Shown: in pieces, positions 1-64,000 of the stretch
Numbering within the stretch: position 1 is the first letter of the stretch
Layout: every line of letters starts with the position of its first letter
NCBI RefSeq assembly: GCF_017114995.1
Contig: NZ_JABXKL010000108.1
Coordinates: 1-64,000, forward strand
Direction of reading: 5' to 3'
Origin: Nostoc sp. NMS9
GTDB lineage: Bacteria; Cyanobacteriota; Cyanobacteriia; Cyanobacteriales; Nostocaceae
Length of the DNA: 64,000 nt
Position numbers and translations under genes: made by a program
Notes under the pieces: model-generated
Told to the model about the DNA's origin: nothing
What the model saw: only the letters and a program-made list of their open reading frames with translations
The model's database searches: none

Positions 1-137
1 ATGGGATATCACGATTACTCCAGTTTGATTGGGATCTTATTTTCTTGCAAGTCCCTTACAAGACAACTTAACAACCTCGTTGCATCGAAGGGTCGCAAGC
101 CGTCTTATCCTGATAACTCAACGTAGAAATCATTACA

Positions 138-251
138 ATGACGTTACGTGAACTTGAAGATCAAGCACTGAGATTATCTGCCGAGGATCGTTGGCAGTTA
201 ATCAATACACTGATGCGATCGCCTGATTCGCTACACATTTCTATTTTTTAG
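138..251 (+). pseudogene. Truncated antitoxin-like ORF (37 aa)
   Basis: A 38-codon ORF starts at ATG 138 and stops at TAG 249-251. Its first 26 residues (MTLRELEDQALRLSAEDRWQ and on) look like the N-terminal helix of the short addiction-module antitoxin proteins common in cyanobacteria. These usually run to about 70-90 residues, so this copy looks cut off after the first helix: the remaining residues (SPDSLHISIF) do not resemble the family. It lies next to a hicBA pair, in a small toxin-antitoxin neighbourhood. It may be a remnant rather than a working gene. Family assignment rests on pattern recognition only. Confidence 0.4.
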
Positions 252-273
252 TCTTAACGGAGCAGTATTGCTT

Positions 274-513
274 TCAGATTTGCTCATAAGCAGACAAAAA
301 ATCCTCTCTTGAAATACCCGCTTGAGTACAGATGGATCTCAACGTCGAACCTTTAATTTGAGAATGGTTAGGCATAGTCAGTGGAGTTTTTGTTCCATCT
401 TCGTTTTCTCTCTCCATAACAATATGTTCCCGCTCCCTAATAACAGTGAATCCCAGAAATTCCAATGTCTTAATTACTTTAGCTTTAGGTACGTCTACTG
501 GGAATTTAACCAT
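274..513 (-). CDS. hicA: HicA-type mRNA interferase toxin
   Basis: This 79-residue protein has the size and layout of HicA/YcfA toxins, small dsRBD-fold ribonucleases that cleave translated mRNA. The N-terminal part has the usual start of the fold (KTLEFLGFTVIRERE) followed by H30, the position of the catalytic histidine. The C-terminal half has the family pattern of a Pro-Asn-His segment, then IKGSTLRSICTQAGIS. Its ATG overlaps the stop codon of the upstream hicB by one base (TAATG on the minus strand), so the two are translationally coupled. HicA normally carries the pattern G-S-H; here the histidine follows Glu (REREH), so the activity is not certain. The gene order, hicB first, is the less common one. 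Confidence 0.8.
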   Translation of the reverse strand: MVKFPVDVPKAKVIKTLEFLGFTVIREREHIVMERENEDGTKTPLTMPNHSQIKGSTLRSICTQAGISREDFLSAYEQI

Positions 514-743
514 TAAATAGGAACCTCAGCTTCCGCCACAAAAGCTTCTAGGACTGGTGATTCCTGTTCTAAAACCTCTTGACCAAATATATCTATATGG
601 CAGTGGATAGCAGATTTAACATCAGCTAGTGCTTCTTCATAGCTGTCACCTTCGCCAACTACAACCCCCTTGATACCCAAGGGATATGCTACGTAACCGT
701 CATTATGTTTTTCAACAATAATTTTGATTGCTCTCATTGTCAT
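513..743 (-). CDS. hicB: HicB-type antitoxin
   Basis: This 76-residue protein matches the partial RNase H fold of HicB antitoxins. It has an N-terminal strand (IKIIVEKHNDGYVAYPLGIKG), then the typical GEGDSYEEALADVKSAI segment of the following strand and helix, and a short acidic C-terminus. No DNA-binding ribbon-helix-helix domain is visible after residue 76, so any autoregulation would depend on another factor or on a minimal form. It is expected to bind and neutralise the HicA encoded immediately downstream with a one-base overlap. The ATG at 743 was chosen; a second Met lies two codons in. Confidence 0.8.
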   Translation of the reverse strand: MTMRAIKIIVEKHNDGYVAYPLGIKGVVVGEGDSYEEALADVKSAIHCHIDIFGQEVLEQESPVLEAFVAEAEVPI

Positions 744-802
744 ATAAAAGAACGGCTGAAAAGTTTGGGAGGAATGTAGGACTTACACACAATAAATCCT
801 CT

Positions 803-831
803 AACCCCTTAAAAAGTTGGCTTTTAGGGTT
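803..831 (-). terminator. Hairpin between ribBA and hicB
   Basis: An inverted repeat (AACCC..TTAAAAAG, then CTTTTAGGGTT) begins a few bases after the ribBA stop codon on the minus strand. It can form a stem of about ten pairs around a TTGG loop. No U-run follows on the minus strand, so it is a weak terminator candidate that may separate ribBA from hicBA. Confidence 0.3.
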
Positions 832-835
832 GTGG

Positions 836-2548
836 CTATTTGCTAAAGCTGTAAATTTGCTGCGTCTCCAAGCGATCGCTAATCGATGAAGGCAGTGTAC
901 TATCCGCGAATGTCTGCCGATCTAGCTGAACTTGTAAATTACTCAAAGGATCGCAACCAGAAGAAATCAGAAATTCTAGTTTCTGGATGTAAGGCACAGT
1001 TGCTAGGTTGTCCAGAATTTGGAAGATTGCCTGTATATAAGGATGACCACTTTGCTGATACCAATCACAGCTAGCAACTTTTGCCTGATCAAAACCCAAG
1101 TGTACTGTTAAAGATGGCTCGTCAAATAGAGCGATCGCCAAGGGACGCGCTTCTTCCTGTAACAATAGATCGTTACTTTTTGCTAAGTGTCGCAGTTTCT
1201 CTAAGCGTTCATAACGTTCCGTCACAGCTTCCGGGTCATCTTGCCAATGGATTGCTACTGTTACTAGATAAGTTTGTAACAGCATGTGACCCAGCTTTTT
1301 CGCCTTTGTCGCTAGATAATAGGAATTGTAGTCGTTTGCCTCAATCAACAATGGCACGCGATCTACTACTTCCAACCCATAACCCTTGACTCCAGCAATT
1401 TTGCGGGGATTATTGGTAATCAAGCGAATCTTTTTGATACCCAAGTCCATGAGCATTTGTGCCCCCATCCCGTAGTCTCGCAAGTCAGCGGGAAATCCTA
1501 AACGCTCATTTGCTTCTACTGTATCTAGTCCCATATCCTGCAACGAGTAGGCTTTCAGCTTGTTAATCAAGCCGATTCCCCGTCCTTCTTGGCGCAGGTA
1601 TACAACTACACCTTGACCAGCAGCCTCAATCATTTTCAGTGCAGCTTGCAACTGCATCCGGCAGTCGCAACGCAAAGAACCCAAAGCGTCACCAGTTAAG
1701 CATTCTGAGTGCATCCGTACCATCACTGGCTCATCTTTGAAGTTAGCTGGATCGCCCTTGACAATTGCAACGTGTTCTGTATTATCCAGAGTATGGCGAT
1801 AGGCGTAAATTTCAAACTGACCGAATTGACTAGGCAGCTTGGTAATCACCTCACGATACACTAGGCGATCGTGCTGTAGGCGATAGCTGATTAAATCCGC
1901 AATACTAATAATTTTTAAATTGTGACGTTTCGCGTATTCAACTAACTGCTGCAACCGTGCCATTGAACCATCGGAGTTTTGAATTTCACAAATTACCCCA
2001 GCTGGGTATAGCCCTGCTAATCGAGATAAGTCTACAGCCGCTTCCGTATGTCCTGCGCGTTTGAGTACGCCTCCTTCTTTAGCCCGAATGGGAAAAATAT
2101 GTCCAGGACGACGTAAATCTGTAGGTTTTGTGGCTGGGTTGAGAGTAACCTGAATAGTGCGGGCGCGGTCTTCTGCTGAGATGCCTGTGGTGACACCTAA
2201 TTCTGGCCCGGCATCAATACTGACAGTGAAGGCAGTTTGGTTAGTATCTGTAATGTTGCTTACCATCAAGGGTAAGTCTAGCTCGTCTAGGCGATCGCCT
2301 GTCATTGCCAAACAAATTAGTCCTCTTGCTTCCACCGCCATGAAATTAATAGTGTCGGGTGTGGCAAATTGGGCAGCACAAATTAAGTCGCCTTCATTTT
2401 CTCTATTTTCATCATCTACCACTACAATGACGCGACCAGCTTTTAGGTCTGCTAAAGCGGCATCAATCGAATCAAATTTAAAAGCTTGGGTAGGATTAGT
2501 CTGTGACACAGAAAGATTTCCAGCTATAAACGTAAATTTTTTTAACAA
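836..2548 (-). CDS. ribBA: Bifunctional riboflavin synthesis protein RibBA (DHBP synthase / GTP cyclohydrolase II)
   Basis: RibBA carries out the two entry reactions of riboflavin synthesis: ribulose 5-phosphate to 3,4-dihydroxy-2-butanone 4-phosphate, and GTP to the diaminopyrimidine precursor. Residues 25-225 form the RibB domain, with the acidic metal-binding motif [11 protein letters not shown] at 45-55 and RPGHIFPI near 147-154. Residues 235-440 form the RibA domain, with zinc ligands C283, C294 and C296 and the RQEGRGIGL loop near 318. About 130 residues follow the RibA core; such an extension is usual in cyanobacterial RibBA and has no known role. The ATG at 2548 gives 570 residues; a slightly later start is possible because the first 20 residues are not conserved-looking. 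It faces argC across a 319-bp gap. Confidence 0.95.
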
Positions 2549-2867
2549 TTTCTTCTTTTAGATTGTAGCTCCTTTATAAGGCAGAGAAGTAGACTAGCAA
2601 TGATTTGATAACGGGGCAAAAATTTTTGCCATAAAAAGTGGCGATAAAGTGCAGCGACAGTAAAGGATGAAGAGGATGAGGAAGATGAGGGAGACAAGGA
2701 GGACAAGGAAGAATTTACTCCTATGTCTCCCCCTTCTCCCCCATCTCCCCCATCTTCTCAGAACAAAGTAGAGGGGTTTAAGACCTTTTGTGCGCTGTGC
2801 GTCTGGTCGCTGATATTGTTGATAGCTAAGAACGAATTAACCATTCATGGGATAAGGATTTCAGATC
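2549..2867. repeat. Divergent ribBA/argC gap with purine/pyrimidine inverted repeat
   Basis: This gap should hold the divergent promoters. At about 2669-2758 a purine-rich tract (GAAGAGGATGAGGAAGATGA and on) is followed by a pyrimidine-rich tract (CTCCCCCTTCTCCCCCATCT and on). The two can pair imperfectly, or form a polypurine/polypyrimidine mirror. Similar tracts occur near 48475-48570 and inside mutS2, so this is a dispersed repeat. No ORF here is convincing; a Pro/Ser-rich one starting at 2723 is a by-product of the tract. Confidence 0.5.
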
Positions 2868-3926
2868 ATGGGCAAATTAAGACGCGTACCCGTTGGGATT
2901 GTTGGCGCGTCGGGCTATGGTGGAGTACAGTTAGTACGACTACTGATGGATCACCCAGAAGTCGAAATGGTTTATTTAGGAGGTGAGAGTAGTATCGGGA
3001 AATCTTTTGGGGATCTCTACCCGCATCTGGCTCATGCAACTAACCTGCTAATAGAAGCGGTAGAACCAGAAATAATTGCTCACCGCTGTGAAGTAGTTTT
3101 CCTGTCTTTACCAAATGGTCTGGCTTGCCAAATCGCGCCCAAATTGTTGGAAAAAGGATGTAAAGTACTAGATTTGAGTGCAGACTATCGGTTTAGTGAT
3201 TTGACAACTTATACAAATTGGTATGGTACAGAGAGAAGCGATCGCACAATTGCAGCTACAGCAGTTTATGGATTACCAGAACTTTATCGCGATCGCATTG
3301 CCGAAGCTCAACTTATTGGCTGTCCTGGTTCCTATCCTACTGCCAGTCTCCTTGCACTTTCGCCACTTTTAAAGCAAGGCTTAATCAGACCAGAAACAGC
3401 TATTATCGATGCCAAGTCTGGCACATCTAGCAGTGGACGGCAGGCTCAAACCAACTTATTACTAGCTGAAGCAGACAACTCCATAGCAGCTTTTAATGTT
3501 GGTCGTCACCGTCATACCCCAGAAATTGAGCAAATTTGCAGTGACTTAGCCGGTCACGAACTCATGATCCAATTTACACCGCACCTTATCCCAATGGTAC
3601 GCGGTATTTTGGCAACAGTATATGCCACAATGAGCGACCCCGGTCTAGTGCGAGATGACTTAATCACAATTTTCTCAGCCTTCTACCGCAACTCTCCTTG
3701 GGTAAGAGTCTGCGGTAGCGGCGTTTACCCCCAAACCAAGTGGGCTAACGGCAGCAATCTTTGTTATATCGGTGTAGAAGTTGACCCACGCACAGGTCGC
3801 GTGATTGTCATGTCAGCAATTGACAATCTAATTAAAGGACAGGCGGGCCAAGCTATTCAGTGTCTAAACCTGATGATGGGCTGGGATGAAACCTTAGGGT
3901 TGCCCAAGTTGGGGTTTTATCCGTAA
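2868..3926 (+). CDS. argC: N-acetyl-gamma-glutamyl-phosphate reductase
   Basis: ArgC reduces N-acetylglutamyl phosphate to the semialdehyde with NADPH, the third step of arginine synthesis. The N-terminal Rossmann motif GASGYGG is at residues 13-19. The catalytic Cys is C152 in [11 protein letters not shown], which is the family signature. A C-terminal HRHTPEIEQ stretch also fits ArgC. Length (352 aa) matches the bacterial long-form enzyme. Start is ATG at 2868. It stands alone, divergent from ribBA and convergent with eno, with which it shares a hairpin of repeats. Confidence 0.95.
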
Positions 3927-3930
3927 ATCA

Positions 3931-3994
3931 GTTAGGAGTTAGGAATGATGAATTATGAATTATGAATTAAAAACTCCTAACTCCTAACTCCTAA
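3931..3994. terminator. Shared hairpin between convergent argC and eno
   Basis: GTTAGGAGTTAGGA at the left and TCCTAACTCCTAAC at the right pair almost perfectly around an AT-rich loop with repeated ATGAATT units. It lies between the two stop codons, so it could end transcription from both sides. The arms are made of the AACTCCT heptamer repeat that also occurs near 50.9 kb. Confidence 0.55.
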
Positions 3995-3996
3995 CT

Positions 3997-5313
<1,317 letters not shown>

Positions 5314-5555
5314 TTACGCATCCAGTCCAGTTGCCTAACCCAATCGCTAGCATAGGCGGTTAAGAGACTTTCTCGGCTGAGATTAAAGAAGTTTTCCATT
5401 ATAGGGATCGGGAGCAATGCCAAGAATGGATAATTGTTTATCCTGTCCTTTCGGCTTTTAATTCTTTCTGTGACGGCATTTTTCCCTTAAGACTTTGAGC
5501 TAGGTAAAATGTTGACAGAGAATAACACTAAATCAATTACAGAGAAAAGGTCAAT

Positions 5556-5990
5556 ATGCGATTACTACACACAATGCTGCGGGTGGGCAACCTTGAAGAG
5601 TCCTTAAAGTTCTACTGTGAAGTTCTAGGAATGAAATTACTGCGCCGAAAAGATTATCCAGGGGGAGAATTTACCCTGGCTTTTGTTGGCTATGGCAACG
5701 AAAGCGATAACTCGGTGATCGAACTAACCTACAACTGGGGTGTGGAAAAGTACGAATTAGGTAATGCTTACGGTCACATTGCCCTTGGCGTTGATGATAT
5801 TTGCGCTACGTGTGAAGAAATTCGCAATCAGGGCGGTAAAGTCGTGCGCGAACCAGGGGCGATGAAACATGGTTCGACGGTAATTGCTTTTGTGGAAGAT
5901 CCAGATGGGTATAAAATTGAACTTATTCAACTGGGAACCCAAGGATCGGGAGTCAAACAGGAATCACAAGAGCAACTTGTGAGTCAATAA
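5556..5990 (+). CDS. gloA: Lactoylglutathione lyase (glyoxalase I)
   Basis: Glyoxalase I isomerises the hemithioacetal of methylglyoxal and glutathione to S-lactoylglutathione, a detoxification step. The four metal ligands known from the E. coli enzyme are found at the same positions: H5, E56, H74 and E122. The two beta-alpha-beta-beta-beta halves are intact, and 144 residues is the family length. The tail after residue 127 is Gln/Ser rich and probably disordered. An AAAGG ribosome site lies just before the ATG, and a TAAAAT box at 5505-5510 is a candidate -10. Confidence 0.95.
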
Positions 5991-6641
5991 TTTTTATCAG
6001 GGATTTCCAAAAAATTAATTATCCGGTAGGGTGGAATGTCATTTATTTAAGCTGGATTCAGAGCCTCAACTTTTTCAAGAAGCCGGGAATCTGGGCAGCA
6101 ACTTGTGCTTAAGAGCCATAGGAAAATCCACACAGATGTCTTAAAAAGTTGAGCTAGAGAGAGATTGATTCTTCCTGCACACTGTCGTCTCGTGTCAGTA
6201 AACCCAGACGCGCGAGACTTTTCCCTTTTTAGGCGGGTTAGGATATCTCCTCTACGTAAATCCTATTAGTATTACCCCAATACTGTTCTTGATGAGCAAC
6301 ACTAATAGCGACGCCGATAGCGAACGCGAGTGCGTCTCGTAGAGAAGCGGTAGCGAGTCCGCCAGCGTCATAGCCCGTCGTAGACATCGCTCCAATAACA
6401 CCATCAGGGAAAGTCTGCTCATAACAGTGTTTTCGTTTTAAATTAGGAAATAGGCAATGGATTAAACTATCATCAATTGCCAATCCCAAATTGCCACCGG
6501 AGATACACGCGGATATACGCTGAGAATGTTTGGATAATTATCTGGGTATTAAGGAGTAGGGTTACAACCACTCCCAACTCCCAACTCCCTTTAATAATCC
6601 CCAATCCTTAAACTAAAAATCCAAATTTCAAAATTCTAAAG
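5991..6641. repeat. 650-bp gap with dispersed repeats, no supported gene
   Basis: The first part (about 6000-6045) begins with a GGGATTTCCAA..AATTAATTATC sequence related to stretches near 33585 and 58229, so it is a dispersed repeat copy. At about 6300-6375 there is a palindrome-rich stretch with GTGCGTCTCGTAGAGAAGCG and GGTAGCGAGTCCGCCAGCGT, typical of Nostoc small palindromic elements. An 83-residue minus-strand ORF at 6238-6489 runs through this repeat, and much of its protein is repeat-encoded, so it is not called as a gene. An AACTCCC-type repeat precedes clpB near 6555-6590. Confidence 0.55.
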
Positions 6642-9284
6642 ATGCAACCTACAGATCCAAATAAATTTACTGATAAAGCCTGGGAAGCAATTGTTAAATC
6701 TCAGGATATAGTCCGTGCTTATCAACAACAGCAACTAGATGTTGAACATTTAATTATTGCCCTGTTAGAAGAACCCACTAGTCTAGCAATACGTATCCTG
6801 GCTCGATCTGAGGTCGATCCAATCCGCTTGCAGCAGCAGCTAGAAGCCTTTACCCAACGCCAGCCTAAAGTTGGTAAAAGCGATCAGCTTTACCTTAGTC
6901 GCAATTTAGATATTTTATTAGACCGAGCCGAAGAAGCTAGAGCCAGGATGAAAGACTCCTACATTTCCGTGGAACACATACTTTTGGCCTTTGCTGAAGA
7001 CGATCGCATTGGACGAAAGATACTCAAAGGCTTTAGTGCGGATGCACCTAAACTCGAAGCTACTATCAAAACTATTCGTGGTAGCCAAAAGGTGACAGAT
7101 CAAACCCCAGAATCCCGCTATGACGCCTTACAAAAATTTGGCATAGATTTGACAGAACAGGCAAAAGCGGGAAAACTCGACCCGGTAATTGGGCGGGATG
7201 ACGAAATTCGGCGGGTAATTCAAGTATTGTCTCGTCGTAGCAAAAATAACCCCGTACTCATTGGTGAACCTGGGGTAGGTAAAACTGCGATCGCAGAAGC
7301 ATTAGCACAACGGATGGTAAACGGTGATGTTCCTGAATCTCTGAAAAACCGCAAGTTGATCTCGTTAGATATCGGCAGTTTAATTGCTGGAGCAAAATTA
7401 CGAGGTGAATTTGAAGAACGTCTAAAAGCGGTTCTCAAAGAAGTTACTGAATCTAACGGTGACATTGTTCTATTTATTGACGAACTACATACCGTAGTCG
7501 GTACAGGTTCCAGCCAACAAGGGGCAATGGATGCGGGAAATCTGCTCAAACCAATGCTGGCGCGAGGAGAACTACGTTGTATTGGCGCGACTACCCTCGA
7601 CGAGTTCCGCAAACACATTGAGAAAGATGCCGCCCTAGAACGCCGCTTTCAGCAAGTATTTGTCGATCAGCCAACTGTGGAAAATACTATTTCGATTCTG
7701 CGGGGATTGAAAGAACGCTATGAAGTGCATCACAACGTCAAAATTTCTGATTCGGCTTTGGTAGCAGCAGCAACCCTGTCAGCACGTTATATTAGCGATC
7801 GCTTCTTACCAGATAAAGCTATTGACTTAGTAGATGAAGCAGCAGCACAGTTGAAAATGGAGATTACCTCCAAACCAGCTGAATTGGAAACCATTGATCG
7901 CCGCCTCATGCAGTTAGAAATGGAAAAGCTGTCATTAGCTGGCGAAGAAAAGGGTACTCTCCAAACGAAAGAGCGTTTGCAGCGCATTGAGCAAGAAATC
8001 GCCAATCTGACTGAAAAACAGCAAGTATTTAATGAGCAATGGCAAGGTGAAAAGCAGATATTGGAGGCAATAAGCGCCTTAAAGAAAGAAGAAGATGCGC
8101 TGCGAGTGCAAATTGAACAGGCGGAACGTGCTTATGACCTAAATAAAGCTGCCCAACTAAAGTATGGCAAATTGGAGGGAGTGCAGCACGAGCGCGAAGC
8201 CAAAGAAGCGAGCCTTTTAGAAATTCAAAACCAAGGTTCCACGTTGCTGCGAGAACAAGTCACCGAAGCCGACATTGCCGAAATCGTCGCAAAGTGGACA
8301 GGAATTCCCGTCAATCGCTTGTTGGAATCGGAACGACAAAAATTACTGCAATTAGAAAGTCATTTGCATCAACGAGTCATTGGGCAAGAAGAGGCTGTAG
8401 AAGCAGTAGCAGCCGCAATTCGCCGCGCCCGTGCAGGGATGAAAGATCCCTCTCGTCCTATTGGTTCATTTTTGTTCATGGGTCCTACAGGTGTGGGTAA
8501 AACTGAACTCGCCCGTGCTTTAGCTCAGTTTCTCTTTGATTCTGATGATGCATTGGTGCGCTTGGATATGTCTGAGTATATGGAAAAACACTCAGTTTCT
8601 CGCTTAGTGGGTGCGCCTCCAGGATACATAGGATATGAAGAAGGCGGTCAACTTTCCGAGGCGATTCGTCGCCGTCCTTACTCAGTGGTGCTGTTGGATG
8701 AAGTGGAAAAGGCGCACCCCGATGTGTTCAATATTTTATTGCAGGTGTTGGATGATGGGAGAGTTACTGACTCTCAAGGAAGGACGGTAGATTTTCGTAA
8801 CACCGTCATTGTGATGACCAGTAACATTGGTAGTGAACATATCTTGGATGTATCTGGTGATGATTCCAAGTATGAGACGATGCGGGTTAGGGTAATGGAA
8901 GCGTTGCGATCGCATTTCCGCCCGGAATTTCTCAACCGCGTTGATGATATTATTCTTTTCCATACCCTCAGTCGCACAGAAATGCGGCATATCATCCGTA
9001 TTCAACTCAAGCGCGTAGAAAATCTCCTCCGCGAGCAAAAAATCTTTTTTGAGATATCCCAATCAGCCTGCGATCACCTTGTCGAATCAGGCTATGACCC
9101 AGTTTACGGTGCCCGCCCACTCAAACGGGCAATTCAGCGAGAAGTAGAAAACCCCCTCGCCACCAAGTTATTGGAGAATACTTTTATCTCTGGAGACACG
9201 ATTATCATCGACAAAAATGAAAACGGTCTGTCTTTTAGCAAAAAAGTGCTGGTAAAGGTGTCAGTACCACAAATTGCTACATAG
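6642..9284 (+). CDS. clpB: ATP-dependent disaggregase ClpB
   Basis: ClpB is a hexameric Hsp100 chaperone that pulls polypeptides out of aggregates together with DnaK. The 880-residue protein has the full layout: N-terminal double Clp repeat (about 1-150), first AAA+ module with Walker A GEPGVGKT at 208-215 and Walker B LFIDELH, a long coiled-coil middle domain (about 400-530), and a second AAA+ module with GPTGVGKT at 614-621 and the pore loop GYIGYEEGG. The middle domain separates it from ClpC and ClpA. Cyanobacteria usually have two ClpB paralogues, and which one this is cannot be told here. It is flanked by repeat-rich gaps and appears monocistronic. Confidence 0.95.
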
Positions 9285-9348
9285 CACTTGGCGTCTCCCC
9301 TTCACTCACCAAGAGCAACAAGAGAGGCTAGGGACTGTTTTCAAACTC

Positions 9349-9427
9349 GAAGATCCCCCCTATGCTTCTTAAGGGGGGAAAAGAAACTCTAAAAGCCCCC
9401 CTTTTTAAGGGGGGTTGGGGGGATCTC
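9349..9427. repeat. GC-rich palindromic repeat downstream of clpB
   Basis: AGATCCCCCC and CTTAAGGGGGG on the left face GCCCCCCTTTTTAAGGGGGG and TTGGGGGGATCT on the right. The ends form an inverted repeat and the inner part is itself palindromic. Such CCCCCCTTTTTAAGGGGGG elements are common between genes of filamentous cyanobacteria. It could also act as a terminator after clpB. Confidence 0.6.
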
Positions 9428-9540
9428 CAAAGACTCAGGTGCTTCAAGAAAGGTTTGAAAACATGCCCTAGCGCCTGCCGTATCCAAAGGGCTGTAGGGA
9501 GAAGACCAAACTGGCTTCGATACACAAACAAAGTCTAAGA

Positions 9541-9720
9541 ATAATTGAGGGTTTGAAACCCACGGAGGTGGTTAAACCACGTATAGTTGCGGTTTCTAAT
9601 CACCCTTTTTAACGTTAATGTAACTGCGTGTTGCATCTATGATGCCTAGTAGCTTCTGCCACAGGGTACGAATTTCTCGTACCTTAGGGCAGAAGCTTGC
9701 TTACCTTTAAAGGTGGTAGT
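9541..9720. other. Hairpin-rich non-coding stretch
   Basis: Within the 936-bp gap between clpB and hpsA several stems lie close together: GGGTTTGAAACCC, GTGGTTAAACCAC, and a longer one with arms GCTTCTGCC (9651-9659) and GGGCAGAAGC, which encloses GGTACGA/TCGTACC. No ORF is present. The cluster could be a structured RNA, or the end of an old IS200/IS605-like element whose transposase is gone. Neither idea can be tested here. Confidence 0.3.
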
Positions 9721-9783
9721 GGGATTTACGCCAAGGTGTATTAGTAAGTAATTAGTAATTAATCAAAGCAATGTGAACAACAA

Positions 9784-9820
9784 GATTCCCGACTTTTTAA
9801 TTAAAAAAGTCGGGAATCTA
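9784..9820. repeat. Perfect AT-centred palindrome
   Basis: AGATTCCCGACTTTTT, then AATT, then AAAAAAGTCGGGAATCT: arms of about 16 bases pair perfectly. The sequence that follows (CCGCACATCTG) resembles the one following the hairpin at 33717-33750 (GTAGCACATCTG), so both are copies of one dispersed element. It lies about 400 bp before hpsA. Confidence 0.6.
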
Positions 9821-10172
9821 AGCCGCACATCTGATTATTTTGCACCTAACTGATATCTTTCCTTTAACAGATGGGTATTATAAGCCTACTCTGCTGACAA
9901 CATCTTCATAAATTTGTCTTCAAATAAAATACATTTACGCAATTCTACTGTGAACTAATGCTCTTATTATTTATCAGACTTGAACTAAATAATTCTGAAA
10001 AAATCAGTGTTTACCGGATAAAATGAACAATTCATAAATGATATAACTTTAATAAATTATCTTTTTTTATAGCTACTTTAGTTTGGAAGTTAGTAAAGCA
10101 AAATGTAGCCGTTAGATAAATATCGTCTCATGTAATGCCTGTAAAAATACTTGATAGGCATGAGTAAAAACT

Positions 10173-10199
10173 TTGAAAAAATAGAAAATTCGCTATAAT
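10173..10199 (+). promoter_or_regulatory. Putative promoter of hpsA
   Basis: TTGAAA at 10173-10178 and a consensus TATAAT at 10194-10199 are separated by 15 bp, two shorter than ideal. The ATG of hpsA follows 21 bp after the -10 box with AGGAAG in between, so the leader would be very short. A hormogonium-specific sigma factor may use other elements here, and the remaining 900 bp of the gap is not excluded. Confidence 0.45.
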
Positions 10200-10220
10200 C
10201 CACTTGACCAGGAAGCAGAT

Positions 10221-13200
10221 ATGTCTAGAAAACGTCAGCTATTCAAGGTAATTCAAAAAACCTTCAGACAAATTAGCAAGCAGCTTTTATCTGCAATTAA
10301 TAAGCAACTTATTTGGCTTTTGCGAACTATCTCTGGTACTCAAAGAAGACGCGGTTCGGTTAATTCTGGCTTTGTCTTGCCAACAGTAGCGATGGTAGTT
10401 TTGGTAGTCGTACTGTTAACAACTGCAATTTTATTTCGGTCTTTTGAGCGTTCTAAAAATGCTAGTAATGTCCGCGTAAATGAAGCGACAATGCAAGCCG
10501 CCACCCCTGCTTTAGACAGGGCTAAAGCCAAAATAAGTGCACTGTTTGCCGACCCGACTTTACCACGCTCTGTCCCATCAAATCTAACCCTATACAATAC
10601 CTTAATTAATAAACTTTCTATCTATACATTTGGTGATGAAACTCCTATAACCCTGGCTTATAATCTTAATAAAAGTACTTCAACTCCGATGATTGAAGCA
10701 GGTAGTAGTATGGCTTTAGAAAATCAAGAAAACATACAAACAGCCTGGAAATTTCCTGCCGATACAGATAATAACGGTAAATTTGATAGCTTTATTCTCT
10801 ATGGTATCTACTTCCGTACTCCCCCCCAAACTGGTACAACCCAAACCAGAAGTAGAAGCCCACTAGATGCTAGAACCCCTCCTATGCTACCAGCTAAAGC
10901 AGGTGGAGCTTGTGACATAGCTGGTGATACTAGTGCTAGCTTAGTAGGTAGTTCGGGTTGGTATAAGCTACCAACTGGCGAATTGAAAAAAAGCTTTTTC
11001 GTTTATGCAGTAACGGTTCCCATTAGTGATATTGCTCAAGCTACTTCTCTTGATACAACCAAATATGAGAAGTATCGAGGTAATAAGGGCTTCTCGGCAT
11101 TAGAAATGCAACAAGATCGTAGTCAAGTTTCTATTACTAATAATGCCGTTGTTTATGAGGATGACTTAGATATTACACCAGGGCCGAGATTCCGTCTCAA
11201 TGGACGCATCTTTACCAACAGTAACTTATTTACTGCTGTAACCAGTCAAAATATAACCCTATTTCAGGTCAGTAGTAGGTATTCATGTTACTACGAACGA
11301 GAAAATAGCAAGATAGTTGTTGGCGGTAATATTGCAACTGGTAGTCCAATCAGTACAAGTGATACAGGTGGAACATTCGTAGATTTATTTGTAGAAAATG
11401 GTGCACCTACTACAAATAAATCTTTAGCCGGTACTAATAAAACCACTTCAAATAACTCGAATGACATTGCCTATAACACTCAGGCTTATGCTCAACGTAT
11501 AGACTTATTAGTGAAGGCACAACTTAACAATGCTGCTACTACTGATCCTCAAGAAATCCAAACTAATATAACCAACCGGATTCTAAACGATCCAAGCTTA
11601 GATGCGACTAAAGTACGTAAGGAAGAATTAGAAAATTGGTTCCGTAAACGTACTAGGCGTGTACCATTTAGAGAAGTTCCTTATGGTACTTCTGCTATTA
11701 TAAAATCTGGCACTACTGAGTACGACTATATAACAGATGCAACAACCTTTATGAAAGGTTCTGTTAATACGCTACGTCCAATGGATGCCTGGATTTATCC
11801 AACAGATACTAATACAACACTAACACTAAATACAGCGCAACTACCTACTAGAGATCCAGACGTTGTAGATAATACTCCCGTAATAGAAACAGAGTTGGGC
11901 GATCGCATCGTAGTAGGCAACAACCTGCCTGAACTTATATGGGACAACACAAAAGGAGACTTTGTAGGAGACGATGAACCTCAAGCCATCACTCCTGCTG
12001 TGAGGTGGACAAGTAGCACTACCAAAGATCGAACTCGTACCACTCGCGTCAGACAGTTATCAGATTTAGGGGTAACAGGACGTGATGGTTTTTGGGAAAT
12101 TTCAGCCGCTTCACCCCGATCTAATCCCCTTGATGTAGTCGGTGGACTGAGGGTGATTACAGGTGCTGGAGTATATACACCTACAGGTTCTGGATTAAGA
12201 ACACTCGTTCAACCTACTCTTCCAACACGAGGAGGAAAGCCCGAACTGGTTGACGATCCAAGCACGTCGGGAATCAACGAAAGTTATGGCACTGTAGTCT
12301 GGCCTGATACTATGCCTATGGTTGTACCCGATCCGACCGATCCTCTGAATGCAAGTAAACAAAAACGTGGTGATTTGGTAATGCGTGCCACGGTAGTGTA
12401 TCACTACAATTTTAATTCCTACAATCCTCAGGCGAGTACACCAGACGATTATCAAACACCGATGGCCTGTGTAAGTAGCTACTACAACCCTACTAATCAG
12501 ACAACAGCAACTACAAACACCTATAATCCCCTTGCTTCGACAACAGTAGCAGCATCTAACAATGGGGTTGTTTATGCTGCTCCCGCTACTGCATCTGATG
12601 GTATAACTAGAGGACAAACAGTAGATGCCAATGGTTTTTTTACACCTGGGGCTAATGCTGATGATGTGACTAACACTGGTGTAACTTTGCTAAATCGCTT
12701 GAAATATCAAGCTAACTTGGTATTTCCCAATGGCCGCCTTGTGAATCCTCTACTACGGCAAGCACTGGCCAAAGCAACAACCAGCAAACTTACTCTCTCT
12801 GAACAATCAGCAATTGACTCTACTATCTGTGCAATACAGATTGCTGATGGCACTCTGACTCGGAGTACTACCTACATTCCTGATGGCGCAATCAAAGAAA
12901 TTACATTTCTTGATGCCCGACAAATTAAGGCTATAGATAAAGGTGGTACATTAACTGGAAACTACAATTTAGAAGTTGAACAGCGTCAGCCTCTAGAAAT
13001 TCGTGCCACTACTATAGATTTAGGTCAGCTTCGCACACAAGCAATCGGCGCTGCATCGGATAACGAATATCTATTGCCCAATAGCGGCATTATCTATGCC
13101 TCTCGTGATGATGCTCAAAAAGATCGCAGTAACCCAACTAGTGAAAATATCAGCGCTAGTGACTACAATCTCGATCCAGAACGGCGACCTAACGCCATTA

Positions 13201-15188
13201 TGTTGATTAATGGCAGTAACTTGAGTCGCCAGACTAATTACAGAGCAGAAGAAAAAGGCTTAATTTTAGCAACTGAGCTACCAGTGTATGTTAAAGGCGA
13301 TTTTAATCTACACACTAAACAAGAATTCAAAACCCCGGATCTTTTACCTGCTCCTAGCGCTTCTAACTACGATACTAAATTTTACACTCGTGCTGCGGCA
13401 AATCGCGATCCTGACTTTGCTTGTCGGCCTAGTGACCCTAGACTACCCAATTGCACAACAGGCGAAACTTGGCGACCAGCATCAGTAATTGCCGATGCTG
13501 TTACCTTACTCTCTGGTAACTTCCGTGAAGGTTTCCGCAATGAGGGTGATTACGACTTGCGAAATAACCAAGGGAGCGATCCTAACGTCGTACTCAGTCG
13601 GCTGAAGGTAGGTTTCTGGAATAACAACTTTCTCACTTCATCTAATTTCTTTAATTTAGTCACTACTCCACCTAATGATGATACCTACTATAGGGGTACT
13701 CCCACTGCTACTGACCCACTAATCTATAACAGTTCTTACGTGAACAACTTCGTCACGCCCATTCAGCGTCGAGGAAGTTTCCCAGAGTATGTAATGGAGA
13801 TGTGCTTCAAGATACCAGTTTCAGAGTGTCAACCGGGTGACTGGTATGTGGGTTTAGATAGTGATAGTAATACAGGCAATGCTTTAGACCTAAACACAGA
13901 AATCCTAAAAAGGTCTAGTGATGTAGTAGGTGTAACTGATCTTACCAGACTCTTAGCTGGTACAACTGCGCGATCGCCAAGGGCTGGTTTTGAAGGATTT
14001 GCTCGTAGGGTTGCGTTCAAACGGAAATACACACCAACAAGTGATCCTGATTTTGGTAAGCTTGTTAATACTAGTAACAACGCCATAAATTATACTAGTG
14101 CTAATCCCATTCCACTAGGTATTAAATTAGGTGTAGTAAGAGAATTGCCGCTAAATTTCATAGGTGGTGTGTTAGACCCGCTTAGCATACCTGACATAGC
14201 AACTAATGCTCTATGGTTTGCAACTACAACAAATACTACTTCTCCTAATAGCCCACCACCATCGACAATGAGCGAGATCAAATACAACAACACCGATCGT
14301 GTATTCTACAGATACCCCAAACTACCGGCTTCTGGTTCGCTTAGGGATTTTCCTGGAGCTACAGACGCGTCACTATTTAACCCTGCTTCACCCGCCAGAG
14401 ATGCGTCATACCAGCCTCTATTTGAACCTGTATTGCAATTACAAGTAACAACCGCAACACCACCTAGTACTCAAAATTACGCTGCTTTAGCAGCAGCATC
14501 TAGTGTCGTTAAAAACACTAGATGGTTGTCTCAGGCAAGTCAAACAAATTTTAATCTAGTAGTTGCTGCTGGTGATACTCCGGCTCGTGTGGGTACAAGT
14601 ACCTACGAAATCAATGGGGGTTTGCATAACTTTGTGCGCTTCTTAGAAAACTGGGATGGGATTGATGCCAATATCAACGGTTCATTCATCCAATTTAAAC
14701 GCAGTATCTATGCTACTGCACCATTCCAAGCTTTTGTCAGACCAGGGCCAACAACTCCTCCTGCAACCACTTCTGACCCAAATGATACTAGTGCTGCTAA
14801 CCTTTTGAATAATAACAGTATCTTTTACAGACTTCTGAATTCTGCAAGACCTGGTTACACATCAGATAGTACTTACATTACTAATCCTAGTGGTGAAGCG
14901 CCTTATTATATGCCTCCTAACCGTAACTGGGGTTTTGATGTGGCGTTATTGGCGCAAAACCCCGACTTGTTTGCCCAGCGCTTTGTAACTCCAGCAGCAG
15001 ATCCTCCGAATGAATACTTCAGAGAAGTAGGCCGCGATGACCTTTGGGTGAAAACTCTGTTGTGTGGTGTACAAACTCAAGCAGCAGATGGGTTTGATAC
15101 TGCGGACACTAGTTACTTTGGTAGCGGTTTCAAATTTGCACTACCAGCAACTGAACGTCCTACTAGCTGCCAACTCCCACCATCCTAA
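10221..15188 (+). CDS. hpsA: Hormogonium polysaccharide biosynthesis protein HpsA
   Basis: This 1655-residue protein heads the hps locus. After a basic N-terminus (about 50 residues, many Arg and Lys) comes G-FVLPTVAMVVLVVVLLTTA, which looks like a type IV prepilin cleavage site and its hydrophobic helix. The residue five places after the Gly is Thr instead of the usual Glu. The long remainder is Ser/Thr/Asn/Asp rich, with no enzymatic motif that I recognise, and is presumably outside the membrane. Size, N-terminus and gene order match HpsA of Nostoc punctiforme, which is needed for hormogonium polysaccharide and gliding. It is followed by pseudopilin genes hpsB-D, with a MITE-like insertion in the gap to hpsB. 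Molecular role is unknown. Confidence 0.85.
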   Translation: MSRKRQLFKVIQKTFRQISKQLLSAINKQLIWLLRTISGTQRRRGSVNSGFVLPTVAMVVLVVVLLTTAILFRSFERSKNASNVRVNEATMQAATPALDRAKAKISALFADPTLPRSVPSNLTLYNTLINKLSIYTFGDETPITLAYNLNKSTSTPMIEAGSSMALENQENIQTAWKFPADTDNNGKFDSFILYGIYFRTPPQTGTTQTRSRSPLDARTPPMLPAKAGGACDIAGDTSASLVGSSGWYKLPTGELKKSFFVYAVTVPISDIAQATSLDTTKYEKYRGNKGFSALEMQQDRSQVSITNNAVVYEDDLDITPGPRFRLNGRIFTNSNLFTAVTSQNITLFQVSSRYSCYYERENSKIVVGGNIATGSPISTSDTGGTFVDLFVENGAPTTNKSLAGTNKTTSNNSNDIAYNTQAYAQRIDLLVKAQLNNAATTDPQEIQTNITNRILNDPSLDATKVRKEELENWFRKRTRRVPFREVPYGTSAIIKSGTTEYDYITDATTFMKGSVNTLRPMDAWIYPTDTNTTLTLNTAQLPTRDPDVVDNTPVIETELGDRIVVGNNLPELIWDNTKGDFVGDDEPQAITPAVRWTSSTTKDRTRTTRVRQLSDLGVTGRDGFWEISAASPRSNPLDVVGGLRVITGAGVYTPTGSGLRTLVQPTLPTRGGKPELVDDPSTSGINESYGTVVWPDTMPMVVPDPTDPLNASKQKRGDLVMRATVVYHYNFNSYNPQASTPDDYQTPMACVSSYYNPTNQTTATTNTYNPLASTTVAASNNGVVYAAPATASDGITRGQTVDANGFFTPGANADDVTNTGVTLLNRLKYQANLVFPNGRLVNPLLRQALAKATTSKLTLSEQSAIDSTICAIQIADGTLTRSTTYIPDGAIKEITFLDARQIKAIDKGGTLTGNYNLEVEQRQPLEIRATTIDLGQLRTQAIGAASDNEYLLPNSGIIYASRDDAQKDRSNPTSENISASDYNLDPERRPNAIMLINGSNLSRQTNYRAEEKGLILATELPVYVKGDFNLHTKQEFKTPDLLPAPSASNYDTKFYTRAAANRDPDFACRPSDPRLPNCTTGETWRPASVIADAVTLLSGNFREGFRNEGDYDLRNNQGSDPNVVLSRLKVGFWNNNFLTSSNFFNLVTTPPNDDTYYRGTPTATDPLIYNSSYVNNFVTPIQRRGSFPEYVMEMCFKIPVSECQPGDWYVGLDSDSNTGNALDLNTEILKRSSDVVGVTDLTRLLAGTTARSPRAGFEGFARRVAFKRKYTPTSDPDFGKLVNTSNNAINYTSANPIPLGIKLGVVRELPLNFIGGVLDPLSIPDIATNALWFATTTNTTSPNSPPPSTMSEIKYNNTDRVFYRYPKLPASGSLRDFPGATDASLFNPASPARDASYQPLFEPVLQLQVTTATPPSTQNYAALAAASSVVKNTRWLSQASQTNFNLVVAAGDTPARVGTSTYEINGGLHNFVRFLENWDGIDANINGSFIQFKRSIYATAPFQAFVRPGPTTPPATTSDPNDTSAANLLNNNSIFYRLLNSARPGYTSDSTYITNPSGEAPYYMPPNRNWGFDVALLAQNPDLFAQRFVTPAADPPNEYFREVGRDDLWVKTLLCGVQTQAADGFDTADTSYFGSGFKFALPATERPTSCQLPPS

Positions 15189-15289
15189 AGTGTCTGAATG
15201 AGAGTTTTTACATCACTTTTCGGGTGAATAGACCACGTTAACAGACCTAGCCTAGCCCCCTCTTCCCTAATGGGGAAGGAAAATTCAAA

Positions 15290-15480
15290 GCCTCTCCCCC
15301 TCTAGGGGCTACGGTGTACACGACAAGTCAAATTACCCCGCACAATCCCCCGATGCATTGGGGGGAAGCCGGAAATCCAGTTCCCTCCCCTTTCCAAGGG
15401 GAGGGTTAGGGTGGGGTAAAAACCAGATTCGTAAACTACTTCAGACTTGTGTGTACACCGCAGCCTTGTAGGAGAGAGGT
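15290..15480. mobile_element. MITE-like element between hpsA and hpsB
   Basis: Imperfect terminal inverted repeats of about 36 bp bound this 190-bp stretch: GCCTCTCCCC..TACGGTGTACAC..ACAAGT at 15290-15328, and its complement ACTTGT..GTGTACACCG..GGAGAGAGGT at 15445-15480. There is no coding capacity. Inside lies a second GC-rich palindrome (CTCCCCTTTCCAAGGGGAG), so elements seem nested. It separates hpsA from hpsB and may affect read-through or RNA stability. Confidence 0.65.
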
Positions 15481-15542
15481 TAAGAGTGTATTACACCCGA
15501 TCGCAAATTACTTTAAAACATAGCTTTATTAAGAAATTAAGT

Positions 15543-16265
15543 ATGAACCCACGCCAACTACAAGAATTATCTGCCCAGTCTAACGAGTCAGGTTTTACGA
15601 TCATTGAGTCGCTTGTGGCAATCCTCGTGGTTGCCATTTTGCTAGTAGCGATCGCACCTGTCTTAGTAATGTCAACAGCAACTCGTGTGCAAGCTAAACG
15701 GGTCGAATTGGCAACAGGAGCGGCTAAAGCCTTCATTGATGCTATTAAGTCTAAAACAATATCCGAAGATCAAGTATCAAATACTACCTCACTTTCTGCT
15801 GCAACTGCTGCTGCACCTAGAACTGTATCAAGCTCAACTACCAGTGGTGACTATTTAATCAGTAGTGCAGGTGTTCCCGCAGACGCAACTAGTTTGTATT
15901 GCTTTCACAATGATGGCAAAATCACCCTACCAAGCGCCTGTACAACCTACAAAACAACCAGTCCAGTTCAGTTTTACATTCAGGCTTTTGGCAATGCAAT
16001 TGGAACTATCAGCACAAGTAGCGCTCAAATTGATAGCGGTCAAAGCTATCGTTTGGGAGTTCGGGTATATCGTTCAGATGCCTTCATCGGTACTGGTAGC
16101 TTGAAAAAAAGTAGTGATAGCAATGGAAAAACAGCAGCAACATTCACTGGGGGACTAGGCGATCGCAAAGCACCACTAGTAGAAATGACAACTGAAATTG
16201 TTAGGGGTCAAAGCTCCTATAACGCTTTGTGCGATCGACTTGGTGGCTGTCAACCTCCACCATAA
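15543..16265 (+). CDS. hpsB: Hormogonium polysaccharide secretion pseudopilin HpsB
   Basis: Translation from ATG 15543 gives 240 residues with a 17-residue leader ending in Gly, then FTIIESLVAILVVAILLV, a canonical prepilin peptidase site with Glu at +5 and a hydrophobic assembly helix. An upstream in-frame extension to 15447 runs into the MITE-like element and is rejected. The rest is a Ser/Thr-rich globular domain ending in GGCQPPP; HpsA ends in a similar way (CQLPPS). It is the first of three consecutive pseudopilin genes, and their products are thought to build a pseudopilus used in polysaccharide export. Confidence 0.85.
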   Translation: MNPRQLQELSAQSNESGFTIIESLVAILVVAILLVAIAPVLVMSTATRVQAKRVELATGAAKAFIDAIKSKTISEDQVSNTTSLSAATAAAPRTVSSSTTSGDYLISSAGVPADATSLYCFHNDGKITLPSACTTYKTTSPVQFYIQAFGNAIGTISTSSAQIDSGQSYRLGVRVYRSDAFIGTGSLKKSSDSNGKTAATFTGGLGDRKAPLVEMTTEIVRGQSSYNALCDRLGGCQPPP

Positions 16266-16332
16266 AATTAACCCGGTAAACATAAATAATTTCATGACTC
16301 AGTATCGGTCACTAAGGAGAATCTGTAGCAAA

Positions 16333-17349
16333 ATGAATATATTGAGGTGGCTGTTAAGTACTCAGCTAAAACCCTCTCACAAGCAAAACAAAAATAGTGG
16401 CTTCACCCTGATTGAATTGCTAGTGGCTATGATCATTGCATTTTTAGTAATTACGCCATTACTAGGTTTTATGATCAGCGTTTTAAACACTGATGGACAG
16501 GAACAAGCCAAAGCGAACTCTGAGCAAGAAATTAAAGCAGCGCTTGACTATATTAGTCGTGATGTCCAACAAGCGATATATATTTATGATGCTACTGGAA
16601 TTGCTTGTCTAAGCGGTACTGTTGATGCTAGTACCGATAACACTTGCCCAAATGCAAGTACAACTGGGAATCAACTACCTAACGGAACAGATAAAGTTCC
16701 TGTGCTTGTTTTTTGGAAACGAGAATTAGTTAATCAAGCAATTACAATTACAGGCACTCAAAAAGATGATACTTTTGTTTACTCATTAGTTGCCTACTAT
16801 TTAATTAAAGACACTAGTCCTACTTGGTCTAACGCTGCACGCATCGCCAGATGGGAAATTAAAGATGGCGTTCCAAATACTTCTGCTACACTAGGTGCTT
16901 GCGATGGATTTACCACCGAAAAATATCTCCCATGTCCAGATAAAGGTTTTAAACCATTTGACTTGTCACAAAAGGGCATAACATTACAAGCAAAAATGAA
17001 TAGTTGGGCAAGAAGTGGGACTTACAATCAAGTTCCCGTGGTGTTGGTTGATTTTATAGATCAAACAACAACAGCACAGGAAACCCCAACAGCTACAGCA
17101 ACTGTGACTTGTTCTACTGGCTTTAGTCAAGTTCCAGCAGTCGCAAACCTTGCTAGAAAAGGCTTTTATGCTTGTGTAGATTCAGTTAGCGCAGATAATA
17201 GGAGTGCTGCGGAAGTTTATTTAAGGGGTAATGCACAAGCTCGTTTAATACAAGATGAAACTAAAGTACGTTACGCGCAGAGTAAATCTAGTTATTTTCC
17301 GAGTGCAAACATTAAGGTTCAAGGAAGCAGCTTCATCTTTACCAAATAG
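16333..17349 (+). CDS. hpsC: Hormogonium polysaccharide secretion pseudopilin HpsC
   Basis: ATG 16333 was chosen because AAGGAGA lies 12 bp upstream; an in-frame ATG at 16294 would add 13 residues. The 338-residue product has a 23-residue leader ending NSG, then FTLIELLVAMIIAFLVITPL, a classical type IV prepilin N-terminus with Glu at +5. It is larger than typical pseudopilins and has a Thr-rich C-terminal region (about 240-290), like GspK/PilX or PilW-type minor pilins. It starts 67 bp after hpsB and is probably co-transcribed with it. Confidence 0.83.
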   Translation: MNILRWLLSTQLKPSHKQNKNSGFTLIELLVAMIIAFLVITPLLGFMISVLNTDGQEQAKANSEQEIKAALDYISRDVQQAIYIYDATGIACLSGTVDASTDNTCPNASTTGNQLPNGTDKVPVLVFWKRELVNQAITITGTQKDDTFVYSLVAYYLIKDTSPTWSNAARIARWEIKDGVPNTSATLGACDGFTTEKYLPCPDKGFKPFDLSQKGITLQAKMNSWARSGTYNQVPVVLVDFIDQTTTAQETPTATATVTCSTGFSQVPAVANLARKGFYACVDSVSADNRSAAEVYLRGNAQARLIQDETKVRYAQSKSSYFPSANIKVQGSSFIFTK

Positions 17350-17387
17350 CTTCTATCTTTGACAAATATTAATAAAAGCAGGATAGT

Positions 17388-18089
17388 ATGCCGAATATTC
17401 CTAGTTTAAGACTATTGAATTATTTCCAGTCGCACAGCCGAGAAACAAAGCTAAAGCAGCAATATTTAGCAAATAGATTGTCTACTAATGGCTACAATCA
17501 ACAAGATGCTGGATTTAGTCTTATAGAGTTAATAGTAGTACTGCTGTTAGTAGGAATTTTAGCTGCGATCGCAGCTCCTGGTTGGGCTGCCTTTGTAAAT
17601 CGGCAACGGATAAATAAGTTTAACGACGCCGTTTTCGCAGCACTGCAAGAAGCACAGCGCGAAGCTAAAAACAAAAAACTTAGCTACAGTGTCAGTTTTC
17701 GGAAAAATAGCACAACCCAAGAGGTTGCTATTTATCGTACCGATACTGGAGTCAGCACATGGAAACCTTTAGGAACAGATGTAGGCGTTAGCTCTGATAA
17801 ATTTTTGCTAGGTACAAATCTAAATAGCACTACTGAAAATACTGCCGATTCTACTGTATCCTATTCTTTAAATGCATCAGCAAAAATTACTTTTGACTAT
17901 ATGGGAACTTTACCAAATGCAAGCTTTGGAACACCTATAGCCCCTTCTACAGAGCCACCTGGGTTAAAAATAGTGGTAGCTGTACCAAGCTCTGCAAATC
18001 CTGCGTCAGCTAGTAGCGTAAAGCGATGTATCATTGTGAAAACTCTCTTAGGCTCAATGCTGACAGCAAAAGATGATAAATGCAGTTAA
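17388..18089 (+). CDS. hpsD: Hormogonium pseudopilin HpsD (GspH/FimT type)
   Basis: The 233-residue protein has an unusually long leader of 42 residues ending DAG, then FSLIELIVVLLLVGILAAIA with Glu at +5. The next part (NRQRINKFNDAVFAALQEAQREAKNKK, read in two pieces) is the GspH/FimT N-terminal helix pattern. Its C-terminal end, KRCIIVKTLLGSMLTAKDDKC, is closely similar to the end of HpsH encoded 3.8 kb downstream, so the two are paralogues. A stem-loop follows the gene before hpsE. Confidence 0.83.
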   Translation: MPNIPSLRLLNYFQSHSRETKLKQQYLANRLSTNGYNQQDAGFSLIELIVVLLLVGILAAIAAPGWAAFVNRQRINKFNDAVFAALQEAQREAKNKKLSYSVSFRKNSTTQEVAIYRTDTGVSTWKPLGTDVGVSSDKFLLGTNLNSTTENTADSTVSYSLNASAKITFDYMGTLPNASFGTPIAPSTEPPGLKIVVAVPSSANPASASSVKRCIIVKTLLGSMLTAKDDKCS

Positions 18090-18139
18090 GTAATTTAAAT
18101 ACCACTATTTATTTAAAAATACGTAATATTGCTGAACAG

Positions 18140-18184
18140 AAAACTGCACGTTGATAGCAAAATTGAAACATCATGTGCAGTTTT
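18140..18184 (+). terminator. Stem-loop between hpsD and hpsE
   Basis: AAAACTGCAC at 18140-18149 pairs perfectly with GTGCAGTTTT at 18175-18184 around a 25-base loop, and an AT-rich stretch follows. It may terminate or weaken transcription between the pseudopilin genes and the glycosyltransferase genes. The loop is long for a classical terminator. Confidence 0.45.
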
Positions 18185-18277
18185 AATATTTGATAGAGTT
18201 ATTTAAGAGCCATTGATAAATTAGCCATTGCCTGAACATAATAAAAAGCGTCATCATCAAAATATACTTTTCGGAAA

Positions 18278-19237
18278 ATGACTGAGAACCTTGACTTTAC
18301 TGTAGCTATCCCAACTTATAACGGTGAAAGTCGTTTGCCTGAACTACTAGAACGACTACAAAACCAACTTCACACCGAAAATTTATCTTGGGAAATTATA
18401 GTTGTAGACAATAACAGCACTGATAATACAGCTAAAGTTGTTCAAACCTATCAAAAAGATTGGCGATGTCCTTACCCTTTAAAGTATTGCTTTGAAGCAA
18501 AACAAGGTGCAGCTTATGCTCGAAAAAAGGCAGTTTTAGAAGCTAAAGGTAGATTCATAGGTTTTCTAGATGATGACAATTACCCAGTATCAAATTGGGT
18601 AATTGCAGCTTATACTTTTGGTGAAAAATATCCCAAAGCTGGAGCTTATGGCAGCCAAATTCACCCAGACTGGGAAGTAGAACCACCGGAAAACTTTAAG
18701 CGAATTGCTCCATTCTTAGCAATTACAGAGCGGGGTAATCTACCGCTATTATATGAAACATCTAAAAAATTACTGCCTCCTTCTGCTGGACTTGTTGTTC
18801 GTAAGCAAGCATGGTTAGAAAGTGTACCAGATAAGTCTATTTTAACTGGTAGAGTTAAAGGCAATATGCTTACTAGTGAAGATTTAGAAATGTTGTCTTA
18901 TATCCAAAAATCAGGATGGGAAATCTGGTATAACCCCGAAATGGAAATATCACACAAAATACCAAAATTACGTTTGCAAAAAGATTATTTGATTCCATTC
19001 TTCCGAGGGATTGGACTTAGCCGTTGTGTAACTAGAATGGTAAATACAAAACAAATATATAGACCATTTGCTCTTTTATCTTATATGATAAATGATTTGC
19101 GTAAAATCACGTTACACTTACTCAAATATCGAACTAATCTGAAAGATGATTTGGTAGCTACTTGCGAAATGGAACTTTTTTTAAGTAGTTTCATTAGTCC
19201 TTTTTATCTTTGGAAAAATGGATACTTTAAAAAATAA
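18278..19237 (+). CDS. hpsE: Family 2 glycosyltransferase HpsE
   Basis: The 319-residue protein has the GT-A fold start FTVAIPTYNGESRLPELLER, a nucleotide-sugar segment EIIVVDNNSTDNTAKVV, and the metal-binding FLDDDNYPV near residues 95-103. The C-terminal part has hydrophobic stretches (about 285-315) that may sit at the membrane. It presumably adds a sugar to the nascent hormogonium polysaccharide on the cytoplasmic side; the sugar is unknown. It is the first of three consecutive glycosyltransferase genes. HpsF, next door, is a clear paralogue with the same motifs, spaced by only 21 bp. Confidence 0.85.
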   Translation: MTENLDFTVAIPTYNGESRLPELLERLQNQLHTENLSWEIIVVDNNSTDNTAKVVQTYQKDWRCPYPLKYCFEAKQGAAYARKKAVLEAKGRFIGFLDDDNYPVSNWVIAAYTFGEKYPKAGAYGSQIHPDWEVEPPENFKRIAPFLAITERGNLPLLYETSKKLLPPSAGLVVRKQAWLESVPDKSILTGRVKGNMLTSEDLEMLSYIQKSGWEIWYNPEMEISHKIPKLRLQKDYLIPFFRGIGLSRCVTRMVNTKQIYRPFALLSYMINDLRKITLHLLKYRTNLKDDLVATCEMELFLSSFISPFYLWKNGYFKK

Positions 19238-19258
19238 ACTATTAAAATATTAGGTATT

Positions 19259-20251
19259 ATGACTGAATTAGCAGATGACAATTTAGATATTAGCGTAGCC
19301 ATTCCTGCATATAATGGAGCAAACCGTTTACCTAAAATTTTGGATAAGCTATTAACCCAGACAGGAGTAGAACAACTTAGCTGGGAAATTATTATTGTGG
19401 ATAATAATAGTTCTGATAATACATTTGAAATAATCCAGAATTATCAAAAAATATATGATGGAAATTGTAATTTAAGATATTTTTTAGAACCCGAGCAGGG
19501 AGCAGCTTTTGCCAGATTGCGAGCAGTACGTGAAGCTAAAGGACAGCTAATCGCATTTTTAGATGATGATAACTTACCTGCTCCTGATTGGTTATCAGAA
19601 GCATATAGCTTTGGATTGGAGCATCCTCAAGCAGGTGCTTGGAGTGGACAGATTCATGGTGATTTTGAAGTAAACCCGCCAGAAAACTTTGAAAGAATTC
19701 AAGCTTTTTTAGCTATCAGAGAACATGGTTCAAATCCATATTTGTTTGACGCAGATAATTTAAGACTTCCTCCTGGTGCGGCGCTTGTTGTTCGGAAACA
19801 GGTATGGTGTGAAAATGTACCACAGCGGCCTAATTTAAGTGGGAAGCTGCCTGGTATTTTGGTACAGGGTGATGACTATGAACCATTGCTTTACATACAT
19901 TATGCAGGCTGGCAGATTTGGTATAACCCTACCATGCACACTTATCATCAAATACCACGCTGGCGACTTGAGAGAGATTATCTCTTAACTCTGGCACGCG
20001 GTTGTGGCTTGTGTATTTTCCAGTTAAGCTTGATAAATACTAAAAATTGGCAAAAACCAATAGTGTTTATAAAAACTATTTTAGGGAATTTACGCCGAGT
20101 ATTACATCATCGTATTCACTATAGAGGGGAATTGAAAAGTAATTTAATTGCACTTTTTGAAATGGAATTTTACTTTGCTAGTATGATGAGTCCTTTTTAT
20201 TACTTAAAATCTAATTTGCGCAAAGGATTAAAAAACAAGTTAGCCCTATAA
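19259..20251 (+). CDS. hpsF: Family 2 glycosyltransferase HpsF
   Basis: The 330-residue product parallels HpsE along its whole length: ISVAIPAYNGANRLPKIL, EIIIVDNNSSDNTFEII, a Q-G-A-A-F-A-R motif, then FLDDDNLPAPDW and PPENFERIQ. This indicates tandem duplication. The DDD triad is intact, so activity is expected. The C-terminus has a hydrophobic FYFASMMSPFYYL segment, matching FLSSFISPFYLW in HpsE. The gene lies 21 bp after hpsE and one base before hpsG, so the three are almost certainly co-transcribed. Confidence 0.85.
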   Translation: MTELADDNLDISVAIPAYNGANRLPKILDKLLTQTGVEQLSWEIIIVDNNSSDNTFEIIQNYQKIYDGNCNLRYFLEPEQGAAFARLRAVREAKGQLIAFLDDDNLPAPDWLSEAYSFGLEHPQAGAWSGQIHGDFEVNPPENFERIQAFLAIREHGSNPYLFDADNLRLPPGAALVVRKQVWCENVPQRPNLSGKLPGILVQGDDYEPLLYIHYAGWQIWYNPTMHTYHQIPRWRLERDYLLTLARGCGLCIFQLSLINTKNWQKPIVFIKTILGNLRRVLHHRIHYRGELKSNLIALFEMEFYFASMMSPFYYLKSNLRKGLKNKLAL

Positions 20252-20252
20252 A

Positions 20253-21218
20253 ATGATTAACTATAGTCAAAATTTGCCAAAAACTTCTGTAATTATACCC
20301 GCTTATAATAGTGAAAATACTATTCATCACACAATTCAATCTGTTCTAAATCAAACTTTGAGCGATCTAGAATTAATTGTAATTAATGATGGTTCAGAAG
20401 ACTCAACTTTAGATGTTGTTACACAAATTAAAGATCCCCGAATAAAAATATTTTCCTATACCAATGCTGGCGGAAACATTAGTCGTAACCGAGGTCTACA
20501 GCTTGCAGTTGGAGAATTTGTTAGTTTCTTAGATGCGGATGATCTTTGGACACCTGATAAGCTTCAGTCTCAGTTAAAGGCTCTGCAAGAAAACGCTACT
20601 GCGACAGTTGCTTACAGTTGGACTGATTATATCGATGAAAATAGTGAAATAGTACTCTCTGGTACACACGTTACAGCCAATGGAGACGTTTATGAAAAGT
20701 TATTGTTGACAAACTTTTTAGAGAATGGCTCCAATCCTTTGATTCGTAGAGAAGCTTTAATCAAATTAGGTGGATTTGACGAATCTCTAAGTGCTGCTCA
20801 AGATTGGGATATGTGGTTGCGATTAGCTTGCCAGTTTGATTTTGTATGCGTACCATCTGTACAAATATTGTACAGAATAAGTGCTAATTCAGTTTCTTCT
20901 AATCTTGTAAGGCAAGAAAAAGCTTGCTTACAGGTGCTTGAGAGAGCATATAAGGAAAGACCTTTAGCGCTTAAGTATACTTGGAATCTAAGTCTGACAA
21001 ATTTATATAAATACCTGACATGCAAAGCCTTACAAAAGCCGTTTAATCGAGAAAAAGCTTTAACTGCGGCTAAATTCTTATGGAATTATGTTCTGAATAA
21101 TTCTTCAAGACTTCAACGTATAAATTTTACTTTGAAATTATTATTAAAAATTTTCATAATCATTTTAATGCCTACGTTGCTCGACAATATTACTAACCAG
21201 CGCGAAGTAAAAAGATAA
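20253..21218 (+). CDS. hpsG: Family 2 glycosyltransferase HpsG
   Basis: The 321-residue protein has TSVIIPAYNSENTIHHTIQS, LELIVINDGSEDSTLDVV, the metal site FLDADDLWTPDKL and the later AAQDWDMWLRL (the EDxDLW-like motif with Gln for Glu). It belongs to the WcaA-like GT2 branch, distinct from HpsE and HpsF. The C-terminal about 40 residues are hydrophobic (LKLLLKIFIIILMPTLL), probably a membrane anchor. The start codon follows the hpsF stop by a single base, so translation is likely coupled. Confidence 0.83.
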   Translation: MINYSQNLPKTSVIIPAYNSENTIHHTIQSVLNQTLSDLELIVINDGSEDSTLDVVTQIKDPRIKIFSYTNAGGNISRNRGLQLAVGEFVSFLDADDLWTPDKLQSQLKALQENATATVAYSWTDYIDENSEIVLSGTHVTANGDVYEKLLLTNFLENGSNPLIRREALIKLGGFDESLSAAQDWDMWLRLACQFDFVCVPSVQILYRISANSVSSNLVRQEKACLQVLERAYKERPLALKYTWNLSLTNLYKYLTCKALQKPFNREKALTAAKFLWNYVLNNSSRLQRINFTLKLLLKIFIIILMPTLLDNITNQREVKR

Positions 21219-21271
21219 AAAAATGAAAATTGTTTAACAGCTAGATAGCTGAAAAACTCTCAGAATAAAAA

Positions 21272-21922
21272 ATGGATAGCCTGGTGCATCTACCGTCTTT
21301 AGTTTATGCAAAAAATCTCTTTAAGAATAATCATTCTAACAGTGGTTTTACCTTACCAGAGATGTTAGTAGTCATTGTATTAATTGGTATATTAGCTACG
21401 ATCGGAATATCCAACTGGCTGGCTTTTGTGGAGACTCGCCGTCTCAACGCTACCCAAAATGAGGTTTATTATGCTATGCGCCAAGCGCAAAGCCAAGCCA
21501 CTAAAGATAAATTGACCAGGCAAACCAGTTTTCGCATACAAAATGGTGTCGTGCAATGGGCAGTTCATCAAGCAGAAGCAGGACAATTCATTCCTGATAC
21601 TGTTAAAAACAATGGGAACCTATGGCATAACCTCGAGCCAAACATTCGCATTGATGAAGAGGAAAACAATAAAGGAAAAAAAGAGACAACTTTACTAAAA
21701 CACCCTTCACAGCAAATGTGGCGAGTTTTATTTAACTATCACGGTTGTCCTATCTCTGAAATTGGAAATCAGTGTACAGTAGGCGGATTAGGACAAATAA
21801 CATTTTACAGCTTGAATGGTGGGAAAGCTAAACGTTGTGTCTATATTTCTACAATTTTGGGGGCTATGCGAACGGGAAAAGATCATCCTAGAGCCAACGA
21901 AAACGACAAGTATTGCTATTAA
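21272..21922 (+). CDS. hpsH: Pseudopilin HpsH (GspH/FimT type)
   Basis: The 216-residue protein has a 25-residue leader ending NSG, then FTLPEMLVVIVLIGILATIG: Glu at +5 is kept, with Pro at +4. The region after the helix (ETRRLNATQNEVYYAMRQAQ) is the FimT/GspH pattern. The C-terminal KRCVYISTILGAMRTGKD and the final Cys match the end of HpsD, marking them as paralogues. Its place after the glycosyltransferases fits the known hps order. Two lysine-rich runs near 130 are probably a surface loop. Confidence 0.8.
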   Translation: MDSLVHLPSLVYAKNLFKNNHSNSGFTLPEMLVVIVLIGILATIGISNWLAFVETRRLNATQNEVYYAMRQAQSQATKDKLTRQTSFRIQNGVVQWAVHQAEAGQFIPDTVKNNGNLWHNLEPNIRIDEEENNKGKKETTLLKHPSQQMWRVLFNYHGCPISEIGNQCTVGGLGQITFYSLNGGKAKRCVYISTILGAMRTGKDHPRANENDKYCY

Positions 21923-21954
21923 GATATTTTTAGTTGATTCAAACAAGGTATTTT

Positions 21955-22608
21955 GTGCTGAACTTACCAGCAAGCCTAAAACAGCACCTGATTATTTTCA
22001 CCCGCTATCCAGAACCAGGTAAGACAAAAACTCGATTGATACCTGCTTTGGGAAATGTTGGTGCTGCCAATCTTCAACGGGAAATGACGGAGCATACAAT
22101 ATTTCAGGTTCAAGAATTGCAAAAAGCCATTGACATATCTGTGGAAGTGCGGTTTGCAGGTGGCGATTCGCAACTTATGCAAGACTGGTTGGGGTTGGAT
22201 TTGGTTTACCAGTCTCAAGGTGAAGGGGATCTAGGTTTGCGGATGGCGCGATCGCTTTTTGATGCTTTTCAATCTAGTGCAGAAAAAGTAATTATCATTG
22301 GTACAGATTGTCCTGGAGTAAATGCCCAGATTTTAGCAACAGCCTTTGAGAAGTTACACGCCTTTGACCTCGTACTTGGGCCTGCGATCGATGGTGGATA
22401 TTACTTAATTGGTTTGCGCCAACCCATCCCGGAGCTATTCGTTAACATCGAGTGGGGAACTGCTCAAGTATTCCAGAAAACCGTGGATATTGCCCAGAAA
22501 CTTAATTTATCATACGCGGACTTGTTGCCCCTAGCTGATGTTGACCGACCGGAGGATCTGTCAATTTGGGAACAAGCCCTTGCAGGAAAGATGGAGCGAT
22601 CGCTTTAG
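21955..22608 (+). CDS. DUF2064 / TIGR04282-type glycosyltransferase
   Basis: The protein has a GT-A-like start (IIFTRYPEPGKTKTRLIPALG), a GDLGLRMA segment, IIGTDCPGVN and GPAIDGGYYLIGL, all hallmarks of the DUF2064 family (rSAM/selenodomain-associated transferase 1). Substrate is unknown. I chose GTG 21955, preceded by AAGG, giving 217 residues; a TTG at 21934 would add seven. It lies 32 bp after hpsH on the same strand, so it could be the last gene of the hps operon. I cannot confirm which hps letter, if any, it carries. A HIP1-like site interrupts nothing essential. Confidence 0.75.
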   Translation: MLNLPASLKQHLIIFTRYPEPGKTKTRLIPALGNVGAANLQREMTEHTIFQVQELQKAIDISVEVRFAGGDSQLMQDWLGLDLVYQSQGEGDLGLRMARSLFDAFQSSAEKVIIIGTDCPGVNAQILATAFEKLHAFDLVLGPAIDGGYYLIGLRQPIPELFVNIEWGTAQVFQKTVDIAQKLNLSYADLLPLADVDRPEDLSIWEQALAGKMERSL

Positions 22609-22750
22609 GGAGTGGAATCAAAGGGCGGTCTAATTTAGATAATGCAAGCTAATTGAAAAAGTGCGTAGGCATTACTTTTCCATAAAGATGTGAGCCGATG
22701 ATCTTGGGGATGATAATTAAGAGACAGAAGCAATAAAATCCTGTGGAATA

Positions 22751-23407
22751 TCAGCACTGCTGAAATAGCTCCTTAAAGCTTTTTGAGACTGCTTCAGGTT
22801 TGGCAACAATTTCGACAATTTTATTGCGTGCATCTGCTTCAAATAGCGCTTCAACCGCAACTTGGGCGACTTTCTGTCTGGGAATACTACCATCAAACAG
22901 TGTATCTGCACTCTGCATCACGATGCGATCGGAGTTGTCTTCATTCTTCAACCCCCCAGGCCGGACAATCGTATAAGTAAGACCACTTTTCTGAATATAC
23001 TCTTCAGCTTGTTTTTTCCACAACAAAATTAGCCAAAACAAGTTCAGAGGATGGAAAAGCCGGGAAGTACACAAAGAAGAAACAAAGATAAGATGCTCAA
23101 TTCCCTTTGCCTTAGCAGCATCTACTAAATTTTTAGTACCTTCAAAATCCACTTTATAGGGGCCAGTAGGGTCAAAGCTAGGTTTTGCCCCAGTCGCAAC
23201 CAACACAACTGTGCTATCTCCCAACGCAGCAGTTAAACTTTCTGGTTGTAATACGTCGCCTACCACTAATTCGGCTTCAGGAGACAGAATACCCCTAGCT
23301 TTTTCTATATCCCGCACCAAGGCTCGGACGGGAATATTCCGCGCGATCAATTCTTGCACAATCCGGCGACCTGTTTCACCTGTTGCCCCTGCTACAAATG
23401 CTTTCAT
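22751..23407 (-). CDS. NmrA/atypical SDR-family NAD(P)-binding protein
   Basis: The 218-residue protein begins MKAFVAGATGETGRRIVQEL, the glycine-rich GxxGxxG nucleotide site of atypical short-chain dehydrogenases. Further marks are ALVRD (cofactor ribose binding), VVGDVLQPESL, and YTIVRPGGLKNE in place of a classical YxxxK active site. Related plant and cyanobacterial proteins are redox sensors or epimerase-like enzymes; the substrate here is unknown. It is transcribed towards the hps locus and lies divergent from the DUF1997 gene. Confidence 0.8.
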   Translation of the reverse strand: MKAFVAGATGETGRRIVQELIARNIPVRALVRDIEKARGILSPEAELVVGDVLQPESLTAALGDSTVVLVATGAKPSFDPTGPYKVDFEGTKNLVDAAKAKGIEHLIFVSSLCTSRLFHPLNLFWLILLWKKQAEEYIQKSGLTYTIVRPGGLKNEDNSDRIVMQSADTLFDGSIPRQKVAQVAVEALFEADARNKIVEIVAKPEAVSKSFKELFQQC

Positions 23408-23585
23408 GATAAATGTTATCCTGGGAAACTATTGTGTGCTTGTTCAGTTCTCTATTTTAGTAATTCTATGGAGTTGCTCGCAGATTAATAAGGTTTCGGT
23501 CAAAATGGGATCTGAATGCGAAATGACCCAGGTGTGTGGGGAATCATTAATATAGACTAACGCCAAAATATACAGTAATGCATTT

Positions 23586-24257
23586 ATGCTTTCAAGAAAA
23601 GGCGAATATAAATCCTGGGAAATAACAGAAGCAGTTTTACCTGTAGCGTCCAGCCAAGAAGCCGAGGACACATTAACAGAAGCAAATGTAGCGACGCTGA
23701 CAAAATTTTACGGTCGTTATCAAGATTTTATGGAAATGGCTGCCCCAGTAGAGAAGGTTGCTGAGTATCTCAATGCTCACGCCTCATGGTTTTCGCGCTG
23801 TGCTGAACCCATGAAGGTACAATCACTTGGGGAAAATGGCTATGCTTTAACAATTGGTCGTTTTGGTTCTTTCGGTTATGAAGTAGAACCGAAAATAGGT
23901 TTGGAATTGTTGCCCCCAGAGGAGGGTATTTACCGCATCCGTACAATCCCCATTCCTGACTACCAACCGCCTGGTTATGACGTAGACTATCACGCATCTC
24001 TACAGTTAAAAGAAACTGATGTTTCCACTAGCATTGGTAAGGTTACAAGAGTTGAATGGGAATTGGATTTGATAGTTTATCTTCACTTTCCCAGGTTTAT
24101 TCAGCGATTACCCCAGTCTATAATTCAAGCTACAGGCGATCGCTTACTTAATCAAATTGTCCGCCAAGTCTCCCGCCGCTTAACTCGCAAAGTTCAGGAA
24201 GATTTTCATAAATCTTTGGAAATCCCTTTTCCTGGGAATTCCAAACAAAAGCGCTGA
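23586..24257 (+). CDS. DUF1997 family protein
   Basis: The 223-residue protein matches the DUF1997 family found in cyanobacteria and plastids, which has a START/SRPBCC-like look. Visible marks are the acidic patch after residue 45 (FMEMAAPVEKVAEYL), LTIGRFGSFGYEVEPKIGLEL, and a C-terminal helix with LPQSIIQATGDRLLNQIVRQV. There is no signal peptide and no membrane segment. Function is unknown; a lipid- or pigment-binding role is only a guess. It is convergent with the DUF4079 gene and shares a hairpin with it. Confidence 0.75.
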   Translation: MLSRKGEYKSWEITEAVLPVASSQEAEDTLTEANVATLTKFYGRYQDFMEMAAPVEKVAEYLNAHASWFSRCAEPMKVQSLGENGYALTIGRFGSFGYEVEPKIGLELLPPEEGIYRIRTIPIPDYQPPGYDVDYHASLQLKETDVSTSIGKVTRVEWELDLIVYLHFPRFIQRLPQSIIQATGDRLLNQIVRQVSRRLTRKVQEDFHKSLEIPFPGNSKQKR

Positions 24258-24266
24258 GTCAACAAT

Positions 24267-24320
24267 CCTTTGTCATTTGTCATTAGTAGATGAGAAATGA
24301 CAAAGGAGAAATGACAAAGG
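24267..24320. terminator. Shared hairpin between convergent DUF1997 and DUF4079 genes
   Basis: CCTTTGTCATTT at 24267-24278 pairs with AAATGACAAAGG at 24309-24320 or at 24295-24306. The arms are built from the GTCATTT/AAATGAC heptamer repeat, so repeat sequence seems to serve as a bidirectional terminator. Confidence 0.55.
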
Positions 24321-24321
24321 A

Positions 24322-24792
24322 CTATGCTTTAGTGAGAATTCTTTGGACAATTTGCACCCCAGTCACAGCCTGCCAAGCAAAAAGTCCCAAAAGCGTGAAA
24401 TTTATTAAAATGTGAGTTGCACGCGCCCAATTTGCCCCTTTCTGCATATAAGGGGACAAAGCAGCAGAAAATGCTATTAGACTTGTCATGCCCAGTCCTG
24501 CCAGCAGGTGAGGCCCGACAAATAACTTTTGGTTATTAATGTAAGTGACAGCCATCCCACCGATCGCACCTGCTACCATCAAAGCTAGGAGTATAGAACC
24601 GATTTGGTAGTGTCTGACGTTATATCTACCTTTAATCAATTCTTTTTTTTCTTCCCCCTGAGCATTTCTGGTACGCTGCAATTTCAGTCCTAAATAGGCA
24701 GCATAAATTGAGAGTACTAATAGCGCCCACATGAGCACCGGATGGAAGAAGTTTAGCCAATATTTCACCGACGTAGAAAGTTCCAGACTCAT
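24322..24792 (-). CDS. DUF4079 family membrane protein
   Basis: The 156-residue protein has four hydrophobic segments (about 14-36, 65-85, 95-112, 125-148), with the conserved His-containing first helix (FFHPVLMWALL) and RHYQIGSILL, as in the cytochrome-b561-like DUF4079 family. The His residues (in FFHP, RHYQ, PHLLAG, ATHILI) are spaced as in haem-binding four-helix proteins, which supports a redox role; this is inference. It is a cyanobacterial and plant family and probably sits in the thylakoid or plasma membrane. Confidence 0.75.
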   Translation of the reverse strand: MSLELSTSVKYWLNFFHPVLMWALLVLSIYAAYLGLKLQRTRNAQGEEKKELIKGRYNVRHYQIGSILLALMVAGAIGGMAVTYINNQKLFVGPHLLAGLGMTSLIAFSAALSPYMQKGANWARATHILINFTLLGLFAWQAVTGVQIVQRILTKA

Positions 24793-24979
24793 CGTGTTCT
24801 CGCCTAATGATTAAATCTTCATAAAAATTAGCATAACTCTATTTTCTGTGTTTAAATTTGCACAAATTAAAAGAGACTCCCGCGACTATTTTTCTTTACC
24901 CTCTTGCCAAAGTGGATAAACAATCTCAGACTAAATTTTGAGGGTAGACGAACAAAACCCCCTGTGTGGGATCTCATTC

Positions 24980-26263
24980 ATGACTGAAAACAACGATACT
25001 TTGCTGCTAAAAGCTGCTAAAAGTGGCGATATCAAGGGTCTGTGTGCGCTATTGGCTGCTGGTGCGAGGGTGGACGCGTGCGATCGCCAAGGCACTACGG
25101 CGTTAATGTTTGCTGCCAATTTAGGCTACACCGAAATTGTGCGATCGCTGCTGGATGCTGGGGCAAATATCAACTTGCCCAGAAAACTCTATGGTTTGAC
25201 GGCTTTGATGTTGGCGGCTAGTGCCAAACAGCTTGATATTGTGCAAATTTTACTATCTAGAGGTGCAGATGTTAATGCCACTAATGAAGATGGCAGTACA
25301 GCTTTAATGGCAGCAGTACTCAAAGGTCATATTGATGTAGTGCGAGTTTTATTGGCTGCTGGTGCCCAAGTTAATATCGCTGATAAAGATGATGATACGG
25401 CGTTGAAACTCGCCGTTAAGCAGGGAAAAATAGAAATTATAGAAGCAATTCTCCAAACTGATGTCGATGTCAATATCCACGATGAGGAGGGTGAGACACT
25501 CTTAATGCTAGCGGCAGACTTGGGACATCTGGAGATTGTAGAAGCACTGCTAGCAGCAGGGGCTGATGTGAATGTGAAAAACGCTGATGGTGGAACTGCC
25601 CTATCGGCAGCAGCAGCGGCTGGACACAGTGCGATCGCAGCAGCTTTACTAGATCGATATGCCCAGATTAATCTCCAAGATAAAGATGGTGAAACTGCCT
25701 TACACCTTGCCGTTGTGGAAGGCTACATTGATGTCGTGCAAATATTACTTAACAGGGGTGCAGATGTCCAAATTAGCAACCACCTGGGCGATACACCACT
25801 GCTTGTAGCAGCATTGCAGGGACATAGCCACATTGTCGAGGCACTGCTACGTTCTGGCGGAGATATAAATGGGAAAAATCTTGGTGAAGTACCTTTAACG
25901 TTGGCTGCATCACAAGGACACACGCAAACGGTGCAAGTGTTGTTAGACTATGGTGCTGATGTCAACATTCCAGGGGATGATGGCAAAACTGCTTTGATCA
26001 AGGCAACCGAACGCAAACACAAAGAGATCGTACATTTGCTGCTGGCAAAGGGGGCAGATGTGAATTTTCAAGACTCAGCGAGGGCCACATCATTGATGTG
26101 GGCTGCTTCAGCAGGTTATGGCGAAATTGTGCAGTTATTACTCCAAGCTGGGGCAGATGTGAATTTGAAAAACCGGGGCGGTTATACTGCTTTGATGATT
26201 GCAGAATTTAATGGTTATAAGAATGTGGTGCGGAGTTTGCAAAAAGCTGGGGCGCAAGAATAG
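24980..26263 (+). CDS. Ankyrin-repeat protein
   Basis: Starting at ATG 24980 the protein has 427 residues made almost entirely of about 13 ankyrin repeats of 33 residues, each with a TALMxAAxxGHxEIVxxLLxAGADVN pattern. An in-frame TTG start at 24938 would add 14 residues that are not ankyrin-like. There is no signal peptide, enzyme domain or membrane segment, so it is a soluble protein-binding scaffold. The partner is unknown. Internal repeats are diverged enough that recent expansion is not evident. It stands alone, divergent from DUF4079. Confidence 0.9.
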   Translation: MTENNDTLLLKAAKSGDIKGLCALLAAGARVDACDRQGTTALMFAANLGYTEIVRSLLDAGANINLPRKLYGLTALMLAASAKQLDIVQILLSRGADVNATNEDGSTALMAAVLKGHIDVVRVLLAAGAQVNIADKDDDTALKLAVKQGKIEIIEAILQTDVDVNIHDEEGETLLMLAADLGHLEIVEALLAAGADVNVKNADGGTALSAAAAAGHSAIAAALLDRYAQINLQDKDGETALHLAVVEGYIDVVQILLNRGADVQISNHLGDTPLLVAALQGHSHIVEALLRSGGDINGKNLGEVPLTLAASQGHTQTVQVLLDYGADVNIPGDDGKTALIKATERKHKEIVHLLLAKGADVNFQDSARATSLMWAASAGYGEIVQLLLQAGADVNLKNRGGYTALMIAEFNGYKNVVRSLQKAGAQE

Positions 26264-26827
26264 CAATCTAATTTCTTCATCTAAAATATTTTCAGAAATA
26301 TCTTGACAAATTATTAAATGAAGGTTAGCAGCTTAAATACCAAGGAAGTTTAAAAAAACCAAATCTAGGCGAAGAAACAAAGAAAGCAAAACTCCGTCGT
26401 AGCTGTTGTGAACTTGCTACGGCGGAGAAAGAAAAAATTAAAACGCCAAAAGGGAGCAGACCAAATGCTTGCGTCACAAGGATAGAAAGAAAGCAAAAAT
26501 GAAGAAGTAAATTTACCTTTTACTTTTTACCTTGTACATTTTACCTGCTCTCCCCCTTGGCGTTTCCTACTGTGCTAGATGTGCAAAATATATAGTTTTT
26601 AATTGAACAGAAAAGTATTCTAACGATCATTTTTTATATTTTTATCCTAAAGGCTAAATACAAACAGTCACCAAAAAAGGTTGATGTGCAAACGTTTGAG
26701 AGATCCTACGGAAACTCAAAGAAAAATAAATAAAAAATTAAATTTAGTGGAATCACTGTGGTGAATCCTCTGTCACCATGAACTCAAGCATTGACTCATG
26801 ACTTGATCGAGTATAAATAGCCAATGA
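26264..26827. repeat. 560-bp gap with nested inverted repeats
   Basis: No gene is seen. CTCCGTCGTAGC and GCTACGGCGGAG (about 26393-26428) form a 12-bp stem with one G-U pair. Further on, AAACGCCAAAAGGGAGCAG near 26440 pairs with CTGCTCTCCCCCTTGGCGTTT near 26550. The latter encloses about 90 bp and looks like another MITE-type repeat. Both lie downstream of the convergent ankyrin and phosphatase genes and could end transcription. Confidence 0.5.
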
Positions 26828-28219
26828 TTATAAGATTTGCAGAACAACTAGTGTCATATCATCAGTGTTTTGTTTATCAGCACCGATGAATTGCTGAACT
26901 TGATCAAATAGGTAATCCACAATCTCCTCTGGCCCATTGCAGTATTTACAAGCAGTATTGAAGCCAGCAACAAAATTGTCTTCATCGAAGCGATCGCCAC
27001 CAGCAGCAGCGGCATCAGTTAAGCCATCTGTATAGTAAATAATTGTATCTCCAGGCTCTAGCTGTGCCTGGGCATCTTCATATTGGCTGTTAGCATCCAA
27101 ACCGATTAACATTCCCAAAGTATCTAAACGGGTGACAGTTTTTGTCGTTGCGTGCCACCACAAAGGAGGATTGTGTGCCGCATTGCTATAAGACAGAATT
27201 CGGCTGTGGGGATTATATTCTGAGTAAAATAGTGTTACAAAGCGATGGGAATTTTCCAAATCCGCATACATAACTCTATTTAAGTTTTGTAGAATTCTGG
27301 CGGGGGAATTACCATGTAGCACTTCTCCTCGTAGCATTCCCCGCATCATCGTCATAATCAGCCCAGCAGGGACACCTTTGCCCATGACATCTCCAATAAC
27401 CAAACCCCAGCGACTAGTTTCGGTGCCACCTTTGATCTTGGGCTGAATCTTATTATGATTGGTAGCAATAAAGTCGTAGTAGTCTCCGCCGACGCGATTG
27501 GCAGGTTTACAGCGTGCCGCTAGGACTGCACCAGGAATTGTAGGGCATTGACGTGGTAGAAGTCGCCGTTGAATTTCTGCGCCAATTTCTAGTTCTTGGT
27601 CTAGGCGTTCTTTTTTTCTTAGTTCTACAGCTAGTTCATCGTTTTCGATCGCTACTGCTGTTTGGTCTGCCACTAACCTAACTAACTTTTGCCTGGTTTC
27701 TGTCCAACTATATTCTGGATCGCGGCTCAAGACGTAGAGCCATCCCCGTTCTGTATGCTTTACCAGAATCGCTGTACCAAAAATTTGCACATCTGGCCCC
27801 AAATAGCGATGCATCTGGTCATCCAAAATCCCCGTGGCTTTCGCTAGGGGAGCAGTATTGGGCAAAAGCGTGATTTGACTACTGGCTATTTCTAGCGCTT
27901 TGCGGATATTCTTGCGCTGGCCACTATCTTGCCAATGTAACTGTTCTAACCTGACTTGACCATTAGGTTTGTAGAGAAACAGGGCGCTACCGTCTGCATC
28001 TGTTACTCTTGTTGCCATCAGCGGAATCAGTTCCAAAAACTGATTCAAATTATTGAAACTTCTCAGGGCAAATCCTAAAGAACTTAGCAAATCTTGAATT
28101 TTGTTCTGTTCCCGGTGCAACCTTGCCACGAGTTCTTTAAGTGCCACGACTGGTGTGACATCCGTGGTGGCACTACTATTATTATCAGTGGGTTGAGAGG
28201 GCAGTTGAGACACAGGCAC
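26828..28219 (-). CDS. GAF-SpoIIE (RsbU-type) PP2C protein phosphatase
   Basis: The 463-residue protein has an N-terminal coil and GAF domain (about 30-210: sensor domain with DADGSALFLY) and a linker coil (ENDELAVELRKKERLDQELE). It ends with a SpoIIE/PPM phosphatase domain (about 230-463) with motifs VGGDYYDF, GDVMGKGVPAGLIM, SYSNAAHNPPLWW, DTIIYYTDGLTDA and the closing NTDDMTLVVL. The acidic residues that bind two metal ions are present. Such enzymes dephosphorylate anti-sigma-factor antagonists. No sigma or STAS gene is adjacent, so the target is unknown. It lies downstream of ftsY on the same strand, but separated by a 1.36-kb gap. Confidence 0.9.
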   Translation of the reverse strand: MPVSQLPSQPTDNNSSATTDVTPVVALKELVARLHREQNKIQDLLSSLGFALRSFNNLNQFLELIPLMATRVTDADGSALFLYKPNGQVRLEQLHWQDSGQRKNIRKALEIASSQITLLPNTAPLAKATGILDDQMHRYLGPDVQIFGTAILVKHTERGWLYVLSRDPEYSWTETRQKLVRLVADQTAVAIENDELAVELRKKERLDQELEIGAEIQRRLLPRQCPTIPGAVLAARCKPANRVGGDYYDFIATNHNKIQPKIKGGTETSRWGLVIGDVMGKGVPAGLIMTMMRGMLRGEVLHGNSPARILQNLNRVMYADLENSHRFVTLFYSEYNPHSRILSYSNAAHNPPLWWHATTKTVTRLDTLGMLIGLDANSQYEDAQAQLEPGDTIIYYTDGLTDAAAAGGDRFDEDNFVAGFNTACKYCNGPEEIVDYLFDQVQQFIGADKQNTDDMTLVVLQIL

Positions 28220-29019
28220 AGGTATTATTGCACTTTATATTGGCAGATTTTAGATTACTTATAAATCTTTTGGCTTTGCATTGCTAAACCATATTTAGAC
28301 AAGACTTGCCATTTTAGCAAGAGTATAAAGACGTAACAGGCAAATTTTATAAGTATTTTATTTGCTTATTGTATTTCTGATGGAATATTAGTAATTTCAA
28401 ATCATGTATTTTTAGTCCAAATTCTACCCGTAAAAATTACTAATTTTGCTGATCTATCAGAAAGCTTTTCATTTTTTCATAACTTAAGTACCAAAGCATA
28501 TCTCTAAAGTTATAAAAATACTTTATTCAAAGAATAATTTATAACGCTTTCAGAGAGACTGTTTGGGCAGAAGCAACTAGGAGACTAGAAGTCTTTTGAG
28601 TGAAAACCTCTATAAGCACTCAAATCGAGCTTGATTTGCTAAAAAACAGACTTACACTCGTTCCCAAACCTGAGAATATGTAAATAAGTTTTCAAATACT
28701 TAATTTGTATACCATAATTGCTGGAATAATTGCCAAGATTGAGCTTTTCCATTTTTAATTTCTCGTTCTGTGAATTTTGAGTTGCTGAATACGCAAAATT
28801 TAAACCCATCAAAACGGGATAAAAGTGAAGCGACTCTATCTTCTTAGTCAGATGTAACAGAGTTAAACCATTAGCCTGTAATTTATTCTAGGGGTGAGTC
28901 ATTTGGTAAGTGTAAGATATGAATAGAAGAGATGACACTAAAAATAGAAGAAATATCTTCCAGAAACTTTAAGTCAAAAGCCAGAAAGAGTATTTTCATT
29001 TAACCATCAGAATTCAAAC

Positions 29020-29206
29020 CTATCGAGAGACGTTGCACGAACAAGTCGCCATAGGCAACACCAGGCACCTATGGAGGGGGAAAACCTCCCGCAGCCCTGA
29101 AATGAACCGCGCTGGTTCTCCAACGCACTGCTCACCACTGAGACTGCTGTCCATCCCACAATATAATAGTTGTATTTGTGGGGGTGAGGTCTCGATTCAC
29201 TTTTTA
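29020..29206. ncRNA. Candidate structured RNA (6S-like size), strand undecided
   Basis: In the 1363-bp gap between ftsY and the phosphatase gene, ATCGAGA (29022-29028) can close on TCTCGAT (29190-29196), giving a 175-nt domain. Inside are stems CCATAGG/CCTATGG (29049-29055 with 29068-29074), GGGGG/CCTCC (29076-29089), GAACC/GGTTC (29104-29118) and CCCACAA/TTGTGGG (29155-29182). The stretch is GC-richer than its surroundings and has no good ORF. On the plus strand a T5 run follows; on the minus strand TTTACT-18 bp-TAGACT (29252 to 29223) is a fair promoter. The length is that of 6S RNA, but I cannot confirm the family. Confidence 0.4.
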
Positions 29207-29425
29207 ATTGCTGCAAGATGAAAGTCTAGGGGATTTTGTATGTCGCAGTAAATACCGTACTACTACATTTAAAAAGCCCCTTTAAGACTTCAAAAAGGGC
29301 ATTAGCTAGAAATTTTAGCAAAAGTCACCTATTTATTGTGACAAATTCATAATTTTAGGACTTGAGCTGTTTCTAGTTAGTTCAAGTGATAATAACAGAT
29401 CAGTCATCCCTAAATTTATCAGTTT

Positions 29426-29544
29426 TAGGACTTACGAAAAAATAGCTAAAAAGCTTAATTTATCGAATCTCCTTCTCTGTCAGAGGCTGACGCCAACGCG
29501 CAGTGTCTCCCAGAGAAGAATCATACAGTATTGCGTAAGTCCTA
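29426..29544. mobile_element. MITE-like element with TAGGACTTACG ends
   Basis: TAGGACTTACG at 29426-29436 and CGTAAGTCCTA at 29534-29544 form perfect 11-bp terminal inverted repeats around 97 bp with no ORF. The interior carries a palindromic stretch (CTCTGTCAGAGGCTGACGCC, then GTGTCTCCCAGAGAAG) of the same kind as near 6300 and 31390. A single TAGGACTTAC end also occurs near 778. It lies between ftsY and the structured-RNA candidate. Confidence 0.65.
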
Positions 29545-29582
29545 AGTTTGTTAAGAAAAATTTTTAACTCGAAATTTTTCAA

Positions 29583-31256
29583 CTAACCACTCAAGAGAGC
29601 TTCGACAAACTCATAGCTCGAAAAGGGGCGTAGGTCTTCAATTCCTTCGCCAGCACCAATAAAGCGAATGGGTAAACCTAGCTGCTGCACAACGGCAAGA
29701 GCAACGCCGCCTTTGGCAGTGCCATCTAGCTTGGTTAAGACAACACCACTGAGTTGGGCAGCTTGGGAAAAAACTTCGGCTTGCCGCAGTCCATTTTGGC
29801 CTAAAGTGGCATCTAGAACCAATAGTGATTCTACCTTGGCATTTGGGGCTTTTTTATCGATAATTCGCCGGATTTTACCGAGTTCGTCCATTAAATTTTT
29901 CTTGTTTTGCAGTCGCCCAGCTGTATCTACGAGAAGCAATTCGGTTTGACGCGCTTGGGCGGCTGCGATCGCATCAAATACAACTGCTGCCGGATCTGTA
30001 TTCTTTCCCGGATTGGCAATTACATCCACGCCACTTCTACTACCCCAAACCTTCACCTGTTCCACGGCGGCGGCGCGAAATGTGTCTGCTGCCCCAATCA
30101 GGCATTTATAGCCAGATTTTTGTCCCAGATGGGCAATTTTACCAATAGTGGTGGTTTTACCGGCACCATTCACCCCAGTAATTAACCAAATATTCAAGGT
30201 TTCTTTTTCTGGGGTAAAGGTAGTTTTGTGGGAGTTTTTGCTCGGTGCATCCAGCATATCCCGAAGGATTTTTTTCAGGAAAGCGATCGCTTCTTCAGGT
30301 GCGGTAACTTCTTCTCGAAGTTTTGTCTGGAGAGCATTGATAATAAAGTCTGTCGCCTCTACACCCACATCTGCTTGCAAAAGCAATGCCTCAATTTCCG
30401 TGACAGCAGCTTGGTTTAGCGGCCCTTGACCAACAATCGCCTTCAGTTGATTGAGAATACTACGGCGAGTTTTGTCTAATCCTTGCCGGAGCTTTTTCAG
30501 CCAGGTAATTTCTTCAATAGAAACGTCTTCTGCACTTCTACCTTGAGCTGCTAGAACTTTCGCCGACCAGACAAACCCATCATCAAATAGCAGTCCGGGA
30601 ATTTCCTCTCCTGTTTCTGAGGTTGTCGCTACTGGCTGTACTACCTCCGGTTCTGGAACTTCAATGGCGGTGGCTATTAGTTGTTCTAGCTTGGCTTGCC
30701 GTTCTGCCGCCGCCCGTTCTAAAAAGGATAAGTTAGCAGGTGCTGTTGGCTGTGTTGCCTCTGGCGTAGCTAGTGGTTCGGTGGGTGTTGCTTCAACCTC
30801 ACTTGCCGTGAGTTCTGATCTGGAAACATCTGGCTGTTCAGCAATTGCTGCCACTGAGGAATCTTCTGTAACTTCTTCCTCACTAGCAGCTTGGACAACT
30901 TCTGGCTGTGTAGTTTCTACGGTTGTATTAGCAGGTTCCTCAGTTGCTTCTGCTTCGGTGATTTCTGCAATGACCGTTTTTGCGGTTTCAGGTTGTATTG
31001 ATGGTGCTAAGGTATCTGCTGAATCAGGTGGGGTTTCTACTACCTCAACTTGCTGTTTTTGCTGAATATTTTTGTAGGCTGCTTTCGCAAATGCCAATAA
31101 GTCTGCCGTTGTGTCTGGTGCAGTTTCAGCAGTTGGTGTTGAGGTTTCGGCTGGCTCTGGTTGGGGTTCTTTTGCAGGAGGAGTTTCTTCCTGTTTCTTA
31201 TCAGAGGGAGTGTTAGAGGAATCGTTATGTTGACGACGGAACCAATTAAAAACCAT
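29583..31256 (-). CDS. ftsY: Signal recognition particle receptor FtsY
   Basis: FtsY is the SRP receptor GTPase that delivers ribosomes to the SecY translocon. The 557-residue protein has a long acidic, Pro/Glu/Thr-rich A region (about 1-225), then the helical N domain and the G domain. G-domain motifs are GVNGAGKTTTIGKIA (near 358), the DTFRAAA insertion box, DTAGR, TKLDGTAKGG and GAGEGIEDLRPF at the end. The A region is low in complexity, which explains open shadow frames on the other strand. It follows nusB in the cyanobacterial order DUF502-nusB-ftsY. Confidence 0.95.
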   Translation of the reverse strand: MVFNWFRRQHNDSSNTPSDKKQEETPPAKEPQPEPAETSTPTAETAPDTTADLLAFAKAAYKNIQQKQQVEVVETPPDSADTLAPSIQPETAKTVIAEITEAEATEEPANTTVETTQPEVVQAASEEEVTEDSSVAAIAEQPDVSRSELTASEVEATPTEPLATPEATQPTAPANLSFLERAAAERQAKLEQLIATAIEVPEPEVVQPVATTSETGEEIPGLLFDDGFVWSAKVLAAQGRSAEDVSIEEITWLKKLRQGLDKTRRSILNQLKAIVGQGPLNQAAVTEIEALLLQADVGVEATDFIINALQTKLREEVTAPEEAIAFLKKILRDMLDAPSKNSHKTTFTPEKETLNIWLITGVNGAGKTTTIGKIAHLGQKSGYKCLIGAADTFRAAAVEQVKVWGSRSGVDVIANPGKNTDPAAVVFDAIAAAQARQTELLLVDTAGRLQNKKNLMDELGKIRRIIDKKAPNAKVESLLVLDATLGQNGLRQAEVFSQAAQLSGVVLTKLDGTAKGGVALAVVQQLGLPIRFIGAGEGIEDLRPFSSYEFVEALLSG

Positions 31257-31510
31257 TGCAGCAGTATTAGTTATATGAGTTATAAGTTATAAGTTATGAG
31301 TTTAATTTAACTTTGTACTTTTTCTTGGGGTGAAAACTTCCGGGTTATCCTCACCTTTCAACGCCAGTTTAAAGAAAATCGATACAACAAAAGGTTTCCT
31401 CTGTTCGCGCAGCATCTCCCTTTGGAAGAGGTTCCGCTTGGAGGAAGCCGCAGAAGCGGCTACAGACTTTTTTCCACGGCAGTATAGAAATTATGAATTC
31501 CGCAGCAGTA

Positions 31511-32152
31511 CTACGCAGTTTTTTTCTGCTCAGTGACTCGGCGCAAAACACCATTAATAAACCGATGACCATCGTCTCCACTGTAACGTTTGGCTAGCTC
31601 TACAGCTTCGTTGATGGCGATACTGTCTGGAACTCCTAAAAACTTCATTTCTGCCACGGCAATTTGCAAGATATCGCGGTCAATTTGGGCGAGGCGAGTT
31701 ACTTGCCAATCTACTAAGGCAGCAGAAATGAGTTCATCTATAATGTGTCGATTTTCGTTGACGGTAATCACAAGCTCTTTCGCGTAATTCCGAACTCCCT
31801 TATCCTGATTAGCTAACTGAATCAATACTGGGAAATCAACTGCTGTACCCAACTGATTGATTGCTGTCTGGGTGCAGGCGATCGCTTCTTGAAGCATTGT
31901 TCTGGCAGTATTGAGGTCGGAGGCCCGAGTTTGGCTACTTAAGAGGCGATCGTTACTGCGTTGTAGTTCACCTGCGGCATTATCGAGGGTATCTTGTACT
32001 TCTGAGGTTAAAGTCCGTACTGCACCTAGTACCAACTTGGATACTAGTTGATCGTCTTCCAATTTATCTAATTTCTTTGGGTTGACTGGCAATTGGCTAA
32101 GGCTTAAAAGCGCTAATTCACGAGCAATTTGCTGGGGTTTACGAGGTTGCAT
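31511..32152 (-). CDS. nusB: Transcription antitermination factor NusB
   Basis: From ATG 32152 the product has 213 residues and begins [20 protein letters not shown], the usual cyanobacterial NusB start; the frame stays open 30 codons further but that part looks like untranslated leader. The NusB fold is shown by [22 protein letters not shown] (in two runs), the [20 protein letters not shown] stretch and the end [11 protein letters not shown]. NusB binds boxA RNA together with NusE (S10) during rRNA transcription. A palindrome-rich repeat fills the 254-bp space to ftsY (GCCGCAGAAGCGGC near 31450). Confidence 0.92.
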
Positions 32153-32454
32153 AAAACTGAGGGGTGATTGTGCGAGAACTGAATTAACTAGGCAAGACAA
32201 ACTTACAATTATATCAATTTTGGCACAGTTAAACAACAACATTACGCATTTGCTTGTGACTATGCCAGATTGATTCCAGAGAGGCAGAGGGCAGGAGGCA
32301 GGAGAAATACACTCCTATATCTCTTGCCGCAACCAGAGCTTTTCTTGGAGTTTAAGTCAAGCTCGACAAAATCTCCGAGTTGGGGCTTGGAATTAGATGG
32401 GGTGTGAGCCGCTATTCTTTATTCCAACCTCCTGCCTCATTCCTCTTTCCTTCT
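32153..32454. repeat. Gap between DUF502 gene and nusB with inverted repeat
   Basis: GGGCAGGAGGCAGGAG near 32288-32303 is complemented imperfectly by CTCCTGCCTCATTCC near 32428-32443. This GGAGGCAGGAG/CTCCTGCCT pair encloses about 125 bp without an ORF and looks like a small dispersed inverted-repeat element. It separates two genes that are otherwise a conserved same-strand cluster. Confidence 0.45.
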
Positions 32455-33219
32455 TCACGTTTCTTCAACGGGAATAACCTGCTGCTTGATCTCTTCGTGT
32501 TTCACTTCCAATGTGGACTCTTTAGAGAAAACCAAAGGCGTATTGGGGGCAACAATGCCACCTGATACAACTATTTTAAAGGCGTCTTCAATCGACATGG
32601 AGAGGTTCACCACCTCGTCTTCAGGAACGACTGCGTACCATCCGGTAGTCGGATTTGGGGTGGTGGGGATAAAGACACTTAGCACGGGGCGAGACATTTG
32701 GGCTTGGATATCACTGCTGATTGCACCCGTAACAAAAGCGATCGCCCAAATTCCTCGGCGAGGATACTCTACCAAAATTACCCGGCGAAACTTGCCATTA
32801 GAATCTTTCAGTATTGTTTCTAAAAGCTGTTTGAGAGTTTTGTATACCTGTCCTGCTAAAGGAATTGCCTGTAATAATCGCTCACCAAAATCTAACAACC
32901 ACCGCCCAGCTATGTTCCGAGCCATCAATCCCATCAGTAATATACTTAGTAGGGGTACAGCCAATCCTACTAATAAATTAAGTATATTTACTAAGTCCGG
33001 GTTTAACCCATCAAAAGGATTCAATTGTTTGGGAATTTGGGTGAGGAAGTTGATTACCCAAGTCGCAATGGTAATTGTCAGCCAGATAGTGGTTGCTAGG
33101 GGAATTATTACCAACAAACCAGCAATCAGGTCGTTTTTTAAGTCCTGTTTTAGGCGATCGATTACCAAGCCCCGATTCTCCTGTTTTAAGCTAGAGGAAC
33201 TTTTGTTATTCGTATCCAT
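32455..33219 (-). CDS. DUF502 family membrane protein
   Basis: The protein has two strong hydrophobic segments (about residues 30-58 and 75-100 from ATG 33219), followed by the DUF502 core with GERLLQAIPLAGQVYKTLKQ, VILVEYPRRGIWAIAFVTG, VFIPTTPNPTTGWYAVVPED and SIEDAFKIVVSGG. DUF502 proteins occur in bacteria and plants (COV-like) and their molecular role is unknown. ATG 33219 gives 254 residues; TTG 33273 would add 18. It is the first gene of the DUF502-nusB-ftsY set. Confidence 0.88.
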   Translation of the reverse strand: MDTNNKSSSSLKQENRGLVIDRLKQDLKNDLIAGLLVIIPLATTIWLTITIATWVINFLTQIPKQLNPFDGLNPDLVNILNLLVGLAVPLLSILLMGLMARNIAGRWLLDFGERLLQAIPLAGQVYKTLKQLLETILKDSNGKFRRVILVEYPRRGIWAIAFVTGAISSDIQAQMSRPVLSVFIPTTPNPTTGWYAVVPEDEVVNLSMSIEDAFKIVVSGGIVAPNTPLVFSKESTLEVKHEEIKQQVIPVEET

Positions 33220-33825
33220 ACCAGCAGATTCGTCAAATTCCGAAGCCTTTAACTTTGGCAGATTCTGCCGCAAGTAACTGTCTAAAATGCTAGCAAGTTG
33301 CCTGCTGCTGGAAATCAGCTATTTTCCTATAAGCATACACATAGACATTAACCAATCCGATGGCGACTGGTTATTCTTAGAGGATGTTACTTTTCTTTAT
33401 AAAACTTGTAAATAATTGTTGCAAGTTCTTGGCTATTATTAATCTAGCGCGCTGAATCAAAAGCTGCTCATGATTGTGAAAGTACTACAGGGTAAACTAA
33501 TAAATTATTTTATCTGGTCAATCACTCACTTTTGAGCAAGGGTGGCTTTTATGAAAATGTTCTGTTAAAAATATTAATTGTTAGGGATTTTCAAGAAAGA
33601 AATTATCCATCTTGTGGGGTGAGTATTCTGCCTGCCCTGAATATAGAAGAGATGGGGACACCCGTTCTGCTAGAAAATTTGGGATGTTTTTTATTAGTCT
33701 TGAATTATGAAAAACAAGATCCCTGACAACTTTTATGAAGTCAGGGATCTGTGTAGCACATCTGTGCGCCCTATGATTTTGCGATCGCTAATTTTATTGG
33801 GAATCCTTCTAATCTCCAGCCCTCT
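33220..33825. repeat. 600-bp gap with dispersed element and hairpin
   Basis: Near 33585-33660 lies a copy of the GGGATTTTCAAG..AAATTATCC..GGGGTGAG repeat also seen near 6000 and 58229. It is followed by a perfect stem-loop AGATCCCTGAC / GTCAGGGATCT at 33717-33750, and by GTAGCACATCTGTGCG as after the palindrome at 9784. No ORF here is convincing. Confidence 0.5.
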
Positions 33826-34734
33826 TCACGCTGCATCAACCTGTGTAGTTTCAGAATCCGCGCACTGCAACTGTTGCGTACTCTCTTGTACCAAAATTGC
33901 TGTTGCATCTAAATTAGGTTTTGGTAGATACTTCATTTCCCACACTTTGAGCAAAATCAGGTATTCGTAGAATGCCTGTAATGTACACCAAGCGACCCCG
34001 GCGCGTCCATCTAAACATCCGCCTAAGATAAAATACATATATACAAACCGTAGCAACGGTCTGGCGGGCAAACGTAAAGACAAATCTTTCAAGGCACGCC
34101 GTCTTTCGACTTCCGATTTACCAAAGAATAAATCTTGCCAGTTAACCTTCCCCTGTTCTAGCTGATACAATGTTTCTTGAGCTTCATCTGTAGAATAACG
34201 GTTGTGTTTGTCAATCCAGCGGCTCAAACCTTTGCTACAAGTGTAGTGTGGGTATGTTTCTTTTAAAAAGCTAGTTGCACCCTCACAAACTTCTCGCTCA
34301 GTATGACCGTAGTCTGTAAACCACACTTTCCCGTGGCGAAAGAGTCGCATTTGGTAACGGGGATACTGTGTGCTGTAGCGAATCCAGCGATTCATGAACA
34401 TGACGCGTTCAGCCACGTAGTAACCGATGTAGTCTGGGTTCTGACTTGCCTTTTCGCATTCTGCAAACAGTTCTGGTGTCATGCGCTCGTCAGCTTCGAG
34501 AATGTAAACCCATTGATGCTTCGGGGGTATAGACTCTAACATCCAGGTGCGTTGGCGTCCGTGGCTTTCAAAAGCGTGCTGGACGATGCGGATGGGATAG
34601 CGACTGGCGATTTCCACAGTGCGATCACTACTGCATGAATCCACAACAATGATGTCATCCGATAGCATCGCCGATTCGATACAAGCAGCAATATCTAGTT
34701 CTTCGTTATATGTCAGTATGTAAATTGAGAACAT
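33826..34734 (-). CDS. Family 2 glycosyltransferase (WaaE/KdtX-like)
   Basis: The 302-residue protein has FSIYILTYNEELDIAACIES, DDIIVVDSCSSDRTVEIA, the metal site YILEADERMTPEL, and the later YQMRLFRHGKVWFTDYGHTE of the lipopolysaccharide-core beta-glucosyltransferase-like branch. A hydrophobic stretch near 225-245 and a final FYEYLILLKVW suggest membrane contact. It lies 126 bp after an HpsJ-like gene on the same strand, so it may add a sugar in the same polysaccharide pathway. Donor and acceptor are unknown. Confidence 0.82.
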   Translation of the reverse strand: MFSIYILTYNEELDIAACIESAMLSDDIIVVDSCSSDRTVEIASRYPIRIVQHAFESHGRQRTWMLESIPPKHQWVYILEADERMTPELFAECEKASQNPDYIGYYVAERVMFMNRWIRYSTQYPRYQMRLFRHGKVWFTDYGHTEREVCEGATSFLKETYPHYTCSKGLSRWIDKHNRYSTDEAQETLYQLEQGKVNWQDLFFGKSEVERRRALKDLSLRLPARPLLRFVYMYFILGGCLDGRAGVAWCTLQAFYEYLILLKVWEMKYLPKPNLDATAILVQESTQQLQCADSETTQVDAA

Positions 34735-34860
34735 TACCCAAGTTTTATAGCGATTTTACTGAGTGATAATTGCCTTTCTATTGTTATTAGCTATTAGGCG
34801 CATGGCAGTATCAGCCGTCAATAATTTTTGGATACATCCTACTGCCATGCCAATAGTGGA

Positions 34861-35703
34861 TTAGCGTGCGGCAGTTCTAGGTTTACCACCTTGTACAGCA
34901 CCCCTACCTCTTAAGCCTGTCCAGCCGATGATAATGTAACCAATGGACAATAGCAAACTGCTAATACCAATCCGCAGTCCAGACTTCCAAGCAGTATCTT
35001 TAGCTTGTTGCAGTGCGTCGTCTCGGCGCTGGCGAAGTTGGCTCACTTGTTGAGTTTGCAGCGTTTTAATATCTGTTTGTTGTTCGATAGCTTTGTCAAG
35101 TACTTGGGGATTTGTTTTAGCCTTCTTGAGTAACTCTTTTATATTTGCGGGAATTTGAGGGCTTTCAATTGCTTGTTTATATTTTTGGTCATCTTTGAGG
35201 ATTTCACTAAACTGAGCTTTGGTTTGGTTTCGCAGCTGGTCTAGTTGCGCTTTTCCTTGATCAGTATTCAGTTGTGCTTGCAATTGCGATAACCGAGTGT
35301 TCAGTTGATTTTCTGCTTGGTCTGCTTCTTGGGTGATTCGGTTGAGTGTTTGAGTCTTCGCTTGATTGACGTTATTTAGGTGCAGGGGAAAAATCAGCAA
35401 GAACATCAACCCTAAAATACTGGAGATAATCGCGGCAGGAAATCTTAAATCAATACCTTGGGGGCGATCGCTTGCTGGATCGGCATTCTCAATCCAATAA
35501 GCAGCAAATAGAAGCCCCAAACCAACCAGAGGAACAATTCCTCGATCGACGAGCGCTGTTCCCAAATTGATTTGCCATACCCGATCGGTGGGTTGAAAGG
35601 GTAATAACAGAATCAAAAAGTCAACGAAAAAGGACAAAATGCAGATTATTCCAACTACCTTAAGTGTGAGAGCAGTACTCACGGAAGTAAAACGGTTAAC
35701 CAT
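34861..35703 (-). CDS. hpsJ: HpsJ-like membrane protein
   Basis: The 280-residue protein has three N-terminal hydrophobic segments (about 14-36, 52-70, 88-108), a long Gln-rich coiled coil (about 115-235) and a final membrane helix (about 245-265), then a basic tail. The start (LKVVGIICILSFFVDFLILL, then WQINLGTALVDRG) is what I recall of the HpsJ family of hormogonium polysaccharide proteins. I cannot check the assignment. The coiled coil faces the periplasm or cytoplasm depending on topology. A glycosyltransferase gene follows it. Confidence 0.55.
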   Translation of the reverse strand: MVNRFTSVSTALTLKVVGIICILSFFVDFLILLLPFQPTDRVWQINLGTALVDRGIVPLVGLGLLFAAYWIENADPASDRPQGIDLRFPAAIISSILGLMFLLIFPLHLNNVNQAKTQTLNRITQEADQAENQLNTRLSQLQAQLNTDQGKAQLDQLRNQTKAQFSEILKDDQKYKQAIESPQIPANIKELLKKAKTNPQVLDKAIEQQTDIKTLQTQQVSQLRQRRDDALQQAKDTAWKSGLRIGISSLLLSIGYIIIGWTGLRGRGAVQGGKPRTAAR

Positions 35704-36428
35704 AGTTTTTCAAACTGGTGGTGAATACGAGTGATTTTCATATTTCAAGCTACTTGAATATTGTGCCCATGACTATGACTATTGTGTAAAAACACAAAGC
35801 AGATTCAATATTGGTAAAGGCTATCTGCCTCTTGGTTTTCAACTAGGCCACAGTAACATTTGTTATCTCCAGTGTCTTCAGGAAATTCCTGGTATTTTAA
35901 GATACGAAGTTGATGGGAGGCTAGAGGAAGAGACTCATTAATTACCCAATCTCCCTGATTGCAGTTTTCAATCGGTCGTAATATAGACCTTTTATAGGGG
36001 ATTACAGATGTGCATCGGTGTCAACTTGAATCGAAACCTTTGCAAAGAGGCTGTATCGACTTATCGTCCGATTTGAGTAAGGAAGCAATTATTACTGAGA
36101 GCAGATGCTACTAGAAGTAATTGAATTTATACTTGTTCAAGATTTTTGCGAATATCTCGCTTGCTATACTTACAGTAGTTTTCTTTTGCATAAAGTACAA
36201 AGCTACGGGTTTTGAGGCAGGAGGTAGAAACTCTTTATATCTGATGCGTGAGTCCTGCATTTTGTACCTCAGTTACTTGCAAACTCCTGTATTTATACTC
36301 TTTTTTGCTAATTCTTAAAAAAATGAGCAAATCGGAAATAATAACTAACAATCAGGTGTGAACTTTACTGGAATCAGTTCGTCGGTGATTTTTGTTAGCA
36401 AAAAGAGTGAATTTAAAGGAGTCAGACT
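35704..36428. other. 725-bp gap, nothing convincing
   Basis: The stretch is AT-rich. A short CAGGAAATTCCTG palindrome lies near 35878. A 65-codon plus-strand ORF at 36121-36318 has no ribosome site and no family resemblance. The last 15 bases hold AAAGGAG, the apparent ribosome site of the muramidase gene. The divergent promoters of the HpsJ-like gene and the muramidase should lie here but are not clear. Confidence 0.5.
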
Positions 36429-37151
36429 CTGAAAGGCTTTGAATTCAAAGGTGTTGAAAAACTGATTGGCCCAATAGCGGCGCTTCTCGGCTTTGTGTAT
36501 TTGTTGCAATGGTATATTGGAGACTTGCGATCGCCTTCCGATCCCATCTTTGAAAATAAACAGCCGCCTTTGGTGATGAAAGAGGGCGACCCTTATATCC
36601 GCGCTTTAATGCGAACCATCTCGGCAAGTGAAGCTAGTGGAAACCGTCCCTATTCCCTGTTATACGGTGGACAGCAAGTCAACGATCTCAGCCGACATCC
36701 TGAGATATGCGTCACAATTGTCACAGGTCCCAACACAGGTAATTGTTCTACCGCTGCTGGCAGATATCAAATTATCAACATTACTTGGTATCGTTTAGCC
36801 CCTCGTTATCACCCAAAGCCGACGCAGATGATGTTTTGGACTGCTTATAGTTTTGAAGCAGAATATCAAGATGTAGTAGTTTACCGTTGGTTAAATGATT
36901 CTAAAGCTTGGGGAACTGATATTTCTCAACAGTTGCGTCAGGGAAAGTTAAATGATGTTTTGCGGCGACTCTCTCCCACTTGGACAAGTTTGGGATATGG
37001 CATAGAGACTAATTCTGTTAGTAACTCTTTACCTAAGGTTTACCAGAAAATGTTGCAAGAGGAATTAACCACAGTGAAGCAACCAACAACAGTAAACTTA
37101 ACCCCAACTCCCCAGATTAAGCCATCAGATAAGCAGCTAAAGAAGCAGTAA
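36429..37151 (+). CDS. Membrane-anchored muramidase (phage-lysozyme-like, COG4678)
   Basis: The protein has an N-terminal membrane helix (LIGPIAALLGFVYLLQWYIG) followed by a lysozyme-like domain. Its pattern is ALMRTISASEASGN with the putative catalytic Glu, YSLLYGGQQVNDLSRHPE, and STAAGRYQIINITWY, as in COG4678 muramidases. It should cut glycan strands of peptidoglycan in the periplasm. There is no in-frame ATG before the helix. A strong AAAGGAG lies 7 bp before CTG 36429, which opens the whole helix (240 residues); GTG 36495 falls inside the helix (218 residues). I therefore favour CTG. The C-terminal 30 residues are Pro/Thr/Lys rich. Confidence 0.78.
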   Translation: MKGFEFKGVEKLIGPIAALLGFVYLLQWYIGDLRSPSDPIFENKQPPLVMKEGDPYIRALMRTISASEASGNRPYSLLYGGQQVNDLSRHPEICVTIVTGPNTGNCSTAAGRYQIINITWYRLAPRYHPKPTQMMFWTAYSFEAEYQDVVVYRWLNDSKAWGTDISQQLRQGKLNDVLRRLSPTWTSLGYGIETNSVSNSLPKVYQKMLQEELTTVKQPTTVNLTPTPQIKPSDKQLKKQ

Positions 37152-37161
37152 ACTTATTTTA

Positions 37162-37974
37162 CTAATTATTAAAAAACTCTCTAATATTTTGTACAAATTC
37201 TACAGTGTTTTCAAAGTGAATATTATGTGCAGTATTATTAATTACTTTTAGTTGTGCAATTTTACATATATTAGCTATTTCTGTATTTATATCTTTAAAC
37301 TTTTCATCCTTTTCACCAGCTAGTAAAAGTAAAGGCGTTGTATTCTCTTTGAGTTTTTCCCATAAAGATGGTTGATTACCAGTACCCATAAATTTGAGTG
37401 ATTTTGTTAATTCAATTAGATGATTCTGCAAACGATTTTCTAGCAACCTTTCAAATTCTGGATGCTTTTTGATAGAACCAAAAATGGGCTGACTATACCA
37501 ATTTGACAGAAAAGCAATAAAATCAGTTTGAATAATAGTTCTGCTTAATTTTTTAGCTATCTGAGCATCACGTCTAAGTCGTTCTAATCGCTCTGCTTCT
37601 GTTGCTAAACCTGGGGAAGCTGATTCTAATACAACTTTAATAAAACGTTCTGGGAAATGTAGAGTTAGGTATAAAGCCAATCTTCCACCCATTGAATAAC
37701 CAATTAAGTAACATTTATCTATTTTTAATTCATCTAATAAATTAATTATTGCTTGAGCAGTGGGTTCTATTTTATAGTATTCATCGCTTCCTAAAACTTG
37801 GGTTTTACCATGTCCTGGTAAATCAAGGGTGAGATAAGAAAAATCTTCACTTAGTAATTTTATGGCTTCATCAAATTCATTAATATTTCCCATGAACCCG
37901 TGTAAGAAAAGAATTATATATTTGTTTATATTGATATTTAAATAATAGTTAAAATTATATTCTTTTAAAGTCAT
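37162..37974 (-). CDS. menH: MenH-type alpha/beta hydrolase (SHCHC synthase)
   Basis: MenH removes pyruvate from SEPHCHC in the pathway to phylloquinone. The 270-residue protein has LFLHGFMGN (oxyanion region), the nucleophile elbow GYSMGGR with S94, then ESASPGL, the NWYSQPIF segment typical of MenH, D223 in AGEKDE and H250 in NTAHNIHFEN. The gene is clearly richer in AT than its neighbours, with many Ile, Asn and Lys codons. It is convergent with the muramidase gene, 10 bp apart. Other MEST-like hydrolases look similar, so the substrate is inferred. Confidence 0.8.
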   Translation of the reverse strand: MTLKEYNFNYYLNININKYIILFLHGFMGNINEFDEAIKLLSEDFSYLTLDLPGHGKTQVLGSDEYYKIEPTAQAIINLLDELKIDKCYLIGYSMGGRLALYLTLHFPERFIKVVLESASPGLATEAERLERLRRDAQIAKKLSRTIIQTDFIAFLSNWYSQPIFGSIKKHPEFERLLENRLQNHLIELTKSLKFMGTGNQPSLWEKLKENTTPLLLLAGEKDEKFKDINTEIANICKIAQLKVINNTAHNIHFENTVEFVQNIREFFNN

Positions 37975-38215
37975 TTTTAGAGGAGATAGATAAAATTTGA
38001 TTGAGCGCTTTTTCTTTCTTCGTATTGATAATTACGCGTAGCTTGCCGCCGTAGGCATTGCCTTTTTGCTCCTTGGTAAGATAGGTAATGCCAAAACTCT
38101 CCTTCCTAATACACGTGTTGTGTTAATTTTGGCATAAATAACCCTCTGCTTGAGTCAATACACTAAATGTCGCATCTCTACAAAATGTCTTGTCGTGCGA
38201 GTTAATTTTTTATTT

Positions 38216-38617
38216 TTAAGGTAAAAATCGATCTAAAGCAGCTTTTAACTGTTTAATTTCAACGTCAATATTACCTTCTTGTGCGGCTCTACCAATACAC
38301 TCAGTTAAATGTTCATCCAAAACAATTCGCGCGACTCGATCCAATGCGCCCCGCACTGCGGCAATTTGCAGTAGAACATCAGGACAAGGGGTGCTTTGCT
38401 GCACCATTGCCTTGATACCACGAACATGTCCTTCTATACGCGATAATCGATTGACAATTCGCCGTAAAGACTCTTCGCTATGGATATGAGGATGAGCCGG
38501 CTCTCTAGTCCCATGAGGATGATCTTTATGCTCGTGGTCTGTATCGTGATAGTGGGAATGTTCTACTTGCTGGGATGTTGGCAAGTATTCCTTACCTAAT
38601 CGGTTTGATCCATTCAT
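38216..38617 (-). CDS. CsoR/RcnR-family metal sensor, InrS-like
   Basis: The 133-residue repressor has the all-helical DUF156 domain (about 47-133) with LRRIVNRLSRIEGHVRGIKAM in two runs, and the metal ligands C78, H103 and C107, plus H64. The N-terminal 46 residues are very rich in histidine (ten between 20 and 46). This combination resembles InrS, the nickel sensor of Synechocystis, more than plain CsoR. It would release DNA when it binds Ni(II) or Cu(I). No exporter gene is next to it, so its target promoter is elsewhere or in the gap at 37975-38215, which also holds a Nostoc palindromic repeat (CGTAGCTTGCCGCCGTAGGC). Confidence 0.8.
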   Translation of the reverse strand: MNGSNRLGKEYLPTSQQVEHSHYHDTDHEHKDHPHGTREPAHPHIHSEESLRRIVNRLSRIEGHVRGIKAMVQQSTPCPDVLLQIAAVRGALDRVARIVLDEHLTECIGRAAQEGNIDVEIKQLKAALDRFLP

Positions 38618-38713
38618 GGGCTATCAAAAGGTTTGTATTACTAAGATCCTAGTCTAGTACTCGACCAACCCAAAATTTCTGGGTGAAGGTGGGCCCCATT
38701 CACCCTAAGTTTA

Positions 38714-39913
38714 CTACTGACGCTTGGCTCTTTCTTGGGGAATAATCTCCGTTACTACCCTACCGCTAGAACTGCCACCTTTGACAAGAATATTTTCTGT
38801 TTGCAGATTACCAACTGCTGTTTCACCCACAAAATTTAATGGTGGGTCAATTTGTCGATAAACAACATTTCCCTGAGCTTCAACTAACTTATTGTCTAAA
38901 TACCAAGTTAGTGTATTGGATCTCAGAGACTGGCGACGCTGACCAACGGCGTTGACATTACCTTTTAAATAAACCGTTTTTTGTGGTATTTTCATTTCAC
39001 CTTGATTGGCTGTCACTGTGACATTTTCAGCACGCTGGAACATTCGTGTGGGCGAGTTTGTGGTGACAGTTTCTGCGTTCATGTTCCAGGTCATAGAGTT
39101 ACTAGCTATTTGCAGTGGCGGGTCTAGTAATTCTAGTTGAGCATTCTTTTGGACAGTGGCAATTTTTGTTTTTAAGTTGACTTCGGCATAATTTCCCTTA
39201 CCGCGATCGCTAATTTTATTATCTTTGTAGCGGTCAATTTCTAGGGGGCGATCGCCAATCAGTTTTTCTTCTTTAATATTCCAGATTAAATGTTCAGTTC
39301 TCACTTGCATCTGGGGATCAATAGAATTTGCTACTACTCCTCCAGAAAATTCCATCCGCTGTTCGCGGGTTTTAACTCGCACTTCCTGCGCTACTGCTTG
39401 TAGTTTTTTATGGGTGCCGTTAATCTTGTTACGAACAATCAACAAATCTTCTTTGGGACGCCATTCTAATTCATTACCTTCCAACACAATCCCATTATTA
39501 GGATCTGTGGCAAATATTTTACCTTTAAGAAACAACTGCTTTCCATCTTGTTCAATGTCTGCTACATCTGCCTTAATTTGGTAAACAATTTTGCCATCTT
39601 GATATAGTTCACCATAAGGACTTTCAGCCTGACCAATTTGTTTTTCTTTGGTGTATTTTGCGGTTTTAGCCCTGACTTTCCAAATTGGTCTTCCCACTTC
39701 ATCTGCTTGTTCTAGGGTGACATCAAAGAAAGTCAAATTGCTATCTGGATTAGATGAAGCCGCAGTATTTTGTTGGGAAGCTGGCGGGGATTTGCCCCCA
39801 CAGGCGACTAAACCAAATATTAATAAAAGTAAAACAAGAAAGGAGGGAGTGGAGGAGAAATTTTGAATTTTTCTCTTTCCCCATCTCCCTCTTTTATGAA
39901 ATTGATGCGTCAT
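38714..39913 (-). CDS. lptC: LPS export protein LptC (periplasmic, lipoprotein-like)
   Basis: The 399-residue protein has a basic start, a hydrophobic stretch (24-35) and a lipobox LVAC with C38. It then has the LptC/OstA-like beta-jellyroll repeats, for example LTFFDVTLEQADEVGRPIWK, GKIFATDPNNGIVLEGNELE and TVYLKGNVNAVGQRR. It is twice as long as E. coli LptC, as usual in cyanobacteria. It should hand lipopolysaccharide from the inner-membrane LptBFG complex to LptA-like bridges. It overlaps the upstream labA stop by one base (TAATG), so the two are coupled. Confidence 0.88.
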   Translation of the reverse strand: MTHQFHKRGRWGKRKIQNFSSTPSFLVLLLLIFGLVACGGKSPPASQQNTAASSNPDSNLTFFDVTLEQADEVGRPIWKVRAKTAKYTKEKQIGQAESPYGELYQDGKIVYQIKADVADIEQDGKQLFLKGKIFATDPNNGIVLEGNELEWRPKEDLLIVRNKINGTHKKLQAVAQEVRVKTREQRMEFSGGVVANSIDPQMQVRTEHLIWNIKEEKLIGDRPLEIDRYKDNKISDRGKGNYAEVNLKTKIATVQKNAQLELLDPPLQIASNSMTWNMNAETVTTNSPTRMFQRAENVTVTANQGEMKIPQKTVYLKGNVNAVGQRRQSLRSNTLTWYLDNKLVEAQGNVVYRQIDPPLNFVGETAVGNLQTENILVKGGSSSGRVVTEIIPQERAKRQ

Positions 39914-40542
39914 TATTCTTGAATTTCTAGGTGTCCATCACTAGTTCTGGGGTCTTCCAAAAAACCGATCCCAGATAACGGCCGGTATGGATAGCTTTGG
40001 CGAGGGGTTTTTTGAATATCTTCTTTGATGGCTTCTAAATCAATGTAGCGATCGCTTACATTAATTAAGCTGTCGCTGGTCATCGAACGCAAGCTCACAA
40101 CTTCTACCCGCACGCCACGATAGCTGACTGAATTTACTGCATAAGCTAAATCCCCATCACCGCTGACTAAAACTGCGGTATCATAAGAATCTACTAGTGC
40201 CATCATGTCTACTGCTATTTCTACATCCAGATTAGCTTTTTTAGAGCCATCTGGTAGCTGGACTAAATCCTTAGCAATGACTCGATAGCCATTGCGACGC
40301 ATCCACAGCAGAAACCCTTGTTGCTTCTCGTTTGTCCGGTCTACACCAGTGTAGAAAAAAGAGCGCAGTAATCTAGAACCACCTGTTAATCGACATAATA
40401 GCTTCGTGTAATCTATTTCAATACCTAGTTGCAGTGCAGCGTAAAATAAATTTGAGCCATCAATAAATATGGCAACTCTACCCCGATTCTCCAAAACCTG
40501 TTCTGGCGTAAAGATTGAATCATTTTCCAAATTATTCAACAT
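39913..40542 (-). CDS. labA: NYN-domain protein of the LabA family
   Basis: The 209-residue protein has a NYN/PIN-like nuclease fold: GRVAIFIDGSNLFYAALQ with D28, KKANLDVEIAVDMM, VLVSGDGDLAYAV and a final SDRYIDLEAIKED. The acidic residues of the NYN site are all present. Its founding member LabA of Synechococcus affects circadian output through RpaA; other cyanobacteria have several paralogues, so this one may do another job. It is translated just ahead of lptC with a one-base overlap, a link to envelope biogenesis that is not explained. Confidence 0.85.
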   Translation of the reverse strand: MLNNLENDSIFTPEQVLENRGRVAIFIDGSNLFYAALQLGIEIDYTKLLCRLTGGSRLLRSFFYTGVDRTNEKQQGFLLWMRRNGYRVIAKDLVQLPDGSKKANLDVEIAVDMMALVDSYDTAVLVSGDGDLAYAVNSVSYRGVRVEVVSLRSMTSDSLINVSDRYIDLEAIKEDIQKTPRQSYPYRPLSGIGFLEDPRTSDGHLEIQE

Positions 40543-40709
40543 CGTTGTGATACCTCAGTTTTTATCCCTGTTATTTTTGATACAAATTACCAACTTTTAG
40601 ATGCTAGTCACAGCGGCTTATGATAATGTTCCGCGGCTAATTTAAATTGAGCCACGATAAATTTTGTGAGAAAATAAAAAAATTGAACAAAATCAGAGTT
40701 TGATAAGGA

Positions 40710-42314
40710 CTAATCGTTTTTCGGGGGTTCTATTCGCTTAAAAATCGGTTGGGGTGTACCCAACTCTTGTTTGCTCGATAGTAGCCCCCATTTAGCATGG
40801 ATGGCAAAAGGAGCGGTAACTGAACTTTGTTTTTGATCGTTAAAATTTATTCTGAAGCCTAGCTGCTGATAAATATCGCTACTAATGTTCGGAATAATTG
40901 GGGATAGCAGATAAGCTGCTAGTCTAACTGATTCTAAAACTGCGTAGAGAACCTTTTCCACCGACTCCTGCTGTCCCTGTTTATATAATGACCAAGGAGC
41001 TTGTTCATCAATAAATTTATTACTGGCTTGCGCCAGTGAAAGGATAGCCTCACAAGCTTGACTGAAAGCTAGCTCCTGGTATGCTTGTTTCACCTGTTCC
41101 CCTAGACGTAAACCAATGGCTTTCAAAGGATTTTCGTCAGGAATCGCTTCATTGCCGATTGATGGTACTTTATTCTCAGCACAGTATTTTTTCACCATGC
41201 TCAAAGTGCGATTGAGCAAATTACCTAAATCATTTGCCAAATCTGCATTCAGAACATTAATGAACCTAACTTCATTAAAATCTCCATCCTTGCCAAATTC
41301 GATTTCCTTAAGGAAGTAATAACGAACGGCATCACTACCATAGCTCTTAACTAATGCCACAGGATCAAGGGTGTTACCCAGACTTTTGCCCATCTTTAGA
41401 CCATCTTTGGTCAAAAAGCCATGCCCAAAGACTCTCTCTGGTAAGGGTAAGCCAGCCGATAACAGCATTGCTGGCCAGTAAACTGCATGGAAGCGCAGAA
41501 TATCTTTACCAATTAGGTGCAAGTCGATCGGCCACCATGTTTCTAAAGCATTTGCTAAAGTCGGTTCTGCATCTGTTTCTAGTAATGCTGTGACATACCC
41601 TAGCAGCGCATCAAACCAGACATAAAGGGTGTGCTTAGGATCAACTGGTACAGGAAAACCCCAATCTAAATTTACTCGTGAAATGGAAAAGTCTTGCAGT
41701 CCTTGATTGACAAAGCTGAGGACTTCATTACGCCGACTTTCTGGTTGAATAAAATCCGGTTTAGATTGATAAAATTCTGTCAGCTTAGTTTGATATTTGG
41801 ATAAGCGGAAAAAATAGTTTTGTTCGTCTCGCCACTCCACTTCTTTGTTAGTATGAATTGGGCAACGGTGTCCTTCTAGCAGATCCCGTTCTTCTTTGAA
41901 TTCTTCGCAGGATACGCAGTACCAGCCTTGTTGTTGTCCCTGGTAAATATCACCAGATTCCCAGACTCGCTCAAAGAATTCTTTAACGATCGCTTCATGA
42001 CGAGGTGCAGTAGTCCGACTAAAGCGATCGTATTGAATGTCTAATAATTGCCATAAACTCACGAAACTAGGGACAATTTCATCACAAAATTCTTGTGGCG
42101 CTTTCCCTAAACTTTCTGCCGATCGCTGAATTTTTTGCCCATGTTCATCTGTACCTGTAATTAGTAATACTTGATGTCCCAGTAGCCTCTGGAATCGCGC
42201 CACTACATCGGCTGCGATCGTCGTGTAAGCACTGCCTATATGAGGGACATCGTTTACATAATATAGGGGTGTGGTCAGCGCAAATGTCAATTCTTTTTTA
42301 TTCACTAGATTCAT
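40710..42314 (-). CDS. metG: Methionyl-tRNA synthetase
   Basis: The 534-residue enzyme is the class I short form without the C-terminal tRNA-binding domain. It has PLYYVNDVPHIGSAY (the HIGH motif as HIGS), the zinc-binding CVSCEEF with a later GHRCPIH, the KMSKS motif as KMGKSLGNT, and an anticodon-binding helical domain (about 390-510). It charges tRNA-Met. It is transcribed alone with a 168-bp spacer to labA. The end of the protein (PQPIFKRIEPPKND) is typical for cyanobacterial MetRS. Confidence 0.95.
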   Translation of the reverse strand: MNLVNKKELTFALTTPLYYVNDVPHIGSAYTTIAADVVARFQRLLGHQVLLITGTDEHGQKIQRSAESLGKAPQEFCDEIVPSFVSLWQLLDIQYDRFSRTTAPRHEAIVKEFFERVWESGDIYQGQQQGWYCVSCEEFKEERDLLEGHRCPIHTNKEVEWRDEQNYFFRLSKYQTKLTEFYQSKPDFIQPESRRNEVLSFVNQGLQDFSISRVNLDWGFPVPVDPKHTLYVWFDALLGYVTALLETDAEPTLANALETWWPIDLHLIGKDILRFHAVYWPAMLLSAGLPLPERVFGHGFLTKDGLKMGKSLGNTLDPVALVKSYGSDAVRYYFLKEIEFGKDGDFNEVRFINVLNADLANDLGNLLNRTLSMVKKYCAENKVPSIGNEAIPDENPLKAIGLRLGEQVKQAYQELAFSQACEAILSLAQASNKFIDEQAPWSLYKQGQQESVEKVLYAVLESVRLAAYLLSPIIPNISSDIYQQLGFRINFNDQKQSSVTAPFAIHAKWGLLSSKQELGTPQPIFKRIEPPKND

Positions 42315-42802
42315 ACAAAATAAAAATTAACTTATTAAAACGTTTTATATCTTACCTCTTATCGGCAAAACCAGGTAATTATACAATATTTTTACCATTT
42401 TTTCCAATAACATCTTCATACTAGCAAATTTATCAAGTCCAAAATTGTTTTGTAATATGTATCAATTAAACTCATTTTTACCTAAAAATGGAAATTAACT
42501 AATCATAATTTTTTTGAATAGTTTCTATTAGATATTCTTGTGATCAAGAATACATAATCAAGAATACAGAAAATCTAGTACAGCATGGCGTAAATAAACA
42601 TACCATTTCAAATGGCGCAAGAAGCTCGGAATATAATTATGCGTGACTTTTGAATGCGTGACTTTTGACTTCCGCCTTGCGGTACTAGTTGCTTTTGTAG
42701 ATTAGATATTTCTATCTTAAGACGGTCATGGCAATAGTAAAGAAATGTAAAAATGAAATTAAGACAAATTGCCATATTTACCGGAAAATATATTGATTAG
42801 GT
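42315..42802. other. 490-bp divergent gap between metG and acyltransferase
   Basis: AT-rich with no ORF. Two close copies of GCGTGACTTTTGA are seen near 42640 and 42655, followed by CTTCCGCCTTGCGG. Repeated AATCAAGAATACA units lie near 42543-42568. Divergent promoters must lie here but no clear -35/-10 pair stands out. Confidence 0.45.
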
Positions 42803-43528
42803 ATGAGTGGAAATAGCCCCCTAGAGATTTCTCGCGCTTTGGTGGCGGCATTCTCAACGCAAATGTTCCGCTATTACGAAGACCGCATTCCCCAGGATGC
42901 GAGCGTCTTGGTAGTCAGCAATCATCGCAGCTTTATGGATGCACTGATTTTAATGGCGGCGTTATCGAGTCCGATTCGCTTTGCTTGCCATCACTACATG
43001 GGACAAGTTCCAGTCATGCGAGAGATTGTCACCGGTCAATTGGGGTGTTTTCCCTTGGAAGAAACTCAAAACCGCCTGCAAAGCTTTTTTTCGCAGTCAC
43101 AGGTGCTATTGCAGTCTAAGCAGATGGTGGGAGTATTTCCAGAAGGGACTGCACCAATGGTGAAATTTACTCAGCCAAACCAGGTGGGTGAGTTTCAGCG
43201 GGGATTTGCCCATTTGGCATTACGAGCGAATGTGCAAGATTTAGCTATTTTGCCGATTGCGATCGCATCCTTAGAAGAAGTAAACACTAATGGCTTCCCA
43301 TTAAGACTTTTGAGTGTATTCGACCCTTCAGAACCTTTATTTAATCAAAATGGTTGGCATCCCTTGGTAATTTATCGTCGAGTTGCGGTATTAATCGGTC
43401 GTCCTTATTGGATTACGCCCCAACATCATAAAAAATATCATGGCAAACAAGCCAGAACTGTTGTGGCTGAACTGACAGAACACTGTCACGGCGAAATTAG
43501 CAGTTTACTGCGTCAAGGTTGCTATTAG
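42803..43528 (+). CDS. PlsC-like acyltransferase
   Basis: The 241-residue protein has the acyltransferase blocks VVSNHRSFMDALIL (the HX4D motif), LGCFPLEETQ and VGVFPEGTAP, but is weaker in the last block than classical PlsC. It lies 65 bp before an alpha/beta hydrolase gene. In plant phytyl ester synthases and in cyanobacterial Slr2103-type proteins, the same two kinds of domain are fused in one chain. Here they are separate genes with the acyltransferase first. It may therefore esterify diacylglycerol, phytol or a quinol, not lysophosphatidate; this is inference. Confidence 0.78.
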   Translation: MSGNSPLEISRALVAAFSTQMFRYYEDRIPQDASVLVVSNHRSFMDALILMAALSSPIRFACHHYMGQVPVMREIVTGQLGCFPLEETQNRLQSFFSQSQVLLQSKQMVGVFPEGTAPMVKFTQPNQVGEFQRGFAHLALRANVQDLAILPIAIASLEEVNTNGFPLRLLSVFDPSEPLFNQNGWHPLVIYRRVAVLIGRPYWITPQHHKKYHGKQARTVVAELTEHCHGEISSLLRQGCY

Positions 43529-43593
43529 AATCAAAAGCACCGAAGCTTTTATAAGCAACAATCAGCAGTTCAAAAGTTTTATATCAATGACCA

Positions 43594-44385
43594 ATGACTA
43601 TTACAGAAGTTGAGCTAAACCCTTGTTTTCTGACTCCTAAACGAGTACAGCCAGAGTATCCGTTGCTGGTATATTTGCCAGGAATGGATGGAACTGGTCA
43701 ACTATTGCGATCGCAAACCGCTGGGCTAGAAACTGGCTTTGATGTCCGTTGTTTGGCGCTCCCCCGGAAAGACCTAAACACTTGGGATGTCCTAACTAAG
43801 AGTGTATTGGACTTGATCGACGCTGAATTAGAAAAAAGCTCTCAGAGGCCAGTTTACTTGTGTGGTGAGTCCTTTGGTGGTTGCTTGGCAATGAAAGTGG
43901 CAATCCAAGCACCCGATTTATTTAGGCGAATTATCCTAATTAACCCAGCTTCAGCCTTTCAGCTTCGCCCTTGGTTAAGTTGGGCATCCCAGCTAACTTA
44001 CTTAGTACCATCAGGATTGTATGATATTGGCGCACTGGGGTTGTTACCATTTTTAGCATCTTTGTCACGCATTTCTCCAAGCGATCGCCACGATCTGCTA
44101 AAAACTATGCGTTCTGTCCCGGAAGAAACCGTTCTTTGGCGGTTGTCTTTACTGCGAGAGTTTCATGTTGATGAGGAACAGTTAAGGCGTTTAACTCAAC
44201 CAGTTTTGTTGATTGCTGGTGCTAGCGATCGCCTTTTGCCTTCTGTAACTGAAGTGAACCGGATAGGGAACATCTTACCAAATAAAAAGATTGTAGTGTT
44301 GCCCAATTGTGGACACGCTTGCTTGCTAGAGCAAGATATTAATCTCTATGAAATTCTTAAGGATAACGACTTTTTAGAAAGTTAA
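43594..44385 (+). CDS. Alpha/beta hydrolase, phytyl-ester-synthase-like
   Basis: The 263-residue protein has LLVYLPGMDGTGQLLRSQ (oxyanion region), the nucleophile elbow CGESFGGCLAMK, the Asp in LIAGASDRLLPS and the His in LPNCGHACLLEQ, so the catalytic triad is complete. The GMDGTG segment with GESFGGCLA is the pattern of the N-terminal half of plant PES1/PES2. The upstream gene encodes an acyltransferase of the type that makes the other half. Together they may move acyl groups to phytol, a quinol or diacylglycerol. There is no signal peptide. Confidence 0.78.
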   Translation: MTITEVELNPCFLTPKRVQPEYPLLVYLPGMDGTGQLLRSQTAGLETGFDVRCLALPRKDLNTWDVLTKSVLDLIDAELEKSSQRPVYLCGESFGGCLAMKVAIQAPDLFRRIILINPASAFQLRPWLSWASQLTYLVPSGLYDIGALGLLPFLASLSRISPSDRHDLLKTMRSVPEETVLWRLSLLREFHVDEEQLRRLTQPVLLIAGASDRLLPSVTEVNRIGNILPNKKIVVLPNCGHACLLEQDINLYEILKDNDFLES

Positions 44386-44507
44386 GCTGATATGGGTACG
44401 GGGCTAGAGGCGAGAGGATAGGGTAATTAACTTACTATATATCCACCATCTAACTCAGACTATAAGTCACTGGCACTATAAACTTACAGGATAGTTTGAA
44501 GTAAGCA

Positions 44508-44551
44508 ATGGCAGACAAACTCCAACCAGAAATAGAGGTGAGAGATGAGTG
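44508..44551 (+). pseudogene. Duplicate fragment of the start of the EcsC-like gene
   Basis: ATGGCAGACAAACTCCAACC and the codons after it give MADKLQPEIEV, almost the same as the start of the gene at 45420 (MADKPKEIEV). The preceding bases (AAGCA) also match. The reading then diverges and runs into the end of the minus-strand DUF3349 gene. It looks like the left half of a duplication that now flanks the two-gene cassette at 44552-45255. Confidence 0.5.
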
Positions 44552-44848
44552 CTATTCAGCTTCTTTGAGCCACTCTTCATAACCACAAACAAGCAAACGC
44601 TGTTTCACCTTGTCAATAGTTTCAGCCTTTGGCACATCAGTTGTTACTACACGATACACATCATTGAGAACAACCGCATAATGTCTTCCTGTATAGTGAA
44701 CTACAATTTCTGCTAAGTTTCGATCTGACATTTCATCATAAAGCAATGCCAACAGTGGTAAATAGTCTTGTGTTTCTATTCCATTGGGAAAAGCACACTG
44801 AATCAGCTTATAGGTACTTAAAAGATAAGGTGCAATAGTAATTTGCAT
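44552..44848 (-). CDS. DUF3349-like small protein
   Basis: From ATG 44848 the protein has 98 residues. The segment FPNGIETQDYLPLLALLYDEMS resembles DUF3349, a small alpha-helical family in which the pattern is YPEGVP..DY.PLLALL. A second helix (ETIDKVKQRLLVCGYEEWLK) closes the protein. It begins two bases after the stop of the PIN-like gene, so the pair is co-translated. Function is unknown; the gene pair has the size of a toxin-antitoxin module, which is only a suggestion. Confidence 0.65.
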   Translation of the reverse strand: MQITIAPYLLSTYKLIQCAFPNGIETQDYLPLLALLYDEMSDRNLAEIVVHYTGRHYAVVLNDVYRVVTTDVPKAETIDKVKQRLLVCGYEEWLKEAE

Positions 44849-44850
44849 AA

Positions 44851-45255
44851 TTAGTTTCCTCTTAAAGGGCGAGGCAGATGGATACACACATTAAACTTTA
44901 CACCCTGAGAAAGTGCTGCTCTGACCGCTTTAACATCTGCTGTCATTGTCACAATTCCTAACTGATCCCCTGTTCCTAGAATAATGATATCATTTGTCCC
45001 CAAACTCCTAGTTGGCTGTAAGTTTAGGGCTACAGTTGAGGGATTGTCAGGTATGATGTTTAATCTTTGCAGTAATCTACTTAATCTCGCCTGTTCTGAT
45101 ACTCCGCCTGACCATTGAATAATATCAGTAACTTCTTTCAACGCTGTTTGAGTAATTACCATTTGTTGCCCTTGTATATACTGTCGTAATTCATAACGCA
45201 CAGGTGAGCCTTCAGAAATAAACGCAAACACAGTGCCTGTATCTAGATTGACCAT
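44851..45255 (-). CDS. PIN-like domain protein (DUF1308-like)
   Basis: The 134-residue protein starts MVNLDTGTVFAFISE, with an early Asp as in PIN nucleases, followed by ITQTALKEVTDII. It ends with TNDIIILGTGDQLGIVTMTA, then DVKAVRAAL, where acidic residues of a PIN site are expected. I read it as a PIN-like (possibly DUF1308-type) protein. The single Asp-rich sites are fewer than in VapC, so activity is uncertain. It is paired with the DUF3349-like gene and divergent from the EcsC-like gene. Confidence 0.6.
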   Translation of the reverse strand: MVNLDTGTVFAFISEGSPVRYELRQYIQGQQMVITQTALKEVTDIIQWSGGVSEQARLSRLLQRLNIIPDNPSTVALNLQPTRSLGTNDIIILGTGDQLGIVTMTADVKAVRAALSQGVKFNVCIHLPRPLRGN

Positions 45256-45419
45256 TTCAACGCCATACTCAACGCGATTATTTTATGGGAGTTAGGTCAC
45301 TTTCGGTAAAAGCGTCACAGGAATTGTTGATCTATAACTTGTACTTATTGAGAGATGTCAAAGCCCCTCAAACTTCGCTACAACCAAAAAAGAGAGGCTT
45401 TACAAGATGGTGTCAAGCA

Positions 45420-46586
45420 ATGGCAGACAAACCCAAAGAAATAGAAGTGAATAAATTAGTTAATTTACCCAGAGAAACTTCAGAAGTAAAAATCCAGACT
45501 CAATCATCAGTAGAAAATGAACCGTCTATAGTAGAGTCTTTGATTAAAACTGTTGCTGAGACTGGCCAAGCAGTTTTAGACACAGCAATAGGGGTGGGAG
45601 AAGCAACAGCGAAAGAAACACACAAGTTCATTGAGCAAACAACTCAAACCAGCGGTCAGGTTGTAAATCGCCTCAGCGAAAATTGGCTAATTAGAAAACT
45701 GTCTGGAGTATTAAATCTCAATTGGCTGATTAGCGATACTAACCTTGTTGATTTGGAACGAGCAGAAGCGGCAGTAAACAAACTCAAGAAACAGTATCCA
45801 AATGAATCACCCAGCCAGATTGCTCACCGAATCATGGTGGAAAAAGCCACTCAAGCAGCCACAGTTGGACTAGCCACTAGTTTTTTGCCAGGAATAGCAG
45901 TGGCATTGTTGGCAATTGATTTAACAGCCACAACAAAATTGCAATCAGAAATGCTTTATCAAATTGCATCTGTCTACGGGCTAGATTTAAAAGATCCAGC
46001 CCGTAAAGGTGAAATTTTAGCAATTTTTGGGTTGGCTTTGGGTGGAGGTCGTTTGTTGAAAGCTGCGGGGTTAGGCTTGTTGCGAAATGTGCCCTTAGCG
46101 GGTGCAGTGATTGGAGCTAGTTCAAATGCAACGATGATCTATTCATTGGGGTATGCTGCTTGTCGATTTTACGAAACCAAGCTGGATGAATCAACTTCCT
46201 TGGCATCGCCACAGACATTGGCAACATTAAAAGCCGAAAGTGAAAAGTATCTAGAAAGTGCGATCGCTCAACAAGCTCTCATGGATCAAATCTTAGTTCA
46301 CATGATCCTAGCTAGTCATCCAGAAAAGACTTGGCAAGAAATTTTACCAGAATTAAAAGCTTTAAACCTCAGTCCTACTTCGTTGGATGCCATTGCCCAA
46401 AATATCAAATCGCCCAAGCCTTTAGATGTATTGCTCAATCAACTGAATCGTGATTTTGCCATACCCTTGTTGGCTCAATGTTACAAAATTGCCCAGCTTG
46501 ATAATCAGATTACAGCAGTTGAGCAAAAAATAATAAAAGCGATCGCCAGCAAATTTGACATTGACACAAATAAAATTGGAGGATAG
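45420..46586 (+). CDS. EcsC/DUF697-like membrane-associated protein
   Basis: From ATG 45420 the protein has 388 residues; the open frame runs back to 45285 but that part looks like untranslated leader. An N-terminal Glu/Thr-rich region (1-110) precedes the core. The core has AHRIMVEKATQAATVGLATS, LPGIAVALLAIDLTATTKLQ, then MLYQIASVYGLDLKDPARKG and GAVIGASSNATMIYSLGYAA with FYE. This resembles EcsC/DUF697 proteins, which have two hydrophobic hairpins. The role is unknown. The start region is duplicated at 44508, on the other side of the PIN-like/DUF3349 cassette. Confidence 0.72.
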   Translation: MADKPKEIEVNKLVNLPRETSEVKIQTQSSVENEPSIVESLIKTVAETGQAVLDTAIGVGEATAKETHKFIEQTTQTSGQVVNRLSENWLIRKLSGVLNLNWLISDTNLVDLERAEAAVNKLKKQYPNESPSQIAHRIMVEKATQAATVGLATSFLPGIAVALLAIDLTATTKLQSEMLYQIASVYGLDLKDPARKGEILAIFGLALGGGRLLKAAGLGLLRNVPLAGAVIGASSNATMIYSLGYAACRFYETKLDESTSLASPQTLATLKAESEKYLESAIAQQALMDQILVHMILASHPEKTWQEILPELKALNLSPTSLDAIAQNIKSPKPLDVLLNQLNRDFAIPLLAQCYKIAQLDNQITAVEQKIIKAIASKFDIDTNKIGG

Positions 46587-46626
46587 GGCATAGGGCTTTG
46601 GGCATAGGACAGGAAGTAAAAGAGTA

Positions 46627-46836
46627 GAGTTCATAGCTTCATTAACGAATATCAAAGACTCATTAACGGAGTTCTGAGGTGGATTGACGAGGATCAAAGA
46701 CTCGTTAACGGAGTTCATAGCTTCATTAACGAATATCAAAGACTCGTTAACGGAGTTCTGAGGTGGATTAATGAGGATCAAAGACTCATTAACGGAGTTC
46801 TGAGGTGGATTGACGAGGATCAAAGACTCGTTAACG
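46627..46836. repeat. 42-bp minisatellite, five units
   Basis: Five head-to-tail units of exactly 42 bp occupy 46627-46836. Two types occur: GAGTTCATAGCTTCATTAAC.. (units 1 and 3) and GAGTTCTGAGGTGGATTGAC.. (units 2, 4 and 5), and both end in TCAAAGACTC(A/G)TTAACG. As 42 is a multiple of 3, an open frame of 14-residue repeats (VNESLI..NPPQNS) appears on the minus strand, but it overlaps the EcsC-like gene and has no clear start signal. The last unit ends in the palindrome CTCGTTAACGAG. Confidence 0.9.
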
Positions 46837-46994
46837 AGTGCTATTTATACTAATTCGTTAAGTTATACTTACTGATCCCTGCTCCCTCATGCCCAATGCC
46901 CAATTCCCCATGCCCAATCCCCACTCCCCTCACCATGAAACCAGAATTTTGAGCAATACTGGTACAAGAAGGAATATTTACACAAAATCCCAAA

Positions 46995-48476
46995 ATGACA
47001 ATTCAACCTAGTGATAAGCCTTTGCTAGAGTGGGCAGGCGATAGTTTGGCAATTGGATTATTTGAAGATGCAGTAGAGTTAACCGGAGAACTAGCTACTT
47101 TAGATCAAAAGTTTTCTGGGGTCTTAAAAGAACTGATTACTGAAGAAGAATTTAAAGGTAAAGCCAATAGCACTATTTTCACCCGTGTAAATGCTGGTAG
47201 CCCAGTGCGGAAATTGATTTTAGTAGGTTTAGGCAAACCAGAAGCGTTAAAACTAGATACTCTGCGCCGTGCTGCTGCGGCTGTAGCCAGGGTAGGAAAA
47301 AAGCAAAAAAGCAAAATTCTTGGATTTAGTTTTCCATTGTGGAACAACGATCCAGCCGCGAGTGCTCAAGCGATCGCAGAAGGAGTGGAATTAGCACTTT
47401 ATCAAGATATTCGTTTTAAATCCGAACCAGAAGATAAAGGTTCACAAATAGAAACCGTAGATTTACTAGGTTTCGGTGGCCAAGAAGCTGCCATTACTCG
47501 CGCCAATCAAATCGTTTCCGGGGTAAATTTAGCACGGCAATTGGTAGCAGCACCAGCTAACGCAGTAACACCAATTACTTTAGCGGAAACTGCTCAAGCG
47601 ATCGCTAAAGATTATGGTTTACAACTGGAAATTCTGGAACGAGAAGACTGTGAAAAGTTGGGCATGGGTGCATTTTTAGGAGTAGCCCAAGCTTCCGATT
47701 TGCCACCGAAATTTATTCACCTAACTTATAAGCCAGAAGGTACACCCAAAAAGAAATTAGCAATTATTGGCAAAGGTGTAACCTTCGACTCCGGCGGACT
47801 CAACATTAAAGGTGCTGGTAGCGGCATCGAAACCATGAAGATGGATATGGGGGGTGCAGCTGCTACCTTGGGGGCAGCAAAAGCAATTGCTCAAATTAAG
47901 CCAGATGTTGAAGTTCACTTTATTTCGGCGGCGGCTGAAAACATGATTAGCGGTCACGCCATGCACCCTGGAGACATTCTCACAGCATCAAATGGTAAAA
48001 CAATCGAAGTGAACAACACCGACGCAGAAGGACGTTTGACCCTCGCAGATGCCTTAGTGTATGCCGACAAATTGGGCTTAGATGCGATCGTTGATTTAGC
48101 CACACTGACTGGTGCCAACGTCATTGCGTTGGGTGACGATATTGCTGGTTTGTACACTCCTGATGATGCTGTAGCCTCCCAGATTGAAAAAGCTGCCCAA
48201 ACTTCAGGGGAAAAGATTTGGCGGATGCCAATGGAAGAAAAATATTTTGAAGGGTTAAAGTCTGGTATTGCGGACATGAAAAATACAGGGCCGCGTCCAG
48301 GTGGTGCAATCACCGCTGCCCTTTTCCTGAAGCAATTCGTCAAACAAACCCCTTGGGCGCACATAGATATTGCTGGTCCAGTGTGGACAGATAAAGAAAA
48401 TGGCTACAACGGCGCAGGGGCAACTGGTTACGGCGTTCGGACGCTAGTTGATTGGGTTCTGGAGAGTGGGGAGTAG
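46995..48476 (+). CDS. pepA: Leucyl aminopeptidase (M17)
   Basis: The 493-residue protein has an N-terminal macro-like domain (1-180) and the M17 catalytic domain, with [16 protein letters not shown], the Lys and Asp metal ligands in [10 protein letters not shown], the signature [14 protein letters not shown], and [10 protein letters not shown]. It is a hexameric di-metal exopeptidase of the cytoplasm for protein turnover. In some bacteria PepA also binds DNA, but nothing here indicates that. Start is ATG 46995. Repeats with CCCAATGCCC lie just before it and after it. Confidence 0.95.
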
Positions 48477-48590
48477 GGAGCAGGGGGAGATGGGGGAGCA
48501 AACAAATGATTATTATTCTTCCTCATCCCCCTCATCCTCCTCATCTTCCTCATCCCAATGCCCCATGCCCCATGCCCAATACTTAACAAT
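48477..48590. repeat. Purine/pyrimidine and CCCATGCCC repeat after pepA
   Basis: GGGGAGTAGGGAGCAGGGGG on the left and CCTCATCCCCCTCATCCTCC on the right can pair imperfectly. The stretch then has CAATGCCCCATGCCCCATGC. The same sequence types occur before pepA (46875-46930) and, remarkably, within the mutS2 coding sequence at 61779-61835. Confidence 0.6.
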
Positions 48591-48719
48591 TCGTGCTATC
48601 TTGAGCTTGCCAGCAAAAATTGTTGCAATAGTAACAGAATTAATTTGGCGGTCAGAAAATTAAGCTTTTTCGGCAAAGCCATCTGGTAAAATTTGTAAGG
48701 TTTCTAGAAGCTGTGAGCA

Positions 48720-49742
48720 ATGGGATCGACTCGTGTACGGATCGCAATTGACGCAATGGGAGGGGATCATGCACCCGGTGAAATCGTTGCTGGCGCATTG
48801 CGAGCAAGAGAAGAATTGGGTGTAGATATATTTTTGGTTGGCGATCCCCAACAAATAGAAGCTGCCTTGCCATCAAAAACAAGTTTAGGGCAGGTAGAGA
48901 TCGTGAATGCTGAAGAAGCGATCGCTATGGATGAGGAGCCTTTAAATGCAGTTAGACGCAAACGCAGGGCTTCTATCAATGTGGCGATGGATTTAGTCAA
49001 GCAACAAAAGGCAGATGCCGTATTTTCTGCGGGTCACTCTGGAGCCGCTATGGCATCAGCTTTGCTCCGTTTAGGAAGATTGCCAGGAATCGATCGCCCA
49101 GCGATCGGGACAGTTTTTCCCACAATTATTGCTGGTAAGCCAGTGCTGGTACTTGATGTTGGCGCAAATGTAGATTGTCGCCCCAAGTTTTTAGAGCAGT
49201 TTGGCGTTATGGGATCGGCTTACAGTAAGTATGTCTTGGGTACAACTGAACCGAAGGTGGGTTTGCTGAATATCGGTGAAGAAGACTCTAAAGGCAATGA
49301 TGCAGCCGTCCGCGCCCACCAGCTGCTACGCGAAAATCCCCAAATTAATTTTATTGGCAATGCTGAAGGGCGTGATGTGCTTTCCGGTCGCTTTGATGTG
49401 ATTGTCTGCGATGGCTTTGTAGGTAATGTATTGTTAAAATTTGCCGAAGCCGTTGGAGAAGTGATTCTGCAAATTCTGCGAGAAGAATTACCCCAAGGAT
49501 TGCACGGTCAAATCGGTTCAGCACTCTTAAAACCCAACTTGAAGCGGATTAAGCAGCGAATGGATCACGCAGAACATGGTGGTGCTTTACTGCTAGGCGT
49601 GGCAGGAGTCTGTTTTATCGGTCACGGTAGCTCGCAAGCACCTTCAATTTTTAATGCAATTCGCATGGCAAAAGAAGCTGTTGACAACCAGGTGATACAA
49701 CGAATTCAGTCCCAATATATCCTAGAGCGCGAGAGCGGTTAG
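48720..49742 (+). CDS. plsX: Phosphate acyltransferase PlsX
   Basis: PlsX turns acyl-ACP into acyl phosphate for phospholipid synthesis. The 340-residue protein starts with VRIAIDAMGGDHAPGEIVAG, and has ADAVFSAGHSGAAMASALLR, LVLDVGANVDCRP and the end HGSSQAPSIFNAIRMAKE, all PlsX marks. It is followed on the same strand by fabH and fabD, the usual cyanobacterial order. The gap to fabH is filled by heptamer repeats. Start is ATG 48720. Confidence 0.95.
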   Translation: MGSTRVRIAIDAMGGDHAPGEIVAGALRAREELGVDIFLVGDPQQIEAALPSKTSLGQVEIVNAEEAIAMDEEPLNAVRRKRRASINVAMDLVKQQKADAVFSAGHSGAAMASALLRLGRLPGIDRPAIGTVFPTIIAGKPVLVLDVGANVDCRPKFLEQFGVMGSAYSKYVLGTTEPKVGLLNIGEEDSKGNDAAVRAHQLLRENPQINFIGNAEGRDVLSGRFDVIVCDGFVGNVLLKFAEAVGEVILQILREELPQGLHGQIGSALLKPNLKRIKQRMDHAEHGGALLLGVAGVCFIGHGSSQAPSIFNAIRMAKEAVDNQVIQRIQSQYILERESG

Positions 49743-49870
49743 TCATTGGTCATTGGTCATTAATCATTGGTCATTGGTCATTGGTCATTTGTAAAGGACA
49801 ACTGACAACTGACAAAGGACAACTGACAAAGGACAACTGACAAAGGACAACTGACAAAGGACAAAGGACA
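49742..49870. repeat. Heptanucleotide tandem repeats (STRR) between plsX and fabH
   Basis: Six or seven copies of GTCATTG or close variants (49743-49790) are followed by alternating GACAACT and GACAAAG units (49797-49870). Such short tandem heptamer repeats are typical of heterocystous cyanobacteria. The two blocks are near complements of each other (CATTTGT vs ACAAAG), so a hairpin is possible. Confidence 0.85.
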
Positions 49871-49897
49871 AAAAGCTGATAGCTTGGGAGATTAGGA

Positions 49898-50890
49898 GTG
49901 CAAAACTTAGGCATAGCAATTACTGGAAGCGGCTCGGCAGTACCAGCAACTTCCCTACACAACCAGACATTGAGTGAACTAGTTGAAACATCAGATGAGT
50001 GGATCACCACAAGAACGGGAATTCGTCAACGTCGGTTAGCTCTGCCATCTGAGTCCTTGAGTGTACTCGCTACTGCCGCCAGCAGTCAGGCGATCGCAGC
50101 TTCAGGAATTAAACCAGAAGATTTAGACCTGATTGTGCTGGCGACTTCCACCCCTGATGATTTGTTTGGTAGTGCTTGTCAAGTACAGGCTAAATTGGGA
50201 GCTACCAACGCAGTAGCTTTTGACTTGACCGCTGCTTGCTCCGGCTTTGTGTTTGGTTTGGTTACAGCAGCCCAATACATTAGAACTGGTGTCTATAGAA
50301 ATGTACTGTTGATCGGGGCAGATATCCTCTCTCGCTGGGTAGATTGGGAAGATCGGCGGACTTGTGTATTGTTTGGTGATGGTGCCGGGGCAGTGGTGTT
50401 ACAAGCTGCCAAAAGCGATCGCTTATTAGGATTTGCACTTAAAAGTGATGGTACTCAAAACCATTACCTCAACCTTGCTTATGCAGGTAATTCCCAAGAA
50501 CTACTGACTGATATAAATATCACCAAAGGCACTTACCAACCGATTACGATGAACGGCAAAGAAGTCTACCGCTTTGCTGTCCAAAAAGTGCCAGAAATAA
50601 TTGATAAAGCCTTGTTTCAAGCTAACATCAGCGTTGACCAGATAGATTGGCTGATATTGCATCAAGCCAATCAGCGGATTATCGATGCCGTTGCCCAACG
50701 CCTGAATATCCCAGAACATAAAGTTATCAGTAATCTCGCCCACTATGGCAATACCTCAGCTGCTTCCATCCCCTTAGCTTTAGATGAAGCAGTACGACAA
50801 GGTAAAATTAAACCCAATGACATCGTTGCTACATCTGGCTTTGGTGCCGGTCTTACCTGGGGCGCGGCAATTTTTCAATGGGGAAGGTGA
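49898..50890 (+). CDS. fabH: 3-oxoacyl-ACP synthase III
   Basis: FabH condenses acetyl-CoA with malonyl-ACP, the first step of fatty acid elongation. The 330-residue protein has the Cys-His-Asn triad: C114 in DLTAACSGFVFG, H255 in LHQANQR and N285 in HYGNTSAAS. A C-terminal GFGAGLTWGA also fits. Start is GTG 49898, with GGGAG seven bases upstream. It follows plsX and precedes fabD in a lipid cluster. Confidence 0.95.
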   Translation: MQNLGIAITGSGSAVPATSLHNQTLSELVETSDEWITTRTGIRQRRLALPSESLSVLATAASSQAIAASGIKPEDLDLIVLATSTPDDLFGSACQVQAKLGATNAVAFDLTAACSGFVFGLVTAAQYIRTGVYRNVLLIGADILSRWVDWEDRRTCVLFGDGAGAVVLQAAKSDRLLGFALKSDGTQNHYLNLAYAGNSQELLTDINITKGTYQPITMNGKEVYRFAVQKVPEIIDKALFQANISVDQIDWLILHQANQRIIDAVAQRLNIPEHKVISNLAHYGNTSAASIPLALDEAVRQGKIKPNDIVATSGFGAGLTWGAAIFQWGR

Positions 50891-50995
50891 AGAATTAGGA
50901 GTTAAGAGTTAAGAGTTATGAGTTATGAGTTTTAACTCCTCACTGCTAACTCCTAACTCCTCACTTCTAACTCCTCACTTCTAACTTTTCACTTT
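50891..50995. repeat. AACTCCT/GAGTTA repeats between fabH and fabD
   Basis: GAGTTAAGAGTTAAGAGTTA and further GAGTTATGAGTT units are followed by their complement, AACTCCT and AACTCCTCACTT units. The two halves form a long imperfect hairpin between genes of one operon. It could weaken read-through into fabD. Confidence 0.75.
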
Positions 50996-51010
50996 TCTGA
51001 CTATTGACAA

Positions 51011-51892
51011 ATGACAAAAACTGCATGGGTGTTTCCCGGACAAGGTTCCCAAACGCTGGGAATGGGAATGGACTTATTAGATATACCGTCTGCTAAAGAC
51101 AAGCTTGCCAAAGCTGAGGATATTTTGGGCTGGTCTGTAACTGAAATTTGTCAAACTCAAGAAGAGAAGTTATCACAGACGCTGTATACTCAGCCAAGTC
51201 TTTATGTGGTCGAAAGCATTCTTGCTGACCTGCTTCGAGAGCGAGGACACCAGCCAGATTTAGTTGCTGGTCATAGTTTGGGAGAATATACTGCTCTTTA
51301 TATAGCAGGTGTCTTTGAGTGGTCGGCTGGTTTATATCTGGTGAAGCGTCGTGCAGAACTTATGGATAGTTCCGTCGATGGGATGATGGCAGCTTTGATG
51401 AACTTTGACCGCGAACAGTTAGAAAAAGTCATTTCCCAAACGCCTGATGTGGTAATAGCAAATGATAATAGTTCGGCTCAGGTGGTAATTTCAGGCACGA
51501 CTGAGGCTGTACAAGCGGTGATGACTCAAGTTAAAGCAAAGCGTGCGGTTCCCATAAAAGTTTCTGGAGCATTTCATTCACATTTAATAGCACCAGCAGC
51601 TGCGGAATTTCAAGACATTTTAGAATCTGTGGAATTTCAGTCGGCGATTGTGCCAGTGCTGTCTAATGTAGAACCAATTCCGTCTATTGATGCTGAGATT
51701 TTAAAGCAACGCCTGAACAAACAAATGACTAGTTCTGTAAGATGGCGAGAAATTTGTCTGCAATTAGCAGCTAACGGTATCGAGCGAGCAATGGAAATTG
51801 GCCCTGGTAAAGTGTTAACTGGCTTGATTAAACGTAATAGCCCTGATTTAATTTTGCAAAATATCCAGAGGGCTAGTGATTTACCTGTTTAA
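51011..51892 (+). CDS. fabD: Malonyl-CoA:ACP transacylase
   Basis: FabD loads malonate on acyl carrier protein. The 293-residue protein has WVFPGQGSQTLGMGMDLL, the active site GHSLGEYTAL with S89, GAFHSHLIAPA with the catalytic His near 198, and IGPGKVLTGLIKR at the end. Length and motifs are standard. It is the third gene of plsX-fabH-fabD. Downstream, the reading direction switches to the hstK-type kinase gene. Confidence 0.95.
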   Translation: MTKTAWVFPGQGSQTLGMGMDLLDIPSAKDKLAKAEDILGWSVTEICQTQEEKLSQTLYTQPSLYVVESILADLLRERGHQPDLVAGHSLGEYTALYIAGVFEWSAGLYLVKRRAELMDSSVDGMMAALMNFDREQLEKVISQTPDVVIANDNSSAQVVISGTTEAVQAVMTQVKAKRAVPIKVSGAFHSHLIAPAAAEFQDILESVEFQSAIVPVLSNVEPIPSIDAEILKQRLNKQMTSSVRWREICLQLAANGIERAMEIGPGKVLTGLIKRNSPDLILQNIQRASDLPV

Positions 51893-51972
51893 TTTTTTTA
51901 GCTTCTATTGGGTAGGGTTGAGACACGAGAATCATTACTTGCAGTGCTATCTAGACCAGACAGATGTATATG

Positions 51973-54900
51973 CTACAGCGGTAGCTGAATCACAAATTCA
52001 GTACCCTCATTTGGTCTAGAGTCTACCTCGATCGCTCCTCCATGTTTTTCTGCAACAATCTGACGAGCGATCGCTAATCCTAATCCCGTGCCTTTACCTA
52101 CACATTTCGTCGTAAATAAATGATCAAAAATTTTATGTTTGACTTCAGAAGTCATCCCATTTGCATTATCAGCAATGGTAATTTTCACGCCTTCATTTTC
52201 TACTGAGGTTTTAATTATAATTCGGTTCGGATTGATCTTTATTTCTTCCAAGCTTCGCCCCATATTCGATTCTTCTAACGCCTCAATAGCATTTGCCAAA
52301 ATATTCATAAAGACCTGATTCAATTGTCCGGGAAAACAATTAATTTTAGGTAAATTACCATACTCAGTTATCACTTCAATTGTTGGACGTTGTTCATTAG
52401 CTTTCAGGCGATGTTTAAGAATTAAAATTGTACTATCGATACCTTCATGGATATTAAACGGTACTTTGTAATCCTTATCAGCACGGGAGAAAGTGCGGAG
52501 ACTGGTGCTGATATTTTTCAGGCGATCGCACGCCATTACCATTGAATCTATAATCTTGGGTAAGTCTTCTAAGCTATAATCTAAGTCGATTTCTTGGGCA
52601 TGGTCAGTAATTTCATCACCTGGATTGGGGAGACTTTCTTGATAGAGTTTCAAGTGTTCAACAATATCTGCAAGGCTAGGTTTTGCTTGTTGAAGACTGG
52701 CATAAATAAACCCCAAAGGATTATTCATTTCATGGGCTACCCCGGCAACTAAGTTACCCAATGCAGACATTTTCTCACTTTGGACAACTTGTAATTGGGC
52801 TTGTTGTAAGTCTTCTAATGCTTGCCCGGCTTGTTGATAAAGTTGAGCATTTTCTAGAGATATTGCTGCTTGGGAAGAAAGCAGATTAATAACCCTGAGG
52901 CGAGCGCTGGTAAACACTCCTGGAGTCAGTTTATTTTCTAAGTAAATAATCCCTACTAAATGCCCTTGATTAATAATCGGTGTACATAATACACTCTGGG
53001 GTTTTATTCGGTACATATATTCCCCAATTACACCAGGAATATCTGTTTGCAAGTTATCGATCGCAACTGTTTGTTGGGTATTTTTGACGTAATTGATAAT
53101 TGTTGTGGGAATATCTTGACAAGTATCGAGTGCTTGTGAATTTAGAATGGTTTGTATGTCAATATGAGAATTTAATCCATGATTAATAAAGGTAATTGCC
53201 CTAACTTGCCAAGTATCTCCTTGAGGAAGAATTAGTACAGATTTTTTCGCGCCAGAGTTTTCTAGGATAATCCGAGTGAGACTGGTAATGAGTTGATCTA
53301 TTTCCAGAGAACTGGAGATAGCTTGAGAGGCTTTGAGGATAGAGGTAAAATCTAGAACATCGGAAATATTGGTGCTACTAGTGTGAGTAGATGAAAAAGT
53401 CCCGCAAAAGCCAATAGTTTCTAGGGGGTTGAGGTTAATTCTTTGCTGTTGCAGGATGGGTTGCAACAGTTTGGGATAGTGTTTTGCTAAGTCATCAGTT
53501 TTGGCTTTCGCACCCCAGCGAGCATAGCAGTAATATGCTTCTTGCATATATGCTTGGGCGACTTTTTCTTTACCCCAGTCAAGATAAAATTTTGCTGCGA
53601 GTTCGTTGCTCAGTCCTTCTTCTTGGATGTAGCCGTTTTGTTTAGCAAGAGAAATTGCCAGGTCATAATTTTTCATTGCTTCTAAATATTCACCAAGAAC
53701 TCGATATCGTTCTGCTTCTATTAGATAAAATTTGTGTAGATGATTCATCGGATTATGACTTGTCCATGCCTGCATATTTTTTTGATTGGCTGCCACTTGT
53801 TGCAGGATATTTTCTTGCTCAGATTTAAGATGGTTAGGCAAAACAGTTAACCAAGTTAGAGAAGCATAAAAAGAGAACACAGGAATATTAAACATTCCTT
53901 TTCCCCCAGATGCATAATGCTTTGCACGTTCAATATACTCAAGCGCTGCCTCAAATTCTTGAAACAAATAACACAGAATTAACTTGTTCAAAAAGAAATG
54001 CCATAATCCTGTTTTGTCATCTGTCTGCTGATATCGTGCTAAAAGTTCCTGTTCTTTGTCTGCTTTACCAAATAACAGAGATGGACTTGCCGTTTGACCT
54101 AGCAAGTTCAAAATTGACTGTCGATAAAGTTCATTGTAGTTGAGCTGCGTTTGCTGATTAATTTGTGACAATGCCTTGCTATAGGCTGTCATTTCTTCTT
54201 CTAGCTCAGATAACTCATAACCCATGAAATAGGCATGGAACCCGTAAGCATAAGCTGCGTAGCCCAAAACCATGAAATTTCCACTTTCCCAACCACTGGA
54301 GTAAGCATTTTGCAGCAGCTTTAAGGTTTGTCTGACATGAATTTTCCAATGAACTATAAAAGTAGAAGTTACAAATAACACTCTGGCTTCAATCTTTTTT
54401 TCTTTGAATTTAGATAATAAATTCAATGCCAATTGACCAAATTCATAACCCTGCTCAATATCACCAGCAACAGCACAAAGAAATAATCCGTAGCTAGAGT
54501 AGCCTAATGCAGAAATAGGTGCATTTCCATAAATCATTGATAGATTCATCTGCGTCATGATTATCAATGAATTGAGATTTGGTTTTGTCAAATAAGCAGG
54601 GACTAATATTTCATTGAGAATTTGCATCACTGCTAAAATTTGAGGGTTCGTCATCTCTGGCAGATTTAGCAGATCCGTAGGTTTCTGACTACCTAAAAGA
54701 GCTTGTGTTTGTTGACTTACGCGTGCAACATCTTCTAAATCTGGTGATTCAGGGAGATCGATCTCAAATTGCTTTAATATTATCAATCCAGTGTTGATGG
54801 CTTCGAGTAGCCGACCCTGTGATGTGTACGCATTAATTCTCACTCCATACAGTTTGACTGTATCCAATGCTGTTTTTGCCTGTTGCAGCAACACTTCTGC

Positions 54901-57363
54901 AAGCTGTTCCATCTCATCTATATCGGTATTGAGATAGGCTGCCTCTGTTGCTTCTACATACAATGCCAGTGTCAGGTTATACTGATTTTTCCAGCGATCG
55001 CCTGCTAAGAGATTGCGCCCGACACCAAAATATTTAACCGCAGCACTATAAGCAGTAGAATTTTTAGCTTTGCACCCAGCGATTAAATTCAACTTTGCTA
55101 ATTCCTCTCGTGCTGTCGGCTGCACAATTAATTCAACAGCAACATTGATTTGATTAACAATCTCAAAAATTCGCTCTTCTTGTTCACTATCAGATGTATT
55201 CTTCAATAACTGTTGACCAATTCGATGATGAGTTGTTTTCTTTTGCTCATCTGGAATCAGAGAATAAGCAGCTTGTTGGACACGATCGTGCAAAAACTTG
55301 TATTTGACAGTTTGAGAAATTTCTTGAGTAACGGCTTGACTTTCTTGCCCGACATAAAATTTATAAATATTACCAGTAGGCAAAATCAACCCTTCTTGTA
55401 AGGCTTTCCACAAACAAGCTGCTGTTTCTATCTCTGATTTTTCCGAAACAATAGCCAAAGTTCCTAAATCAAACTGATTCCCAATACAAGCAGCTAATTG
55501 CAATGTATCTTGAGTTGATAGCGGCAGTCTTCGCAATTGAAATGCCATAAAAGCAACAACATCATCTGTTAATGCTTGCTGAGTTACTCGTGTAATATCA
55601 CATTCCCAACAGCCTGACTCAAAGCTGAACTCAATCAGTTCATCTTGATGCAATGCTTTGAGAAATTGTGTAGCGAAAAACGGATTACCTTGAGTTTTCT
55701 GAGATACTAGTAAAGAAAGAGGCAAAGCTACATTTTCTGAACACTTAAGTGTGTCAGCAACTAAGTAGTTCACTTGCATTTGACTCAGTGGTGCTAAAGT
55801 AATCGTATTAATCGTGAAGAGTGCTTTTTTGATTTCACTCAAGGTTAACATTAACGGATGTGCTGGATTGACTTCGTTATCACGATATGCACCAATGATG
55901 AAAAGATACCCTCTATTAGTCATTAATAGCTGCATTAACTTCAACGATGCTGAATCTGCCCATTGCAAATCATCTAAAAATATTACTAATGGGTGTTCGG
56001 CAATAGTAAAGACTTGGGTGAATTTTTGGAACAATAAATTAAAGCGATTTTGGGCAGCAGTTCCTGATAACTCGGGGGCTGGTGGTTGGATACCAATAAT
56101 TCTTTTTAATTCCGGAATTACTTCAATAATTACCTGTCCATTTTCACCGACAGCTTCTAAAAGCTTACTTTTCCATTCCTGAATTTGAGCATCGCTTTCT
56201 GTGAGCAATTGCCCCATTAAATCTCGGAATGCTTGCACAAATGCTGAGAAGGGAGCATTTTGCTGAAATTGGTCATATTTACCTTTGATAAAATAACCAC
56301 GTTGACGAACAATGGGTTTATGAACTTCGTTAACAACCGCAGTTTTACCAATACCCGAAAAACCAGCTACCAGCATTATTTCAGTTGTACCCAAGCTAAC
56401 TCGCTCAAATGCTTGGAGTAGGGTTTTTACTTCTGTTTCTCGTCCATAGAGTTTATCGGGGATAATAAAGCGCTCGCACACATCTGTTTGTGCAATTGGA
56501 AAACTTTCAATTTTACCAGTTGATTGAAGTTGAGTTAAACAAGTTTCTAAATCATATTTCAGTCCTAATGTACTCTGATAGCGTTCTTCAGCATTCTTTG
56601 CCATCAATTTCATCACGATATCTGAAATCGATTTAGGAATATTGAATGGCTCCAAAGGAGCAGGAAGTTTTGCAATATGACAATGCACTAACTCCATCAT
56701 ATCCTTGGATTGAAAGGGTAACTCTCCTGTGAGTAATTCATAGAAAGTGATACCCAGTGAATAAAAATCAGTCCGATAATCAATTCCCCGATTCATTCTT
56801 CCTGTTTGTTCTGGAGAAATATAGGCGAGTGTCCCTTCTAACACATTGGGACTGATGAGCGTTTGAGTTTCCCGTGGTAGCAAGGATGCAATACTAAAGT
56901 CAATTAATTTAATTTGTTTTGTTTGTGGATTAATTAAAATATTCGCGGGTTTGATATCTTTATGAATAATGCGCGAACGGTACAGTATATCTAAGGTATT
57001 GCATAGGACGATCGCAATTTCTAAAAACTCTTGTAGAGAGGTGATATATTCCCTCTCTACAGAGGTGAAATAATCTTTAAGAGAAATCCCCCCAAAGTCT
57101 TCCATCACCAACACATAGCTATTTTGATACGGTTCCAGGCTGTAGGTTTGAATTATCAGAGGTGAGTTGAGATTTTTAGCTATGGTGTATTGATTACGAA
57201 ACGACAAGAGTTCACTGAAACTCGGATAAGGATTTTTCAGTAATTTAATCACTATAGGTCTTTGATCGGTTTCTCGATAACCCCGATAAACCATCGTTCG
57301 AGAACCGTTATAGAGTTGTTCGCTAACCTTGTATCCAGTAATACTGACTGTAGTGAGAGACAT
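51973..57363 (-). CDS. HstK-type hybrid Ser/Thr kinase - AAA ATPase - GAF - histidine kinase
   Basis: The 1796-residue sensor has, in order: a Ser/Thr kinase domain (about 8-270, with HKDIKPANILINPQ and LIDFSIASLLP), an AAA/ORC-like ATPase domain (about 300-600, Walker A GFSGIGKT near 334 and LVIFLDDLQWAD), a long TPR-like helical region (about 700-1300) and a GAF domain (about 1340-1505). It ends with a histidine kinase core having the H-box GVAHEMNNPLG near 1540 and ATPase boxes NAIEAL, IADNANGM and GTGLGLAIARQI. This is the layout of Nostoc HstK proteins. No receiver domain or partner regulator is adjacent. It is inserted on the opposite strand between fabD and plsC. Confidence 0.93.
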   Translation of the reverse strand: MSLTTVSITGYKVSEQLYNGSRTMVYRGYRETDQRPIVIKLLKNPYPSFSELLSFRNQYTIAKNLNSPLIIQTYSLEPYQNSYVLVMEDFGGISLKDYFTSVEREYITSLQEFLEIAIVLCNTLDILYRSRIIHKDIKPANILINPQTKQIKLIDFSIASLLPRETQTLISPNVLEGTLAYISPEQTGRMNRGIDYRTDFYSLGITFYELLTGELPFQSKDMMELVHCHIAKLPAPLEPFNIPKSISDIVMKLMAKNAEERYQSTLGLKYDLETCLTQLQSTGKIESFPIAQTDVCERFIIPDKLYGRETEVKTLLQAFERVSLGTTEIMLVAGFSGIGKTAVVNEVHKPIVRQRGYFIKGKYDQFQQNAPFSAFVQAFRDLMGQLLTESDAQIQEWKSKLLEAVGENGQVIIEVIPELKRIIGIQPPAPELSGTAAQNRFNLLFQKFTQVFTIAEHPLVIFLDDLQWADSASLKLMQLLMTNRGYLFIIGAYRDNEVNPAHPLMLTLSEIKKALFTINTITLAPLSQMQVNYLVADTLKCSENVALPLSLLVSQKTQGNPFFATQFLKALHQDELIEFSFESGCWECDITRVTQQALTDDVVAFMAFQLRRLPLSTQDTLQLAACIGNQFDLGTLAIVSEKSEIETAACLWKALQEGLILPTGNIYKFYVGQESQAVTQEISQTVKYKFLHDRVQQAAYSLIPDEQKKTTHHRIGQQLLKNTSDSEQEERIFEIVNQINVAVELIVQPTAREELAKLNLIAGCKAKNSTAYSAAVKYFGVGRNLLAGDRWKNQYNLTLALYVEATEAAYLNTDIDEMEQLAEVLLQQAKTALDTVKLYGVRINAYTSQGRLLEAINTGLIILKQFEIDLPESPDLEDVARVSQQTQALLGSQKPTDLLNLPEMTNPQILAVMQILNEILVPAYLTKPNLNSLIIMTQMNLSMIYGNAPISALGYSSYGLFLCAVAGDIEQGYEFGQLALNLLSKFKEKKIEARVLFVTSTFIVHWKIHVRQTLKLLQNAYSSGWESGNFMVLGYAAYAYGFHAYFMGYELSELEEEMTAYSKALSQINQQTQLNYNELYRQSILNLLGQTASPSLLFGKADKEQELLARYQQTDDKTGLWHFFLNKLILCYLFQEFEAALEYIERAKHYASGGKGMFNIPVFSFYASLTWLTVLPNHLKSEQENILQQVAANQKNMQAWTSHNPMNHLHKFYLIEAERYRVLGEYLEAMKNYDLAISLAKQNGYIQEEGLSNELAAKFYLDWGKEKVAQAYMQEAYYCYARWGAKAKTDDLAKHYPKLLQPILQQQRINLNPLETIGFCGTFSSTHTSSTNISDVLDFTSILKASQAISSSLEIDQLITSLTRIILENSGAKKSVLILPQGDTWQVRAITFINHGLNSHIDIQTILNSQALDTCQDIPTTIINYVKNTQQTVAIDNLQTDIPGVIGEYMYRIKPQSVLCTPIINQGHLVGIIYLENKLTPGVFTSARLRVINLLSSQAAISLENAQLYQQAGQALEDLQQAQLQVVQSEKMSALGNLVAGVAHEMNNPLGFIYASLQQAKPSLADIVEHLKLYQESLPNPGDEITDHAQEIDLDYSLEDLPKIIDSMVMACDRLKNISTSLRTFSRADKDYKVPFNIHEGIDSTILILKHRLKANEQRPTIEVITEYGNLPKINCFPGQLNQVFMNILANAIEALEESNMGRSLEEIKINPNRIIIKTSVENEGVKITIADNANGMTSEVKHKIFDHLFTTKCVGKGTGLGLAIARQIVAEKHGGAIEVDSRPNEGTEFVIQLPL

Positions 57364-57497
57364 ACCGCTAAATCCTAAAGATTTCCAGATTTAGTGTTCC
57401 CAGATAGGTGAAGCAATTCATCTCTATAGCTTTTTTGCGTTTGATCTGGGTGTTGCGATCGCTTATGCTAAGTTCAGTTTGATTTGCATTATCTTCT

Positions 57498-58136
57498 GTG
57501 GACAAAAACCGCGAACCGTTGATCAGTCTGGCACTTTACCACGCCTTTAAATGGTCAGTCGTCAGCCCCATGCTTCACGCTTATTTTCGGGGCCATATTT
57601 ATGGTGCGGAAAATGTCCCCCAATCAGGGCCTCTATTAGTAGTAAGTAATCACGCTAGTTACTTTGATCCGCCGATTGTCTCTAATTGTGTACGTCGTCC
57701 AGTGGCGTATATGGCTAAAGAAGAGTTATTTAATATTCCTATTTTGGCGCAAGCGATTAAATTGTATGGTGCTTACCCAGTGAGTCGGGGAAATGCTGAT
57801 CGCAATGCCATCCGTTCCGCCCTAGAATATCTCGATAAAGGTTGGGCTGTCGGTGTTTTCTTGCAAGGTACTCGCACCCCAGATGGTCGAATTACAGACC
57901 CCAAAAGAGGTGCATTGCTGCTGGCGGCGAAAGCAAAAGCCCCAATATTGCCGGTGAGTGTCTGGGGTACTGAAGGAATTTTACAAAAAGGAGCGTCCCG
58001 ACCTCGCGCAGTTCCCATAACTGTCAGAATTGGTAACTTGATTGATGCTCCTAGTTCCAGTAATAAAAAGGAATTGGAGAATTTAACACAAAAGTGTACC
58101 ACGGTAATTAACGAGATGCATGATTTAGGACGATGA
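57498..58136 (+). CDS. plsC: 1-acyl-sn-glycerol-3-phosphate acyltransferase
   Basis: The 212-residue protein has all acyltransferase blocks: VVSNHASYFDPPIV (HX4D), GAYPVSRGNADR, VGVFLQGTRTPDG (the glycerophosphate site, with Gln for the usual Glu) and PILPVSVWGTEG. It makes phosphatidic acid from lysophosphatidic acid at the membrane. Start is GTG 57498. With plsX, fabH and fabD it forms a lipid synthesis set, interrupted here by the hstK-type gene on the other strand. Confidence 0.9.
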   Translation: MDKNREPLISLALYHAFKWSVVSPMLHAYFRGHIYGAENVPQSGPLLVVSNHASYFDPPIVSNCVRRPVAYMAKEELFNIPILAQAIKLYGAYPVSRGNADRNAIRSALEYLDKGWAVGVFLQGTRTPDGRITDPKRGALLLAAKAKAPILPVSVWGTEGILQKGASRPRAVPITVRIGNLIDAPSSSNKKELENLTQKCTTVINEMHDLGR

Positions 58137-58227
58137 GTTAGACAAGCTCAGATGTATGCTTTAGGGAGGTAGCGATCGCTATTAGGTTACTCTAATCTTA
58201 AACTCAATTCACTCTAGCAATTAACTA

Positions 58228-58275
58228 AGGGATTTCCAACAAATAAATTATCGATCTTGTTGAGTGGGCAACTTT
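58228..58275. repeat. Copy of GGGATTTCCAA dispersed repeat
   Basis: AGGGATTTCCAACAAATAAA, then TTATCGATCTTGTTGAGTGG, resembles the repeats near 6000 (GGGATTTCCAAAAAATTAAT) and 33585. All three lie between genes. A short ATGAATTATGAATTATTATG repeat follows before the next gene. Confidence 0.5.
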
Positions 58276-58343
58276 ATCGCACTACACAACTAGCTTTTGT
58301 AAAGTCTTAATTACGAACTATAAATTATGAATTATGAATTATT

Positions 58344-59381
58344 ATGAGCGGCTTTGAAGCCAAGAATTTTTGGGAGCGGTTAAATAATCTGGCATTAGTT
58401 AGATTTTTGCTTTTAGTTGCTTCTGGCTGGGCAATTGTACAACTTTTAGCTTACTTTGAATCGGTCATTGTTATTTTTACATTTGCGGCAATTTTAGCTT
58501 TTTTGCTCAGTTATCCTGTGCAAGGGCTGCGGCGTTTTTTGCCCCACGGTATAGCTGTTGGTGTCGTTTTCTTGCTCAGTATTGTAATTATAGGTGGTCT
58601 GATAATTACTGTGAGCTTAACGGTTTTATCTCAAGGACAACAATTAATTAATAGTATCACTGCATTCTTAAATTCTTTAGTACCTTTATTAGAGGGATTA
58701 GAAGGATTTTTGCGTAACCGTAATCTTCAGATAGATTTAAGTTTTATTGAAGAACAATTGCGGAATCAAGCTGTATCAACTCTTGTTACTAGTTTAGCCA
58801 TTTTACAAGGGTTTATGACGAATTTTGTAACTTTTATATTGATTGCAGTTGTAGCTTTTTTCATGCTATTAGATGGAGATAAACTATGGAATTTTATTTT
58901 AAAAATAGTACCAAAACAGCGGCGTAATAGATTTACAAATATAATCAGGAAGTCTTTTTTAGGATTTTTTAGAGGTCAGTTGTTATTAAGCGCATTTTTA
59001 ACAATTTCAACATTCTTAGTGTTTTTAGTATTAAAGGTACCTTTTGCTTTGATATTGTCAATAATAATCGGAATTGTTGATATAATTCCTGGCATAGGGG
59101 CGACATTAGGAGTAAGCACAGTTACTCTATTTGTTTTGTCTCAAGGTGTTTGGTTAGCAGTGAAAGTATTAATAGCTTGTATCGTCCTCCAGCAGATACA
59201 AGATAACTTGATTGCACCCAGAATTATGCAAGGTGCGCTAAATCTTAATCCTGTAGTGGTGTTTTTTGCTTTACTAGTAGGGGCTAGAGTAGCAGGATTA
59301 TTAGGTGTTTTTATATCTATTCCTATTGCTGGAGTAATTGTGTCTTTATTTGAAATTGATGAAATGAAATCTGAAGTTTAG
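58344..59381 (+). CDS. AI-2E family transporter (PerM-like permease)
   Basis: The 345-residue protein has about eight hydrophobic segments: two pairs at the N-terminus (25-75), a soluble stretch with coiled-coil features (about 110-150), and a C-terminal group (155-340) with the family signature around GIVDIIPGIGATLG and ARVAGLLGVFISIPIAGV. The family (PF01594) includes TqsA and Na+/H+ antiporters; the substrate here cannot be told. It lies 207 bp after plsC on the same strand. Confidence 0.9.
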   Translation: MSGFEAKNFWERLNNLALVRFLLLVASGWAIVQLLAYFESVIVIFTFAAILAFLLSYPVQGLRRFLPHGIAVGVVFLLSIVIIGGLIITVSLTVLSQGQQLINSITAFLNSLVPLLEGLEGFLRNRNLQIDLSFIEEQLRNQAVSTLVTSLAILQGFMTNFVTFILIAVVAFFMLLDGDKLWNFILKIVPKQRRNRFTNIIRKSFLGFFRGQLLLSAFLTISTFLVFLVLKVPFALILSIIIGIVDIIPGIGATLGVSTVTLFVLSQGVWLAVKVLIACIVLQQIQDNLIAPRIMQGALNLNPVVVFFALLVGARVAGLLGVFISIPIAGVIVSLFEIDEMKSEV

Positions 59382-59416
59382 TCATTTGTCATTTGTCATT
59401 GGTCATTTGTCAGGAA
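59382..59416. repeat. GTCATTT/GTCATTG heptamer repeats
   Basis: Five consecutive heptamers (GTCATTT, GTCATTT, GTCATTG, GTCATTT, GTCAGGA) follow the AI-2E gene stop codon. It is the same repeat type as at 49742 and 24267. Confidence 0.8.
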
Positions 59417-59472
59417 CTCAGAACTAGTGAATAATGTAAAAATAGCCATTTACAAATAAACATTAGGAAGTA

Positions 59473-59769
59473 ATGTCGGATTTAAGAGCGGAATTAACAG
59501 AAATTTTGGATGAGGCAGAGTGGGAATGGCTAATTCCTCATGTACAACGAGATGCAGTAATTTTGGTGGCGCTTGAGCTAGACTTGGTGGATGTTGGAGT
59601 AGCGATCGCCAGTGATAACATTCCATCAGTGGAACAGTGGATTGATAAACAATTGGTTACCAAACCCACAACAGTACAGGTGGGAGAATGGAATCGCGAC
59701 CGCAGTAAGCGATTTAATACTCTCATCGTTCAACCTTACGTTTTGGCACAAGAAATAGCCGCCACTTAA
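59473..59769 (+). CDS. DUF2288 family protein
   Basis: The 98-residue protein matches DUF2288: LRAELTEILDEAEWEWLIPH, ALELDLVDVGVAIASDN, VEQWIDKQL, and FNTLIVQPYVLAQE at the end. The family occurs in cyanobacteria and proteobacteria; function is unknown. A GGAAG ribosome site lies before ATG 59473. Its stop codon directly abuts the stop of the opposite-strand GNAT gene, with no base between. Confidence 0.85.
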   Translation: MSDLRAELTEILDEAEWEWLIPHVQRDAVILVALELDLVDVGVAIASDNIPSVEQWIDKQLVTKPTTVQVGEWNRDRSKRFNTLIVQPYVLAQEIAAT

Positions 59770-60297
59770 TTAGTTTATGTGTTGTTTTCGATACTGTACT
59801 TCGTGGTTAAATTCATTTTGGTTAGACTCAACATTTTGAAAAAAAGTCGAGCTTACAAATCCCAAGTTATGCAATAAAGCAATAGAACGATGATTTTGGA
59901 CATCAACGTAAGCATAAAAATCCAGGATTTGGTATGTCTCAACTAAATAATTAATCATACACGTCACAGCTTCGCGTGCATAACCTTTTCCCCATGAATT
60001 AGGGAAAAACACATAGGCAACGATTGCGCTTTTATTTCCAGTAATTGTTGCTTGAACGTATCCAACGTAGTATTTCTCTACAAGTGACCAGACAGCCCAA
60101 TTCAACCAAATTTCTGTTCCATCTGGTGATTGACGACGCGTCAATACCATGTAGCGTTCGCGGAGCAATTCAACACTTTGTGGCGGCACATCTTCGATAA
60201 AGTCGTATATACTGGCACTCTGTAATCCATCAAAAAGCAGTTCGGCATGATACGTTTCTAGTGGTTCTAAACAGAGTCGTTGAGAGTACATTTTCAT
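59770..60297 (-). CDS. GNAT-family N-acetyltransferase (RimJ/RimL-like)
   Basis: From ATG 60297 the protein has 175 residues and starts MKMYSQRLCLEPLETYHAEL, the usual start of RimJ/RimL-type GNAT proteins; a TTG at 60324 would add nine. It has VGYVQATI, then AYVFFPNSWGKGYAREAVTC (the acetyl-CoA-binding Q/R-x-x-G-x-A motif) and VDVQNHRSIALLHNLGFVSS. The substrate, an amine on a protein or small molecule, is unknown. It is convergent with DUF2288 and divergent from mutS2. Confidence 0.88.
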   Translation of the reverse strand: MKMYSQRLCLEPLETYHAELLFDGLQSASIYDFIEDVPPQSVELLRERYMVLTRRQSPDGTEIWLNWAVWSLVEKYYVGYVQATITGNKSAIVAYVFFPNSWGKGYAREAVTCMINYLVETYQILDFYAYVDVQNHRSIALLHNLGFVSSTFFQNVESNQNEFNHEVQYRKQHIN

Positions 60298-60542
60298 TTT
60301 GTGATCTAGCCCTACACTAAACAAGTCTCACCGAACACTTTCGACTAACTCATCTTCAACATAAATTTTTATATCTGAAAGTCTGTTCCAAGATCCGGTG
60401 CGTCGGCTTAAGGTGTCGGCGCAGGTATCAGACTAAAATCCAAAATGGATTGACTATTGACTAAAGCAAAATTTTCTCCTTTAATGTTTACCCATCTAGG
60501 AGCTAGAATTGTTACCATAATTTCAGATTAGATGTTGAAACC

Positions 60543-62966
60543 TTGATCCAATCTGAAACCTTAGAATTATTAGAATGGCATCGCCTGTGCCAGCACCTTG
60601 CTACCTTTGCGGCAACTAAGCTGGGGGCGACAGCTGCGCGTCATCTGAAAATACCTGATTCTCAGAGCCAAAGCGAACAGTTGTTAGAGCAAACCAAAGA
60701 AATCTACCAACTGGAAAGTCGCCTGACCACGGGACTGTCATTTGAAGGAATTCAAGATATTGGCGATTCCCTAGAACGGGCAGAACGCAGTGGAGTTTTG
60801 GCAGGGGACGAACTGTTAGCGATCGCCACCACCCTCTCTGGTGCCAGAAATTTGCGCCGTGTCATCGACAATCAAGAAGATTTGCCGATATTGACTGATT
60901 TGGTTGCCGATTTGCGGACTTATCCCGAACTAGAACAGGAAATTCACCGCTGTATTGATGAACGGGCCCAGGTAACTGACCGCGCGAGTCAAAAACTGGG
61001 AGAAATTCGTACAGATTTGCGGCGATTACGCAGCCAAATTACTCAAAAGCTGCAAAATATCTTACAGGCAAAATCCGGCGCAGTTCAAGAACAGCTGATT
61101 ACACAACGGAGCGATCGCTTTGTTATCCCCGTAAAAGCACCCCAAAAAGATGCCATACCCGGTATAGTCCACGATACCTCTACCAGCGGTGCCACTCTAT
61201 ATGTGGAACCGAATTCAGTAGTACCTCTAGGCAACCAACTGCGGCAGATCATCAGAAGAGAGCAAGCCGAAGAAGAAACGATTCGCCGCATTTTGACAGA
61301 ACTTGTAGCCGCAGTCAAACCAGATTTAGAGAGGTTATTAGCGATCGCTACCACTTTGGATCTGGCAACCGCTAGATCGCGATATAGTTTCTGGCTAGGA
61401 GCGAATCCGCCGCGATTTATCCAGCGTGAAGACAGAGAAATCATTACCTTGCGGAACTTAAGACATCCTCTGTTAGTGTGGCAACAACAGCACGAACAAG
61501 GGCAACCAGTAGTTCCTGTAGATTTGCTGATTAGTCCGCAAATTCGGGTAGTGACGATTACCGGGCCTAATACTGGCGGTAAAACTGTAACCTTAAAAAC
61601 TTTGGGGTTAGCAGCATTAATGGCCAAAGTGGGTTTATTTGTCCCTGCCCGCGAACCAGTAGAAATACCTTGGTTTGATAAAGTGCTGGCAGATATTGGC
61701 GATGAACAATCCTTACAGCAAAGTTTATCCACATTCTCTGGACACATCCGCCGAATTAGTCGGATTTTAGAAGCATTGGGGGATGAGGGGGATAAGGGAG
61801 ATGGGGGACAATCCAATGCCCTATGCCCCATGCCCAATTCCCTAGTTTTACTTGATGAAGTTGGCGCTGGCACCGATCCAGTAGAAGGTAGTGCTTTAGC
61901 GATCGCCTTGTTGCAATATCTCGCCAACCATGCCCAGCTAACTATTGCCACCACTCACTTCGGCGAACTAAAAGCCCTGAAATACGAAGACGATCGGTTT
62001 GAAAATGCCTCTGTAGAATTTGACGAAAGTACTTTGTCGCCTACTTACCGTCTGCTGTGGGGGATCCCCGGACGTTCTAACGCCCTGACAATTGCCCTGC
62101 GCTTGGGATTAAAACCAGAAGTTGTACAACAGGCAAAAACCCAAGTTGGAGAAGCCACAGATGAAGTTAACCAGGTGATTGCTGGCTTAGAAGCCCAACG
62201 CCGCCGCCAGGAAACCAAAGCTGCGGAAGCCCAAGTTTTGTTGCAGCAAGCGGAACGTTTATATAAAGAAGTATCTGCAAAAGCCGCAAGTTTGGAGGAA
62301 AGGGAAAGCAGTTTGCGGGCTTCACAGGAAGTAGCAGTGCAACAAGCGATCGCTCAGGCAAAAGGTGAAATTGCCCAAGTAATCCGCCGCTTGCAGAAAG
62401 GTACGCCCACAGCCCAAGAAGCCCAGCAAGCAACTAATGCTTTGAATCAAATTGGCCAACAATATCAGCCAGCAACGCCAGCAAAACCAAAAGTTGGGTT
62501 TATGCCCAAAATAGGCGATCGCATCCGCGTTCCCAAATTGGGACAGATAGCAGAAGTGATCGCTGCCCCCGATCAAGATGGCGAGTTAAGCGTTCGCTTT
62601 GGGCTAATGAAGATGACTGTGAAGTTGGAAGACGTAGAATCTTTAGATGGTCAAAAAGCAGAACCAGTTGTCAAACCCAAACCAGCCCCAGCAGTAGTAA
62701 CCCCGCCACCGCAAAATGTCCCAGAAATTCGGACTTCCCAAAACACCATTGATTTGCGTGGTAAACGGGTGGCTGATGCCGAATACATTTTAGATAAAGC
62801 CATCTCAGAAGCTACAGGCCCAGTCTGGATTATTCACGGCTATGGCACTGGTAAGCTACGACAAGGAGTTCACGCCTTTTTGCAACAGCATTCCAGAGTG
62901 AACAACTACGAACCAGCAGAACAAGCAGATGGCGGCAGTGGTGTTACCGTTGTTCATATAAAATAA
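60543..62966 (+). CDS. mutS2: Endonuclease MutS2
   Basis: MutS2 lacks the mismatch-binding N-terminal domains of MutS; it suppresses recombination or rescues collided ribosomes in other bacteria. The 807-residue protein has a core/clamp region (1-300), an ABC ATPase (Walker A GPNTGGKT at 341-348, Walker B LVLLDEVGAGTDP), a coiled coil (about 520-630), a KOW-like region and a C-terminal Smr nuclease domain (about 735-807, IDLRGKRVADAEYILDKAI). Residues about 413-431 (GDEGDKGDGGQSNALCPMP) are an extra loop, encoded by intergenic-repeat-like DNA, directly before the Walker B strand. No in-frame ATG precedes TTG 60543, which I take as the start. Confidence 0.93.
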   Translation: MIQSETLELLEWHRLCQHLATFAATKLGATAARHLKIPDSQSQSEQLLEQTKEIYQLESRLTTGLSFEGIQDIGDSLERAERSGVLAGDELLAIATTLSGARNLRRVIDNQEDLPILTDLVADLRTYPELEQEIHRCIDERAQVTDRASQKLGEIRTDLRRLRSQITQKLQNILQAKSGAVQEQLITQRSDRFVIPVKAPQKDAIPGIVHDTSTSGATLYVEPNSVVPLGNQLRQIIRREQAEEETIRRILTELVAAVKPDLERLLAIATTLDLATARSRYSFWLGANPPRFIQREDREIITLRNLRHPLLVWQQQHEQGQPVVPVDLLISPQIRVVTITGPNTGGKTVTLKTLGLAALMAKVGLFVPAREPVEIPWFDKVLADIGDEQSLQQSLSTFSGHIRRISRILEALGDEGDKGDGGQSNALCPMPNSLVLLDEVGAGTDPVEGSALAIALLQYLANHAQLTIATTHFGELKALKYEDDRFENASVEFDESTLSPTYRLLWGIPGRSNALTIALRLGLKPEVVQQAKTQVGEATDEVNQVIAGLEAQRRRQETKAAEAQVLLQQAERLYKEVSAKAASLEERESSLRASQEVAVQQAIAQAKGEIAQVIRRLQKGTPTAQEAQQATNALNQIGQQYQPATPAKPKVGFMPKIGDRIRVPKLGQIAEVIAAPDQDGELSVRFGLMKMTVKLEDVESLDGQKAEPVVKPKPAPAVVTPPPQNVPEIRTSQNTIDLRGKRVADAEYILDKAISEATGPVWIIHGYGTGKLRQGVHAFLQQHSRVNNYEPAEQADGGSGVTVVHIK

Positions 62967-62971
62967 AGTTC

Positions 62972-63036
62972 ACTTGCAAATGGTAATCCTGAGAATCTAG
63001 AGAGAAAATACCAACCAAGATTTACTATTTGCAAGT
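62972..63036. terminator. Shared hairpin after mutS2
   Basis: ACTTGCAAAT at 62972-62981 pairs perfectly with ATTTGCAAGT at 63027-63036, then CTCTTTATT follows. It lies between the convergent stops of mutS2 and the binding-protein gene. The 45-base loop makes it an unusual terminator. Confidence 0.45.
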
Positions 63037-63081
63037 CTCTTTATTAAAGTATTTACTTATTCCCTATCACCTGTTATCTAT

Positions 63082-64000
63082 TTATTTTTTGACCAATACT
63101 TGTTTTTTATTCAGGATAAAAGCTACACCTACCGCCAGCAAAATTCCACCCGCACCTTGGTGTTCAGGAACAGAAGTAGAAGGTTCGCTAAATCCATACT
63201 TAGCCAAAATTTCTTGCCCTTTTGGTGACAGGATATATTCGGCCAACTTTTCACCATCAGGATCGGCATTTTTCAGTGTAGTCAGTCCATAATTAGCTTT
63301 CGTTGCTAAATAGTCGGGTAACTCTACTATTTGCAGATTTTCACCACCTTCTGTTGCTTGGGCAGTCTTGCCACTGGTGTAATAAGCTAAAAATATATCT
63401 GCCTGTTTTGTTTCTTCTAAAAAGTAGACTAAATTATTTTTGCCATTAGGAACTATAGGAGCATTAGGATTACCACCTACTAACTGTAATGCTTTATCCT
63501 TCAGAATTTGAGAATTACTAGATTTAATCTGATTGGCTTTATCAAATATTTCCCATGCATAGTCACCAGATGGATCTGCTATAGGCGTTGAAGTTCCCAA
63601 CTTGATGTCGGGTTTTAGCAAAAAGTCCAACAAATTATCTGATGTGATACCAAGTCCTGATCTGACAACAGCAGTCATGCGGTTGCTAGTGAAGTTCACT
63701 ACAGGTTCACTCAAATCTTCTTCAAACAATGTCTGAGGGTTATCAATATCTGCACTGGCAAAAACATCTGCGGATTTTCCAGTTTTGGAGAATTCTTGTT
63801 CTATAAATTCTCGTGTTAAACCTGACGGGCCAAATCGCGTTTCTACTGGAATTCCATATTTTTCGTTAAAAGATTCAGCTACTTCTGTGAGACTATCGCG
63901 CAAACTTCCAGCACCGTATAGCTTAACTGCAAATGCCTGAGTTGGCAAAGTCACACCGACAGCACAAGCTATCAGTGAAAAGGCAAAAAAATACTTTTTC
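63082..64000 (-). CDS. ModA-like periplasmic substrate-binding protein, partial (5' end outside window)
   Basis: The gene runs off the window: upstream codons of GTG 63954 are still open and encode KKYFFAFSLIACAVGVTLPT before QAFAV, a signal peptide (with LIAC, so a lipoprotein signal is possible). The mature part (LYGAGSLRDSLTEVAESFNE, RFGPSGLTREFIEQ, ADVFASADIDNPQ) resembles ModA/WtpA-type oxyanion-binding proteins for molybdate or tungstate. The end has VPEHQGAGGILLAVGVAFIL, then KKQ: a PEP-CTERM-like sorting signal, with a membrane segment and basic end. The ligand is not certain. No permease gene is in the window. Confidence 0.82.
   Translation of the reverse strand, partial: KKYFFAFSLIACAVGVTLPTQAFAVKLYGAGSLRDSLTEVAESFNEKYGIPVETRFGPSGLTREFIEQEFSKTGKSADVFASADIDNPQTLFEEDLSEPVVNFTSNRMTAVVRSGLGITSDNLLDFLLKPDIKLGTSTPIADPSGDYAWEIFDKANQIKSSNSQILKDKALQLVGGNPNAPIVPNGKNNLVYFLEETKQADIFLAYYTSGKTAQATEGGENLQIVELPDYLATKANYGLTTLKNADPDGEKLAEYILSPKGQEILAKYGFSEPSTSVPEHQGAGGILLAVGVAFILNKKQVLVKK

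Follow-up and report, generated by a model that had tools for sequence, protein, structure and literature searches.

In-frame dispersed repeats in a loop of the MutS2 ATPase domain of Nostoc and related cyanobacteria

In Nostoc and many of its relatives, MutS2, a protein of repair and ribosome rescue, has a loop before its Walker B strand that consists largely of short repeats. These repeats are otherwise mostly intergenic, and in the loop they are kept in frame. The window discussed here is a stretch of 64,000 nucleotides of Nostoc sp. NMS9 DNA, which carries one such loop together with several of its intergenic relatives.

The mutS2 insert and its relatives in the Nostoc sp. NMS9 genome

The mutS2 host gene occupies positions 60543..62966 of the plus strand and encodes 807 aa from a TTG start in the ORF list. 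Its product scores 912.2 bits against the NCBIfam mutS2 profile TIGR01069 (cut-off 400), which places it within MutS2, and phmmer matches it to the B. subtilis MutS2 of PDB 7qv3 with an E value of 5.4e-132. Residues 413-431 (GDEGDKGDGGQSNALCPMP) are encoded by an in-frame, repeat-derived insert of 57 bp at 61779..61835 (+), which lies between the helix RISRILEAL and the Walker B segment NSLVLLDEVGAGTDP and is recognized by its own sequence and by repeat matches in the genome. Two arms can be distinguished from matches in the window and in the rest of the genome. The left arm (61778..61808, +) is composed of G-rich 9-bp units of the GGGGGATGA type and encodes GDEGDKGDGG. The right arm (61813..61838, +) is composed of C-rich 7-bp units of the CCCATGC type and encodes NALCPMPN. 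On either side, the ATPase motifs are unbroken: Walker A (GPNTGGKT) is found at 61563..61586 (+), where residues 341-348 are invariant among 40 aligned MutS2 proteins, and the Walker B strand (LVLLDE) adjoins the end of the loop at 61842..61859 (+), with residues 434 and 436-439 invariant among the same number of proteins.

A sequence-only reading of the window had described this segment as a dispersed, mainly intergenic repeat that sits in frame and leaves the ATPase motifs unbroken, and the description holds, given at least 57 matches in the genome and intact Walker A and B motifs. The same reading counted 19 extra residues at a point where MutS2 normally has only a short turn. B. subtilis MutS2 (PDB 7qv3) does have such a turn, and its alignment shows a 17-residue gap at the insert; 19 residues are encoded by 61779-61835, but by this alignment 17 are extra. 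Mean pLDDT in AlphaFold models of MutS2 is 47.8 for the full length and 41.7 for the ATPase domain. Because this confidence is too low for use, statements on exposure and disorder of the loop draw on what is generally known about the MutS/ABC fold, in which the loop is presumably distal to the ATP site.

Relatives of the insert are present in the genome far above chance. A 76-bp query returns at least 57 matches at E <= 10, itself included, in the 8.09-Mb genome, a lower bound derived from scoring 40 of 251 first-look candidates. Among the matches listed, nine besides the query cover both arms, with identities of 74-82% and a best E value of 2.5e-11. Eight of these nine were compared by sequence and carry the arms in the same order as the mutS2 insert. 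Intergenic copies outside the gene, whose absence would have counted against a dispersed repeat, do occur.

Within the window, intergenic repeats had been reported near 46880-46930 and 48480-48590. They are real relatives of the insert that reside between larger ORFs, although they are not identical to it, the best match being 26 bp with one mismatch. The copy of the right-arm repeat at 46884..46922 (+) agrees with the insert at 90% over 30 bp (46893-46922). The cluster at 48485..48580 (+) carries left-arm type repeats on both strands beside the right-arm type. Here, the left arm has a 21-bp match with 90% identity on the minus strand (48517-48537), and 48555-48580 gives the 26-bp match to the right arm (E 3.6e-7). 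With multiple copies located mainly outside genes, the insert belongs to the dispersed intergenic tandem repeats. In a 464-kb sample of this genome, 12-mers with six or more occurrences outside ORFs account for 0.17% of the bases within ORFs and 3.17% of the remaining bases, a control that is partly circular because its word list was drawn from the noncoding part. Elsewhere in the window, a spurious-looking ORF at 46422-46823 (-) consists of tandem NPPQNSVNESL units and is probably an intergenic tandem repeat.

Spread, repeat content and turnover of the loop

A mutS2 match occurs in 214 of 217 genomes of the family (53 Nostoc among these) and in 366 of 386 genomes of the phylum. The 53 Nostoc genomes yielded 51 loops, since G006 retains only the C-terminus and G032 has a contig break at the loop. 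All 51 readable loops are extended, with 22-70 aa between set anchors compared to a minimal 14. The sample of Nostocaceae outside Nostoc combined 30 genomes whose alignment was split at the loop with 40 others, and 66 of these 70 loops were readable; the unread loci among the 30 are L091, L107, L108 and L113. Other families were represented by 50 loci, with split alignments favoured, of which 47 were readable. Three (L167, L178 and L179) gave no measured loop, and L167 was left out of the length set and inspected separately as sequence. Counts based on split alignments do not describe a random sample, because those genomes were chosen as promising long inserts.

Many other Nostocaceae loops are also extended, often by different repeat families, with units such as GGAGTCA, GGGGAGCA, AGTGCTGAG with CTCAGCACT, and further ones. 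Loops from other families range from 14 to 96 aa over the 47 loci, and some of them carry repeats as well. For example, locus L193 (genome G404, from another family of the same order) has a perfect 30-bp palindrome, TGTAGGGGCGAACGGCCGTTCGCCCCTACA, that is in frame and encodes 10 of the 22 residues of its MutS2 loop. By set anchors, the whole range of loop lengths is 14 to 106 aa. A single insertion in Nostoc sp. NMS9 alone, as the sequence-only reading had envisaged when it let one repeat enter the gene of one strain, is ruled out by the extended loops of all 51 readable Nostoc genomes and many relatives, where other repeat families are often involved. The opposite outcome, the same loop with unrelated codons in all cyanobacteria, is approached only in part: the codons themselves mostly belong to tandem repeats, as in 43 of 51 Nostoc loops, and the loop is no longer than 17 aa at 17 of 47 loci from other families.

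Tandem arrays with periods of 6-10 were scored against base shuffles, using upstream coding DNA of the same length as a control. Significant arrays are present in 43 of 51 Nostoc loops, in 47 of 66 loops from other Nostocaceae, and in 9 of the 30 loops from other families (among 47) that are long enough to test. The control yields none in any group. Eight of the 51 Nostoc loops fail this test, and complex non-tandem repeats are found inside loops L048, L079, L082, L084 and L170.

For the loops tested, the repeat words are typical of the host genome or its close relatives. Forty candidates were scored per genome in these counts, such that the larger figures are lower bounds. For the G024 loop, at least 44 matches occur within G024 (self included) and at least 43 in the close relative G012, compared with 13 in G087, 4 in G000 and 3 in G005; five further genomes have none. 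A shortened form of the G115 loop has at least 99 matches in G115 (self included) and at least 97 in G118. The same query gives at least 67, at least 44, at least 43 and 27 matches in four Nostoc genomes, and 0-1 in four others.

The reading frame is preserved across these changes. When loop length is measured between two DNA anchors and frame is ignored, 221 of 223 loci fall into one class modulo 3 (253 loci were tried and 223 anchored; the named and unnamed sets of loci overlap in part, such that the 80 named loci are not independent). Frameshifts or stops are seen inside the MutS2 loops of L091 (G085) and L108 (G188), where runs of C may have caused assembly errors. At L077 (G003), a frameshift lies immediately downstream of the Walker B motif of mutS2, and the gene has stops along its length. 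The frameshifts at all three loci may reflect either decay or assembly error. It was also considered that mutS2 might avoid the intergenic spacer AATAAC because of the stops it forms, but frames read by eye gave this idea no support.

Loops turn over rapidly. Among 50 Nostoc loops compared, 49 are distinct, and they have 23 lengths. Changes of loop family were counted on a tree built from 1.9 kb of mutS2 DNA flanking the loop, which holds 50 of 51 rows and has good support for 20 of 47 inner branches. Families were typed by rough patterns, and three loops without a left label and one without a right label were excluded. Left-arm families change 20 times over 47 labelled rows, compared to a mean of 25.8 (sd 1.8, minimum 20) in 200 shuffles; right-arm families change 23 times over 49 labelled rows, compared to 25.1 (sd 1.5, minimum 21). 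The loop families therefore follow the tree, but weakly. Loops of different families are present in the closest pair of strains, 1.05% apart in flanking DNA, and also in the second-closest pair, 2.05% apart.

The core of one loop class has a single match in each of 9 of 52 genomes, and by coordinates all nine lie in the mutS2 loop. A second class has a core found in 10 of 52 genomes, where eight matches map to mutS2 by coordinates and two lie elsewhere. The window loop matches neither core within two mismatches. Because the two cores are almost confined to mutS2, many loops appear to be inherited or exchanged versions rather than fresh insertions. Such a class thus seems to originate at mutS2 and then to appear in scattered strains, seemingly by exchange or repeated loss. 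Evidence from the flanks for exchange of loop versions is weak. Over the 120 bp upstream of the loop and the 30 bp that follow it, flanks of the same class are slightly closer (ratio 0.89-0.91), with permutation p values of 0.017-0.027 that are uncorrected for 16 bins, one distant bin being lower still. A cross-clade flank test had an inconsistent outcome, and L056 entered the flank tests as class A through a loose pattern while its sequence is class B.

Other host proteins and known repeat systems

In all 20 Nostoc genomes tried, MutS1 is uninterrupted at the homologous spot, which excludes an explanation by a position that is weak in MutS folds generally. Nor is MutS2 the sole host, as demonstrated by arrays in three other proteins. 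The RecJ loop between LIQVGGV and IGFRLGP (loci L224-L253) contains a tandem array in 30 of 30 Nostoc genomes. In TilS (loci L354-L383), LR(D/E)EA is followed by variable arrays that are either of the GCATTGG type or C-rich, and 11 of 30 Nostoc genomes pass the tandem test. Upstream controls give 0 for both proteins. The CobN protein of the window genome (L014:801-3030) carries an in-frame compound array, GEQGSRGAEEQ...QCPMPHAQCPMPK. In genome G012, a CACGGAGAC/GCGTC family is common to the RecJ and MutS2 loops; over 30 genomes, word sharing between the two loops of each genome has a p value of 0.062, such that a common per-genome vocabulary is suggestive only. Of the 165 ORFs with at least 300 aa in the 464-kb sample, nine contain 12 or more interior bases that belong to repeat words, and single-word matches among these nine may be due to chance. 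Four further possible hosts are proteins that we take to be PutA, CimA, GltB and a radical SAM protein.

Dispersed repeats of this kind have precedents. The STRR sequences of heterocystous cyanobacteria are 7-bp tandem repeats in intergenic regions or RNA genes. Tandem 7-bp units are likewise found in MutS2 loops, but there they are protein-coding. The SDR elements of Nostoc punctiforme, reportedly described by Elhai et al. in 2008, are said to be 21-27-nt elements embedded in tandem heptamers. Nested complex repeats occur in several MutS2 loops and may be similar to elements of that description.

In Nostoc sp. PCC 7120, G-rich heptamers of the form GGGGA(C/T)T are dispersed through the genome and are 68% intergenic (Rehm et al. 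2015, PMC4692102), and about one third are therefore not intergenic. The term 'MutS' is absent from that article, and a recurrent protein site is not described in the sections consulted. Fourteen of 51 Nostoc mutS2 loops resemble these heptamers, being typed as GGGACT with CCCCAATC, and GGGGACT itself is present in loops of other strains. The window loop, in contrast, is built from other units and has neither GGGGATT nor GGGGACT, which places it outside a family defined by at least two GGGGA(C/T)T units.

As described in a MITE review (PMC10969869) and in PMC3733652, Rickettsia palindromic elements are dispersed repeats that occur in frame within unrelated protein genes and belong to defined families of approximately 150 bp that encode a conserved peptide. 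The repeats studied here are also found in frame in unrelated protein genes (MutS2, RecJ, TilS and CobN). Unlike the Rickettsia elements, they are short tandem units at one site that vary from strain to strain, and general pairing between the arms was not found. Their sequences and lengths differ between strains, so that the MutS2 loops do not amount to a single defined palindrome of about 150 bp that encodes a conserved peptide. A search of the open literature found no description of a MutS2 loop filled with repeats, including the available parts of PMC5101192 and PMC12292046, which is weak evidence of novelty because most subscription journals fell outside the search.

Probable origin and significance of repeat-filled loops

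Our sequence comparisons make it quite likely that a permissive turn, running from the end of the EALG helix to Walker B, has been repeatedly seeded, expanded and overwritten in Nostoc and many relatives by dispersed tandem and palindromic repeats. The turn would tolerate nearly any in-frame sequence. Seeding may occur through microhomology or template switching, given that the EALG codons (GAAGCATTGGG) resemble the GCATTGG heptamer. The loop could then grow through slippage and take up nested insertions of small mobile repeats, and whole versions could be swapped between strains via recombination. Selection would probably act mainly on frame and on the absence of stops. The loop peptide, which is rich in Gly/Asp/Glu and then in Pro/Ser/Asn, is probably disordered and mostly neutral.

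Much of the tandem structure in Nostoc loops could also arise in an ordinary low-complexity linker, an ancestral disordered loop that drifts by replication slippage and resembles intergenic DNA through the same mutation process, not through insertion or exchange. Long loops in which no repeats are visible by eye in other lineages (L159, L162, L167 and L168) are in keeping with such a linker, as is the common ancestral core that several classes may have. However, intergenic composites match both arms in the same order, loops L048, L079, L082 and L084 hold complex non-tandem repeats, and L193 has its perfect palindrome. For the G024 loop, which contains a complex repeat, the host genome has at least 44 matches, self included. 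An ordinary drifting linker is an unlikely explanation. Diversifying selection on a functional, multi-allelic peptide would keep several old loop versions in circulation, consistent with two class cores that are almost confined to mutS2 and with families scattered over the tree. Exchange of neutral loops predicts the same pattern, however, and similar arrays occur in RecJ and TilS, which are proteins of other function. Loop length, moreover, spans 14 to 106 aa. Such selection is rather improbable.

The G-rich first half and C-rich second half of 49 of 51 Nostoc loops could point to a functional nucleic-acid structure, either an mRNA hairpin or a G-quadruplex, that tunes translation or recombination and is selected while its sequence changes. 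A minority of loops do fold well: z is below -1.5 for 39% in Nostoc (51 loops), 38% in other Nostocaceae (64 loops) and 26% in other families (27 loops), where the controls give 27%, 11% and 7%, respectively. G4 patterns are found in 24 of 51 Nostoc loops on the sense strand and in 14 on the antisense strand. Nevertheless, median folding z is near that of upstream coding DNA in all three groups (-1.14 and -0.84 in Nostoc, -0.46 and -0.35 in other Nostocaceae, -0.49 and -0.14 in other families, for loop and control). Arms from the same genome pair barely better than arms combined across genomes (duplex energy p 0.17), and exact complementary words of at least nine occur in 11% and 6.6% of cases, respectively. 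Outside Nostoc, G4 patterns are found less often on the sense strand than on the antisense strand, with 16 and 20 of 66 loops in other Nostocaceae and 1 and 6 of 47 in other families. Minimal loops also occur. Folding z, arm swaps and pattern counts thus argue against a hairpin or G4 as a general property of the loop, and selection for such a structure is highly improbable.

The MutS2 loops offer dozens of insert variants at one exact site of a conserved ATPase, with frame and relatedness known. This natural series allows repeat movement, growth and replacement to be measured, and the conversion of repeats into new protein sequence to be tested. Repeat-derived segments may also be included when MutS2, RecJ and TilS of Nostoc-like cyanobacteria are aligned, annotated by length or modelled in structure. 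A bolder proposal, which we advance tentatively and consider unlikely, is that Nostoc-type genomes keep writing intergenic repeats into a few permissive protein loops, several of them in enzymes that maintain DNA and RNA (MutS2, RecJ and TilS). Versions would circulate by very short recombination tracts and alter MutS2, for example in its contacts with DNA or collided ribosomes. If this proposal is true, the MutS2 loop would be a fast-evolving module supplied by junk DNA.
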